Source: Rhododendron vialii (lineage: Eukaryota; Streptophyta; Magnoliopsida; Ericales; Ericaceae). From it: a stretch of 64,000 nt of DNA. The translations under genes were made by a program, and so were the position numbers. Below, one piece after another: positions 1 through 64,000 of the stretch. Every line of letters starts with the position of its first letter. Positions within the stretch are counted from its first letter, which is position 1. The stretch lies in NCBI RefSeq assembly GCF_030253575.1, contig NC_080564.1:7050501-7114500 (forward strand). The letters are read 5' to 3'. The notes below the pieces were generated by a model. The model was not told the origin of the DNA. It saw only the letters and a program-made list of their open reading frames with translations, and did no database searches.

Positions 1-653
1 CTGCTGTGAGAGGCATGATGCTATTCTTTGAATTGAGAGAATATACCAGCATCCTCCAGCAGCCTGCACGTGTACAAAAACATCAATGGCGATGACAAGC
101 CATGTGTGTGCACACCTGTGCGCGTAAGAGAGGGGGAAAGAGAAGCAGTGCTATGATTCGAAATCATGTTGATAGATCAATTCGTGGCTTTAGTTGGTAA
201 AACCGTCGTTGGGCAACTCAGGGCGTCCTATCCAGTTTGCATGCAACTCAATTAATATTTGGAGACCAATTTTACTGTTCACTAAGTGGAGCAAAGCCCC
301 GTATGAAATCTTCTATGCATCCCCCAAGGCCCGAAGCATTACGTGGCCATTGATCAAGTCTATTATTTATTGCTATACTGCTATACGTAAAAATGGCAAG
401 GAGAGAGAGAGAGAGAGCAATGGACGTACGTACATGAGAGGCGAGGAAGTAGGCAATGAGATTAAGGGCGAAGCCCCACCAGATGGTGCCGAATACGTAG
501 CCTGTGACCTTTCTCATTCTTTGCATCAAGAAAAAGCTGTGGTAAACCTTGGGAATGAACTGGAACAAGAAAATCAGTTCAAGTGTCGTCATTACCACCT
601 CTATTCTTTCTTCTCTTATTAATTTCGGTGCTACAAGCCAATATAAAACCTGC

Positions 654-692
<39 letters not shown>

Positions 693-2502
693 GATCGTTA
701 AAAGAGAGACCATAGTTGAAGCCTATGGTTTGCAACCTTTTTTTTTTTTAAAACTCACCGGGGATGAAAATAAACTACTCCCCCTGTCAAATTTTAAGTG
801 TCGAAAACACGTGCAATTTTTCAGATCAAAATATAAAGCATGTTCACCAAAGTAAAATCTTTAAAACAATTTTTTCATTAAAAATCTTTACAAAGTCTCT
901 TCATCATTCTTCTCATGTGCGCTGACTTTTTTGCATCTTTAGTTTTCGTTTTTGTAATGTAATATGAGTTTTTTTTAGACTTTTTGCCATTACTTTTATA
1001 CTTTTTCAATTTCTCTTATCGAAACGAACAATGTGATTACTGATTTGACCATTATCTAGTAAGATTAAAGGACCCCGTTCCAGAAACCTTCTTAAAAAAT
1101 AAGCAGCTTATTTCACATTTTCAAATTAAAATAAATGAAAAATAAAATTTTAATTTTTTTTGCACCGTTTAAAAGATCTTGATGGGATTTATCAAATAAG
1201 ATCCATATTAGTAGGAAAATTATTTGCGTAAATACATTATTTTTGAGCTTAAAATTATCTTCTTAAAAAATAATGACTTAAATCGAGTTGCGGAACAGAG
1301 CCTAAGAAGATTGTCCAAGGTGGTTTTGGCAATATTTTTTTTTATTTTTATTCAAAAAATTTCATTTATTAGTCTTGCGTCAGATTCTTTTGAATTCTTG
1401 ATTTGTCTGCTCGAGAGGAATATAAAAAGTAAAAAATAATAATCAAAATTTAGAATATTTCTAGTATACACAAAAAAAATAATCTAAAAAAGATTTTTAG
1501 CTTATTTTTTTATTCAATAAAATTTTGGTTTGAATTATAATTTTTTACTTTTTTGATTTCTAACACCAAGACGAACAATCTATGATTCATAGAAATTTAA
1601 TCTAAAACTAACAAATGCGCGAAAAAAATTAAAATAACCCAGAACCACGGTTTGTTTACCATAGAGGGGGAGAGAGAGAGAGAGAGAGGGAGAGAGAGAG
1701 AGATATGGGGTGGAAGGAGAAGACGCGGGACCTGAGGGACGGGAACAATTACGAAGGCGTCGAACCAGAAGGCCTTGGAAGACCGGAGATAGTGAGAAGC
1801 GATCGCACGTGGGTCCCACACGAGCTTCCCGCACCCAACCGCCAACGACTCCCTCGACACGTACGCCAACCGAAACTGAACCAACAGGTGGCACAAATGC
1901 ACTGCGTCCACGCACGTGCGAACAACTGCCGCGACCGCCGCGACCCCACCGTCTACGTAAACCGCAGGCCGTCCACCCCTACTGACGGCAAGCGAGAAAA
2001 AGAACACAGGATCGACTGCCAGCGCGACGCCGCGCGCCATCAGGACAGCCCGGTTCCACTTCTGCACGATTTCGCTGCGGGGGTCGAAAACGACGTCGGA
2101 TGGTCCCGCCGGTTGCCGGTCTCCGGCGGTCCGGTCCGCTTGTGATTTGCGGCTGGACCGGTTTTTGATCGGGAGGAGAGACGAACCGGCCAGAGCCTCC
2201 CATTCGGGCTGGTGGGACGGGTCACAGCTCGTGGAGTGGAAAACAGGAATGCCGATTCGGGTACAGGCGTGGCATTCGGCTGGATCGTCGTCGTTGTTGT
2301 TTTCTGATTGAGTTGAACGGCGCCGGAAAATTCGACTCCACCTGCAACGGAAATGTTGAATCAACGGAGAAATTGAAAAAGTGCTCGTAAACTAACTCCA
2401 ACAACTGATTAAAAAAACAAAAAAATTGGGAAAATCGGAATTGTGGAAACTGGAAATGAGGGCGATCAGATGATTAGAAAAAGAATAAATAAACCTTGGC
2501 AT
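1..2502 (-). CDS. CNGC2: Cyclic nucleotide-gated ion channel 2 (DND1-type), 5' part, runs off left edge
   Basis: Plasma-membrane Ca2+-permeable cation channel of plants, known for roles in immunity and Ca2+ homeostasis. Four coding exons are visible: 2495-2502 (ATG CCA AG), 1732-2341, 434-649 and 1-63. All junctions are in phase, and the product so far is 299 residues. The joined start reads MPRWSRIFRRR. It is followed by the CNGC2-specific Cys-rich segment CHACTRIGIPVFHSTSC and by the conserved stretches DPRS..VQKWNRA, FRLAYVSRESLAVGCGKLVW and DPRAIASHY. Exon 3 carries the S4/S5 region (WLVAPKLIRE, FLFQFIPKVYHS, KVTGYVFGTIWWGFALNLIA). Exon 4 begins the pore region (AAGGCWYILSIQRIASC). The pore filter, C-linker and cyclic-nucleotide domain lie outside the window. 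The donor after exon 2 (GTCCCG) is weak but is followed by a well-placed acceptor. No lesion is seen. Family assignment is secure. The 8-base first coding segment is an inference from phase and from the MP...RW start known in orthologues. Confidence 0.9.
656..691. repeat. (GA)n microsatellite serving as polypyrimidine tract
   Basis: About 18 GA dinucleotides on the plus strand. On the minus strand this is a CT run directly before the ATGCAG acceptor of CNGC2 coding exon 3, so the microsatellite supplies the polypyrimidine tract of that intron. Confidence 0.9.
1068..1306. mobile_element. MITE copy A (family shared with 12201-12447)
   Basis: The left end CCCCGTTCCAGAAACCTTCT and the right end GCGGAACAGAGCCTAAG are imperfect inverted termini around an AT-rich body. 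The body is clearly related, in reverse orientation, to 12201-12447 (shared AAAAATAAGCAGCTTATTT-like and AAAGATCTTGATGGGATTT-like blocks). It lies inside a CNGC2 intron. It has no coding capacity. The superfamily is not certain. Confidence 0.65.
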
Positions 2503-3516
2503 TTTGGGGAAAATGGAAACAGGAGATTGGAATGGGAGCAGAGGTTAGAGGGAGAATTAAAGACGGAGTGAAGGAGAGAGAGAGAGAAGTGACTCGTAGC
2601 ATGGATTGAGCGTGTGGGCTCCATGGGTCGTTGGTACGTGGATCGGGCAGAGGTTTTTCGATTCTACTACTTTGTTTTTTTTGGGATAAAAATCAAATAC
2701 ACACTCCCATCTCTATTGCTCATTCAAAAAATTCGGTGAACCGGAAAATTAGACCGAACCGAATTGATCCGTGCATTTTGGATTGGAACCGTCGATTAAT
2801 GATTCAGACACGGATTCAAAACCGTGACTTGCAATTCGGTCTACGGATCATTATTATGAAACTATGAATTAACCGAATCGGACTATGAAATATTTATTAT
2901 ATATATAAAAATAATTTTTACCTAATGTTATAACTATTTTTACCTAGAAATTAAGTTTCTCCTTTTAAAGTTCTGACCTTGAATCTGTGAACTGGTTTTG
3001 CATGTGATGCTTTAAGTTTATGTACTTGGAAACTGTCGAATTGGTATTGAATCTGGTATTTGGAAATTGGTAATTGAATCAGGAAACTTGACCTTTCCTT
3101 CATTCATATATCTTTTTTTTCTTGCTAGTTGCTTCTTTTCTTATGTAATAATGTAATCTGTGGATAAAATCGGAGCCGATTCGTGAATCACAAATCGGAT
3201 TTGATTGAAACCGGATTATAGAACTTTTGGTCCGAACACGAATTGCATTTTCTAAAAATCGGAGCCGATTCGTGACTTACGGATTAATTGATTTTTTTGG
3301 AAACTCTTCAAACATGTGTTTAAACAAATGATTGGCTCCGACCATTTGCATTGCATGGGACTCCGTGAGACTACAAAATGGATTTCACATAAGATGAGAA
3401 CACAAGATATGTGTCACCAGAACCGTTCCATATTTCTATTCTTTATGTTTAACTAGTTTTATGACATACGAATATAGACAGCAATATGTTCACAATATAT
3501 GATTGGATTTTTTAAG
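2503..3516. other. Upstream region of CNGC2; no gene seen
   Basis: The first part (about 2503-2600) is pyrimidine-rich on the minus strand (CT repeat near 2572-2586) and probably forms the CNGC2 5'UTR and core promoter. Beyond it lies AT-rich intergenic DNA with several short related phrases (for example AATCGGAGCCGATTCGTGA near 3168 and 3258), which suggests an old repeat. No ORF with recognisable protein similarity was found. Confidence 0.5.
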
Positions 3517-4766
3517 GTGAAATTACACAGAGACCCCCTCATTTATATATTTTGGACACGAATACCCCCTAACTTTTAAAAACGCCCACAGACACCCCCT
3601 CATCTACTTTGAAACTAAAAAATCACAAACTTTGTCAACGGAATGGCTAAAATGACAAAGATACCCTTGTCATAATAACACTCACACAATATACCCTTGT
3701 TATAATAACACTCACAGATCTCTCTAGCCAACAATTCATTCTCTCTCTGGACTCTCCATCTTCCTCCTCTCTCTGGTCTCCGCCTAGGTTTTCTTCGCTC
3801 GGGGGAGCGGCTACCCCTCTCCCCCAGGGCCGCTTCTTTTTTTCCTTTTTTTCTCATTCTTTCTCCTTCTCCTCTCTCCTCTTCGTCGTTCAGTCACGGC
3901 TATCCGTTCGGCACCTTCTTGTGTTTTCCCCCGACGATTTATTTCCTCTAGGTGCTACCGGTATGCTTAACGGTGATGTAGGGCTTTCTCATTGCTCCTC
4001 CAGTCAAATTTTCACTCCTGGGTGATCCGATCTTGCTTAACGGCGATGGTGGAGTGTTCAGAGGCTGTCGATCCAGATTCCTGGTTTGGTTGGTGGTCGT
4101 CGCCGCCGTGCTTTTGGGTGGCATCGATTGCTGATCTTCTGGTTATGGTGTTGTCAGCCTGCAGGTTGGTGGTTTCGGTGGTGGTTGCGTGGTGGGCGGC
4201 GGGTTTGGAGTTTTTTGTTTTTGTTTTTTTTTGCAGGTTGTCTTTGGGAGCTGCAGTGGCTGTGGTGGTGGTGGATGGCTCTGGTGTTGGCGGCTGTGAG
4301 GGTTGGGGGTGATGGTGGTGGGTGGGAGGATGTGTTTCGGGTGGATTGATGAGTTTCAGATGGGCTCCTTTGCAGGTGGTGGCTGTGGGTGGGTTATGGT
4401 GGGGCGCCTTATGGTAGGGTGGTCGTGCCGTTCTTCGGGGTAGTGAGGGTATTCAAAGTGTGCGAATGAGAGAATGAAACAAGGGTTTTATGGCTGTGAG
4501 ATTGCAAGCGCCCTTGGTACTGCTATTGGCACCTTCCATGGCTGCCAAGAGGGGGGGGGGGGGGATTATACAGATTCTTTCAAAGGTATTTTTGTCTAAA
4601 AAAGGCCAAAAGCACTAGCACTTGCCATTGAAACAAATGGCAATTCAACGGAGGGGGTTAACTTGGGTAACGGTAATACATGATGGGGTGTCTGTGGGCA
4701 TTTTTAAAGGTTAAGAGGTGTTCGTGTCTAAAACGTATAGATGAGGGGGTCTTCATGTAATTTTAC
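3517..4766. mobile_element. Non-autonomous DNA element with ~90-100 bp terminal inverted repeats
   Basis: The left arm begins GTGAAATTACACAGAGACCC and the right arm, read on the minus strand, begins GTAAAATTACATGAAGACCC. The two stay aligned for about 90-100 bases through CCCTCAT, GACACGAA, AAAAA.GCCCACAGACACCCC. The interior (about 3700-4600) is CT-rich, then GT-rich, and resembles a gene leader, ending in a G14 run. Long inverted repeats around gene-like DNA suggest a Mutator-like, possibly gene-capturing, element. No clean target duplication was identified. The GT-rich interior ORFs are low-complexity and are not called as genes. Confidence 0.6.
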
Positions 4767-5000
4767 ATTTATTTTAATTCAAGTGATCATTTATTTTACA
4801 TATTTGCTTAGGGAAAATTCTTTAGTGCCCTTGTGGCACTACGTGGTGTCATAGACACTTTTTTTACACGCATTGTTGTGAAATCCAAAACAAAATATAT
4901 AGGCCATACACTAATGTGTGATGAAAAAGGAACCCAAGACGCTAATAATATATTGCGCACAGGGACCTTTCAAATTGAATAGGTTGATTAGAGAGCATCA

Positions 5001-7047
5001 TGTGGGCACGCGCCCCAAAAATTTTCGATTTTTGTTCTTTAAAAGATCGGGTGCGGCCCTCTTTGAAAAGCGCAGTGAAATGCTTCGATTCAGAGTCGCC
5101 TCTCGGGTTTTAGCGGTAAAACACCCAAGGAACCGAACTTGAAACACTTTCCACGTTGTTTGATTTTAAAAAGGCGTAGACTGGTCCGTCCTCACCTTCG
5201 ATATCTGAGGTTCGGGAGCCAGGTTACGATAGGGGAAGGGTTTTATGGCACCCCTCTCGCCCAATCCAAAGATCCGTCTCTACTCGGGCATTTTATAAAA
5301 CGTTTGCATTTTTCTCTCATTAATCATTTTTTAGCCAATTAGGGCGGGGGAACAGTTAAAGGGGGATTAAAACTGTAACAAGTTGCATTTTATGTGACAA
5401 AATGATATGGATGCTTATTGAAATAGTATAGATTGAAAACAGACTTCTGTGAGCGTTTTAAACAGACTGGATAACAATGATCCGAAATGACATGCGCAAG
5501 AAGAAATCTGCGTGCACTGGCCAAGCCACTGCATGCAGGCTTCACCTGCGCACGCCACTCATAGACTGGCGTACTCCAGTAAGCCTAAACCCACAGCTCT
5601 TATTTTCAACCCTCTGGGCTCTGGAAAGGACCAGTGCACACCCAGGACAAACCACGCAGTTTATAGAGCAAATATTAAGCAGTTACAAACAATAGAAATG
5701 GACTTTAAAGCAATAAAATGAACAGAACACCCCATAAACAGTGTGGGGAAATAGACACGGACCAAGACTAAGCTACCATGCAAGGGCCAGCCACTGGGCC
5801 TTGACATAACTGTTGTACGCCAGTCATGTGAGACCGTACGCCAGCCATATCTCTTGTCCAGTGCTTGGCTTTGCATCATCTGGGTTCTGGAACATGACTA
5901 GAAAGATCCCAGAGGCCTTCAAAAGCGGATATGAATAAATATTGAATGCTACAACTAAACAGTTCTAAAATACAGAAAGCAGTAAACTAGCTTTTAGCAT
6001 GCAATAAGGTGATGAATAGACAGGAAATAAAGCATAAAACAAAGCTCTGGACCCCATTTCACAACTGGAGTATGCCAGTTTCGGAGGGCTCGGAACTGGA
6101 GTACACTAGTTCCAGACAGATTCCAGACAGATCAAATTTAAAACTGTACGTATTGCCACGGACCGGCGCACGCCAATTCTAGTCAGAAACGATTTTTTTT
6201 TTTGTTTTTGAAATCTTGACAGCTTTAGGGCCAGGACTGGTATTGATTACCAGCCTTGACCCTGTCAGCTCCCCTCAGGGATCAGAACAGAGAAATGTAC
6301 CCAGGTGGTATACCTTTTGTTTTTGAGCTTGAAAGAGTGCTTGAGCTTGAACTTGAAGATTGGATGATGAATGGTGAGTGTGGATGGATGTATATTTGTA
6401 GTGTATGGGAGAGTTTCTTGCTGTTTCTTTCTCAATGAGAAAAAAGAAAGAACAAAGAACTAATGGAGAGAGAGAGATGACTTGAATGCTTCAAGTTTTG
6501 GTAACCCTTTCAAATGGAAGTATATAGGGTTATATATAGGGGAAGAGGGAGAGATAGGGGTTAAGGCCAGTCAAAGTGACTGAAGCCTTAGCCCTTAAGC
6601 CTTCCTTCTCATTGGATGAGAGGAGAAAGGTGATGGGATGGGTGTAAGAAAATGTCCCCCGGCGGAGAATGCTTTTTCAGTGGATCGGAAGGTTCTCATG
6701 TGTTGTAGACCCCTACCCATGGCTTCTGCATGCTAAAAAACACAAGTTTGACCGGAGGTTTGACTGGCGTACTCCAGTTCGGGCTTGGTCAACGGTCAAA
6801 GTTGACCGATGACTGACACGTGGCAGAGGACCGGCGCACGCCAGTTGATTACCGGCGTATGTAAGTTGGGTTTTGTTGAGGCCTTTTGGTTCTGGTTTAG
6901 AGAATTTTGAAAGGATCTGAAAGGGTTTTGGAATGCTCAAAGCTCAAACATACTAACATTTTCGGGGTGTTCTTGATCCATTTCATCATCGGGGAATCAA
7001 ATACCGTAAGTAAACTAATTTGAAAAGTCCAAAATAGGGTGTCTACA
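5001..7047. mobile_element. Solo LTR of a large LTR retrotransposon (2,047 bp) with perfect 5-bp TSD
   Basis: The segment starts TGTGGGCACGCGCC and ends AGGGTGTCTACA (on the minus strand TGTAGACACCCTATTTTGGA), giving the canonical TG...CA ends. The 5 bases before it (4996-5000) and after it (7048-7052) are both CATCA. No second LTR, primer-binding site or gag-pol lies next to it. This is what LTR-LTR recombination leaves. The orientation is not certain; the minus-strand start looks like that of gypsy-type LTRs. It contains a dispersed near-palindromic motif, listed separately. Confidence 0.85.
5546..6869. repeat. Dispersed near-palindromic motif array (ACTGGCGTACTCCAGT-like) inside the solo LTR
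   Basis: Variants of ACTGGCGTACNCCAGT and its reverse recur at 5546-5558, 5565-5580, 5815-5824, 5836-5845, 6063-6080, 6093-6112, 6162-6178, 6762-6780, 6830-6846 and 6850-6869. Most have dyad symmetry, and spacing is irregular. They occur only within this LTR in the window. Function unknown. Confidence 0.75.
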
Positions 7048-7052
7048 CATCA

Positions 7053-8030
7053 CCAATCTTGTCTTCAAAAAATAGGTATGTCAAATATTTTAAGGCTTTA
7101 TGTCATAGCGTGTGACATAAAAAAATTCGTCATTCACTCTTCAATTAATGTCAAACTCATGTTTTTTTTTTCTTTTCATATATATAGTTTATCAAAATTT
7201 GGTCAAGATTGAGGGTTTCTCCCAGTAAAGTAATAAAAAAGCTATACCACATGCCAAATTCAATATGAGAGAGATGTCACATAACAATTAAGTATTTAAC
7301 ACTTTGATTGGATTTGTTTTACAGACTAATAATGCACTCGACATTTTATGTTAAATTAGAGTCCAAATGTATACCAATTTGCGTGAGATTCATTTCGGGG
7401 TCCCACACTATTACGTAGTCATTCAATATGTTCAAAATATTGTTTCAAAGATCGTTGTAAAAATCAACTCATTCGGATATTGCAAAAGCTTAATCAATTC
7501 ATTCAATTTGTATGCCCCCAAATTTAGGGACAAAAATCAATTAAGCCCGTATCGACATATGAATGGGCTCATTGTCAATAATGGCTCTTAAAAGCATATT
7601 TTAGGGACGGTCCAGGACGTGTTTGGATAATTAATACCCGTCAATGACATTTTCAGTATTAACAAATGTTCTTAGCTTGTCCTTAGCGGGTATTAATTAT
7701 CTAAACACGTCATTGGCCGTCATTTTCCCCATATTTTAAACAAATTGAACAACTTTAGCTTGTCCTTAGCGGGTATTAATTATCTAAACACGTGCTTGGC
7801 CGTCATTTTCCCCATATTTTAAACAAATTGAACAACTTCAATTCGTTAAATTTGACATCTTTATATATAAGCTTAAAAGATGCTTAAATCGATAGTGAAC
7901 CCGTCGTGGGGCCCATTGCAATATTGCTTCTTCTTTTTTTTTTTTTTGCATGGGTATAAAAAGCCCTCTCGAAAACGACATGCAACGGCCCATTAAACGA
8001 CATTAATTGCTCGGCGTTAGTCGGTGGGCC
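7053..8030. other. Intergenic AT-rich DNA before the RING gene; no gene seen
   Basis: Contains the 83-bp tandem pair at 7673-7838 and its inverted partner. No ORF with recognisable similarity. The last 150 bases are the likely promoter of the downstream plus-strand gene. Confidence 0.5.
7617..7838. repeat. 83-bp tandem duplication with an inverted partner
   Basis: 7673-7755 and 7756-7838 are near-identical (CATTGG versus GCTTGG is the main difference). The phrase CGGGTATTAATTATCTAAAC in each copy is matched in reverse complement at 7617-7640 with about one mismatch, so the array can fold back on its left flank. Confidence 0.85.
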
Positions 8031-8039
8031 GCTCAATTC

Positions 8040-10677
8040 TCTACACTCTCGGAACTTCCGAGCCCGCTCCGCACTCTGGCTCAGAGAGAGAGAGCGAGAG
8101 AGAGCCCTCAACGTTCTCTTCCGTTTCTCCCTCATCAAAATCGATCCGGAATCGCATACAATTTTTGTCGGTAAATATCGCTTACCCATCCATCTTTTAT
8201 CTTCATCATTCGTTACTATTTCTGCAAATTGATTACTGTTGGTTCTGCAAATCGTGGCTGTTTCTGTATCTGGATTTGGATGCATTAATAATTGATCATG
8301 CGCTTGAATTATGTTTCTGGGTTAGGTATCTTGGCTGCGTTTTCAAGACTTATTGTTTTGTCCACGTACTAGCAATTCGTTTGGGGTTCGATGTCAAATT
8401 GAGTTAGTGGTTCGTTTTTTGTATTTTTAGGGCTCGCTATTGTGGTTAAAGTGAAGATTTTTTTGCTTCTTCAGTTAATATAAATTCTCTGGCCACCATC
8501 ACCGCAAGGGAAAGAATGTGCAATCTGCAAAATAGATGCGGTTGGTGGGATCTTTCTGGAGTAACCATGAATCTATACATGTGTGTATGTATATTAATTA
8601 CATATACGTACATCTCTTCAATTTATTTTGGCTTTGTAGTAATAGGGTGCAAGTTTTAAGCAGTCAAATGTGTGTATATAAAGGTGATGATGAGGAAGAT
8701 TGATACAGAGTATAGCCTAAGTAATGGATTTGGGAATCTTGTGTATAAATGTGTGTATGAGTGCCTTTCTTCTCTTTTGAAAGTATTTGTGATGAAGAAA
8801 CATCTTTTGAGTGTAGAATTTGCAGTCTTTAAAGTTGAACTATTGTGTGTTAAAGGAATTAAGGAAATATATTCTTACATTGCTTGGTAGTGTAATGGGT
8901 GATCACTTAATATAATGTTGGGACCTCTCCACTCATTGCCAATTGGTTTTGAGTTGGATATTTAGTTTTCACATGGTATCAGAGCGGGGCCCAATTCACT
9001 CGACATTTTAAAAACATTTACGATCCACACCCCACGATGACAGACCAGCAAAAAAGCTGCACAATGATAGACCCCAAAAGAGGCTACATATGACAAACCT
9101 CAAACCCGACTGCACGTAAGGGGGATGTTAAGGAAATATAGTCTCACTATCTCACATTGCTTGGGAGTGGAATGGGTGATCATTCAATAAAATGCTGGGA
9201 TCTCTCCACTATTGCCAATTGTTTTGAGTTGGATATAAAAGTTTCCACATTGTGCACATATATTTTGTCGGGCATACTAAATGAATTAGCTATCCCAACA
9301 AGATCATGCTCAGTTGCCCTTAATTGAGGTTCCTCAATCACTAGACAACAATAAGCTTAGAGTATCAAACTTGGTTCCAAACTTGTAAAAACTGACAACT
9401 AGTTGGTTTCTTTTCTCTTGATAATGTGAGCGCTAAGTGGGCATTTAAGTGAATGTAATGAATCGTCTTTTCAATTTAGGCATGTTAGCTTGTTTTTTGG
9501 TTGGACTTGCTTTATTATGTCTCTTACTTCATTCTTCACTCTCCGATAGTCCGACTAGGTAGGTCGAGGCCAAGTACCTAGTTTTCCTTCACATAACAGA
9601 CTTAATTTGTTCATTGAACTTCTCTTTTTTAGCTAAAATGTATGTGAAACATTAGCGATAGATGCATACATAATAAAGGGTACCTGTGTTTGATTGTTAG
9701 GCAAGCTTGCCAAAGTTGGTATTGTTCAGGCAATTCATCTGATCTAGTCTTTTGGCAAAAGCAAATAACTGTTCAGACATCGAATCTGGATCATGGGATG
9801 GTATCGTAGGTATATGATTTTCTAACAACTTTTGGAGTGTAACATTTGTCCAAGAGGCCTTGGTCTTTAGGGTCCTTTCCTCTTTTTATCCTTCAGATTA
9901 GTCTTCTACCATTTACTCTGCACGTCCTTAGTGGCAGCAAGTTTGGTTATTATTATAATGATGCAACAGATGCTCCAAGGTTCGAGATTCTCTTGTACAG
10001 ACCCCGTGTGTTTTTTGTGCAAAATATCTTGTTTAAACCAAGACAGGTCCGCGTAGGCTAATTGTTGTTAAGCATGTTTTGTTCCCCTCCCAGAACTTTC
10101 TTAGGACATATTTAGCAAATCTAATGATTTTTTGTTCGTTTTATGAGAATTTAATGTTTTGAAAGCAGAATGACTAACTGTTTGTCCATCCAAAATATCC
10201 TCCAGTTGGCCATTTTGGTCAGTTTTGAGGCATTGCATTCAGTTCCGCCATCCAGCCCAACTGAGGTTTTTTCCCCTGCCTGCTTTGAGATTTTGACCCT
10301 GGATTTTGATGGACAAGTTCAGCTACTATGCTGTGGCAAGATGAATTTAACACATACACATCTTGTTTCATTTTTCTTCTGTACTCCATTTCACTAATCC
10401 ATTGAAGTTCTTAATGTTCCATTTTGATGAAAAAATAAAATATCCTGTTTCTAAGTTGACAACTTTTATTACTAGTGTGTAGGCGAATCTGTATATGTGT
10501 TAAATTTTGATTTTGCTTTCAGGTTTGACTTAACAGCAAAACTTGCTGTCAATCAGAACGGATAAGAACCTTGGTGGATGGTCAAGGGAGCTAGCTCATT
10601 TTTTAGTGCAGTGGTTTAGTTTCTTGATTCAAGCAAGCACATGATCTTTTCATAGTCATTGGCTCCATACAACCATA
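8040..10677 (+). other. 5'UTR exons and long leader intron of the RING gene
   Basis: A probable first non-coding exon (about 8040-8170) with a GA/CT-rich leader ends at TTTTGTCG|GTAAAT. The next clear acceptor is TTTTGCTTTCAG at 10522, and the coding exon follows from 10523. The 2.35-kb intron between (8171-10522) holds a TRIM retroelement at 8848-9249. Other short leader exons cannot be excluded without RNA evidence. Confidence 0.55.
8848..9249 (+). mobile_element. TRIM (terminal-repeat retrotransposon in miniature), complete, 402 bp
   Basis: Left LTR 8848-8973 (TGTTAA...TTTTCACA). Directly after it is the initiator-tRNA-Met primer-binding site TGGTATCAGAGC (8974-8985). A short non-coding interior follows, then the polypurine tract AAGGGGGA (9118-9125) and the right LTR 9126-9249 (TGTTAAGG...TTTCCACA). 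TTGTG flanks both sides (8843-8847 and 9250-9254), a perfect 5-bp target duplication. LTRs of about 125 bp and the lack of coding sequence define a TRIM. It sits in sense orientation in the RING gene's leader intron. Confidence 0.92.
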
Positions 10678-11481
10678 ATGTGGAGCTTTGCATCCAATTG
10701 CATAGCTGGCTGTACGGGAGTCAAGAACGAGTCTAGAAAGCCGACTGAAGCTTCTTTGGAATGCTCAGATGATGAAGGTTCTTCAAATTCTTGCAGGGAG
10801 GACGGACTAGAATGCCCTATATGCTGGGAATCTTTTAACATAGTTGAAAACGTGCCCTATGTCTTGTGGTGCGGTCATACTCTATGTAAGAATTGTGTTC
10901 TTGGGTTACAACGGGCAGTAGTCAAACTTCCCACTCTACCTATTCAGCTTCCGCTTTTCATCTCGTGTCCTTGGTGCAATCTCTTATCCCCTCGTTTGGT
11001 TTATAAGGGAAACCTTAAGTTCCCTCGCAAGAATTTCTTTCTTCTCTGGATGGTTGAGAGCATGAACGGTGATAGAGTGGAATCTCATTCTGCCTTTTGC
11101 GGGCATTCGCCAACGTGGCTATCAAACAGCAAGTTAGCACCAGGAAATCAAGTAAGCCACCCTGTTCTGAGGAGGGGTCCACATATTCACCATTCAGAAT
11201 CATCTGGTTCAAACCAGGATTATATCGGTGCCAATAATTTGCTCACTGTGGAGAGACTACACAATTCCCTCAGAAAGTCTTTGGCTTTCTTTGTTCAGTT
11301 GACAGCTAAATTCCCACTGGTTCTCATATTTCTTCTGATTATCGTGTATGCAATTCCCGCCAGTGCAGCCATATTAGCCTTGTACATACTCATCACCGTT
11401 CTGTTTGCTCTTCCGTCGCTGCTCATTCTGTACTTTGCATTTCCTAGTTTGGATTGGTTGGTGAGGGAAATTGTCACATGA
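10678..11481 (+). CDS. RING-type E3 ubiquitin ligase-like protein with C-terminal membrane segments
   Basis: Intronless 267-residue coding region starting at an ATG. A RING finger spans residues 46-100 with the ligands C46-x2-C49, C65-x-H67, C70-x2-C73 and C97-x2-C100 (ECPICWESF, WCGHTLCKNC, ISCPWC). The spacing between C73 and C97 is longer than in a minimal RING but is usual for this plant subfamily. Two hydrophobic helices at about 212-232 and 233-255 make a C-terminal membrane hairpin, followed by a short polar tail. Probable role: transfer of ubiquitin from an E2 to substrates at an endomembrane. The substrate is unknown. The acidic/Ser-rich N-terminus (20-42) has no motif. The gene looks intact. 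I recognise the class but not a named gene. Confidence 0.85.
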   Translation: MWSFASNCIAGCTGVKNESRKPTEASLECSDDEGSSNSCREDGLECPICWESFNIVENVPYVLWCGHTLCKNCVLGLQRAVVKLPTLPIQLPLFISCPWCNLLSPRLVYKGNLKFPRKNFFLLWMVESMNGDRVESHSAFCGHSPTWLSNSKLAPGNQVSHPVLRRGPHIHHSESSGSNQDYIGANNLLTVERLHNSLRKSLAFFVQLTAKFPLVLIFLLIIVYAIPASAAILALYILITVLFALPSLLILYFAFPSLDWLVREIVT

Positions 11482-12200
11482 AATGCTGTTCGTTTTGTTC
11501 ATAGGTTTGTGAGCCCGGCGGATAGACCTTTGTCCATCCATAAAGGCATTGGTGGTGTAATCTGAAAACTTTACTTGTTTCGTACATCCTTTCTGTACGA
11601 AAAGACTTGTAAATATGGCTTGTGAGCAATCGTTTTATTTGAAGTGTCATGAGAAAATGTATCGCTTCTCTTGAGAGTTCGATGAAGGTGGTACAAACTG
11701 ATGCATCTCTTTGTTGATGAGTGTGATTTTTGTCTTGGTGGGATCATCGGCGACGAGTCTTAGATTGTTCATTTGGTCGTACTTTGAATAAGCTTCCTGC
11801 GTATCCATCCTTTTCATTTATTTCCTTATTTGCACTCTTGAAATCTCTATGCAGCCGCACTAGGTATTGTGGTCCTAATGTTTGTACTGTCTCTTCGGCT
11901 ACCTCCTCCCCTAAACTCAATAAACCCTTTTCGGCTTTTCCACGGTTCCACCTCCCCCAGAATGCCAGATTATTCCTCTTTTTTTCTTCAGAGGGGACGT
12001 TCTCTGTCTGACTGTAATTGAATTCGAACTCTTGCGATTCGTGTACTTTAATGGTAATGTTCTGTAATAAGGGCTTCCTCGTCAAACTGGAATGCGGTTT
12101 TCTATTTTCTGTGTTGTGTTTTTGTATGTTGCTGCCTGCTGGTGTTGTGTTTTTGTATGTTGCTGCCTGCTGGTGTTGTGTTTGGACGCTTTTGAAACTA
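11482..12200 (+). other. 3'UTR of the RING gene, then spacer
   Basis: About 200-250 bases after the stop read as a typical AT-rich plant 3'UTR. Beyond this no gene is seen. A 31-bp tandem repeat lies at 12111-12183. Confidence 0.45.
12111..12183. repeat. 31-bp tandem repeat, 2.3 copies
   Basis: Units start at 12111, 12142 and 12173 (GTGTTGTGTTTTTGTATGTT followed by GCTGCCTGCTG). The first two units are identical. Confidence 0.9.
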
Positions 12201-12447
12201 CTTAGGCTCCGTTCCGGAACCGAAAATGAGTCTTTATTTTTTAAAAAGGCAATTTCAAGCTAAAAAATTATGGGTTTATTGAAATTTAAAAATATGCAAT
12301 ACGGATCTTGTTTGGAAGATCTCAATGAGATCTTTTATACGATGCAAAAAAAATTAAAAATTTATTTTTAATTTACTTTATTTTTTAGTTTGAAAATGTA
12401 AAATAAGCTACTTATTTTTTAAGAAGGTTTCTGGAACGGGGCCTTAG
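12201..12447. mobile_element. MITE copy B (family shared with 1068-1306)
   Basis: Starts CTTAGGCTCCGTTCCGGAAC and ends TTCTGGAACGGGGCCTTAG, a good terminal inverted repeat. The AT-rich interior matches copy A in reverse orientation. No coding capacity. Confidence 0.8.
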
Positions 12448-12895
12448 TAGTTCTGTTGACGACAAAAGAACTACTCGACGACTTCTTCTTGTCTTTTCCC
12501 AAGTGCAACAGCTTTATCTGTATAGTAATTTACTACTAATTTCTATGTACCGAACGAAATATGATTTCTGACTTAGTTTCACTTAACGAAAATGGTATGC
12601 CCACCGATGGCGGCTCGGGTTTTTCGTGCGGGCCCGTAGAGGGCCACGCGTGGCCGTCGGTATGGTCACTGTCGGTGACTGGGGTTTTTTGTGCGGGCTC
12701 CAGAGAGGACCCCTCGTGGCCGTCGGTACAAGATCGATATGGCCACTATCGGTGGCTGTAGAAGGGTTCTTTCACTTAAATCCCCTGTTTTCCTTGACAA
12801 GAACTCAACAAAAACTGTCCGAATTTGTATTGTCTTGGCAATAGTGTTTTCTAGCAAAGGCGCTATTGGTTAAATCTGTACCGGCGCGTACAAAG
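12448..12895. other. Spacer with a GC-rich imperfect duplication; no gene
   Basis: 12600-12770 holds two related GC-rich blocks (GGGTTTTTCGTGCGGGCCC and GGGTTTTTTGTGCGGGCTCC, each followed by a GTGGCCGTCGGTA-like phrase). The overlapping ORFs are shadows of this repeat. Confidence 0.5.
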
Positions 12896-13190
12896 CCTTT
12901 TTGGGCCCGTTTTGGATCCTAAAAAAATGATCGGAGCTATTCATTTTGTTTAAAATATTTTGTTTACAGGCTTTGAAAAAAATAAGCTCAATCCTGTATC
13001 GATTAGGACTTCTACGAAACTTCCCATTTTGTAGCCTAAATTCTGGGACAAAATGTGACATTTCGTAGACGCCCTAAACGATACGGGATTGAGCTTATTT
13101 TTTTCAAGGACTGTAAAAAAAATATTTTAAACAAAATGAGCGGCTCCGATTATTTTTTTGGGACCCGAAACGGGTCCAAAAGAGCTTTTG
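12896..13190. mobile_element. Fold-back MITE with ~140-bp arms
   Basis: The left arm TTTTTGGGCCCGTTTTGGAT and the right arm (read in reverse) TTTTGGACCCGTTTCGGGTC stay aligned through AATAAGCTCAATCC.GTATCG and TTCTACGAAA to near the centre at about 13037. The whole element can form one long hairpin. Confidence 0.8.
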
Positions 13191-13829
13191 TAAATCTGTA
13201 CCATTAACCTTTCTGGTTTTCTAGCATGGGATTTTTTTTTGTTTATTATCATTGGTGGTAAGTTCATAGGTTACATCAAATAATGAGAAAATCCAACAAT
13301 ATCTTTCATAAGCACTAATGTAAATACAACGATTACATAAAGAGACAGTTTTCCCATACGAAGAAATAAACAAACTCCTTAACTTCCTACTGAGCGTACA
13401 AGAACTCTGGTCAATTGAGCTAACGCCGTTGATTTCTACTATGAGATTCTACTCTAATAAACTACGTAACATGTTTATTCACTCATCAATAATAACCAAT
13501 GACATACTGGCCTTTTCATTGGTCCCATTTCATTCTTTAAAAGATTAGGCTATGCATGCGAATAAGAGTAATTACTCTATAATTGGGGGTTCCGGCGGTA
13601 ATTAGTGTTTTGCTGATCTTTTTTTGGTGATACTATGTTTTAAAAGGATCCTACGTGCTTCTCTCCAATTGAGGAGCATACATTTCTGAAATAATATTTT
13701 TTTTTGTTGAAAATGAACTTATTTAATGAGGTCTTTATCGATACGCAATCTAGCTTCTTCTTCTTTTTTACGGCGATATGGCTAAAACTTTTATTAGAAT
13801 AATCTATGTAAGGGCCCTACAAAGGCCGC

Positions 13830-14122
13830 GTTCAGTTGCACGGAAAGGATGGAAAAGACAGAAAAATTAACTTTCCTGTAATTTTCTGTGTGTTCAATTA
13901 CCAGAAAAGTTGTAGGACCCACAGCTTCAACTTTCTCACTGGAAAATACTTTCCTGCAAAATAGGTCTTGCTGATCTTGCCAAAAGGAGGGGATTCTTGT
14001 TTTTCTACAAGATTCTTGTCAACATAATATGCACAGGAAAATAAATTTCATTTTCTTTTACTTCATCTCTCTTCACTTTTCCTGGAAACCGATTTTCCAG
14101 ACAACATTTCCGACAACTGAAC
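13830..14122. mobile_element. hAT-like MITE
   Basis: The termini GTTCAGTTGCACGGAAAGG and (read from the right) GTTCAGTTGTCGGAAATG form an inverted repeat around a non-coding interior rich in GGAAAA/TTTTCC. The flanks share only AAAG, so the target duplication is not clear. Confidence 0.6.
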
Positions 14123-14948
14123 AAAGCAAAAAATAACGACTCATGACGCACGGTAGACCTATACACAACGGATTGGAGGTCGACTTAAATAAACTCCCTG
14201 CCAATCAAATTTGGCTAGGTTCCAGTAAATTTTTGGGGCTTTTTTCGTATTTTGTCCTTATTCAATTTTTTTTGCATTTGTTAGTTTTGTGCCTAACTTT
14301 TGTAAATTATTTATTCGGAAAAGTACAGTAATAGACTTTTACCCAAATACTCGTACTTTTGAAAATATCCAAAGGAACCCATATCCAAAATAAAACCCAA
14401 AAAGCCCACGCAACACTAACCAATGCAATTTTTTTTTTGAACAACGACAAAACAAGAAAAAACTCAAAAAGCCCTCACCGAAGCTTAGCCTTCACTGCTA
14501 CATACAGTAGTTAATTTGGCCGAAAGTTTTGGGATTGGCCGGTCGACGTAAATACTTGTCTCTGCCTAACGAATTACTACTAAATTTGGCCGAAAGTTTG
14601 GTGAGGCAAGTGGACGAGGGAATTATTAGGATAGGGGACCAAGTTTCTCAAAATTTAAGATCAACTGATCAAATTCAGTAGAGAGCCAAGAAGACAAAAC
14701 AAAAAATTACAGTAAGAAGAAAGAACAGCTGGACAATAATAATCCATGCATTTTCTGGTAAATGATGAGTCGGTACTAATCAAGTACAGTAGTAAAGATG
14801 TCAATGTTTGTGTGATAGCACTCGGTATCGCACCCGCAATTATGGAGTGGTTGTGGATATCGTACTCTTATCAATTCTTCCCTCATGATGGCCCATCCAC
14901 CATCCGAACCGTATTACCTCAAGTCCCGCTTGTCAAATTGAATTCTGT

Positions 14949-15085
14949 TTTTTTTTTTTACCAATATTGTATACATCAGTAAGGGTTTGTGGGCGAAATT
15001 AGTGAGTTAGTCCACAGAAAATTTAAAAACTATTCGTAGCCCTGAACCCACAAACTGCCCTTACCAACTGGGCTACAAGCCCATT
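14949..15085 (-). mobile_element. tRNA-derived SINE-like unit
   Basis: On the minus strand, a box-A-like TAGCCCAGTTGG and a box-B-like GGGTTCAGGGC are followed about 100 bases later by an A11 tail (14949-14960 on the plus strand as T). The box spacing is shorter than in a tRNA, so this is tentative. Confidence 0.35.
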
Positions 15086-16573
15086 AGTCTTTGGAAAGGT
15101 TTGTTGTAACTACTTTTTATGACATTAGACATATCGCATTTCTATTTTGATGGCGGTAACAAAGATTGTCATCGCTTACGCCAAACGTGTTTAAAATGGA
15201 TGGTCTTGTGCTTATTTAGAATCTTCATTAGTGATATCGCCATAGGAATTGAGATTATATTCATTATTCACTAACCTTATCTACCAATAAAGATAGAGAG
15301 TTCTTTTCTTTTTCTTTTTTTTATATATATTATCAGGATAGAGAGTTCATTAAAAAGAGAAAGGTGAGAGAAAGAATAAAGGTAACATAATTGCCCTGTG
15401 GCTCAGCACTTCCTAGGGCGAATGGCCTTTGTGAGCTTGTAATTATTGAACTTCTCAAGAACATGTTAGATCTAAAAGCATGGAAGGATGAATTTCTAGA
15501 AGAGAGAAAGAGAATCCAATGTGTTCTTCATTTTCCCATCTCAAATCTGTCTTTTTCTGTTACCACTTTGTACTTTTGTATAGGCTTAGATTTGATTTCC
15601 CAAATTTGACTCCACAGACATTATAGAGACCTTTGCTATTTGGAATATTTGGAATAAACAGAAAATTATCTAAAATTTTAACTTTGGGCGGTAGAAAGGA
15701 ATTAACAGACCTTCTCATTCTCTATCCAAACCGCTTTCCATTCGTCACCGCTCTGCTCACCGCCGGTGGCTTCTTGAGTCATCGGCTTCAGAGCTTTGAT
15801 TGGTAGGGGGCTAGACAAGAGAAGGGCTGCTCAATGACGGAGGGGAGTGTGTGTCTTATTTTATTTTATTTTTGTCTGGATTTAATCTAGTTTCTGTCCG
15901 GATTTAATCTGGTGGGTTGCTGATTTCCATCGATTTTTTATAATATCTTTGATATGGAGCTCCACCATCTCGAGGCGTCTGGTGTTTAGGTACTATAACT
16001 CCACTTATGCCAATCCTTGTTGATAACGATGTAGAATGAACGATGGCTCTTGCTTAGGCGTTAGACATCAGTTTCATCTCTTTGCTTTTCCTGTATATCA
16101 TTAGCTTTAGGGTTTGGTTGTGTCTCTGTATCTCTGTATTCGGGTGAAAATCTGTTATGGCCATATGACTTTATCTGTCTTCCGGTGATAATCTGTAAAT
16201 GTTATATGACTTTTATAAATGGGTATGCTTCTTCCGTTGAAAAAAAAATGACGCAAAGAGGTGCTTAGACAGACCCTACACAATTTCAAATATTCTTGTA
16301 CGTTATACTTGTAACGACCCGGATTTTCGATCCAATTTTTTTTAATACAAATTCATATTGTTAAATTTCTAATTCAATAACTAATTAGATTGAATAATTA
16401 AAATATATTATTATGTGTACAATTGATATTAATTGCACTATTGTATAAGACATATATTTAAACTTTAGATATACGGGGAATCAAGGATTCATATTCATCT
16501 CTTATCTTTCCTATCTAAACCTTAACTAGAACTCTATTCAAACTAACTCTCCACTTCTCTCTCTCTCACTCAT

Positions 16574-16667
16574 CCTATACATACACGCGTCCACATACAT
16601 TCTCACCCTATACATACACGTGTTCACATATATTCTCACCCTATATATACACGTGTCCACATACATT
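16574..16667. repeat. 33-bp tandem repeat, ~3 copies
   Basis: Units start at 16574, 16607 and 16640 (CCTATACATACACG(C/T)GT followed by CACATA(C/T)ATTCTCAC). The overlapping repetitive ORF is an artefact of this array. Confidence 0.85.
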
Positions 16668-16878
16668 AGAATTAAAGAAAATCCCACCAAATGTGGCACT
16701 TGTCCCCTATCCCTCTTATCATTATCAGTATTCCTCTCCTTCAATCTCCTTCTCTATTTCACCACTTCCATACTTATCATCTCACCTTCTCACTATCTTA
16801 TTCTCTCTCATTGTACATACCCACATAAAATTCAAAAATTGAACACCAGTATATTATTTCACTCCCAATTCTATTGTT

Positions 16879-16880
<2 letters not shown>

Positions 16881-16940
<60 letters not shown>
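16881..16940. repeat. (GA)30 microsatellite
   Basis: Thirty uninterrupted GA dinucleotides, the longest microsatellite in the window, inside the large solo LTR. Confidence 0.95.
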
Positions 16941-16943
<3 letters not shown>

Positions 16944-18260
16944 GGATTTCTACATAAAATCCCTCCGTACATGATATTCAGGTTCTCAATCAATCACTAC
17001 ATCTCCAAGTATCCACAAACCACCTTCCAATCATTTCGAGTCAGCCCCAAGTCCCCTGCTGTCGCAGCCACAGTCTTTTTCATTTTACTGAAATTGTCCG
17101 CAAACTAGTACCCGCTTTTTCGGCCGGATTTAAGGTAGATTAATCTCTATCCTACTCTCTCCTAAATATATTAAGTCCTAGTATTGTGTAATGATGAGAT
17201 ATTAATGTTAAAAATGGAGCTCATCCATTAAAACCCATTAAACTAAATTATATTCTGTTTCTCGGCAAAATAAATATAAGTACTGGATGAAAACAGTTTG
17301 CATATGGAGTGTTTTATTACAGATTGGTCATTGTATTGTGTGAGTATGTGAATTGAATCCCAATATCACTTACTGTCATAATAAAACAAATCGATCCATG
17401 CATCAAAATCTTTAAAACTACAACCTACTCTTTATTTTTATTTTTCCGAAAACTAGAACAGTGATCTCATACTTGATTTTAAATCAGTGGGCATTAACTA
17501 CACTAAGGTTCCTTTTGTATGAATAGCTTATGGTTTTAACTTAGAACAATATTTTTTTTAATTAGTTTATGATTACTACTGTAAGATTTTAGGTGTATAA
17601 AAATATTGAATGTACTTATTAAACTACACTACTATTATTTAAATATATGTTGATATTATAACTAATAAACTAAGAAAATAATTTCAAGAAGTCAGTAACT
17701 AGTACGTAGACATCGAAACTTGTAATTATGTTAATTTCATATGATAGTAAAGGTACTCTCAAGTCCCTATTAAATTACAGTGCACTTAAATCTGATAAAA
17801 GTTAATTTAATAGAAGCTTAACAATAGTAAGTTACTAAAATTGCTCTAGGCTTACGAAATAATTAATTAAACCCTCAGGTGAATGAATAAAAAGTTTGAT
17901 GAACATAATTATTCGATAAAAATCTTAAGCAATCCAAAAGGCATCGGCCCAACCCAAACCCTTGTGTGTTCAATTATTCGTACATATCGATTGTTATATT
18001 TGTTATCTCATTGAAATGTATAATGTTATGAATTGAGTTGTTGTTGATTGTATCATGTTGTATATGCAAGAATAGATTTAGATTCACTGGGTGGTTATGA
18101 GTAGTGACTCACGTAGACGATGTTAAGTAAATGAAAATTGATAAAGTGTTGAAAGTGTGATTGTGTAGATTGTGATTTGAGCCATGGTGATGGCAAGGGT
18201 AACCAATGGGGCCCAATATTGAAATGGTTACTTGCGGGGCCCGGTGTTGTGATACTAACG

Positions 18261-18497
18261 TATGATACGTCATGGGAAGTTTCTCTTCGAGGAAGGGAAT
18301 GGGTTCCATGAGACGGTTATAATTAGTGAGACGTTAACGTATAATACGTCATGAGAAGTTTCTCTTCGAGGAAGAAAATGGGTCCCATGAGACGGTTATA
18401 GTTAGTGAGACGTTAATTTATGATACGTCATGGGAAGTTTCTCTTTGGGGAAGAAAATGGGTCCCATGAGACGGTTATAGTTGGCATGGAGTAGTAG
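18261..18497. repeat. 79-bp tandem repeat, 3 copies plus degenerate fourth
   Basis: Units begin at 18261, 18340 and 18419 with TATGATACGTCATGGGAAGT or a close variant. Each contains TTTCTCTT(C/T)G.GGAAG and CCCATGAGACGGTTATA. A partial, diverged unit with ACGATACGTCATGGGA follows near 18516. Confidence 0.88.
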
Positions 18498-19133
18498 ATG
18501 TCCGACCCTAATGTACGATACGTCATGGGATGGCTCGATCCTCCTGTTATGGTCTTAAGTGAGAACATGCTCGGTACATGACTTAGGTGCCCTCACCTAG
18601 GACCCGAGTGCAGGATAAACAAGAGGAAGGGTGGACCAATGAGACGGTTGTAGTTAGTGGATGTGGGAGGAAAGGATCTCGTAGAGATGATCCTTAGATT
18701 TCATGTAAGATGATGAATAGTAAAAAAAAAGACGATCGTGATATTATTGTTATTTTTTTGAATGCTAATTGTAGAGTAAAGGGTTGGTAGGATTGAGATT
18801 ATTCTACTGGGTGAATTATCACTTACGGATACGTTTGCATCCTGGTAAATCGGTTGCTTCGACGATCAATTTGCCAAAGGGTGCAGGGTTCAATGGTGGA
18901 GCTGTTTGACACAGGAGGAATACCAAAAGCGGAAATCGAGTATGCTTGAGATCTGTATCAAGACTAGAGTTGCTCTGAAGATATTTAAATAAAATGTTAG
19001 ATTTTTTTTTTATACATTTTTTTTAATGTACATTTTGTATAACGACAAATAGCAGCCTAGTAGTTATAAAATTCAATGTATTTTAGAGTTAATACTTCCG
19101 AAATTTTTTAAAAAATCGTGGCGTTACAATACT

Positions 19134-19749
19134 ACTAGTTATTCAAGTTAATTTAGAAATACTCTATGGAATTGTTCCCTGCAAGTCCTTTTAGTGTGCC
19201 GATAAAAAAAAAAAAAGAAGTACCTTTGATGAAAAAAATATTCTTAAATTTTTTTATGCGTGTATGGAAAAAACTCTTAAAAGTCTCAAGTTATCAAATC
19301 TTTTTATGTTGCGTATATAATTTAAGTTATCAATCATTTTTATGTAGTGTGAATAATTTTAAATGGCATCTTCGAATGCACAATCTTGTCTCTCCCTTGG
19401 TCCTCACAAGTAGCAATATATACTTGTAAAATGTATTTTTATAATCAATACACAAATACAGGGGTTTGGGCCCTGCTAATTGCAAATTATACGTCCGCCA
19501 CTATCCGTATATTGTAAGGGGAAGATTACAAACATTAGGATCTGTGATCAGACCCAGAAACATGTGCTTGGAAAGATATTGAGATAATAATTACTAGTTC
19601 ATAAGTGGGGATATCTAGAATGTACTTAAGTTAAGCTTAATAAAATTGTATTTGTGATCAGACCCAGAAACATTGATTAGTAAGTGAAGTTATTTTGATA
19701 CTACTATGACAACCAAAACAGGTTTTATTTTTTACTATTTTTCCGTGTC
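19134..19749. other. Spacer between two retroelements; no gene seen
   Basis: AT-rich, with one short internal repeat (TGTGATCAGACCCAGAAACAT near 19540 and 19651). No coding similarity. Confidence 0.5.
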
Positions 19750-20147
19750 TGTCAGACCACTTTTTCACCATCTCTCCTAAAATCAATTGGTGATAGGAAG
19801 GGTTTTAATTAAGTCTTTTGTGACATTCGATATCGCACCCGCAAGTCTATTTTTAGAGCGATCGCAGGAAGTGACATTGTATAACCAAATCCATAGGGGC
19901 ACTCAGGGCCCAACAATCCCTCCTTCATGATTAGGCTCCCGCGACTCGAACCCATAACTTTCTGGCTCTGATACCACTTGTCAGACCGCTTTTTCATGAG
20001 CTCTACTAAAACCAATTGATGGTAAGAAGGGTTTCAATTAAGTCTTTTATGACATTCGACATCACACCTATAAGTTTATTATTTTTAGAGTAGTCACAGA
20101 GAGTGACATTGTGTAACCAAATCCATGAAGGCACTTCGAGCCTCACA
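19750..20147 (-). mobile_element. TRIM retroelement, minus strand, 398 bp
   Basis: LTRs at 19979-20147 (5', minus) and 19750-19915 (3'), each TG...CA on the minus strand. Between them, on the minus strand, lie the primer-binding site TGGTATCAGAGCC (19964-19976, two bases from the LTR) and the purine tract AAGGAGGGAT. The flanks GTGTC (19745-19749) and ATGTC (20148-20152) match at 4 of 5 positions, so this insertion is older than the one at 8848. Its LTR sequence differs from that element, so it is a different TRIM family. Confidence 0.85.
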
Positions 20148-20632
20148 ATGTCTTTCTTTGGTATAAAAAAAATATTACAATTATAATAGTACGTACATCC
20201 ACCGTCCAAATGGTATCTTTTTCAATGTAGGAGTAATTAGCTTTGGAGTTCCCAGCTTAAGCGGCAGTTTAATAGCGAAACTATTATAACTCCTAAAAAA
20301 GTTGACATTTTCGCTCACCGTTGAGTACCTCTTTGATTCCGACGTTTGAAAGCGATTATAATAAAATGCAATATCATACTTTCATGATTTTCATGTTCGG
20401 AAGAAACAAAAATATGAATGTGATTTCTGATGACACATCTAACCTAGAACCAAATTACCAGATTGAGTTGAAACCGGATTCCTCCCTTACTCCATAGTAA
20501 TCGAAGGCCCCGTGTGATAATCCACTTAAGCCTTGGGATTGGACTATCCATCCCAAGGGACTCCTAAACCCTTATTTGATAACCCAAATGGATCCGGACT
20601 AATAATCCCTTGGATGAGTAGTGTGGCCTTTA
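20148..20632. other. Spacer, partly the left half of an interrupted MITE
   Basis: From about 20507 (GGCCCCGTGTGATAATCCAC) to 20632, and again from 21819 to about 22128 (ending in GTTATCAAACAGGAC), the sequence looks like two halves of one older element split by the insertion at 20633-21818. No gene. Confidence 0.45.
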
Positions 20633-21818
20633 GGGCCCGTTTGGACGCGGGGAAAAAATTGGGGGTATTAGTTAATAAGGGGGGATAAGATAGTAGGAGG
20701 GTATTAGTTAATAAGAGATGATCCACATTGATGTGATGTTTATAAATGCGGGATTAAATAGTAGGTTGTTTGGATGCGGTATTAGAGAATAGGGATTAAA
20801 TAATATTTCGTTTGTATGGAAGATTAATAGGGGGTATAAAGAGGGTGGATGATATAAAAAGCTATCAAATGACCATTTTGCCCTTGTGCAGTCCATAAAT
20901 TATTATGTATTACGTTTTATATGTAATTGCAAATTTAATTATTCTTTCACAATTTAAGCCGTAATATTTATTTCTACTAACAAATTAACTAATTTACTAT
21001 TATTATTTAACATTTTTCTTTTATAAAATTTGATTTTTGTAAAAAAAAAAATTAAGTGTTCCAAATTTCAATCCGTTTGAACCGGTGGAAAGATTTTAGT
21101 TTTCTGATCAATTTATCCTAAATGGTTATGATTAAATTTTGACTCTAGGGCTCTCGTTGATTAGCCTTAAGAAAGTCATAAAATCAAATATCTCTTAGGG
21201 CTAATCAACGAGAGCCACAGAGTTAAAATTTAATTATGACCATTTAAGATAAAATGATCAAAAAATTAAAATCTTTCCACCAATTCAAACGGATTGCAAT
21301 TTGGAACACTTAATTTTTACACCGTTGATGTATTATAAAAAATATGGTTAAAAATTAAGTGCTCTAATTTTCAATCTGTTTGAACCAGTGCGAAGATCTT
21401 ATTTTTTTGATCATTTTATCTTAAATGGTCACAATGGATTTTTAGCTCTAAGGCCTTTCAATGAGCATCCGAAGAGAGTCCTAAAACTAAATAAGAAGTT
21501 TTCGGATAAATTTAAATGGAAAATATGATTTTAGGTAGAATAGAGAGTAGAAGTTGGTTGAATAGTGGATGGAGAAAGGGGATAACGAGGGGTATTTTTG
21601 TCCACAAAATACCCCTCCAAACCCGGTTTATTTTTGGGGAGCTCAAAGGGAGCCCAAAATTAATACCCGGGAATTCCTAAAACTGGGGAAAACTAAAAGG
21701 GGGTAAAAAATAATGGGGGCAAAAATTGGATTGCCAAACGGGGGGGAAAAGGGTGGACCCCTCTCTTATACCCCCTCTTATTTTTCCCCTCCCTTTTTTA
21801 CTCCATCCAACCAGGCCC
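20633..21818. mobile_element. Tourist/PIF-Harbinger-like element with TTA target duplication, nested
   Basis: Left terminus GGGCCCGTTTGGACGCGG. The right terminus, read in reverse, is GGGCCTGGTTGGATGGAG. TTA stands on both sides (20630-20632 and 21819-21821), the target-site preference of PIF/Harbinger elements. No transposase ORF is seen, so it is non-autonomous at 1.19 kb. Part of the length comes from the inserted fold-back at 21050-21325. Confidence 0.75.
21050..21470. mobile_element. Fold-back element plus a third partial arm
   Basis: Arm 1 (from 21053, TTAAGTGTTCCAAATTTCAA) and arm 2 (ending 21315) are long inverted repeats sharing AATCCGTTTGAACC, GATCA.TTTATC.TAAATGG and GGGCT(A/C)..CGAGAG. 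A third copy of the arm follows at about 21353-21470 (TTAAGTGCTC...). Probably a MITE followed by a half copy. Confidence 0.7.
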
Positions 21819-22546
21819 TTAGGAGAGATTCATAATATCCTTTGGGACTTGGTATTGGTAATCCAATCTTAAGTAGGTTGATGCCAAAATACAAAGTTGC
21901 CCTTGGAGTAGTAATGGAAGCTACTTTGCATAAGGGCAAAAATGAAAATATATACTATCAATCAAATTCTATCCCATGGAAATAAACATAGTATTAATAA
22001 TCCCATCATCTAATTTTATCCCAAACAAACATACTCATTATTAATCCCTTCTCATTACCAATCTCAATCTTAATACCATCTTCTTACGAATCCCACTCAT
22101 CTATCACTGTTATCAAACAGGACAATCGTTAAGAAAAATGATATGCTGACTTTGAAAATTTCCCAAAATATATATTTTTTTTTTTGGGGTCAAGCGGAAT
22201 ATCAAAATAATTGTTTGCTGCAGAAGATACCGAATTAACTCAAACACTGATATGAAACACACAATTATAATTCATCCCTCCAGAGTAAAGAGCCCGAAAG
22301 CACAACAATTTGTCCGTAACACTGAATATTTTTTGATAACTCAGGTGTTCGGATCAATTTACGCGCATCTCGATTAATTTTGGTGGTCCAATCCATTGCT
22401 CATTTGCAAATAGCTCAATTAAAACAGGAGCCGTAACATCAACTATAAATAACATTACAACTATATTGATATGATTTGATGTGCCCGTTCGTCCAACTGC
22501 CTGAGATATTTTCTTGAGGTTTGGAAAAATCATTTTCGTAGTAAGT
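21819..22546. other. Spacer with the right half of an interrupted MITE; no gene
   Basis: See the companion left half at 20507-20632. The rest, from about 22130, is AT-rich with no coding similarity. Confidence 0.4.
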
Positions 22547-22556
22547 AGTTGTTATT

Positions 22557-22903
22557 AGGGGTGTGCAAAAAACCCGAGTCCCGGCGGACCCGACCTGATC
22601 CGCCCCTAGGGTTTTAGGTGGGGCCGAACATGTAGTTCGGTCGGGTACGGGTCCAATTTTTGAAAAAAATTAGTTTTCGGTTCGGGACTTGGGGTGTTGT
22701 TTTTTTTTTTTTTTTAACCCGACCCGACCAAAAGACGACCAATTCATATAGATTACTTCGGTTTTGGTCGGACCCGACCCGACCAAAAAAATTGGTTACA
22801 CGGACGGTTATTCCCCCTCTTTCGGTTCGGGTTCGGGTCACAAAAAACGATAACCTATCAGTCGGGTCGGGTTCGGGCCCGAACCCGACCCGTGCACACC
22901 CCT
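22557..22903. mobile_element. MULE-type MITE (347 bp) with 10-bp TSD
   Basis: Perfect 11-base terminal inverted repeats AGGGGTGTGCA / TGCACACCCCT, flanked on both sides by AGTTGTTATT (22547-22556 and 22904-22913). The interior is rich in CGGGTCGGG/CCCGACCCG and folds back on itself. A 9-10 base duplication and these ends fit a Mutator-type non-autonomous element. Confidence 0.88.
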
Positions 22904-22913
22904 AGTTGTTATT

Positions 22914-24546
22914 GCCATGCAAATTAACGTATCTAATAGAGTATGATCCCCGTTCCGTTGAGATATTTCTCAAGTAAGTATTTATTTTTGAATTAAAGAT
23001 CGTGTATTGTGAAAGAATAACCTATCTTGTAAAATGAGAATTAAGTAATTGAAAAATAAGAACTTCAGCAGAACAGAAAAATTATACTTTTGTATTTTCC
23101 ATTTTTATGGGAGCATTTAATTGGTCAGGACCTGGAAAATTCAATATGGGATGTACAATATTTTAGTTTGCATTTAATTAGTCAAGATATGTATAAATCA
23201 AATATGGAAAGCGCAATCCGTAATATTAAATTATTTATACCAGTATTTGACCCGCAACATTTAATTGGATAACCACTAAAATATTTTGTAATCGACTTGA
23301 AAACAGAAGACTAATAAATGATAAATCCATGTCAAAAAAATAAAAATAAATGATAAATCGACCGATGATGATAGAGGCAATTAACGAAAATGATTAACGA
23401 GATAGAAAGAAAAAGAAGACATGTTGTAGTGATAGACAAAAGACGTACGTCCGATAAATATTACTACTCCGGAGCGGAGCTAGAATTTGTATGTAATGAA
23501 GTCAAATATCTGGAGTCCGTCGAGTTTGACAATAATAAAGGTAAGAAAATTTAGTAGAACTATTAAGGTACATTTTGATATATGTTGGGTCAATTGTGCG
23601 AAAACATAATCATTATCTCCATCTCTTTTTACCTTAGTTGGGAGGCGACAAGTAAGGTTGATAAAAGATAGTATCAATTATTATTCGCAGACAGGGACGG
23701 AACTAGGATTTTATTCAAGCAATGGCGAAATGTATATTAAGAAAATAAAAAAAGTGCATTACAATATTAATAGTCATCGACTCTACAAAAAAAAAAATTA
23801 AAATAACATAACAAAAACTATAGTAAATGATACTATTTGTCATTTGCACAGGAGTATGAAAAAAGACTAACTTTAATTTTTTAGGTTAAGTTATTTTAGG
23901 GTTAAAGTGTGGAGTTTTTTTTTCCTTAATTACACCTCATCCTTTATATTATATCACTTTGGCCCATTGAATTTAGTTTTGGAATACTTTTTTGGGTCTC
24001 CTTTCTTGAAAAAAAAAAAGATTTAAGACTAGTATATAATATAACAAAAATAAGAAAAAAAATCTAACGGTGGCGAAACTATATAAGTTGCGAATGACTT
24101 TTTTTATGCATATAATAATTGTAATTTTTAAATTTTTTGTTGTGGCGGCTGTCACCACTAGGCCCCCCTTGGTTCCATCCTTTTTTGTAAAGGATGATCA
24201 CGTGTTTATTTAATTATAATATATTTCCAATATGATAGTTTGTACAATACCGTTTTTAAATTTTTACTAATATCTAAAATTTAAAAATAAAATAATTAAT
24301 ATTTAGCGTGTGCCACTAACACCGAGTCACCGATCATCTTAAAATTGATGTTTCTAAAATAAATTGACATTTTACTGATTTTTCTATCAGAATTTTTTTA
24401 ATCAGATTTTCCTATCGTAATTGACTTTCTACTATTTGGAACCTTCCGTCGATTGACCATTTAAAGAAATTGGTCAAAAGTCTTTTCTTTTATTCAAGAA
24501 ATTTGGTGAAAGTTTGTTCAAGGCGATATATATTCGAAAATGATAT
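22914..24546. other. AT-rich intergenic DNA; no gene seen
   Basis: Several phrases such as GGAGCGGAGCTAGAATTTGTATG and GACAGGGACGGAACTAGG are typical remains of old plant repeats. There is no ORF with protein similarity. Confidence 0.5.
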
Positions 24547-24725
24547 TGGTACTGACGGGGCCTACGTGAGATTCAACAGCATCCGAGATGTGCAGAATGT
24601 TTGATCCGAGTCTCATTTTTTCGTGAATATATGTATATACGTGGCCTCCTCGTTTTTTTTTTTTTTTAAATTTTTGAACGGCTCGGATCGGCCGTTCCTA
24701 CGATTTCAATATCAACCCCGGTGCT
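24547..24725. mobile_element. Diverged copy of the long fold-back MITE family
   Basis: Contains GGGGCCTACGTGAGATTCAA, CATCCGAGATGTG, TTTGATCCGAG, TTTTTCGTGAATATATGTAT and ACGGCTCGGATCGGCCGT, the same blocks as in the elements at 43719-44071 and 57997-58353. The complete second arm is missing. It lies just upstream of the CaM-binding protein gene leader. Confidence 0.75.
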
Positions 24726-24726
24726 T

Positions 24727-26440
24727 GTAGCACTACTCATATATATTCAGACTCTCTCTCTCCCCAAAAAGATTCTGTAAAACGAACGATCGCGCAAGCT
24801 CGTTATTACGTTGCTTGCACGATCTCTGAAGCAAAAACAGAGAGAGAGAGAGAGAGAGTGGATGTTCTTTTATCCTCGAGCAGGCCTCATTCACATTGTC
24901 TTTTAGCTTTCTCGTCGCTTTCTGTGTAAGCAAACAAAGAGGGAGAATCGAAAGGTACGCGTTTTTGCCTTTTCAGCTCCCATTCCTCCATTAAATGCGG
25001 AAGAGCCGTTTTGTGTTCTTATCTAATAAGAAGACATGGGTTTTTCCTTTTTCTATGTTTTCCAATCTGGGTTTGTTGAGAATTGGAGCTTGATTTGTTA
25101 TCTATCTGTTCTGGGTTTTGATTGATTTGCATTTCGAAGCTTTCTTCATTTCAAAGGCTCAATCATTGCAGATTTTTCGGTATTCGGATTTCCCGAAAAG
25201 GAAAAAACGGGTATGATCTTATTGTATGTGGTGGTTTTTGCGAGGTTTTTATCCTAATTTAACAAGAAATTGGAGCGATTATTAATTTAGACGGATATTG
25301 GTTTCTCTTTGCATAAATTTTTCTGGATTTGATTGATTTAGGTTCTTGAAAAGGGTGTTTTTCAATTTGTAAGATTGTTTCATCAGAATAGATATTAAGG
25401 CGTTTCTCTTCTGTTTTAGATTGGGTTCATACTCTAAAGGCCAATTTGGAAGTGATTTGTTATTGAAAATATGGTGGAATGCTTTCCTCCTATCTGTCCG
25501 GCTGTCCCTTTATTCGGACTCATTTTGCACCTAATATATGAATGACGATGGTTCAACTGCATCGCTTTTTCTGCAAGCGATTAGAAATGAACTTGTGCGA
25601 TAATAACCAGTTCTTGACTTCTAATTTGTGATATAGCGTGTTGAGTATCGAAAGGCCAGACTAATGTATGCCTTAGACAGGAAAAGCTATTTGGTTAATA
25701 GGGGTCCATTTTGCTCTTTGATGTAAATGCAGTCACTCTCTTATTAGGACATTCTGCCCTTTTTACTTTTTAGTGTGTACTTTTCTTGAAAAAAAGATGT
25801 TTGAAGATGGATGATAATATGCAAAGGAATGGTTGGTTCCAAAATTCAGGGGGAAGAAAATTATTGCCTTTAGGCTTGGAAAACTTCCGCAGAATTCTAG
25901 AAAGTATCATATTTTGTTACATTGGGAAGCCATAAGCTACGAATTGTGGCCTAGTAATCTTGACCGACTGGCAGCCCTTTCTGCTAAGGTATATGCAAAT
26001 TTGACTATGCACCAAAGCAACAATATGAAAAAGAAAAAAAAGTTGTCTGTAATAAGTATTGTAGTCCTCAAATTGTTTGCCAGTAAACTAAAATAAGTTG
26101 CAGAAGCAGTCGATTTGGAATTTCTTGATTATCAGTTTCTGCCGATTTCCAGAAGCGTATGTAATTTCCAATTGTTTTTCTCTTTCTTTTCTTTCTGTTT
26201 TCAGGTCATCTAGTGCAGTTGGTTTTGCTTGAAATTATTCGCGATTTAGTACCAGATCAGATCTTGGTGAGTAGGCTTCCTCAGTTAATCTTAATTCATC
26301 AATTCTTTGGTGATGCGGAGATTGTTCTTCGTGCGTTTAATCTCACTTGCACCTGCCCTGCTATCTTTCATCATAAGGATTATTGTTATTTTTTGCTGCT
26401 TTTCAGGGTATTTTTGTTCCATTTGCTTCTTTTTGAGTGA
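24727..26440 (+). other. Leader exons and introns of the CaM-binding protein gene
   Basis: First non-coding exon to 24954 (AATCGAAAG|GTACGC). A second small exon is 26205-26266 (acceptor TCTGTTTTCAG, donor CTTG|GTGAGT). The third exon starts 26407 (acceptor GCTTTTCAG) and carries the start codon at 26441. CT/GA repeats flank the presumed transcription start. Boundaries are inferred from splice consensus. Confidence 0.6.
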
Positions 26441-28327
26441 ATGGCCACATCAGTGACCCAAGACGTAATTGAGCCAGATGAACGTAAACTAAGAACAAGT
26501 TCTGTTGGAAAATCAAGTTCTCCAAACACTGGACAAAGTAAGTTTCTTGATTACCTAAGGGCTTCTAGGGGAAAAGAGATGCCTCCAAACAATGGACAAA
26601 ATATCTCCCCACGTCATACCAGAGCTTCTACTGGTTCTCTCCGTGAAATGGTTAATACAGCAAGGCACTCTACTGGAAAAGCAAGTTCTCCGAAAAGTGG
26701 AGAAAGTCTTGATCCCCATTATCTCAGAGCTTCTTCTGGTTCTTGCCATGATTTCTGCAAGTACGGAAGGAAACATGAAGTTGAACTGAAGGCGAGGCGT
26801 CTTTTTCCCAAAAGAGCCATAAAACTGCCATCTGAGAGGGAGAATCCCACCATTGTAGTTGTTTCAGCTGAGAGAAAGATGACAGCGGTGGTCAAGGTCA
26901 AGCCCAAGCCTTCACCAGTTTCCAAAGCACTTTCCGCTGATTCCCCCAGTGTCATCAAGCAGGAAGTTTCATCGCTATCAAACAAAGTCAAAATGTCTTC
27001 GAAACAAGCTTCATCAAATGAGAAGGAAATAGCAAAAGATGGGAAGAAAATTGTTTCTGCAAAAAAGGCTCCCGTGAAACCTAAAGCCACAATGTCCAAG
27101 CCATCAACTTCCCCTGGTACTTCAGGTGGTTTGAATAGTAGAAAAGACAGTGAAATCAAGGGAGCCAAAAAGACAGGGACCTCTATAGCAGCTTTGAAGA
27201 AAGTAGTTGCTACCCCCAAGGCTTCACTTTTCCCTAAACCTTCTTACAATGGAGCTGTGATCTTAAATGTCAAAAAACACAAAAGCCCGAAATCTTCGTC
27301 TCCTCTGAAGGACCAGAACAGGGTTAGGAAAACTGAACCCAATCAATCAAACAATGAGAAGGTCTCAGAGAAAACCTTACATGTTATAAAGGTTGAAACT
27401 GAGAATGAAGTTCTTGAATGTGCTCAAAATGGTAGTACCCTTCATTCTCCTCTATCTCCAGAATTGTCATTGGCCAAGTCTTCCTCACTCCCGAAATCTC
27501 CAGCTTTGTCATCTCACGAGGAAGAAGATCAAGAGGAGTCAGAATATACTGATAGTAAAGTGGATGAAACAGATGAATCCATCTCAGAGAGCACTGAAAC
27601 AGTTAACTTGAACAAAGTAGAAACTCCAGAAGGAAATGGCAAGAGGACACCAGGAAAGGGTAGAAAAGTGGGTATTTCTGGCGATAAAGATTCTTCAGCT
27701 GCGAAACAGAAGTTCAGGAGGGGGAAGGTGGTTGAGGTTAAATCTGAGAATGATGGTCCGAGGAGGCTCAGATTCAGGCGGGGAAGAGTCTTGGGGCAAA
27801 ACCCGGATACCAAATCAGATGTCGTAAAAAGAAGCTTTGCAAAGAAAGAAGTTGAAGGTGATACAAATGGTACCCTCCCCGGTTTAAAAGGGAATAACAA
27901 GAGGACGCCGGGAAAGGGTAAAGTGGGTATTTCTGTTGATTGTGAACCGTCCAAACTGAAGTTCAGGAGGGGAATGGTGGTTGACCCTCAGTCAGAGAAT
28001 GGCACTCCTAGGAGGCTCAGATTCAGGAGGGGATTAGTCTTGGGGAGAAGCCAAGATAGCAAATCCGATGTTGGGAAAACAGGCTCTAAAAGGAGAGGAA
28101 CTGAGAGTGATGCAAATGGTACTGAACCTGGTTCTGAAAAGGTTGTTTTGAGGCATCAAGATGTGCAGGGAAAGAAAGATGCTCAGGGGTTGTTTAATAA
28201 TGTGATTGAGGAGACGGCGAGTAAGCTTGTTGAAAGCAGGAAGAGTAAGGTTAAGGCCTTGGTGGGTGCTTTTGAAACAGTGATCTCCCTACAAGAGAGT
28301 AAACCTTCAACGCAAACTGTCCCTTGA
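26441..28327 (+). CDS. Plant calmodulin-binding domain protein
   Basis: Uninterrupted 628-residue coding region. The C-terminus (about 575-620: NNVIEETASKLVESRKSKVK, then ALVGAFETVISLQ) is the plant CaM-binding domain (PF07839 type), a basic amphipathic helix that binds calmodulin in a Ca2+-dependent way in characterised relatives. The N-terminus carries the family's LRAS-type repeats (DYLRASRG at 38-44, HTRASTGS at 59-66, YLRASSGSCHDFCKYGRKH at 94-112). The middle is a low-complexity Lys/Ser-rich region with a Glu-rich patch (about 365-400). Two similar modules, each PGKG.KVGIS..., KFRRG.VV and RRLRFRRG.VLG (about 400-450 and 485-535), look like an internal duplication. It is predicted mostly disordered and possibly nuclear or microtubule-associated. 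Role unknown. Intact. ATG chosen because it opens the frame directly after the leader exon. Confidence 0.85.
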   Translation: MATSVTQDVIEPDERKLRTSSVGKSSSPNTGQSKFLDYLRASRGKEMPPNNGQNISPRHTRASTGSLREMVNTARHSTGKASSPKSGESLDPHYLRASSGSCHDFCKYGRKHEVELKARRLFPKRAIKLPSERENPTIVVVSAERKMTAVVKVKPKPSPVSKALSADSPSVIKQEVSSLSNKVKMSSKQASSNEKEIAKDGKKIVSAKKAPVKPKATMSKPSTSPGTSGGLNSRKDSEIKGAKKTGTSIAALKKVVATPKASLFPKPSYNGAVILNVKKHKSPKSSSPLKDQNRVRKTEPNQSNNEKVSEKTLHVIKVETENEVLECAQNGSTLHSPLSPELSLAKSSSLPKSPALSSHEEEDQEESEYTDSKVDETDESISESTETVNLNKVETPEGNGKRTPGKGRKVGISGDKDSSAAKQKFRRGKVVEVKSENDGPRRLRFRRGRVLGQNPDTKSDVVKRSFAKKEVEGDTNGTLPGLKGNNKRTPGKGKVGISVDCEPSKLKFRRGMVVDPQSENGTPRRLRFRRGLVLGRSQDSKSDVGKTGSKRRGTESDANGTEPGSEKVVLRHQDVQGKKDAQGLFNNVIEETASKLVESRKSKVKALVGAFETVISLQESKPSTQTVP

Positions 28328-30240
28328 GTTGAGTGGAGAATATGGTGTCCTTCCTTTCCCGCGTCTTTGGTTTTCCAAAGATATTGTAGGGGGAAAACCT
28401 AAGCTTGTGAATTTTCCAAAAGATTACACAGTAGTATTTTTTTTTTTTGAGGTTAGAAAGCTCGGATTACTGAGTTGATTTCGGATTCTTTCACCTGTAC
28501 TGTTCTTGACATGCTTCTTTCCGTTCTTGGAGGGTATGTTGCATCTTGCGTTTTTTTCTTTTCTTTTTCTGGGGGAATTTTGTACAAGTTTGTTGGATTT
28601 GTACTGTGATGGGAATTGGAAACTATTATGTTCTGGAGTTCATCTGGTTCAGGTAGGGGAAGAGAAAGAGCAACACAATTTGTATGGTTGATTTGTGTTG
28701 TCTTCCTTTTAATGAACTATGAAATGTGACTGTTTTGGGGGTTGTTTGGCATTGTGTCCCCTTGTTTAGCTTAACGTTACATTACTTTTGTAAGGATTAG
28801 GTTTGCAAAAAAAAATAAAAAATTGGAAGTTCTATTTTGTGCTTCAACTTTGTTTAAAAACATATGAAAAAAGCAACTCTCTCTATGTTCTGTTTCTTTC
28901 ACTTCACTTTTATGAATGCAATGTAGATTTACTAAATAAACCAAGGTTATGGGAAAAGCCTTGAGTTCAACTTTAGGGTAATTTTAAATTAAGAGTGGTT
29001 ACCTCCTTTCCTAAAGTGGCTTTTTTGTGTTTACTTTGTATTTCATTGGTTTAAGCTTCTTTAGACTTTGACAAGGCCAATGAACTTTGATAATCCTAGT
29101 GGGAAGTTAGGAAAATGAAAAATGCAAGGTTTGGTGATGGTACCAGTCACCAGATATGAGATATCATATATTGTAATAAACATCACATCATAAAATGAAA
29201 GACAACAATGAAATACTAAAAAGTAGTGATATTTTCGTACTCTTTTTTTTTCAATAAATGTATCCGTCTTTTTGTCTTCATTAGGTGAATAGAACAAAAA
29301 TAGCCTATACTTTATTTGCGGATTTAGTTTTGCCAAAATCATGAATTTTATTCAAAGGGTATATTGTAATTGTATTTAGACTCTGTTCCACTTAAATTTT
29401 AGCATTTTTTGTTCTTATTTAATTTTTTTTCGCGTTTGTTAGTTTTGCACCAAACTTTTGTGGATTATTGATTTGTCTCTACAAGAAGAATCAGAAAAGT
29501 TCATATTTTTTTACTTTTACCCAAATATTTTAGAAAATAATCATTTTTAGCAATAAATCCAACTTATTTCTCTAAAAGTTAAGTGGAACACCACCTTAGT
29601 CAACAATAAAAGTGTATATTTATGAAAATGGGATACCGAAATCATTACGGGTATCATATACTGTAATTGATCATAATGCCGTCTATGATTTCTTACTGCC
29701 AGTTACGGAAAAGAAAGAAATAAAGGACAATTAAAATCATATGGAGTATTTTTTTTTAAGTGTTATGTTTTGAAGGGAAGTATATTTTTAATTGGAACCA
29801 ACAATTTCTGATTGCATGAAGAATTATTAAGAGGGGCAATACGATTAGGAAAATGATCTTCACACTCCTTTTTTTGACATCCATTCATTTTTTTTTCTTT
29901 TTAGTAAAAAGATACATACACTTTAAATACTAAAAAAAAAAAAAGAAATGTGAATATAAAAAGTGGAATGTGAAAATTACTCTCTGTTACACTAAATGAC
30001 AAGACTGCGACGCCAAGTATCCGGTGACAAGGCTGTCCGTTACACTAAATGACAACCACTTAATTGAAAGACAAACTAGAAAAGTGGGTCCCCCTGAAAT
30101 ATCCCAACGCTATATGCCACGTCACTGCCGGCCTGCTGAATCCAATTCTAATATAGAATTGGTCTGTCATATTTGTTGGTCACCTGTGAATAAGTATAAA
30201 TTTTTTCTAAATTTAGTAGTTATTTGTTTTCTTGTCCTAG
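28328..30240. other. 3'UTR of CaM-binding gene, then spacer with one MITE
   Basis: About 350-400 bases of 3'UTR, then AT-rich spacer. A MITE-like unit at 29381-29599 has the termini CTCTGTTCCACTTAA and TTAAGTGGAACACCACCTTAG (inverted). No gene seen. The last 70 bases before 30240 probably form the promoter of the F-box gene. Confidence 0.5.
29381..29599. mobile_element. MITE-like inverted-repeat element
   Basis: Imperfect terminal inverted repeat TGTTCCACTTAA...TTAAGTGGAACA around an AT-rich interior of about 200 bases. No coding capacity. Confidence 0.55.
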
Positions 30241-32446
30241 ATACATAGAACCAAATCCCGTCCCCCTTTCTTCCACTCCCCATTCCTGTAAATCGCTGGA
30301 ATCAAGCAGAGCAGTTCATCATCCGTACTTTCTTCCTGAACGAAAATACCCCTATGGAGTAAGAGGATTTTCCAGCATTTCTTGCATGTTTCTTGGTAAT
30401 TTCTTACTTTCTTGCTCTGAAATCTGCCCCTGCAAAACCCCCTAACCCCTGTTCTGTTTTACTGGATTATCTGTTTATTATACTGGGTTGAGGTGAGAAA
30501 TTAGGGTTTTAATTGCCAGTGATTCACGACCTGGGCCTTCTTCAGTTGTATATCTGGGAGGTGGATAAATAGTTGTGCAAATTGTTAGTTACTTTCATGT
30601 TAGTGCTGATTATGATAGTAAAGTGTTCTGTTTTTTTTTTTTTTTTTTTTGGGGGGGGGGTTTGATTTTGTGGAGATTTGGGTTTAGTAAACTGCTGATT
30701 AGTGGGATCAGCTTGTTGCTACTTATTCAAGTTTTGATACTTGGAAACTGAACAAAGGGTGGATCTTGGATTCAGGGACGGAGCCAGGATTTTGGTATCG
30801 GAGGGCAGATTTCGACAAAAAAAAAAATGCTAGTGATACGAACATGATATTGTGAAGTTCCGTGCTCATTTTTTTTAAGTGGGAAAAATATATTAGAATG
30901 CAAAACTAAATTTGCACATGAAAAATTGAACAAATATTGTCGAGTCTGAAGAAATATTGGAAAATGACAGATGAATTGTATATTACATATCAACTTCACA
31001 TATTTATATTGGTCTCTTCCTAATTTTAATTCAGTATCCTCTTATTTGGCCACCCCTACCCTATGCATGGCTCCTTCCCTGCTTGGATTGTGTTTTCGTA
31101 GAACCATTGGTTATACAGGTTTAGCCAATTGTTTTGTGGATCTTTAACTGTTGAGGTTACTGAAAGGCATAAGAGGGATAAATTATCTGCTCGAAGGTGT
31201 TTACCAACATAATAGCAAGAAAGTGATCTAATTTGTTATCAATGTATCATATGAATTACGAATTAATGTTGGTGGTTTATATTCATCGTCTACCGGTGTT
31301 GGATGTTGGACCCCAAGTGTGATTTGGTTTATGGTATGGTGTATTGAAGCGGTAGATTGTATTATTAACGGTGTAGATTCTGACTTCACCGCTTGTACGC
31401 CACTGTTTACGAGGTCATAGTTATTGGACGCTGTAGGTGTAGCACTCTTACTTGTTAACAAATTGGACAGATTGTAAACTATTTGACTATCACACTGCCA
31501 CGTGCCAATGGAGTAGAACGAACCCTTATAGATTAGCAGAAACATATCCGCGACGTAACATCCATCCTTGGAATTTAAAGCTTAAAGTTCATGTGTTAGT
31601 TCAATTATCATATGACTGATTTGTTAGACTTTGTTTGAACCAACTATATTTGAAGCCTTAAGGTGACAATATCGTGCATGCTACTCTCTCAAATCTCAAG
31701 TATAGTAGATAAAAATAAATGTTCAAAACTCAACGATAATTTTTCTTTCAAAGTTTTAGCATTAAGTTTTGAAGGAAGTACCTCCTCCAAATGGTGATGC
31801 TATCAAAGTTACTTGAACTGTTAGTTGTAGAATTGTTGTTTGTCTGCTGATGTTTTGAAATTGTAAGTTGGATAAGTCTCTGACTCTGCTTTGGTGATCA
31901 TCCCTGACACATTGAAACAACTGTGTTCTTCTCGCTGAAGATGTGTTCTGAACTTCCAATCCCTGGTATATTTTACAGTTCGTATTAAACCAGAAACAGC
32001 CCCGGTATCACTAATATAGGGCTTCATATGACCGAGTCAATAAACCGCTGTACGGAAGATATCCAAAAGCTCATACTGTGTACTTGGCTTCAATGTGAAA
32101 CACAACATTCATTTAAGCTATGTCTGGTTTTCTAAATATTGTCCTCTGATTTTAAAAGAGCTGGGAGGATTGTAATGAAATAAGGTACCGGTGTGCTCTT
32201 GGAGCTTACGTACCTCTTATACTGAAAGTGACACTTGATTAAGATTGAGTACGCATCATCATTCATTTAAGCAGTACAAACCCAACTTCTTGATTAGCAT
32301 CGAATGAGATAAACCAACTAACCAAGTCCATCAGTCTGAAAAGTTCCTGTGTCTACTTAAATTTCCTGTGGACTTTGTGTTGTATATTTCTGTTACAGAA
32401 GCAGCTATTGAGATATTAACTCGTCTGATGTTCCTAGGTGGAAACA
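30241..32446 (+). other. Leader of the EID1-like F-box gene: 5'UTR exon, 2-kb intron, alternative acceptors
   Basis: A non-coding exon likely ends at 30395 (ATGTTTCTTG|GTAATT). Candidate acceptors are 32398 (TTTCTGTTACAG) and 32437 (GATGTTCCTAG). The intron holds a T20G10 run (30631-30660) and AT-rich DNA with weak unidentified ORFs. Inferred from splice consensus only. Confidence 0.5.
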
Positions 32447-33193
32447 ATGATCATATCAAAGCAGTTTCGTTGCATACACTCAGCCAGCTGTGCATGCACT
32501 AAAGGGCACCTGAACGAGCATGTAATCTACCTTATTTTTCAGCACTTGAACTGGAATCCAAAGTTCATAGCCGCCTTTTCTTGTGCATGCAAATGGTTTG
32601 AAGATGTTGCTAAAAGAGTACTCTGGAAGGAGTTTTGCAAGGCAAGAGCTCCTAAGATGATGCTTGATTTGCAGTCTAATGGGAGTCACAGTGTTGATGG
32701 AAACTGGAGGGCTCTTGGGAAGCTACTCATTTACTGTTCTGGATGCACCAAGGGTGGCTTGTTCAATAATATTCATATTCCTGGCCACTTCGTTTATAGG
32801 ACCCGATTTTCTAGGACTTCTGGGAAAAGCTTTCTTTTACCGCAATGCAGAACAGATGTTTTGTACGTGTCTGATCCTTGTGAACATCTTGACCAAGGGG
32901 AAGAGGGAGATGTGGGTTTTTTCCGTGGAGTTTTCAAGTCATTTGCAGTGTCAAAGGTTCGGAAAATGCTTATAACAAGGCGGGCAAAGCTTCATCCAAC
33001 AGAGGTGTGTCCCTATTGTAAAGCAAAGCTGTGGAGCATGCTGCAAGCGAAAATGGTGCCACAGAGTGCTAGCTGTAGGTTAGGTGCTTATGAAGATTGT
33101 ATCGAGTATTACGTGTGCCTCAACGGGCATGTGCTTGGGATTTGCACTCTCTTGCCCCTGTCTGACTCAGAAGAGGCATCTGAGTTGGAGTGA
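32447..33193 (+). CDS. EDL3: EID1-like F-box protein (EDL3-type)
   Basis: 248 residues from the ATG at 32447 (MIISKQFRC). The open frame continues 9 bases upstream but only to a GTG, which is not a plausible plant start. An F-box-like region lies at about 20-64 (HLNEHVIYLIFQHLNWNPKF, then CACKWFEDVAKRVLWKEFC). The rest matches the EID1-like family: RAPKMMLDLQ, HSVDGNWRALGKLLIYCSGC, RTRFSRTSGKSFLLPQC, DPCEHLDQGEEGDVGFFRG, HPTEVCPYCKAKLW, YEDCIEYYVCLNGHVLGIC and the acidic end SDSEEASELE. Such proteins join SCF ubiquitin ligases; EDL3 in Arabidopsis acts in ABA signalling, flowering and the clock. Cys pairs (CSGC, CPYC) suggest a metal site. Intact, single coding exon. The choice of EDL3 over a close paralogue is by memory of the family. 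Confidence 0.85.
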   Translation: MIISKQFRCIHSASCACTKGHLNEHVIYLIFQHLNWNPKFIAAFSCACKWFEDVAKRVLWKEFCKARAPKMMLDLQSNGSHSVDGNWRALGKLLIYCSGCTKGGLFNNIHIPGHFVYRTRFSRTSGKSFLLPQCRTDVLYVSDPCEHLDQGEEGDVGFFRGVFKSFAVSKVRKMLITRRAKLHPTEVCPYCKAKLWSMLQAKMVPQSASCRLGAYEDCIEYYVCLNGHVLGICTLLPLSDSEEASELE

Positions 33194-35347
33194 TACTTGG
33201 AACTGAACCCAGGTACATCTAGTAAAAAAAAAAAAAATTCTTTTCTTCATTGACTTCTTCTTTGCGTCTTTCGATAGGCTTAATTGCTGATGATACTTTG
33301 GAAATGAGTTATATACTGCCTCAAATTGCAACTTCTTTGATGAAAGGGTCTATCTTGTAGCTCTACACAAAATCTTTCATAAATGAACACTAACTTCTAA
33401 GGTTCCTCTCCGTATCTCTCATATAACGATGAAAGTGGAACGCCATGTTATCTGTCTTGAGCTACTCTTGGAATTGTGTTACTTTCATCCTTTTAATTAG
33501 TTAGATTGTTATGCTTAATGAGTGTCTAGAATATTTCCCACAAAAGTAGGAAAACCATATTGCATATGATAAATTTGGCCGATGAGATTTTCTTATAATG
33601 GATCATCAGCAGGGTGACAGACTTTCACACAGCCTAAGCCAATAAGATAGCGACAGCAGAGTCGGTCATTCTACTTCCCAGTTCTTAGTCATTCTACTTC
33701 CCAGTTCTTATAAGGTGTGAGAGATCTCTGAAAATGGAACCCATTGCATGGAATATGCAAGTGTGGTTTGGGAGGTCCGCAGAGGAATGGGTATCCTCTA
33801 TGTAATTACTGATCTGGCAATTATGTTTTTTTCCTCCATTTCCTGAATGAGCACAGTAAAACTAGACTATACTCTTAGAAGACCTGACCTTGCAGTGGTT
33901 GACATAAGGTTTTTTCATACTCTATGGTAGTTTTGCTTGGTCACCGTTGAATTCTGTAACCACAGGAAGTATCATTCAAGTGGTGCAAACTGACAGAGCT
34001 CTCAAACGTAAGGGGTACTGAATGGCTGAAAAGGCAATGCTGAAGCCACAGGAGGCATCGGCGTATTGTAGGCCTTTTTGTTGACTTTCAAGTGGAGCAC
34101 ACGCAATATCCATTGACCCCTCAGGGTGCGGCTTTCGTTGAAGTCCTTGCGCCCTCCGGCCCTGGTAATGCTGCAAGCTCTGCAGTTGCTATGCTACCGG
34201 ACACATTTTGAGAGGGACCATGCCCCGTCATTTTGCTTCCACTTGCTTGAAGTTTGAACGATTGCTTGCCACTCGTTACGCTGCTTCAGCATTTCTTCAA
34301 ATTTTGTTTAGTAGCCTTGGCCTTCCACTTTTTAGGTTTGTTAGTTATGGCTAATCACTATTGTGATGACAAGTGTAGAGTTAGTTGCTTTGTACAACCA
34401 TCTTTCTTGTGGAAACAGTGTTGTACTCTACCTTTCTGGTGTTGAAAATTATTTGCTGCTGACTGTTTTTTCCTTCCAATACAAATAATTTTTCTTGAAC
34501 AGCAATATAAATATTTGTTGGTTGGTCAGTTTTTGAATTACTGCAAATATTTAGTTATCTGATGCTGCATCTATTACTGTCACAGGTAAGGTGGACATAT
34601 AATGGTGTTTCCGCTACTTCTTCTGGTCGACATAAAAACCACCGTTGCTTATTAACATCAAGACTTGTACAAGTGTGTTGTTTCCCCATCTCGGAAAAAA
34701 GCTACGGCCAACCGCTTTCTTACCGTCATCCTTCAGTTGGGAATTTGTTACTGTAAACCTTATAATTCTGTGTACGTTGTATTGCATTATGTATATGTAC
34801 TTCAACCTTTAATGTCTGATTGGGATTTGGAATAATTAATGCATCTTTTACTACAGATCAGTTGACTACTTAGAGAATTGGACTTCTTCACCAATTTCAC
34901 TCTAGTTGGTGTATCAAGTTATTTCCCTTTCATTTGGTTTACCCTTCTTGGAACTTTTCTCAGGATTTCATCTGATGCAGCCATGTATTTGTGAAGAGAT
35001 TTTCGGAGGAAAATAGAAAACAGAATGAAAAAGAGAAAATTAGCATCACAATCTACCACATTTTCTTCTCTCCACAGGTAATCAGGATCCAAACACAACC
35101 TTAGCGGTAAGGTTTTGGTGAGGGTACTTCTTGCTCTTGAAGACGGTAAGAAAAGAACACCATTCTACTCCAAGCATCAGGCTGCTATACCTTGCATATT
35201 CTGTATAAACTTGCCGAAATTCTGTACAAAACTGGTGCCATGGTTCATTCTAGTGAGGTATATACGTACTATACATACATTATACAATGGTGTGTAGGAC
35301 AGTAACAGAGTCCGAGGGAATTATACATACATCCTACACAAGTCTGT
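33194..35347. other. Region between the F-box gene and the ClpB pseudogene
   Basis: Starts with the F-box 3'UTR. Holds a 23-bp tandem pair (33665-33687 and 33688-33710), a coding-like stretch with splice-like signals near 33966-34211 (see findings) and AT-rich DNA. No gene can be supported. Confidence 0.4.
33665..33710. repeat. 23-bp perfect tandem duplication
   Basis: GTCATTCTACTTCCCAGTTC followed by TTA is repeated twice head to tail. Confidence 0.92.
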
Positions 35348-35935
35348 CTACTGAGTTTGTGAAAGCGCTTCACAGTTTTCTGCTGCAGAAGTATCTGAAT
35401 CAGGTTCTAATCTCTTTAAGACTAATTTCTGCTGGGGAAGTTGGCCATCAGAAGATGCCATAACTTCTGTATCTATTAGCACAGTGTCTTCTTCCTTGAA
35501 CTCGCCTCTCAAGATGCCCTTTGCAAGTTCATTTTCAATGTACTGCTGGATCACTTGCTTCACCGATCTAGCACCATAATTGGGGTCATACCCAAGTTCT
35601 CCAAGGAATTGAACATCAGCATCTGTTACTTGGATTTTAATCTTTCGATCAGCTAGCCTCTCCTGCACTCGTTCGAACTGGAGTACACAGGCAAATTCCA
35701 GCTGAAATAAAAGAAAACAATGGGTGGCTACGAATTCTCCAAAGATACAGTGAAAACTCAAACAGATTGCTTCCACAGTTCCACTCCATTTTAGGGAGAC
35801 AGAAACTAGGCTAGTTAGGCATTTCAAAATTGGTCGTAGATCGCCCAATCTATCTGGACACAAAAATGTAGGAGTATTGGTCAATACACCCATGCATTAT
35901 ATTCAGAGGGTTACCCAACCCAAACTTGTGTGCAA

Positions 35936-36029
35936 GAGAACCCATACCCAAAACAAGGTGCTTTCACTCACGAAACGAAGGAGAGAACCCATACCCAAAA
36001 CAAGGTGCTTTCACTCATGAAACGAAGGA
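35936..36029. repeat. 47-bp tandem duplication in a ClpB pseudogene intron
   Basis: Copies 35936-35982 and 35983-36029 (GAGAACCCATACCCAAAACA, then AGGTGCTTTCACTCA(C/T)GAAACGAAGGA) are near-identical. Confidence 0.9.
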
Positions 36030-36904
36030 AAATACACTGAGAACCCACAGGTCAGATGCACATAATTTTGAGATATTTGGAACTAGTACTGCTACAGGAA
36101 TATGGTTTTTTTCCTAAACTTGGGGGGTGGCGATCGCCCCCACTCAATTTCTGCCCCCAGTCCGTCCTTGGTTAACTTTGGCTGCAGCCCCAGAATCGTT
36201 CACTACACGGGGGATGGGATATAGTTGGGAAGGGAACTATCACCTTCCACGTCCTACTATGCCCTGGAATATACTTATGTAGCCAAAGCACTATAAACCT
36301 TTCCCTATAAAAAACGCACGAGACAGTACAAATGCTATTATTGTTATTATTATTATTTTTTTTTTTTGCACTCCTAGATTTTTAGCAATCAAGCCAGCAG
36401 TCAAGAGCAACCCGCGGTACCTACCTGTAACCTGACAATTTGGTTTATCTCCTCGCGGTTCAGGGGCTTGAAAACAATATACTCATCAACTTGGTTAATG
36501 AACTGAGGACGGAATACTGATCTTGCTGCCTCCAACACCCTCTGCTTGATAGTCCCATAGGCCTGTTCCTTCGGTAACTTCTGGTCATACATATTAAGTA
36601 TGTATTGCGAGCCAACATTCGAAGTCATAATGATGATAGTGTTGGTGAAACTAACAGTGCGACCATGTGAGTCAGTCACCCTTCCATCGTCCAGAATTTG
36701 AAGCAACACATTAAACACATCAGAATGGGCTTTCTCTATCTCATCAAACAAGATAACTGAATACGGCCTCCTTCTAACTTTCTCTGTCAGCGGTCCACCT
36801 TCCTCATACCCAACGTAACCAGGAGGGGCCCCAATCAATCTTGAAACTGCGTGTCTTTCCATGTACTCACTCATGTCTATACGTATAAGAGCTTCTTCGG
36901 TGTT

Positions 36905-36942
36905 GAACAAGTAGGAAGCTAGTGAACAAGTAGGAAGCTAGT
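36905..36942 (-). other. 19-bp frameshifting tandem duplication in ClpB exon 10
   Basis: GAACAAGTAGGAAGCTAGT occurs twice head to tail (plus strand). On the coding strand this duplicates the codons around LASYLF and throws the downstream NBD2 out of frame. Both frames are otherwise conserved on either side, which marks it as an indel and not an intron. Confidence 0.93.
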
Positions 36943-39900
36943 GCCTTCGCTAGCTCTGTCTTTCCAACAGCTGTAGGCAAGGAACAAAATTTCCATTTGT
37001 TTCTGTCGAGACAGTCCAAAAGTTTCCATATTCTAAGAGCCTGAAACAAAGCACTAGCAGAATAACGAAATTTCAGTCTCTCGTATGAAAGACGGAAGAA
37101 TATAGCAGAGAAACATAGCAACAAAAAAGTTGTGTCAATGCGGATTCAGATTTATTCGATAGCTTCTGTTTCATACTAACATTTTCTTTCTGATTTTATA
37201 CTTGTTTGCTTTTAAAAACCAGTGGATCAATCAATGACAATAACTATGATTGGTCATCAATCATCAGGCTTTTGTGCACTCAGTTCATGTTTGTAAACAT
37301 CTCTAGTTCTTTCAATTTCCAATTCCCTCTTTTGACCATTTCCCTCTCTACGTTATCCGAAACAATAAACCGAAATGCAATTTTGATCCTTGCCTGTAGG
37401 ACCCATGAACATAAAACTAGCAATAGGACGGTGAGGATCTGAGAGACCTGCTCGAGATCGCTGGATAGCCTCGGCGACGGATTTCACAGCCGGTTCTTGG
37501 CCCACAACACGCTTATGCAGCTCTTCCTCCAAATGTCACAGTTTTCCCTCTCAGATTGCTTTAGCTTGGAAACAGGAATGCCAGTCCATTTACTGACTAT
37601 TTCAGCAATATCGTCTGCAGTAACTTCTTCTCTGAGCAAGGATTTCCCAGATCTCGCGTGCTCCTCCAATTCCTTCTGTGCAGCTTCAAGTTGACGTTGC
37701 AAAGAGGTCAATGTTCCATACTTAAGTTCTGCAGCACGATTAAGATCGTATTCTCGTTCGGCCTGTTGAATCTCAAGATTTACCCTGTCAATCTGTGCAA
37801 AAGAAATGATCAAAATAAAATCTGTACAAAAGAGAGAGCATTTGTCAGTAATGGACAGTGCTTCTCCGAGCGCTCTCTTCCTTCTGTTTGGGATGTCTAA
37901 AAAGTCTAGCTTTTTTGCTTTCTGGCTATTTGCCACAAAAGCTAAGCTGTCTGGAACATTCAAACTCAAGCTTTTGGAAGAAAGAAAGAAAAAAAAAAGA
38001 GGCTAAGGTTCTAAAAAAGGCCCAAAAAAGTTGCTTTTTTCGCTTGCCCAAGCGAAACCTTAACATTGTTCGCCAACTTTTCTGGGTTCTGGCTGTGTCC
38101 AGATGATTTTAACTCTGAACTCATCATAAACCACATAAAATCAGTTGCATGCTAAAGATAAGAGGGCACATTGCAATTGTCCCCATACACTTTAAACACG
38201 AGAATAGAGAATATAGTGAAGAGGAAAACTGAGACTAACAAGAAAAAGACTGGCAAACCTCTTCTTTGATCAACTGTATGCGTGTCATGACAGTTTTTTC
38301 GCACTCCCACTGCTTGGTGAGCTGTGCTTGTTTCTCTTTCAATAAAGCCAACTCTGCCTCAATGCTATTCAACCTATCTTTGGAGGCTTTGTCTGTTTCA
38401 TTCATTAGAGAGAGCCTCTCCATCTCCAGCTTTAAGATTAACCGATTTATCTCATCAAGGGCAGTAGGCGTTGAGGTGATTTCCATTTTCAGCTTAGCAG
38501 CTGCTTCATCCACTAGGTCGATAGCTGCAGTTGGAATGAGAACAAGCATAACGATTAGTAAGAGTCTCCTAAGTAGAATAAGATAATATCACTAGTAATT
38601 GTCTTGATAGTGGCATGCCTTGCCTAACGGAAGTCACACCAGATGGCAATTCCAGCAAAATGATATCCCTATAGCCAATTAGGCTGTCATTATGTCAAGT
38701 TTATTTAGGCGTTTGTATTTCATGTAGCCCCTCATCCCTCAATATTGGTCCAACTTGGGAAATCTGACTGTGGAGACAAAACAATAGCACTTTAAATTCT
38801 AACTTTCCAAAATACCCTTCAGTTGCCCATTGTGATTTGTGATAACGCAATCATTAGATTCTCAAATTTGTCCATTGTGGACAAAATGGGAATGATACCA
38901 AGTTTTTTCAAAGTGACAAACATTATGGGACATGCTAAAATGGAATTCTGGGTAACATAAAGGGCAGAAGGAGTATACCTTTGTCAGGCAAAAAACGGCC
39001 ACTGATATAACGATCTGAGAGAACTGCCGCCGCAACAAGAGCACTGTCAGAAATACGGACTCCATGATGCAGCTCATATCTTTCACGCAACCCATGGAGT
39101 ATTGAGATTGTGTCTTCTACTGAAGGTTGATCAACAAAAACTTGCTGGAAACGGCGTTCCAATGCTGGATCCTTCTCTATATATTTACGGTATTCGTACA
39201 CTGTCGTTGCACCAATACATCTCAACTCTCCGCGACCAAGCATGGGCTTCAAGAGATTGCCAGCATCCATTGCACCATCAGTAGCACCTGACCCAGAAGT
39301 CAACAGACTATTCATTTTCATCTCATGAACCATGACAGTGTTAAGTTACCAATTGTCCCAAAAGCTTAAGCAATTAGAAAATGGGCCCAACATCAAGGTA
39401 TATAACACCCTCCCCCACGTGCAACCTGTCTTGCACATGGAGATACAAACCTTCATATATTGCAAAAGATTGAAAAGGGGAGAAGCATAATGCAAACGGG
39501 GAACAAATGCAGACAAAGAGACATGAACCCAAGAAATCTCACAACCTGAGCAAAGAGGTTCAGCTCCTGAGGGATGTTCCAGACTTGATGACAGCTTAAG
39601 CTGTTCAGAAATGGGCCTAACAAAGTATATCAAGCTATCTAACAGACAACAACCTTATCCCAAAGTAAAAGGAATCAACCAGGTCCAGAACCGAAATTTG
39701 TATTCAGTGAAATGATCAACATATTCATGAACCAAGGGGAAAGTACTTCAAAGATATTATAGACAACTCCGCACCCAAACAACAACAAACAATATCCATG
39801 AATTCCCCCTCAGGCCTCAACTTTAAAAAAGAAATAAACTATCAAGCAAGTACCTGCCCCAACAACTGTGTGGATTTCATCGATGAAAAGAATAATTTGA

Positions 39901-40143
39901 CCAGCTGATTCTTTTACTTCCTTTAGCACAGCCTTCAGATGATCTTCAAATTCTCCTCTATATTTTGCCCCAGCAATGAGTGCATCCGTATCAAGGGATA
40001 TCAAGTTGAAACATAAAGTGGATTATCTAAACACCAAGATTATCGCACAGTTATTTCTCAGCAGAACTTGATGAAATAGTGCTAAATTAGCTACTCACCC
40101 TTCGGTTCAGTAATGCCTGAGGTACATCCCCTAGCACAATTCT

Positions 40144-40146
40144 CTA
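40144..40146 (-). other. Nonsense codon (TAG) in ClpB exon 5
   Basis: The exon reads EGLA-stop-RIVLGDVPQALLNRR on the coding strand, where ClpB proteins have LAQRIVQGDVPQAL. A CAG to TAG change explains it. Splice sites and phase on both sides of this 55-base exon are intact. Confidence 0.92.
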
Positions 40147-43100
40147 GGCAAGCCTACCCAAGAGGAATAGTGAGATCTATAAGAAAGATATCATAAAAGG
40201 AAATATTTTGTTCTATACTAGCCAACATAAGGAAAAAATCAACCTCATATACCGTTCAAAGCACCCACACCCAGCTAAGATGTGACTAATCAAAGTAGTA
40301 CCACAAGAAATTAAAACAAGAAAGGTCACTCCGTGAAGAACTTTCTGCTTAGTCTCAGCTCATATTTGAATACTTGTACTCACTATTTCCCATTTAAAAA
40401 GTTGGTCGATGATCTTTGCAGCAAGAAGAATTGAGCATAGATCATCAACCTAATAAGTCACCAACTGAAGTCAAGTCATAAACAAAGAAGAGTGCCTAGA
40501 ACATTGTCTCCTGACTCACTCTCCTCTACAACATTTCTGTGCCTCAGTGGAACAGAGGTTACCCTTCAACAATTGCAGTTTTCCCAACCCCTGGCTCACC
40601 AATTAGCACAGGATAGTTCTTAGTTCTCCGGCAGAGAATCTGGATACATCTGCGTATTTCGTCATCTCTTCCTATAACTGGATCAAGCTTTCCTTCTCTT
40701 GCCATAGCTGTCAAATCATTGCCATATTTCTCCAGTGCTTCATACTTCCCTTCAGCGTCTGTACGAGAATTATGAAGACTTCCCCAATAATGATAGTGCA
40801 CAGTATTTTTGGACTGGCCAAACTGAAGGAAATGGTCCACTAATTGAAAAAGGAACTCAACATGATAATAACGCAAGTTCCTTGATGTTAAAATGTACTT
40901 AAACCTGGCATCAAGTAAACACAAACCAGGTCAATAGTAACAGCTAAAAAAGACGACCTCTATCACCTTGATCATTGGCTGTTTGCCGTCCCCTTATAGC
41001 CTGTATGGCATTTCTCAACGTATTCAGGGAAATTTGGAAATCATTAAACAGTTGCTTCCCAAATCTTTTGTCTTCTGTAAAACCAAGCACCAAATGGTCA
41101 ACTGACACAAAGGAATCACCGTACTCTTTCTTGTATTCTCTAGCTTGCCGTATCAGTGCTTCAAAATCTCGCCCTAACACTGAACCACCCGGCTCACTGT
41201 GAACCTGGAGGAATTGAACAGATGTGTGGACATGGAATTATTAGAAACTAACATATAGTTGGATTGGACAGACTCGTTTTTAACAACGGTATACTGATTG
41301 AGTGATCATTATTATGTTTAACCTCTTCATGCTCCTCTGACCTCAGAGCACCAATGAACAAATTGACTTTATGTTGAATTACTACTTTAGATAATACCCA
41401 TGTGTGTACAGAATAACATGTCATGATATTTAAATAAACTGCATTTACAATCCTCAAACTTTTTGAGGGAATATATAATAAATTCGAGGCCATTATTTCC
41501 CATTTTGCCCCAACTTTTTCCCACGTCCAAATGCATTTTTATTGCTATTTAAATGAACATCATTTATCGGCCATCTCAAAATGGAAAGAATGACCACGAA
41601 TAACCTTTACCAGCAAGAAATAGAAAAGTGCCCCACAAGAAGAAAAACATCATTCTTAATGAAATTCTTCGAATAACGGTGTCACCTTTGGTTGGCATTG
41701 GATGAACTTGTCAGTAGCTTCTAGGAGACGGGTATTGTCAACACCAGCCTTGGAGAAGATACGGCGAGCAAGGCCATTCTTCTGCTCCAGAAGGGCCTTC
41801 ATCAAATGTTCCGTCTCCACTATCCGATGCTTGTTCTCTTTTGTCACTTCTGGTGCAGACACAATACCTTGCCAAGCCATATCCGTGAACTCTTGTTGAG
41901 TAATCTGTAACAAAGCCAAACCAAGTCACCACACCTTCTTCCTTCTGTTTTTTGGGATAAAAGTTCCGAGTCCGTACACCTAAAATATCCATCAAAAAAG
42001 TAAGACATGGTTCACAAGCTCCATTTGTTTATTCCACAGAATAATGGAGCTAAACTGGCCAAGATGAACTAGGTTATTGTTCGTCCAGATAATGGTCGAC
42101 TACCAATTATAGGTCGAAGAGACTCAGACATACACAAACACAGAAGAGAAAAACACCACCTGTTCCATAATGTCTTTCAGATTGGAGGAAACTGAGACGT
42201 AACTTTACAATTTGACTTACCCAAAAGAACTTTACAATTTGACAAATTATTTCGCTTCCATTAAAAGCAAAACTTTGTTTTTAAGCTCACCAATATTGAC
42301 CTTTCCCTTCCTCGACGTTTTCCAATCATGTCTTGAGGATCTCCAAAATGATTACTGTGTGACTAAATCAAGGACGATTAGTAATTAGAGATGGCTAAGA
42401 AACACAGAAGTGTTGGACACTAACCCATTGGACACGCTGAAGCCAAAACATGTATTGGGAGGCCCCTCAAATCCTCTCTACCGAAAAGTCTGTGTACCCA
42501 TGTATTGGTGTGTTTTTGGCCGTTGGATTATGTAGAAATTTTGAGGGATAAAAAATATTTAACTTGATCTGAGAGCCAGAAATACACTGTAACAGTGGTA
42601 TAGAAAGGACTTGAACTCGTTGGGAGGGACACGTAAGGAGATCGATATAATACTGGTGGAGCCAGAATTTGGATAGAGGGTGATGCTCGATGGGAGTTCA
42701 CTAGAATTGTTGCATGTTGTTTGTAAAAACACGAAGAGAAAGGTTGAGTGCAAAGCCAAGCTATGTCCTACACTTCGTAGGTCCAACTCTCTTGTGAGTC
42801 TGTGACTTATACTGAAAGTCCTGGAGATATATATTATTTTTTTGATTTGAACCATTCATTTTTTACCATCACATACTGGTAAATACCTGATCGACTTCCA
42901 TTAGTGTAATTTTTTTAACCAGAGGTGGCACGTGCCACACCGCCCTCCAGTCCCACACCACACAGCTCCGCCCCCGAGATGTAACTCAAAAATGTCCTGG
43001 GAGAGGGCCAAGATTGCCAAGGATACTCCAAAACAGAGGATCTTGTTTTTCCGTTTTCGTACTTCTATTTTTTTTTTCAAATTGGTAAGATACAGTTTTA

Positions 43101-43428
43101 CATAAAGAGCCAAAATCCAGAATTTAACAAATTGGAGTCTGCAAAACATCGAACTACAAACAGATAAGCTAGTGATTTACCCTCTCACTTGTAGCATCGC
43201 ACCGAACACGAAACGACGCAACTCCTCCTATCTGACCGCTCAGCTCTTCTCGCGATAAACACATCGCTCTCCTTCTTCTTATTCTCCGTCTTCAATCCCA
43301 GCGAATTTAGGGTTTTGAAAGCTACGGCGCGATTGCCGTATAGTTTTACCGAGAGCGGTGGCTGAGAGAAGTTAAAATTTGAAGGAGGAAGAACACGAAG
43401 GCCCGGAAAACGACGTCGTGGAAGACAT

Positions 43429-43718
43429 CTTTCACTCTGCGACCAGGCCAAAAGAGTTACCGGCGACCGGTGGTCTGAGAATTTACCGGCGGGCGGTGGG
43501 TGAAGTGGAATTTGAGGAAACGGTGGGGCTTTCGGTGGGAATTTTGAAAAAGTTGGGGGGAGTGTTCGAGAACAAAGGAAGGGCGGGAGATTTGTGCTTG
43601 GGTGCGCACGTGGCTTGCATGAGGTTAGGATACTACGATGACGAGGATGATGATTATACAGGGGATGGGATTTTAGGTTTGTTCGGGGGTCCCTTTCTGA
43701 GTACTGCTATCGGTACCG
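43429..43718. other. Region upstream of the ClpB pseudogene; former promoter/leader
   Basis: GC-richer than the surroundings. The plus-strand ORF that begins near 43379 has no similarity to a known family and overlaps the transit-peptide exon, so it is not called. Probably the old promoter and 5'UTR of the ClpB copy. Confidence 0.4.
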
Positions 43719-44071
43719 ATGGTACCGTAGAGAAAATGCTGACGGCCGTCTTCGGCCACCGGACGGCTGATCCGAGCCGTCCAAAAATTTTAAAAAACAA
43801 AACCGAGTGGACCTACGTGAGAATCAATGGCATCCGAGGTGTGTAAGGTACTTGATCCGAGCACCCATTTTTCGTCCATATATGTATATACGTGTATATA
43901 CACGAAAAAAGGGTACTCGGATCAAGTACCTTACACACCTCGGATGCCATTGATTCTCGTTAAGGCCCATTCGGTTTTATTTTTTAAACTTTTTGGACGG
44001 CTCGGATCGGCCGTCCGGTGGCCGGAGACGGACGTCCAGTGGCCGTCGGTGCATTTTCCCTACGGTACCAA
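43719..44071. mobile_element. Long fold-back MITE (353 bp)
   Basis: The ends GGTACCGTAGAGAAAATGC and (from the right) GGTACCGTAGGGAAAATGC open two arms of about 160 bases. The arms share CGGACGGCTGATCCGAGCCG-type, GGCATCCGAGGTGTGTAAGG and TACTTGATCCGAG blocks and meet at a loop TATATGTATATACGTGTATA. Same family as 57997-58353 and 24547-24725. It lies upstream of the ClpB pseudogene. Confidence 0.85.
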
Positions 44072-44293
44072 TAGGATTTTCGCTTTTTAAACTTATCTTT
44101 GGTGAATGCCAAATAAAAAGTTTCTGCAACTGAGGTAGGTTTTGCTAAAGTTTCGCTAAAAAAAATAAGTACTTAAAAAATAAGAATGTTAACAAAACGA
44201 GATCTAAGATTTAACACATCTTTCTTTTAAAATGGCTTTCATTAGAACTATTCAATGAAGGAGGCAGTAGGAGTGAAGGAGGTGGAAGAAAGT

Positions 44294-44466
44294 CCTGCAA
44301 TGCAACCCGCGCTGTGGGGTTGTAGGGCGGCTGATCTAGCCGTCCATTGGCTCAAATTTAATTTGAGCTCCTATTAATTCGAGCCGTCCATTATTTGAAT
44401 TAAAATCCCAGCCCTCTATCACCAAAATGGATAACCAGATCGCCGCGCTACAACCCCGCAATGCAG
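44294..44466. mobile_element. Short fold-back element
   Basis: CTGCAATGCAACCCGCGCTG...GGGTTGTAG at the left and CTACAACCCCGCAATGCAGC at the right are inverted, with an inner pair GAGCCGTCCATT/CCGTCCATTGG. No coding capacity. Confidence 0.65.
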
Positions 44467-45471
44467 CATAGTAGGATCCCTCGGTGCGAAGTTTCTAGAA
44501 TGCAGGCTTATCCTTGACATTGTCAAAATAGGTTATGGATAAACAATTTTTGCACCAGTGATCTAATCAGCTGTTTTCAGAAACAGGAAGTACTCACCCT
44601 CCCTATGATTTCATTTGGAATACAGCAACAAACAAGAGCTGTCAGGAGAGCTTTGTACCTTAGAAATAAGGCAATACTCTTTCTTGATAAGAAATTCGTG
44701 TTCGAATGACAAACTTCTGGAAGCGAAATGAAACTTGTGAAGCCAAATAAGTATAGGGATATAGGGTAAGCCTCGGATGAATTACAGAAAAATGGTACAA
44801 ACAATTTTCTGCATACTCCGTATTATAAATGGCTCTCGCGAATCGTACTCAACCCCCCAAAAAATGTTCTTTGTAACCTCCAAATAGTTCCTCAATTCAG
44901 CAAACATGTGACAGACCAATCTCCTATACCTAACACCTAAAACAATGATCATCACCATATGATATCCAAAAAATGGACCAAATAGAAAATGAGGTGAAGC
45001 AAAAAAGAAAAAAAGATACGTCTCCAAGACTATTGGGACTAACTGGGGTCATCGAAAGAGCTGGGTTTCTAACTTTCATCTCCCGTGGTACCAATTCTAT
45101 ATAGCAGAAGTCATCTATGCATAGGCACGTTTTCTCATGTTCTTCCAGTAATTGACTCTAGTTGCTAAGCACTAACAAATAGGCAAAGACCCCTCTCAGG
45201 AAGACCAAACATGTGTCCTTTTTCGTTTTGGACACAAGAAGAAATACTCGACGGATTGCTCTATGACCGACTAAAAGAATGAATTGCATGCCAGTGATGC
45301 AGCTCCTCAAGCATGGGGACTGCAGGATATTTGGACTGAAAAGGTGCTTTCATTTTGGCCAACCTTCTATTTCTCTTCTCAAATGATGCAGCTCCTAAAG
45401 CATGGGAATCCTGCAACCCCTCCAGTGATTTCATCTTCTTGCCCACTCTTCTTGTTTAAGTTGATGAAGAA
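44467..45471 (-). other. 3'UTR of the GAUT gene and spacer
   Basis: The minus-strand 3'UTR probably covers several hundred bases below 45471. A short imperfect duplication (ATGATGCAGCTCCTAAAGCA near 45383, GATGCAGCTCCTCAAGCA near 45296) lies there. The rest is AT-rich without a gene. Confidence 0.45.
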
Positions 45472-48400
45472 CTACAACTCCAAAATGTGGCAATTCCTAA
45501 TAAAATCATTGGAGTAGTTAATGTACTTGGTCCAAAAAGGACGGAGATGCTCAAAGCCTATCTGAAGCCATGGTTTTAATTGGCCATTGTAGTGGATAAC
45601 AGCAGCCTTTTTCACACTCTCAATGTTGGTTTTGTTCTGGTAGCCCAGACCTAGCAAATGCCAAGACGGGTCGATTGCTTGAACATGACCTTTGAATGCA
45701 ACCAAAGCTGGTGGTAAAGTACCCAGCTTCCACATAGTCATGTTTGACTTCAGATTCTGCAAAGATCGAGTACCATTAAGAAATCAGAGCTTATGAGTAT
45801 GTTCATTACATAATTATTCATGACAAAAATCTAGGTACTCATCAATAGTAAAAGTCCATAGAGGAAAATTGCAATGAAACTTTGAAGAGGAAAACTTTCA
45901 ACATGATTCATAATCAGAATACAGTGACTTCGCCAAAATCATGATGGGCATGTGCTTATTTGTCTAGCTAAATGAGCTGCAGGCCACAGTGTCTACCACA
46001 GGCGCCCATAAAATGATCATTGGAGAGCTAGGCGCCTATAAAATGATCATGGAGAGCGACTGTAAGAAAATGATTTTTTCATTAGACTCTATTGAAAATT
46101 TGAAACAACGTGACACAATTAGAAAAGGACAGGAATTACAAAAATAAGAGTTAAATTATGACAAAAAAACATCCTCTGTCCGGTTCTCAGACTTGAGCCA
46201 AAATAGGAGAATAGAGGACAAACATATCTGCAGAAGTCTGACAGAAATCCAAATTACAAGAGATTACCTCCTTCAACCAGGTGTGATAAGTGTCTCTTAT
46301 GTTTGAATTCCTCCATGCACGTAAATCAAAAACATTCATCCCATAAGCCCATGCGCATTCATCAGGGTTCAAATTCTTTTCTATGAGAGGATGTGAGAAA
46401 TTGAAGTAGTTCCTGAACCTCTTAGACATTACCCACTCATCTTCACCTTTGCAGGTTTCTACAGCACCATTAACCTTTCCACCAAGGTCAATTTCCCAGA
46501 GTGGAGAGAGGTCACGCTGAATTACAACATCATCGTCTAAAAAAACCACTTTGTCAAGATTTGGAAATAGCTGCATAGCACAAATAGGAAACATTGTCAG
46601 CACCTTCTCCCAAAGAGGGCGGTGGTTCAGAGTGGGCGTCTGGGAGACAATATATAAAAGTTCATTGTAAGCTTCTCTACACTACAATTTAGGTCAGGAG
46701 GCCCATTGCTTGGAGGTGCTAATGTCCAAGGTGGGACAAGCTCTAACAAATTAGCCGACATTGTGAATTGAAATTGTGTTTCATCAAAAACGTGAATTGA
46801 ATTGCAAGGGTTCAGTCGAATCTTCAAGCTATACGAATTTCGGAAATATATGCATTTAGATTCAAAACAATGTAAAATTTTATTTTGAATGATAATGTAG
46901 TGATGTAGTCTATAGATAAGAAGCTTGCTTATGGGGTAAGATATGTGGTCTGAGGAATTGAGCTCCACCATGACTTATAATCCTATATAACAGTTGTGTT
47001 ACGACATAGGAGTATGAATTAGAGGAAACAAGAATCCAAATCATAAATTTTGAAAACTAAGCATTCAGATAGGATATCATACTCAACAACATTCATAACT
47101 TGTTATACAGCTATGGTTAAGAAAAGTAATAATTTATCATACAAACATTAAGTCCATCTGATTTGGCTTGTATCCGAATAACTAATGTTTATTTTGTCAC
47201 AATGGATAGATTTACATCCCATAAAGCATGGATACATATTCACAGTAGGAAATGGTGTAGCCGTGTAGGTAGATCATATTAGCATTCAGAAAATAAGTTG
47301 TCCAATGAGAGGTCATGTGCAAATAGCCGGAACGAGAGCGTAGGATGGAGGGAGGGAGAGGAAGAGAGCTTTCTTCAACCACAATTTAATCCTGGTTTGA
47401 AACATGAATCCTCAAATACACTGGCTTTCAATCAAGCACGGCAAGGATTTTATTTCTTATTGCTTCGAAAATGACACAGACGACAGTGTATTGAAATAAG
47501 ACAGAAAATCACCTCTGGCAAATAAATGCGAAGATGGTTAAGCAGTGAAATGTACTTTGGGCTTCTAGCCTGCAATTTTGAAGCAAAAATCTGTGGAGTC
47601 GTGTCACTGAGGTTAGCCCCAGCAATATGATTCCCATGGTAGTAGTTCCGAATAGCATAATGGTTTTCTACAGCTTCTAGCACTGGTATATTCTCTCTTG
47701 TCAACCAGTCAAACTGATGAACACCTTTTACTTCAACAATAGCTGGAGAGATAGGATTCAGGGCAAACCACGAATGCATGCCCGCATATGTTTTCTTGTC
47801 AGTTATGACATGGAAAACTATCTTTTCCGGTTTTAGAGATGACTGTACAGTAGACGTGACTACAACTGAAGCTGCTAGAATGTTGTCGGATGACAAAACA
47901 AAGTGATAGTATGAGTTATCGGAAAGCGAAGGGAGTAGTTCGGGTGAAGGTAACTGCCGGCGGGCGTGAGCATTAGAGGAATACTCATCCGTCAAACGCA
48001 GAGAGAGGCAGTGGATCCCTTTAGGAACGGCACTTGAAGCAAAATGTTTGTTCATTAGTTCTGCGAATTTTGACTCCCGGATCTCCCTTTCAGATCTCTC
48101 CATCTGTGCAAGACCAAATACACTTTAGCTGAAATAACAGGTGCAAAACATAGTAGAGCTGACTTAGTCCAGAGGAGAATAATAAAAAAATGCATTGTTT
48201 TAACATTTTGCTCTCTTCTGCACATGTGGAGTGATATGCCCTCAAACAAGTCATGCTGAGGAAACTATCCCAATGGATATGGTCTCCACATATTGCAAGA
48301 ACCAAAATTTGGTTACATGGTTTATATAAACAGGTAGACAGAAGTTTGCATTTCCTCCTAACAAAATTTGGAAAGTTGGGTGCATAGTTCTTGAATACAT

Positions 48401-50012
48401 ATTTAGTCGCAGTTGTTTTATATATTCACAATGTCCACATTATTCTCCTTTACTTTCCAATCCACTAATTATATAAAAGTAATTCTATCGTTTTCCATAG
48501 GAATCTACAGGTAAGAATATAATGCCAATTTTTTCTACACTTCCTTCGGTCCTTGTCCTAATTTTTACTAACATGATGGTTCCATATGTCCATGTCGTAT
48601 TCGTGTCTGGTGTTCGCATCCGTGCTTCTTGGATAAAATGAAATCACAAGCATAACTACAAAATTGCATTAATTTCTGTCTAATACACCACATACCATTC
48701 CCTTTACAACCAAAGCAAAGTCCTTCGCACTGAATTTGTTCTTTTTCATTTCAGAGACAAGTTGATTAAATGACTCAGGAAGCTTCATGCCATCGGGGAT
48801 TTCCACGCTGCTGACTTGATTGAGGATTTTGTGAAAATCTTTAACCAACTTCTGCTGCAATACCATCAGGATGAAGATTCAGTTTAAAAACACCTTGAGG
48901 GAGAGCATTTGATTTCAAATGAAAAATAAGAATGATACAAAATATATCAATTTTGTACTGCGTAATTTGACGACTACATATGAATTGAGGGAATAGCAAT
49001 GTTAATTACCCCTGAATTATCAACCCTACCAAGAAACCTTGGTCCGAACCGCCTGCCTAAACAACCTGGAAGAAAGAAAAGAATGAAACGATTGGTCACT
49101 TCTTTATAACAAACATATACGCAACGGTAGGAATCAAAAAGCAACCATCCAAAGACAGCAAAACAATATGGGATAATAATCAAAAAGCAACTTTTGATTT
49201 TTATGTGTATTTTCTTTGCATTTTTTTTCTCTTCAAATCATTTCCCTTTGCTCAAACCAAACTAAAATGTATCCAATACTCTGACATTGCGATCTTTTCA
49301 CGGCCACATAATAGAATAATAATCAAACCATATTTTTTGGATAACTTAGTTGTCCTACCACCTTACGCGCACCTGACTAATCCTAGGGGACCAATCCCAC
49401 TGCCTACCAGCTTATGTGCAGCTGGACTAATCTTGGGAGACCAACCCCACCGTCCACCACTAGCGAGGCTCAATTATAGCCACGGCAAAGCCTGGTTGGA
49501 CTATACAAGAAAATGCAATAAAATGAAGCGATGTTGTAATATCAAAAAGGCCGACCAATCCCACTATCCACTAGCAAGGCCCAATTATAGCCGGGGTAAA
49601 GCCCGTTTGGACTATGCGATCAACATAACGAACGCAACATAGATCTACGTGATAAAATCGCAAGCAAATCATAACGCAGGGATACAATCAACGTTCCAAA
49701 TGGCAAGCGGAATCACAATCACGCAACGGAATCTTAAAATACGATAAAATGCGGGAAAAAAATGCGAAGCGATTTTTTGTATGTATGATTACCGAAAGAG
49801 GAGCACTTGTTGACACCTTCGAGGGTAACGACGGCGGTGAGAATGAAGACGAAGGGCAGGAGGAAAGCCAAGATGAGGATGGTGTGGAAGAGCGTACGAT
49901 AAGAGATGTGGGGAGGCGCGACCTTGATCTTCATCAAGTCATTACTAAAGCCATTTTCGCTGTTGCTCGATATCGTTATGCTTCTCATGCTAGGTGAGAA
50001 GTGAAGCTGCAT
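45472..50012 (-). CDS. GAUT13: Galacturonosyltransferase GAUT13/14-type (GT8, Golgi)
   Basis: Type II Golgi glycosyltransferase that builds homogalacturonan from UDP-galacturonate. Six exons, all in phase with GT-AG borders: 49793-50012, 49010-49065, 48696-48854, 47513-48103, 46268-46570, 45472-45756. The product is 537 residues, close to the family's ~533. A short cytosolic tail (MQLHFSPSMRSITISS) is followed by a signal anchor at about 41-63 (FHTILILAFLLPFVFILTAV) and a stem with CLGRRFGPRFLGRVD. The GT8 domain has the metal-binding DDD at 354-356 (VVFLDDDVVIQRDLSPLWE), LGGKVNGAVETC, CAWAYGMNVFDLRAW and the HYNG-QLKPWL motif at 498-507. No lesion. GAUT13 and GAUT14 are close paralogues, so the symbol is provisional. 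The 5'UTR above 50013 carries a CT repeat. Confidence 0.93.
49440..49615. repeat. Imperfect direct duplication in GAUT intron 1
   Basis: About 65 bases at 49440-49505 (GACCAACCCCACCGTCCACC...GGACTATACAAG) recur at 49552-49615 (GACCAATCCCACTATCCACT...GGACTATGC). Shared phrases are GGCCCAATTATAGCC-like and GGTAAAGCC-like. Confidence 0.7.
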
Positions 50013-50303
50013 CGTCGTAGATTCTGCACCTTCTTGGTCGAGAAAACCCTAAAGGAATAATCACGTGGCCAATTCTCCTCCTCTTGTTCTACTAATAAAC
50101 CCGCCCCCAGATTTCTCACCATCAGATCCACCACAACTGCAGCAGCAAATTGAAGAGGAGAATTCTGTTGAATAATCGGCTGTTTGGAGCCTTGGCATTG
50201 GGTTGGAGATTCACCGGATTAATGTTCTGTATCTATAGCTGAATCGAATAGGCTGGGAAGGATCAATGAATCGGAGTATCTCTCTCCATGGATCGGAACA
50301 GTG

Positions 50304-50343
<40 letters not shown>

Positions 50344-50640
50344 TGTTTTACTTGCCTTTTGTTGTGCAAATTGCTATTGATTTGGTCGATCAATATTCAA
50401 TACGAGGAGTATTTTTTTCTAATTTTACTGTGTGAAATCAACAATATTGATTTGTTGAGTCAAAATCATGTTGGAGAGAGAGAGGGAGAGAGGTAAGAGG
50501 AGAGAGAAAGAGGGAGGGAAAATGAATTAGACGGAAGCACATTAGTTTAGAGAGAGAAAAACATGATTACGGGGGTAATTTGGAGGAGAGAGAGAGAGAG
50601 AATGAACGAATGGGAGAGAAATTTGGAGCCTAAATTGAGC
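50013..50640 (-). promoter_or_regulatory. GAUT promoter/5'UTR with GA/CT repeats
   Basis: Minus-strand leader rich in CT, including a (GA)16 run at 50308-50341 and shorter GAGAG tracts to 50605. Such CT-rich leaders are common in plant core promoters. No TATA position is asserted. Confidence 0.4.
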
Positions 50641-50935
50641 CGTTTTCCTACATTCAAGGGGGAAAGGCATTTGGAGGAGATTACGTTAGCTATGATTGTT
50701 TTTTTGAAAGTTTGATTTGAGATTTAAATATTAAGTGGAGTACTACTATACTACTAAGATAATCCTGTTGGGCTTAGGGATAGGAGGAGATCAAGCGGAT
50801 GATTAGTACGTATTTACTTATATTATTGATGAACAAATAAATTGCCCTGGTCGTTGAGGAATTCAATGTTTAAAAATTCTGCTACACTAATTAACACTCC
50901 TACGGTTTCCTACCCTGGGTTTGTTACGGAAAGTC

Positions 50936-51300
50936 TATCCATACAGACATTTTCATGTACAGATTGTGCACGAATTTTTTTGTGGGGCCCACCACGGGTT
51001 ATACACAAACGATTTGAGCCGTTTATTAAATGTAAAACACTTTTTCGATAGTTCTCGTAAAAAAATCAGCTCAATTTGATACTTATAGGTATTTGATTCA
51101 ATCATTTCACATTTCACTATTTTGAAATCTCAATGAAAAGTTAGATGTTTGAATTGAGAACCTATAACTATCGGATTGACTTGATTTTTCACGAGAACCA
51201 ATGTTAAAGTGTTTTGCATTTAATGAACGGCTCGGATCATTTATGTGGAACTCGTGGTGGATCCCATAAAAAATTTGTACACTTTTATCTGTATAGGTAG
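50936..51300. mobile_element. Fold-back MITE (~365 bp)
   Basis: CTATCCATACAGAC...GATTTGAGCCGTTTATTAAA at the left is inverted relative to TTTAATGAACGGCTCGGATC...CTGTATAGG at the right, with matching AAAACACTTT and GTTCTCGT blocks. The arms are about 160 bases. Confidence 0.78.
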
Positions 51301-51451
51301 CAGCTCTCGTTTGTTATTCAAGGGCAGGGCATATTCTCCCGTCAATTGTCTTTTTATTTTTATATATAATTCAAGTGCCAGGCCAGGTCTCCATTCAATG
51401 GACCGAGGGCTATGCTGCCCCTAGTGAGGGACGGCATCTGTTATCTGGGTC

Positions 51452-51745
51452 GAGCAGGGCCTTCTCCGGTTTAGTTTCAATAATCGAAAACGTTAACTTC
51501 TTAGATCTCGTCGAGTAAAATAATTTTGTAAAAAATCAGCTCCATCGAATATCATTAAGTGCCTCATTGAAACATTTTTATCATGAAAAAATGGATTCGA
51601 AACACTGAATCAAATCCATTTGAACCTATTATTGACAAGTTATATTTGTTCCAATCAAGCACTTAATGATATCCGATCAAGTTAACCTTTACGAAGTAAA
51701 CGTTTTCGATCGTTGGAACGAGATCGGAGGGCTCGGAGAGGACAG
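51452..51745. mobile_element. Fold-back MITE (~295 bp)
   Basis: AATCGAAAACGTTAACTTC...ATATCATTAAGTGCCTCATTG at the left is the inverse of CAATCAAGCACTTAATGATA...GAAGTAAACGTTTTCGATCG at the right. Confidence 0.72.
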
Positions 51746-52871
51746 CAGAGCCCCCCGTTCCCCATTCAATTGTTGTTAATGTTTAGATACTCGAAAAAAT
51801 TTAAGGAATTTGATAGGATACATGAAATATGATATATGAAAGTGTCAAAAAAAAAAAATTAGACCATTTAAGACTCAACAAGGTGAAATGAGGTTTTGTT
51901 TATTTATATTTCATGTCCAATTGAGGTTTGGCATTTTGTGGGCCATCAATCATGCCATTCTGGAGAAAACGTAGCATTAGGTTTTCCCTAATTTTTGCCA
52001 TGAAACAGCTTTTAATATAATGTTGGTGCACCGTCCACCTCTCTGCGAAACAAATACTATGCAAGCACAGAAATGGTCACATGAAAGCAATGTGAATCAG
52101 GCTTATCTGAAATAGATATTCAGAGTGTGACCGTTTATTTATTTTGAGACAAATGTGAATTGAGTCGAACAGACATCAATGGCAAATCAACTTGCAAATA
52201 GACGTCGATGATAAAATCCCTCTTTTTTTTATATATATATATATATTAATAATACTGTATACATCGATTTTTCAATAGAAAAGAATGGTACATACCCATG
52301 GTACAAGGCATGGACAGTATTTGTCGAAACATAGAAGTACATATCATAAAATGAGACAGTGGTAGGTTCTATTTTTTTATCCCGTAAAAACCATACAAGT
52401 AGTCATCGCACGAGAATATATGATTTTTTTTTTTATTTTCTTGGGATGGTACAAGAAGATATGATTTGTTTGTTTTTACACAACACTGATTTATCTTTGC
52501 TCACATTGATGTTTGATAAGTGAGAACGCATGATATTGGTATCGACAAAAAGTTTCATTGAACGATGAGCCTTAACAACTCATGAGGATCCTTTGTTGCA
52601 ACTGTTCAAGCCTATGAACCGTGTAATTTGTATTTGACTCTTTTTTTTCTTTTCTTTTTATTATCAATATAAAAACAACTCACGAGGGATTACAAAAATC
52701 TGCGTTCAGGCTTAAAAAAAAAAAAAAAAAAAAAAACAGAGTCCACTGTGCCGACCCACCTAAGAGCATATGTTGTATTGAAAAAGGCAATGCACATGCC
52801 TTGTACCTCTCAAACAAAAAAATAGGAGGCAGGTTTGAAAGAAAACTTTCATCAGTGGATTGCTCATTGTA

Positions 52872-52943
52872 GGTCTGTTAATGGGCCGGATTCGATTCGG
52901 ATCCAATAATTTCGAATCGGATCCGACCCATTGACAGGCCTAA
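52872..52943. mobile_element. 72-bp MULE-like mini-MITE with 9-bp TSD
   Basis: The ends GGTCTGTTAATGGGCCGGAT and (from the right) GGCCTGTCAATGGGTCGGAT pair. CTCATTGTA flanks both sides (52863-52871 and 52944-52952). Confidence 0.75.
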
Positions 52944-53592
52944 CTCATTGTAAAGCTGGTCACATAGCCGAACGAGAGGTTCCTGTAGTGCGCATACTAG
53001 GAATCGAATTCCTTGTTCAACTCTTAACGCCCTACGGATCTTAGAAACTAGGATCACAGAAAGCGCAAGCAAACAGAAATAGTGTGTAACAAACAAAAAA
53101 AAAAGAACACAAGATTTACGTGGAAAATCTCAACGCGAGAAAAAACTACGGGAGTCATACCAGTCCACTATAAAATCGAATCAAAAGTACTACAAGTCTT
53201 CTCGCAATCTCTCAGTATGCGTAATCGATTTTTTATCATCGTGATAAGAACCGATTAGTTTGCAAATTACCCTACAAGTGGGCTATATAATTTCACTCTC
53301 TACAGGTTATACTGTCCCAATCTGATTTTTATTTTTTCCCTTATCCGCAAAAATGCCTAAAAGACTTGCAAAGAAACTTCCTTCTGGAGAGGCAAAGGGG
53401 GAGCAACAATCCAACTACAGGGGGAGAATTTTAAAGCCTCCATCAGTACCTTCAAAACTGTATTTATTTATTTTTTTGCTAAATTAAAAGCAGTTGTGAT
53501 AAACGCAGCTCGACTATTAAAGTATCAAAATCCAAAATTAACCTACTATATTCTTTGATTTCCTTGTGCCCTCATTTTGTGCCGTCGAGAGA

Positions 53593-53698
53593 GGTTTGAG
53601 ACGAGACGCGAGACGAAGATGTGGTGTGGTTTGAGACGAAGACGTGAGACAAAGATGTGACGTGGTTCAGGACAAGATGCGAGACGAAGATGTGGCGT
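53593..53698. repeat. 35/36-bp tandem repeat, 3 copies
   Basis: Units begin at 53593, 53628 and 53664 (GGTT..GAGACGA/AGACG.GAGACGAAGATGTGG-like). Confidence 0.8.
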
Positions 53699-54904
53699 GG
53701 TTCGATTTATGACTTATGTGACATAAATGAACGGAGACCCAATAAGGTTATATTGAAGTATTTAATGATTCAAGTCGTTAAGTTTGTAACCTTCCATGTA
53801 TATATCGTTCATAGCAAAAATCAAGCCGATCAGACAACATTGAAGGCTTCATTGAATAGTACTGTATTTGTTTTAAGAAGAATAGATGGTCAGAGATTTG
53901 ATAATCTATTTCTTTGAGACAAACGTGGTGGTTCGTTTGTTCGAATAGAAATCAACAGCCAATCTATTTTAATCTTTCGCAAGAAGTGCATATTGAGACC
54001 TTGAAAACAAATAGCATAGATCACCAGACGGAACCATCGCAGGTCTCACTTTTATGGAGTATTACATGAAAAATCATATGCGAATTATAATCACATGAGA
54101 GGATCTTCATTCGCGACACCCATTTATGTACGCTCACATTGATGCTTGAAAACACGTAAATATTGGTATCGACAAAAAAATTACACAGAACTAGAACCTT
54201 AACAACTCACGAGGGATTACCTAAACCTGCATTTCAGATCTCAGTGGTTGTTTTCAAAATCTAATCGCATGGCGATTGGTGAAATGTGTGTTGGGTGCCT
54301 TATCAGCAGCAGTAATAGACATACACAGTTTTAAAGTCCGACTTAGCTTCAAAGCACGCAATGCTTGGACACCGTCAGGGCTCAGAACACAAATTGCAGA
54401 TGAAGGGGGAAAAGTGGGAAAAACATTGGAACTGCAGATATCCAAGATTCAAATGACATCAAAACCCACCCTAAAGGAACAGGTCACCCATCAATCACAC
54501 AAACAAACCTTTCGTGGAAAGGTTACAAGTTAGTACAAGATTTGCAAAAGAAACAATTCGGAACACAAATTGCGTAACAGAACAACTTACTTTTCAAACC
54601 CAACAGCCGCAGAAAAGGTTTGCATTAGTCGAAACCAAACACCTGTGAAGACCGATGATACCCTCCAATTCTTTGGACCAGTTTGGTTCATTGCAGAGAA
54701 AACACTTTGGTCCCGGCCCACTAGACTCAAATGATCTGAACTAGTCCATAAAAACTGGAGGAGATCCTCCCAGTCTAAACGCTATGTATCACATGCTTCA
54801 GAGCGCAAAACGAAAAAAATCCTCATTTTCGTACCGATAGTGTCCACTCATCCCATATATGTCTCCCGCTCTCAAATTCCTTCTAGGATTTTTTCCCCCA
54901 TCAA

Positions 54905-56823
54905 TTATTCAACTATTTTAAGAGACTTCCTGTTCTTCATCAAATCAGCTCTAGATTCCATCTTCACAGGATGGGGAGTAGAAAATGTGAACTCCTCATT
55001 TTCGCCCTGATAGTGTCCAATAACTTCATAGCTATCTTCATCTCTCAAATTCCTTCTAGGGTTTCTTCCGCCATCACTACTTTGAGGGGACCCTCCATCC
55101 TCCGAATTCACTTCTTCATCAGCCTCATTCCCCTTGGGTAAAACCCTAATTTCCTCAACCCCTCTACAGAGATTGTCCAAAATCTCTATCTCATTATCAG
55201 CTGAATCACTCCCGTCACTGCTATTAGTATCTCCCGTTGAAATTGGTTCACGGGTAGTTGTAAAAACATTGTAAACATTCCCATTTTCCGCAAAGCTCAC
55301 ACTTTTCTTAACTTTGGCTGGGGTCTTCACAAACCCCCCATTTCTATTGTGGGAATAACCAGCCTTACCATTGACAGGAATTCTAGGGTTTTCAACCTCG
55401 ATGCCTTCTTCATCATCACGATCATAATCGGAATCCACAGAAAACCCATGAATTTTCTCAACGCGGCCGCCCGATTTTTTCTCCCCCAAAACTCTCTCAT
55501 CAGCATACATAACCCTAATCTTGTTACCACCAGTCCTTCTGTATCTTGTATTCTTCAATGCTAGACTCGAAATTTCACATCTTTTGACCGCTACCTCGTC
55601 AATTAACTCCATAAATCGAATAATCTCTCTGATAATTGATCTTTTCCCATCCCTAATCATCGGATCACCACCCTGCAATCAAACCCACCTCAGATCTCCC
55701 ATAAGGTAACACAACTTAGCCCCTTTGGATCTTGAGAAATGGTGTGATAACAAAAGGGAAGGAGCCAATCAAAAAGTATCATTTTTGTTCTCTTCCTCTC
55801 CATTTCTCACCAAATTACTCAATCCAAATGAGTGATTTGGAAAGAGACTCTAATCCTTCCTTTTCTTTTCTTCAAATCCCTAAATCCAAAGGGGCCATGG
55901 ACCACACTTCAAAATTGTTTAAAAACGCTGATAAGATAACTGCAAAAATCTAATCTTCGATTAATTCCTTTAAAAAGTATCATTTTTGTACCATTCTCTC
56001 CGTTTCTCACCAAATAACTCAATCCAAACGAGTGATTTGGCAAGACACTCTAATTCTTTCTTTTCTTTTCTTTTCTTAAAATGCCTCAATCCAAAGGGGC
56101 TATGGAACCACCCTTCAAAATTGTTTAAGAACACTGATAAGATAATTGCAAAAAAAATCTAAAACTTGGATCAGTTCCTTTACGCATAGGTCTATATAAA
56201 ATGCACGCAATGGGTTATAAAAGGATGATAGTTATTACCTGGATAGAGTCCAGTTTGAGGAGCAAGTTCGCGGCGCGGCGAGAGATCGCCTGAGAATCAA
56301 ACTGGGTGTCCTGATTTAACGACGTTTTGAGGGCGTTGAGAGCTGATTTGACGGCGGCGAGGTCTTTGAGCTGCCGTAGTGTTCGGGATCTGCGAACAAG
56401 GAACGCTCTGAAGTGGGTTTGGATGGTACGTGCGGCGGCGTCGCGGAGGGAACGAGAAGACGGTGGGTTCGAGTTAAAAGAGTACTGGCGGCGGAGGAGG
56501 GAGGATTCGAGGGTGGCGATGCGGCGGAGGAGGGAAGAGACGGTGGGTTGAAAGTCTCGGTGGGTTTGCTGTGGTGGGTGATGTGGGGTCTGGTGAGGGT
56601 TGTGGTGGGGGAAGGGATCGTGAAGTGGGTTGAGGTGGGGAGAGTGGTGGTGGGGTTGTGGTGGAGGGGGGTGGTGGTGGAAATGAGAGGGTGGGGAGTG
56701 GAGATGTGGGTCTGGTGGTGGAGGAGGGGTGTAGTAAGTGGAGTAGTGGCAGCAACAATAGGAGGTGGCGGCGGCGGCGGGCGGCGGGCAGTGGTGGTGC
56801 TGGTGGTGCTGGTGGGAGGCCAT
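54905..56823 (-). CDS. BAG8: BAG-domain/IQ-motif co-chaperone, BAG8-type
   Basis: Two exons, 56239-56823 and 54905-55672, in phase, giving 450 residues. The N-terminus is a His/Pro-rich tract (residues 1-90). An IQ motif follows at about 130-146 (AARTIQTHFRAFLVRRSR), the calmodulin-binding part. The BAG helices run from there across the junction (LKDLAAVKSALNALKTSL, RRAANLLLKLDSIQ, then GKRSIIREIIRFMELIDEV). The BAG domain binds the Hsp70 ATPase domain and promotes nucleotide exchange. The C-terminal half is acidic and likely disordered (VKKSVSFAENGNVYNVF, SSDGSDSADNEIEILDNL). The layout matches plant BAG8, annotated as chloroplastic in Arabidopsis, though no clear transit peptide is visible here. 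No lesions. The intron carries a 201-bp tandem duplication. Confidence 0.85.
55771..56181. repeat. ~201-bp tandem duplication inside the BAG8 intron
   Basis: AAAAAGTATCATTTTTGT starts both copies (55771 and 55972). Each continues through CTCACCAAAT.ACTCAATCCA, GAGTGATTTGG, CAAAGGGGC.ATGG and AAAATTGTTTAA. It makes up most of the 566-base intron. Confidence 0.85.
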
Positions 56824-59579
56824 GGGAAGGGGATCTTGGCAGCCGAGTGAGGTGGGGTTTCCTTGTCTTTTGAGGGTTTGGGTTGAAAGGGATAGACTTC
56901 GATCCTCCGGTTAGAGATAAAATATTATGTACTCTCGAGCCGTTCGATGCATTTTTAGACATCTTAGATTGAAACCTTTTTTTTCCCATCACCCCTTCTC
57001 TTTCTCTCTCCAAATCGGAGCCATCCAAAATCGCATTAGACGACTCAAATATGCCTAGCGGATACACCATACATTAGTATTGTGTGGGATCCACTTCGAG
57101 GTTTCTTATCAATTATGCTACAAACACGCCTTTCAACCACTCCCCAGATATTTCTCTTTTACAAGCAGTGGAGCTTGTCTCTCAGCTACTTTCCAAACAC
57201 TCATTTCTCACGAGCAGTGGAGTTCGCAGATGTGTGAAGCCCACCACTTATAAGAGAGGAGCGTTTAGAGAGTGATCAAGAGATGTGTCTCCAGCGTTTC
57301 TAATGTCATATGAATGGTCAAAATCATTTAATTTGTTTAAAATATTTTTAAAAAATTACTATAAAAATTAGTTCAATCAAATATGTGTAAAAGCTTGATT
57401 GAAGATACACCATACAAAACGTGTTATATGAGACCCACCTCGAGGCCCCATGTAAATGGTCGAAATTGTTCAATTTGTTTAAAATATTTGTAATACTTAC
57501 AAAATCGGTTGGGATCAAATTCAAATATCGATTGGGACTTGATCGAAAATGTTGTACCCCAAATGATGTACCATAGAATATCTCGGGTTACGGCCTACGG
57601 GAGGCTTGTAGACGTACTACCTATCTGGTGAAGACTGAAGAGACTCGTATGGATATTCGATATCACATAGATGGTCCTTATAGTTTGAGAAGTACCTTTA
57701 AAATTCCCCCATATGTACTAATTTGATGAATTTTACCCCAGTGTATTGTCTTTCTCTTAATGTAATTTCAAACCGAAGGCACGTTTAAAATTCGCTGAAT
57801 TTCCTTGTGCTGGCACGTACTCTTTTTGTGTCATGTGCAAGGTCATGCGATCAAGATTTGGTATCTCTCAAATTCAACGAATCAGAGTGAAGACCTGTAT
57901 AAATATAAGGACGGACGGTGTTAATTAACTTTGTTTCTTTTGATGGAGTTGTGAAAATATTTGACTTTGCGTCCGTATAAATACTTGAGTTCTGCAATAG
58001 GGACCGATCGGTTCCCTACCGAAATCGTACCAATGGTCGTGTCGGGCCGACTCCGACTACCAGACGATCGATCTGAGCCGTCCAAAAATTTTATAAAAAA
58101 AAATACGAGGGGGCCTACGCGGGAGTCAACGTCATCCGATATGTATAGGATGTTTGATCCAAACACCCTATTTTTCATGTATATAGTGTTTGGATTAAGC
58201 ACCATACACATATCGGATGTTATTGATTCCCGCGTAGGCCTTCTCTTTTTTTTTTTATAGAATTTTTGGACGGCTCGGATCGACCGTCCGATGGTCGAAG
58301 ATGGCCCGACGCGGCCGTCGATACGATTTTGATAGAAACCGATCGGTCCCTATAGCTTTATGGTAAATACTTGGTCCTGTGAGTCACATGTGATTCTTTT
58401 GGTGTACAAAATCCTATTGAATTTAGCATATTGACAACTGACATCTAATAATGGATTCATAAAGACGAAAATAGTTAAAATTTCAATACATATTTTACAA
58501 ATATCCATGTATTTTTGCAGATATCTACAAACTATTCACAGAAGTCAATACACTTTTCAAGTTGGATATTATTCATTGCTTGGTGGGCAGTGACTAATAT
58601 TTTCCTTAAACTATAGAAACTGACAGTGTAGTTTTTCTGTAAACAGTGGTTTCTGTGGACGCACGTGACACTGACACGTGAAGGAAATGGCAATGACAGG
58701 ATTATAAGATGCCTTTTCTCATGTCCCATTATGGTTATGAAACAGAATACTGGAAAATACCACCTATTCATGGACGCTTTTCACCCAAAAAATATAAAAA
58801 TAAAAATAAAAAAATCGATCCCACTTGGTGTATGAGGAGGCCCAACTGTGGACCCACTGACAAAAAAATAAAATAATTAATGAACCAAAATTTTTTTTTT
58901 AATCAAAATAAAGATCCAATCACTATTCTCATTATTGAAGTACATATCACATGTTATCTCCGTCCAATTTATTTTTTCAATTTTGAAATATGTTTCTATA
59001 AAGAATAGTTTTCAATTTGCAATTTTGATAAATTTGTCTAACAAAACCAATTGAGATCTATCGATCAAAGACCATGTATAATAAGTATACTATTCCCTCC
59101 GTCCCAAATTCTTTGTCTAGTCCGCAAAACGGAGCGTTAAAAATAATATTGTACAATTTTTGCAAGAAAAAGTCAAAAGTTCTTCAACAACTTACTATAT
59201 ATCAATGAGTATTTTTAATTTGTGAAAAAAGTTTGAATTTTTTCTTGAAAAAATTGCATTATTATGAACATTGCTATACATTGAGAAATAAACAGTGTTT
59301 CATGTTGCAGCCACAGTTTTCCATGGCAGTGGCTTCCCCTAAAAAATGGGCAGGGGTTATGCATGGAGGAGCCATCTACATAAGTTCCTTTCACAATTCA
59401 CAAAGCAAGTTTTTTATCAACAGCAATTCCATCTCTTCTCAATGGATACCTTACAATAGGCCAATATCAAGACCTGAACAACCAGAAATGAAACGACGAA
59501 AAAGAGAAACGCGCGAATATAGCTTGAAAACTTAAATTGTGCTTACAATCTCCTCGCGTATTTTAGGCGGCGGTGACTA
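56824..59579. other. Intergenic region between BAG8 and the zinc-finger gene
   Basis: Immediately above 56824 is the BAG8 leader/promoter. Further contents: two ~115-bp direct repeats (57297-57412 and 57440-57553, sharing AATTTGTTTAAAATATTT and the ending G(A/T)T(A/G)(C/T)ACCAT-like), the fold-back at 57997-58353 and a truncated Stowaway-like end at about 59092 (TTCCCTCCGTCCCAAATTCT) without a partner. No gene. Confidence 0.5.
57997..58353. mobile_element. Long fold-back MITE (357 bp)
   Basis: The ends ATAGGGACCGATCGGTT are perfect inverted repeats. The arms run about 165 bases each (CATCCGATATGTATAGGATG / ATACACATATCGGATG; CTGAGCCGTCCAAAAATTTT / AATTTTTGGACGGCTCGGAT). The loop is at about 58175. 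Same family as 43719-44071. Confidence 0.88.
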
Positions 59580-60092
59580 CTACAAACCGAGTGCATGCCT
59601 CTTCATCATGGCAAGATGTTTCTGTCCTTCAATGTGATACTTGAAAACAACTTCACTATTACAAACCACTTTGCATATCGCGCACGTCCTAACAGCATCC
59701 GCGGCTGCCCCACCTTCCAATACCTTCCGCCTCTTTGCTTCAAAATCCTCCACCGATACGTCTGCCTTTCTTCTACCTTTCCCCTTCCCAGCAGGATTTT
59801 CTTGTGGCCCAATCACTGGATTATCTGAAGCAACATGGTGTGGCGCAGCTGCTTCTTTCAGTTTGTCCATATTCCTCTTGTGCTTCTTACCTGATTTATG
59901 CTTGTTGAGAACATCCTTGGTGTCACACTCAACCTTGCAAACCTCACACCATACAGATTGTACGACCTTTGTTTTATGTGGGACCCTCTTCCAAGTTTTG
60001 TTATTACCTCGTGGCTGTGGATTAGGCCACGATGTTGAGTTTGCTTTTGCGGGCACCAACTGCACCGGCCCATTTGGAGGGATCGATATGCC
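59580..60092 (-). CDS. Two-zinc-finger (matrin/U1-type) protein, 3'-terminal exon only
   Basis: The open frame runs from the acceptor TTTGCAG (60093) to the stop and gives 170 residues. Two C2H2 fingers of the U1/matrin (zf-met) type have the spacing C-x2-C-x12-H-x5-H: WCEVCKVECDTKDVLNKHKS..KH at about 48-70 and CAICKVVCNSEVVFKYHIE..KH at about 139-161. They are joined by a basic linker (GKGKGRRKADVSVEDFEAKR). Proteins with this layout bind double-stranded or structured RNA in known relatives. The true start is not in this exon: its first codons follow an acceptor and lack an ATG. Upstream exons were not recognised between 60.1 and 64 kb, so they may lie beyond the right edge. Confident for the exon, not for a gene name. 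Confidence 0.75.
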   Translation of the reverse strand, partial: GISIPPNGPVQLVPAKANSTSWPNPQPRGNNKTWKRVPHKTKVVQSVWCEVCKVECDTKDVLNKHKSGKKHKRNMDKLKEAAAPHHVASDNPVIGPQENPAGKGKGRRKADVSVEDFEAKRRKVLEGGAAADAVRTCAICKVVCNSEVVFKYHIEGQKHLAMMKRHALGL

Positions 60093-63000
60093 CTGCAAAG
60101 GAAGTGGAGGATAGGTTATGAATTAAGCACAATATGCAAATGCGATGACGCATACAAAAAGAGTAAGGAAAACCAATTTTCTCTCTATATTTGTTCCCCA
60201 TGAGAAGGTTCGTAAAGTAACTGATGAGTACAGAAAAGGAATTGGATGAAAGATGATCTGTATGTGGTTTTCATGAAGTTTTGTTTGCTCAGGATTTTCT
60301 CTATTCCTTATCATCGTTCCCACATTACATTGACCATTAAATGGGTTGCCTAGGCAAACAGGTAATGTTGCACATACCCTAATCGCCCTATTATGGATAA
60401 AATTCCCGACAACTCAAACAAATTTTTGGCCAGCCCAAACCTGATTCATAGTTCCAACGCGTACATACAAACACCACTATTTCATAAACTTCTCTATAAA
60501 CAGAGCAACACCAGTCTTGATTTTAAATCCATATTCTTCTGAACTAATGATACAGAAGCTAGCGAGTAGGCTTTCAGGTGTGAGATGTTCATGCTAAAAG
60601 CCCCAATATTTGGCTTCTTATAGAAACAGAGATGCATGTGTATGTCAATGTCTGATCTGGCATTTCAATTGTCCCTTAAATCTTGTAGGTAATGCATTGA
60701 ATGAGAAAATTGTAGACCATTGCTATATGGAGAGTATTGTTGTGGCACCACTGGCTGGTATGTATAGTACATAGTTTTTTTGGGTCAAATTTTGAGATCA
60801 GCATGTGTATAGTCCCAATCACTGTTACAGAGAATATTGCAGTGGCTGGTATTTTTAGTACATAGATTTGGTGGGGGGGGGGGGGGGGGGGGAATTGGGA
60901 TCAGCACAAGTGTAGAGTACAATCAAAACTAAGAAGGACTGAGAGATGTTCAGTGTATAGGCTCACATGCTTTGATGGGTAGATGCATGTTGGTGGAAGC
61001 AGTAGAACCAGGACATGGCATCGGTGCACATTTCATGATTAGGCAGACATCGGTCGTACATTCAATGCCCATCTAAAAGACTAAGACACCAAGAATAGAT
61101 TTCTCCAAGCTACAGCAAAACATTATTTGATGAACGAGGACATAAGAATTTGGTCGAGTTTAGGAGAAACGGGGAGAGGATATCACATATCCTGAGGGAT
61201 AGAAAGGCCAGAAAATTATGTGTTGTGCCTCTCCTCTAGTTTAGATGAAAATGCAAAGAAAGAACAAAGGGGAGTAACTTTCCCTCCCATTGTTTGTTTA
61301 ATGATGACCGAAATTGCTGTTTATTTTGTGAGTGGGAAGGGTAATAAGCCTAAAGTATGATAAGTTAACCTAACGGGAAGAAATGTGGCCCCGGAGGTTA
61401 GCAATAGCTTCACTCTCCACACTATCTTTTCCTTCCACTCACAACTCCCAAGTGAAGGATAAGGAAAATAAAAAAAATTCCTTTGCTTATCATCCAAACC
61501 ATCCACCCAAACACTGTGTCAATGAATGTGGAAATAAATGTCACATAGCAGCTCATAGAGAAAGCCTCAACAGAAATGATCATGATACCATGTCATCTAG
61601 TATCATTGATGAGGAAAAAAGGATAAATCCTAAACTGCATGAAACTGGTAGACACATCACAAGGATGATTTACTTGGAAGAAGAAGCGATTTGGTTGCTC
61701 TATTGGTTATCCAAAATATTCTTAACTTAATCATACATCTTAGCACATCTACAAACACGAGCTTGTGTAGGGTCCTGTGATCATGTGAAGCTACAATGGG
61801 TTAAATATTAAGGTGGATGAGAGACCAGGGCAGCATCCTAAAACAATGGAACTGCTTGAAATGTGCCATCTCATAGAAACTGGCTCCCCGACTATGCTTA
61901 CCTGGTAAATTTAACTTGGATTGGCGATTGGAGCAGATGGCATTCTCCAAGAATATTTACCTAAACGTTTCACATATAAATCCTTACATTGGCAATAGAG
62001 AAAGGATGCAAATGAAACTCCAATAACAGGAGAGGACAAGAAAGTAGAAGCTACAGGACTTGTGATATCCATTTTGCTGAGGCCAATCAATAATTCATCT
62101 CACAACAAAATCACATCATATGCAACAGAACAAACACCCTCTAGTTTCCAAAACGGATACTGCTATCATGCACGGCAATGTCCTCTAAGGTTCACAATAA
62201 GACGTGTTTCCATACCAGAGATCCAGGCATCACCTTAGAGGCTGGCATGTGGAGGCATGAGGCAACGAGCTTATGACATGGACTTACATGATATGATGAA
62301 AAAGCATGTACCCACAATTTGTCATCAAGTGAAAACCCTCAAACGAGAAAGCAATGCTGCAGCTTTCCTCTTATCGAAATCTAGACCAAAATATTTGACC
62401 GTGAAGAAATGGAAAGAAGTATATTTTGCCAAAACAACATTGGAAAGACAAAAATATAGGACATGTCTGAAATGGCTAACTGGCTATGCACTCAAAACAA
62501 CACCCACGATCGTGGAGTTAGAATACAAACTGATCACCCTTAGTTGAAGATGTGCGAAACTGGAGGATAGATGGAGGAGAGTTTCTCCAAATCAAGGCAT
62601 GAATTGTCTATCTTCACTTTTAGAACATTGAAGTATAATCCAGAAACTAGTTTTTCAATAGAGAGATTTACTAGTAGACAAGGACATCAATCAGTCTTCC
62701 CCTCCTAAAGGCCGAGCAAATCTAACAATAGCTCAGGTGACTAGATATAAAATTTCTGCAGCTGGTTAGCCTGGAGCCTTGACAAAGCTGTTGACTCACC
62801 AAGTAAAACAGGATAGTATCTAATTGGCTTCTCACTCAGAAATAAGCCAACTGTTAGGAATTTTGGTTCTCTTACAAGAATTAAGCATACACAAAGAAAA
62901 AGAAGAACACAAAGAATTATGTGGTTCAGCACCTAGTTGCATGTGTCCACAGGGCACGGAGAGTTTAATATATTGAAAGTGTTTACAATGAAAAAAATGA

Positions 63001-63360
63001 ACACCCAATGAAGAAACGTAGAACTTTTTTCTCCATCTTCTTCTTCCTTACACTCTCAATATTTCTATCAACATGTGCTCCCAAACTCTATCCATCCCTA
63101 GCTCCCATGGGCTAAATATGGTCATACCACTTTTCTTCCCTCACCAAGAGAAAGCCACCTTACTTGACTCCAATTTGCTTTTATACCATGTGTATCAAAA
63201 CCAAGCAGTGAATTACTCTCAACCACATTTGAAGACAATATGATTTCATTGTTAAGGACCTATTGAGACGGGCCATGATTGCATCAAAAGAGGGTAATGT
63301 CAGAGGCTGGACAACAGAGGGTGGGGTGGTTCTAAGTCAATTGGATCGTTTGCCCAGGGT
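60093..63360. other. Intron or intergenic DNA upstream of the zinc-finger exon
   Basis: AT-rich with a G20 run at 60873-60892. The plus-strand ORF 62257-62547 begins with ATG but has no recognisable similarity. A stretch at 62850-63000 (TGTTAGGAATTTTGGTTCTC, TTATGTGGTTCAGC) resembles a decayed copia LTR. No gene is called. Confidence 0.4.
60873..60892. repeat. G20 homopolymer
   Basis: Twenty consecutive G. Other G runs are at 4551-4564 (14) and 30651-30660 (10, after T20). The exact length may be uncertain in assembly. Confidence 0.9.
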
Positions 63361-63372
63361 TACAAATGGAGT

Positions 63373-63568
63373 TGCTATTATTGTAACAAAGAGTCATATA
63401 ATCAAATAGTGCCCAAAGCACAAGGCGGACAAGGCAAAGGAGAAACTAGCGGGTGCAACAATTATAGAGAGCTCCAACGCTATTGAAGATTATGCGCTCA
63501 CATTTTCTTCAGAAGATGAGAAATTAGATTCAATGATAGACTCTAGTTGTTCACCTCATATTGGATAA
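63373..63568 (+). pseudogene. Decayed Ty1/copia gag-protease fragment
   Basis: A zinc-knuckle remnant CYYCNKES is followed, after a frameshift, by HKADKAKEKLAGATIIESSN and the protease-like DSSCSPHI (compare the copia D-S-G-C-T/S-x-H), then a stop. A tandem echo of ATAGACTCTAGTTGT lies at 63534 and 63567. No other retroelement domain was recognised nearby, so it is a fragment. Confidence 0.6.
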
Positions 63569-63927
63569 TAGACTCTAGTTGTCCAGAAAAGTTCAATCCT
63601 CAGTTCACGTCGTAACCTTTAATGAAAACCATCAAATTCTCAGCTCAAACAGATCCAAGCATGGAAGTTCTAAAATTTTAATAACATAATCTAACGAAAA
63701 CATTTTGGGATCAAAGGCCAACTACTCTGCAGATCATCGTGATGGGATTAATAGTATCATAATCTAAACATAAGATCTTAAAAGATAAACCCAATCAACC
63801 TCACCATATCGGCCTCCTAGGAAGAACTCATTATTTGGCTAGGTTCTCATTCAACAGACCCGACAAAGGGAATTCATTTCATTCGGTCAGCCGTAGCCTG
63901 GTAGTATCTACCCCTTTGGCTACCTAG

Positions 63928-64000
63928 GTGAGAAAAGAAAAGAAAAGGGTGTGATTTCCCCTATTAGTGAGAAAAGAAAAGAAAGGAGTGTGGTTTCTCA
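63928..64000. repeat. ~39-bp tandem pair at the right edge
   Basis: GTGAGAAAAGAAAAGAAAAG and GTGAGAAAAGAAAAGAAAGG, each followed by (G/A)GTGTG(A/G)TTTC, stand about 39 bases apart. The array may continue outside the window. Confidence 0.7.

What the first reader, a model, noticed from the sequence alone, without database searches (positions are those of the whole stretch)
35348..43428. A chloroplast ClpB3-type disaggregase gene decayed in place
All exons of a ClpB3-like gene can be followed in order with introns, yet at least five independent lesions block it (TAG, lost acceptor, 1-base deletion, 19-bp duplication, broken first exon). ClpB3 is needed for chloroplast development in Arabidopsis, so either a second functional copy exists elsewhere or this is a recent duplicate decaying. 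Most exon residues remain conserved, which points to recent loss.
Basis: partly seen in the sequence, partly recalled or inferred. Interest (0 to 1): 0.75.

Follow-up and report, generated by a model that had tools for sequence, protein, structure and literature searches.

The report
Decayed twin of a chloroplast chaperone
In this plant genome one of two copies of a chloroplast protein-rescue gene, apparently kept since an ancient genome doubling, has broken down late while its twin on another chromosome stays intact; this is an ordinary kind of gene loss, with one odd detail, a mobile element lodged in the gene exactly where it could be spliced out like an intron.

Summary
Minus strand 43428-35348 carries a ClpB3-type gene that cannot encode a disaggregase. 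The five listed lesions are present (exon 1 least certain in detail). Two more were found: a second nonsense codon, and a 415-bp hAT-like MITE taken for an intron. The same genome holds an intact 977-codon ClpB3 on C10, in a collinear block with three of the same neighbours. dS between the copies is 0.69; the neighbour pairs give 0.61, 0.64 and 0.69, matching Ks 0.61-0.67 published for a Rhododendron genome duplication. So this is an old homeolog, not a recent duplicate. Mechanism: neutral decay after selection relaxed, C10 covering the function (inferred). Boldest open reading: the MITE, whose ends and target duplication form exact GC-AG splice sites, was a real intron before the gene died.

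The parts
43181..43428 (-). exon 1 remnant: start codon and transit-peptide region, frame broken (TAA at 43374-43372)
41686..41904 (-). exon 2, N domain, open
40967..41204 (-). exon 3, open
40563..40758 (-). exon 4, Walker A of the first ATPase domain, open
40099..40153 (-). exon 5 with TAG at 40146-40144
39854..40004 (-). exon 6; acceptor AG lost (AC at 40006-40005)
38979..39287 (-). exon 7, open
38259..38524 (-). exon 8, open
37393..37792 (-). 5' part of exon 9 with 1-base loss (about 37546-37542) and TGA (37538-37536)
36978..37392 (.). 415-bp hAT-like MITE inserted in the exon; target duplication 36970-36977 / 37393-37400
36425..36977 (-).
35348..35677 (-). last exon with normal stop TAG 35350-35348
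26441..28327 (+). calmodulin-binding-domain reading frame (Pfam CaM_binding), block anchor
32438..33193 (+). reading frame that recalls EID1-like F-box proteins (name recalled; no Pfam match), block anchor
45472..48124 (-). glycosyltransferase family 8 gene (GAUT-like, that name recalled), block anchor

Best explanation
A duplicated, unprocessed pseudogene: the C8 homeolog of ClpB3, made by an ancient whole-genome duplication. It stayed under purifying selection for most of the time since, was then released because the C10 homeolog supplies the chloroplast disaggregase, and has collected nonsense, splice-site, frameshift and duplication lesions. Shown: intact twin, collinear block, similar dS, lesions. 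Inferred: that C10 covers the function, that no product is made, that the block comes from a whole-genome rather than a segmental duplication, and the absolute age.
For: Intact 977-codon C10 gene with GT-AG at its nine introns; C8, C10 and a ClpB4-like C7 copy are the best three of 24 matches with the window's exon-9 3' part and the best three of 15 with exon 7; collinear DNA anchors in order and orientation; dS 0.691 against 0.605, 0.639, 0.689 for three neighbour pairs; published Ks 0.61-0.67; differences by codon position 80/57/284 over 886 codons; amino-acid changes polarised 34 on the window branch to 18 (C7 outgroup) or 15 (cyanobacteria) on C10; share of time as pseudogene 0.074 and 0.092 from these, 0.054 from the two stops; window copy departs at 5 of 133 near-invariant columns, C10 at 0 of 133; of 6 in-frame sets of skipped internal exons that avoid exons 5, 6 and 9, the smallest loses 443 codons, including most of the second ATPase domain.
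Against: Two of four polarisations do not separate the branches (21 to 14, chi2 1.4; 15 to 8, chi2 2.1), so the rate excess is modest. Five of 133 is close to what the bacterial proteins themselves show (mean 2.7, with one row at 63 of 123 that is probably a poor reading frame). dN/dS 0.11 for the pair is no higher than for the glycosyltransferase pair (0.110). No transcript data.
Confidence: 0.93

Rival explanations
1. Recent tandem or segmental duplicate that is decaying.
For: High exon conservation: 757 of 886 aligned codons give the same residue.
Against: dS 0.69, like the flanking pairs; collinear block on another chromosome.
Confidence: 0.02
2. Functional gene with assembly errors.
For: The 1-base loss lies next to an A run.
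Against: Nonsense substitutions, a splice-site substitution and a 19-bp duplication are not typical read errors; neighbouring frames examined are open.
Confidence: 0.02
3. The copy still makes a truncated protein: N domain and start of the first ATPase domain, begun at an internal ATG in exon 1.
For: Exons 2-4 are open and an ATG in exon 1 is in frame with them.
Against: dN/dS of exons 2-4 (0.154) is not lower than that of exons 5-8 (0.129) and 9-11 (0.084); 8 of 10 changes polarised with cyanobacteria fall on the window branch there.
Confidence: 0.04

Closest known systems
Homeolog lost by fractionation after whole-genome duplication (Ad-beta of Ericales)
   Same: Collinear block, retained neighbours, one intact and one broken copy, dS at the published peak.
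   Different: Nearly full-length and late; PMC7775554 (title and start of abstract in a search listing only) reports that excision dominates pseudogenization in plant fractionation.
ClpB3 / ClpB-P plastid disaggregase
   Same: N domain, two ATPase domains, remnant of a leader, cyanobacteria-like middle domain.
   Different: Cannot be translated; the second-domain Walker A glycine and near-invariant arginines are replaced.
Introners (transposon-born introns)
   Same: Element with TSD and TIR whose boundaries give splice sites that would remove it exactly (PMC9860276 passages).
   Different: Single case, GC-AG, no transcript; the passages of PMC9860276 that I saw report none found in land plants.

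Membership tests
ClpB3 (plastid ClpB) | ClpB domain order | tested here: met
ClpB3 (plastid ClpB) | closer to the ClpB3 copy than to the ClpB4-like copy | tested here: met
   86% against 68% over 160 residues; exon 7 alone does not separate them (90% and 91%). Which copy is ClpB3 and which ClpB4 is recalled.
ClpB3 (plastid ClpB) | plastid import | not testable with these tools
   leader present only as a broken remnant
Pseudogene | several independent disabling lesions relative to an intact homologue | tested here: met
Pseudogene | no functional product | not testable with these tools
   no transcript or protein data
WGD homeolog | collinear neighbours and same dS | tested here: met
   only one block was compared, not the whole genome
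hAT MITE | TIR beginning CAAGG and 8-bp target duplication (features recalled) | tested here: met
   TIR 28 nt, 79% complementary; 7 of 8 target bases equal; sibling L121 has 8 of 8. Clear flank repeats were not seen in most of the 11 other places; no transposase was examined.
Introner-type intron | spliced out of the transcript | not testable with these tools
   only boundaries seen

The most novel reading that the evidence does not exclude
The hAT-like MITE in exon 9 became a working GC-AG intron of the C8 ClpB3 while the gene was still functional, making it a transposon-born intron in a land plant, preserved in a gene that died later for other reasons.
Probability: 0.25. Interest if true: 0.55.

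Novelty: new member of a known kind. Interest (0 to 1): 0.33.

Why it matters
It is a roughly dated example of late fractionation: two copies of an important chloroplast chaperone were apparently both selected for most of the time since duplication before one was let go. If the inserted element was a spliced intron, related species with an intact C8 copy would allow intron birth from a transposon to be tested directly in land plants.

Tried and rejected
Rejected: recent duplicate (dS); assembly error (type of lesions, open neighbours); retrocopy (introns kept); exon skipping as rescue (6 in-frame sets, smallest loss 443 codons); an ancestral intron lost from C10 (C7 also lacks it, and the element has dispersed relatives). 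Paper searches with no paper: two or more of three Arabidopsis locus numbers, ClpB3 with whole-genome duplication and Hsp100, the assembly size. ClpB3 with chloroplast and pseudogene gave two papers, which I did not open. Species: not determined; 13 contigs and 532.6 Mb recall Rhododendron, but R. williamsianum (532.1 Mb in 11,985 scaffolds) and R. simsii (528.6 Mb) do not match exactly.

Rows dropped: 71 of 80 bacterial loci gave an open frame of 840 residues or more and were used. The element tree used 11 sequences, the window copy and 10 of the 11 other matches; L123 was left out. Two codons read as stops were left out of dN/dS (884 of 886). The glycosyltransferase pair is 416 codons from three exon pieces and includes a few intron-edge codons. 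C7 departures (5 of 116) include alignment-edge residues. The anchor near 59.6 kb matches C10 in inverted orientation and was not counted as collinear.

Full report
WHAT IS THERE. The window is plant nuclear DNA, C8:7050501-7114500 of a 532.6-Mb, 13-contig assembly. The finding lies on the minus strand. ClpB profile TIGR03346 matches 6 of 6 exon frames given, in order, and two cyanobacterial ClpB proteins align through the N domain, first ATPase domain, middle domain and second ATPase domain. Exon borders were read.

LESIONS. Exon 1 has an ATG at 43428 and a TAA after 18 codons, and the parts that resemble the C10 leader lie in different frames; this exon aligns poorly, so its single indels are not assigned. 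Exon 5 has TAG for CAG at 40146-40144. The exon 6 acceptor is AAC, CAG in C10. One base is missing near 37546-37542. A 19-bp tandem duplication covers 36942-36905. I add a TGA for TTA at 37538-37536 and a transposon insertion. The Walker A glycine next to the insertion reads alanine. Of 133 near-invariant columns the window copy departs at 5: N281Y, R431H, R845Q, P905S and R908Q in C10 numbering. R845 is the second-domain arginine finger by recall.

THE FALSE INTRON. What looks like an intron inside exon 9 is absent in C10 (contiguous coding sequence) and in the C7 ClpB4-like gene. The stretch 36978-37392 has terminal inverted repeats (28 nt, 79% complementary) and is flanked by GCTGTAGG and CCTGTAGG (7 of 8 equal). 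The genome search found 11 other places. In the best local alignment the similarity begins at element base 1 in 8 of 11 and at base 2 in 3 of 11, and it reaches the last base, 415, in 3 of 11. L121 has an identical 8-bp flank on both sides; clear flank repeats were not seen in most of the others. This fits a non-autonomous hAT element; no transposase was examined. On the gene's strand the first flank plus the element's first base gives CAG|GCAAGG and the second flank gives CCTACAG|, so a GC-AG splice would remove exactly the insert and one flank copy.

THE INTACT TWIN. Searching the genome with the window's 160-residue exon-9 3' part gives C8 itself, C10 (86%) and C7 (68%) as the best three of 24 matches; exon 7 gives C8, C10 (90%) and C7 (91%) as the best three of 15. 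The C10 gene reads through as 977 codons with GT-AG introns. It departs at 0 of 133 columns that are at least 97% constant in 71 bacterial ClpB proteins; the window copy departs at 5 of 133; the bacterial rows themselves depart at 2.7 on average, a mean raised by one row of 63 of 123.

ORIGIN. The calmodulin-binding gene, the F-box-like reading frame (no Pfam match; name recalled), ClpB3 and the glycosyltransferase family 8 gene follow in the same order and orientation in the window and at C10:4.94-4.99 Mb. The F-box-like protein has C10 as its best other match (89%, next 45%, 4 matches in all). NG86 dS is 0.691 for ClpB3 and 0.605, 0.639 and 0.689 for the three neighbour pairs. Published Ks for the more recent Rhododendron duplication is 0.61 and 0.67 (PMC6907397, section 24 read) and about 0.65, dated about 78 Mya (PMC7572368, passages). 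If the plant is of that lineage, which I infer and did not test, this is that duplication. By recall the Arabidopsis ClpB3 gene has neighbours of the same kinds; a search for their locus numbers found no paper, so this stays recalled.

WHEN IT DIED. dN/dS between the copies is 0.111 (0.086-0.139) and differences by codon position are 80, 57 and 284, so both copies were constrained for most of their history; the glycosyltransferase pair has about the same ratio (0.110). Polarised changes are 34 window to 18 C10 (C7 outgroup, chi2 4.9), 34 to 15 (cyanobacteria, 7.4), 21 to 14 (bacterial consensus, 1.4) and 15 to 8 (C7 and bacteria agreeing, 2.1). A simple branch calculation from the first two gives the share of time since duplication spent as a pseudogene: 0.074 (0.009-0.140) and 0.092 (0.028-0.158). 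The two stop codons give 0.054 (0.007-0.195). With 78 My this is roughly 4-7 My, with wide limits. Relaxed selection short of neutrality would change these figures.

MECHANISM. In Arabidopsis, ClpB3 is proposed to reactivate misfolded or aggregated stromal enzyme delivered by J20 and Hsp70, and clpb3 mutants have a dramatic phenotype (PMC4729485, passages). With an intact C10 copy, loss of the C8 copy would be tolerated; this is inferred. Exon phases show that only large deletions avoid the lesions: of 6 in-frame sets of skipped internal exons, the smallest loses 443 codons, including most of the second ATPase domain. A short product of exons 1-4 is possible but shows no extra constraint.

THE OPEN LEAD. 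The element's relatives form a nearly star-like tree (one model, no support values), and the window copy's terminal branch is 0.19 substitutions per site, the shortest of 11. Neutral divergence per lineage since the duplication is about 0.345 (half of dS), and the gene's time as a pseudogene corresponds to about 0.02-0.03, at most about 0.055 by the intervals of the branch calculation and 0.067 by that of the stops. If the element inserted during its family's burst, it sat in a coding exon long before the gene died, and only splicing would have kept the gene working. Against this, the element may have moved recently from an old copy not sampled here, alignments at pairwise distances of 0.43-0.94 are rough, and there are no transcripts. 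The Introner survey passages I saw report none found in land plants (PMC9860276). Splicing of maize Ds elements from coding exons is recalled.

VERDICT. The feature is real, the loss explanation is ordinary, and the insertion is worth a comparative check.

Noticed in passing
window 43715-44085: A foldback MITE (142-nt arms, 89% complementary) about 290 bp upstream of the ClpB3 start; 81 match rows from 40 scored of 2233 candidates, best other copy 91% identical.
   Followed up: partly
window 27433-27557 and C10:4941711-4942532: The C10 copy of the calmodulin-binding gene holds a tandemly repeated segment of about 120 bp to which the window copy's single stretch matches several times.
   Followed up: no
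G000:C11:35661009-35661101 and C3:14163402-14163560: Short fragments like ClpB exon 7 (87% over 31 and 55% over 54 residues), perhaps gene scraps.
   Followed up: no
G000:C8:30.68 and 31.13 Mb, C12:30.99 and 31.23 Mb: Other ClpB/Hsp100-like gene pairs lie in parallel on C8 and C12, suggesting another homeologous block.
   Followed up: no
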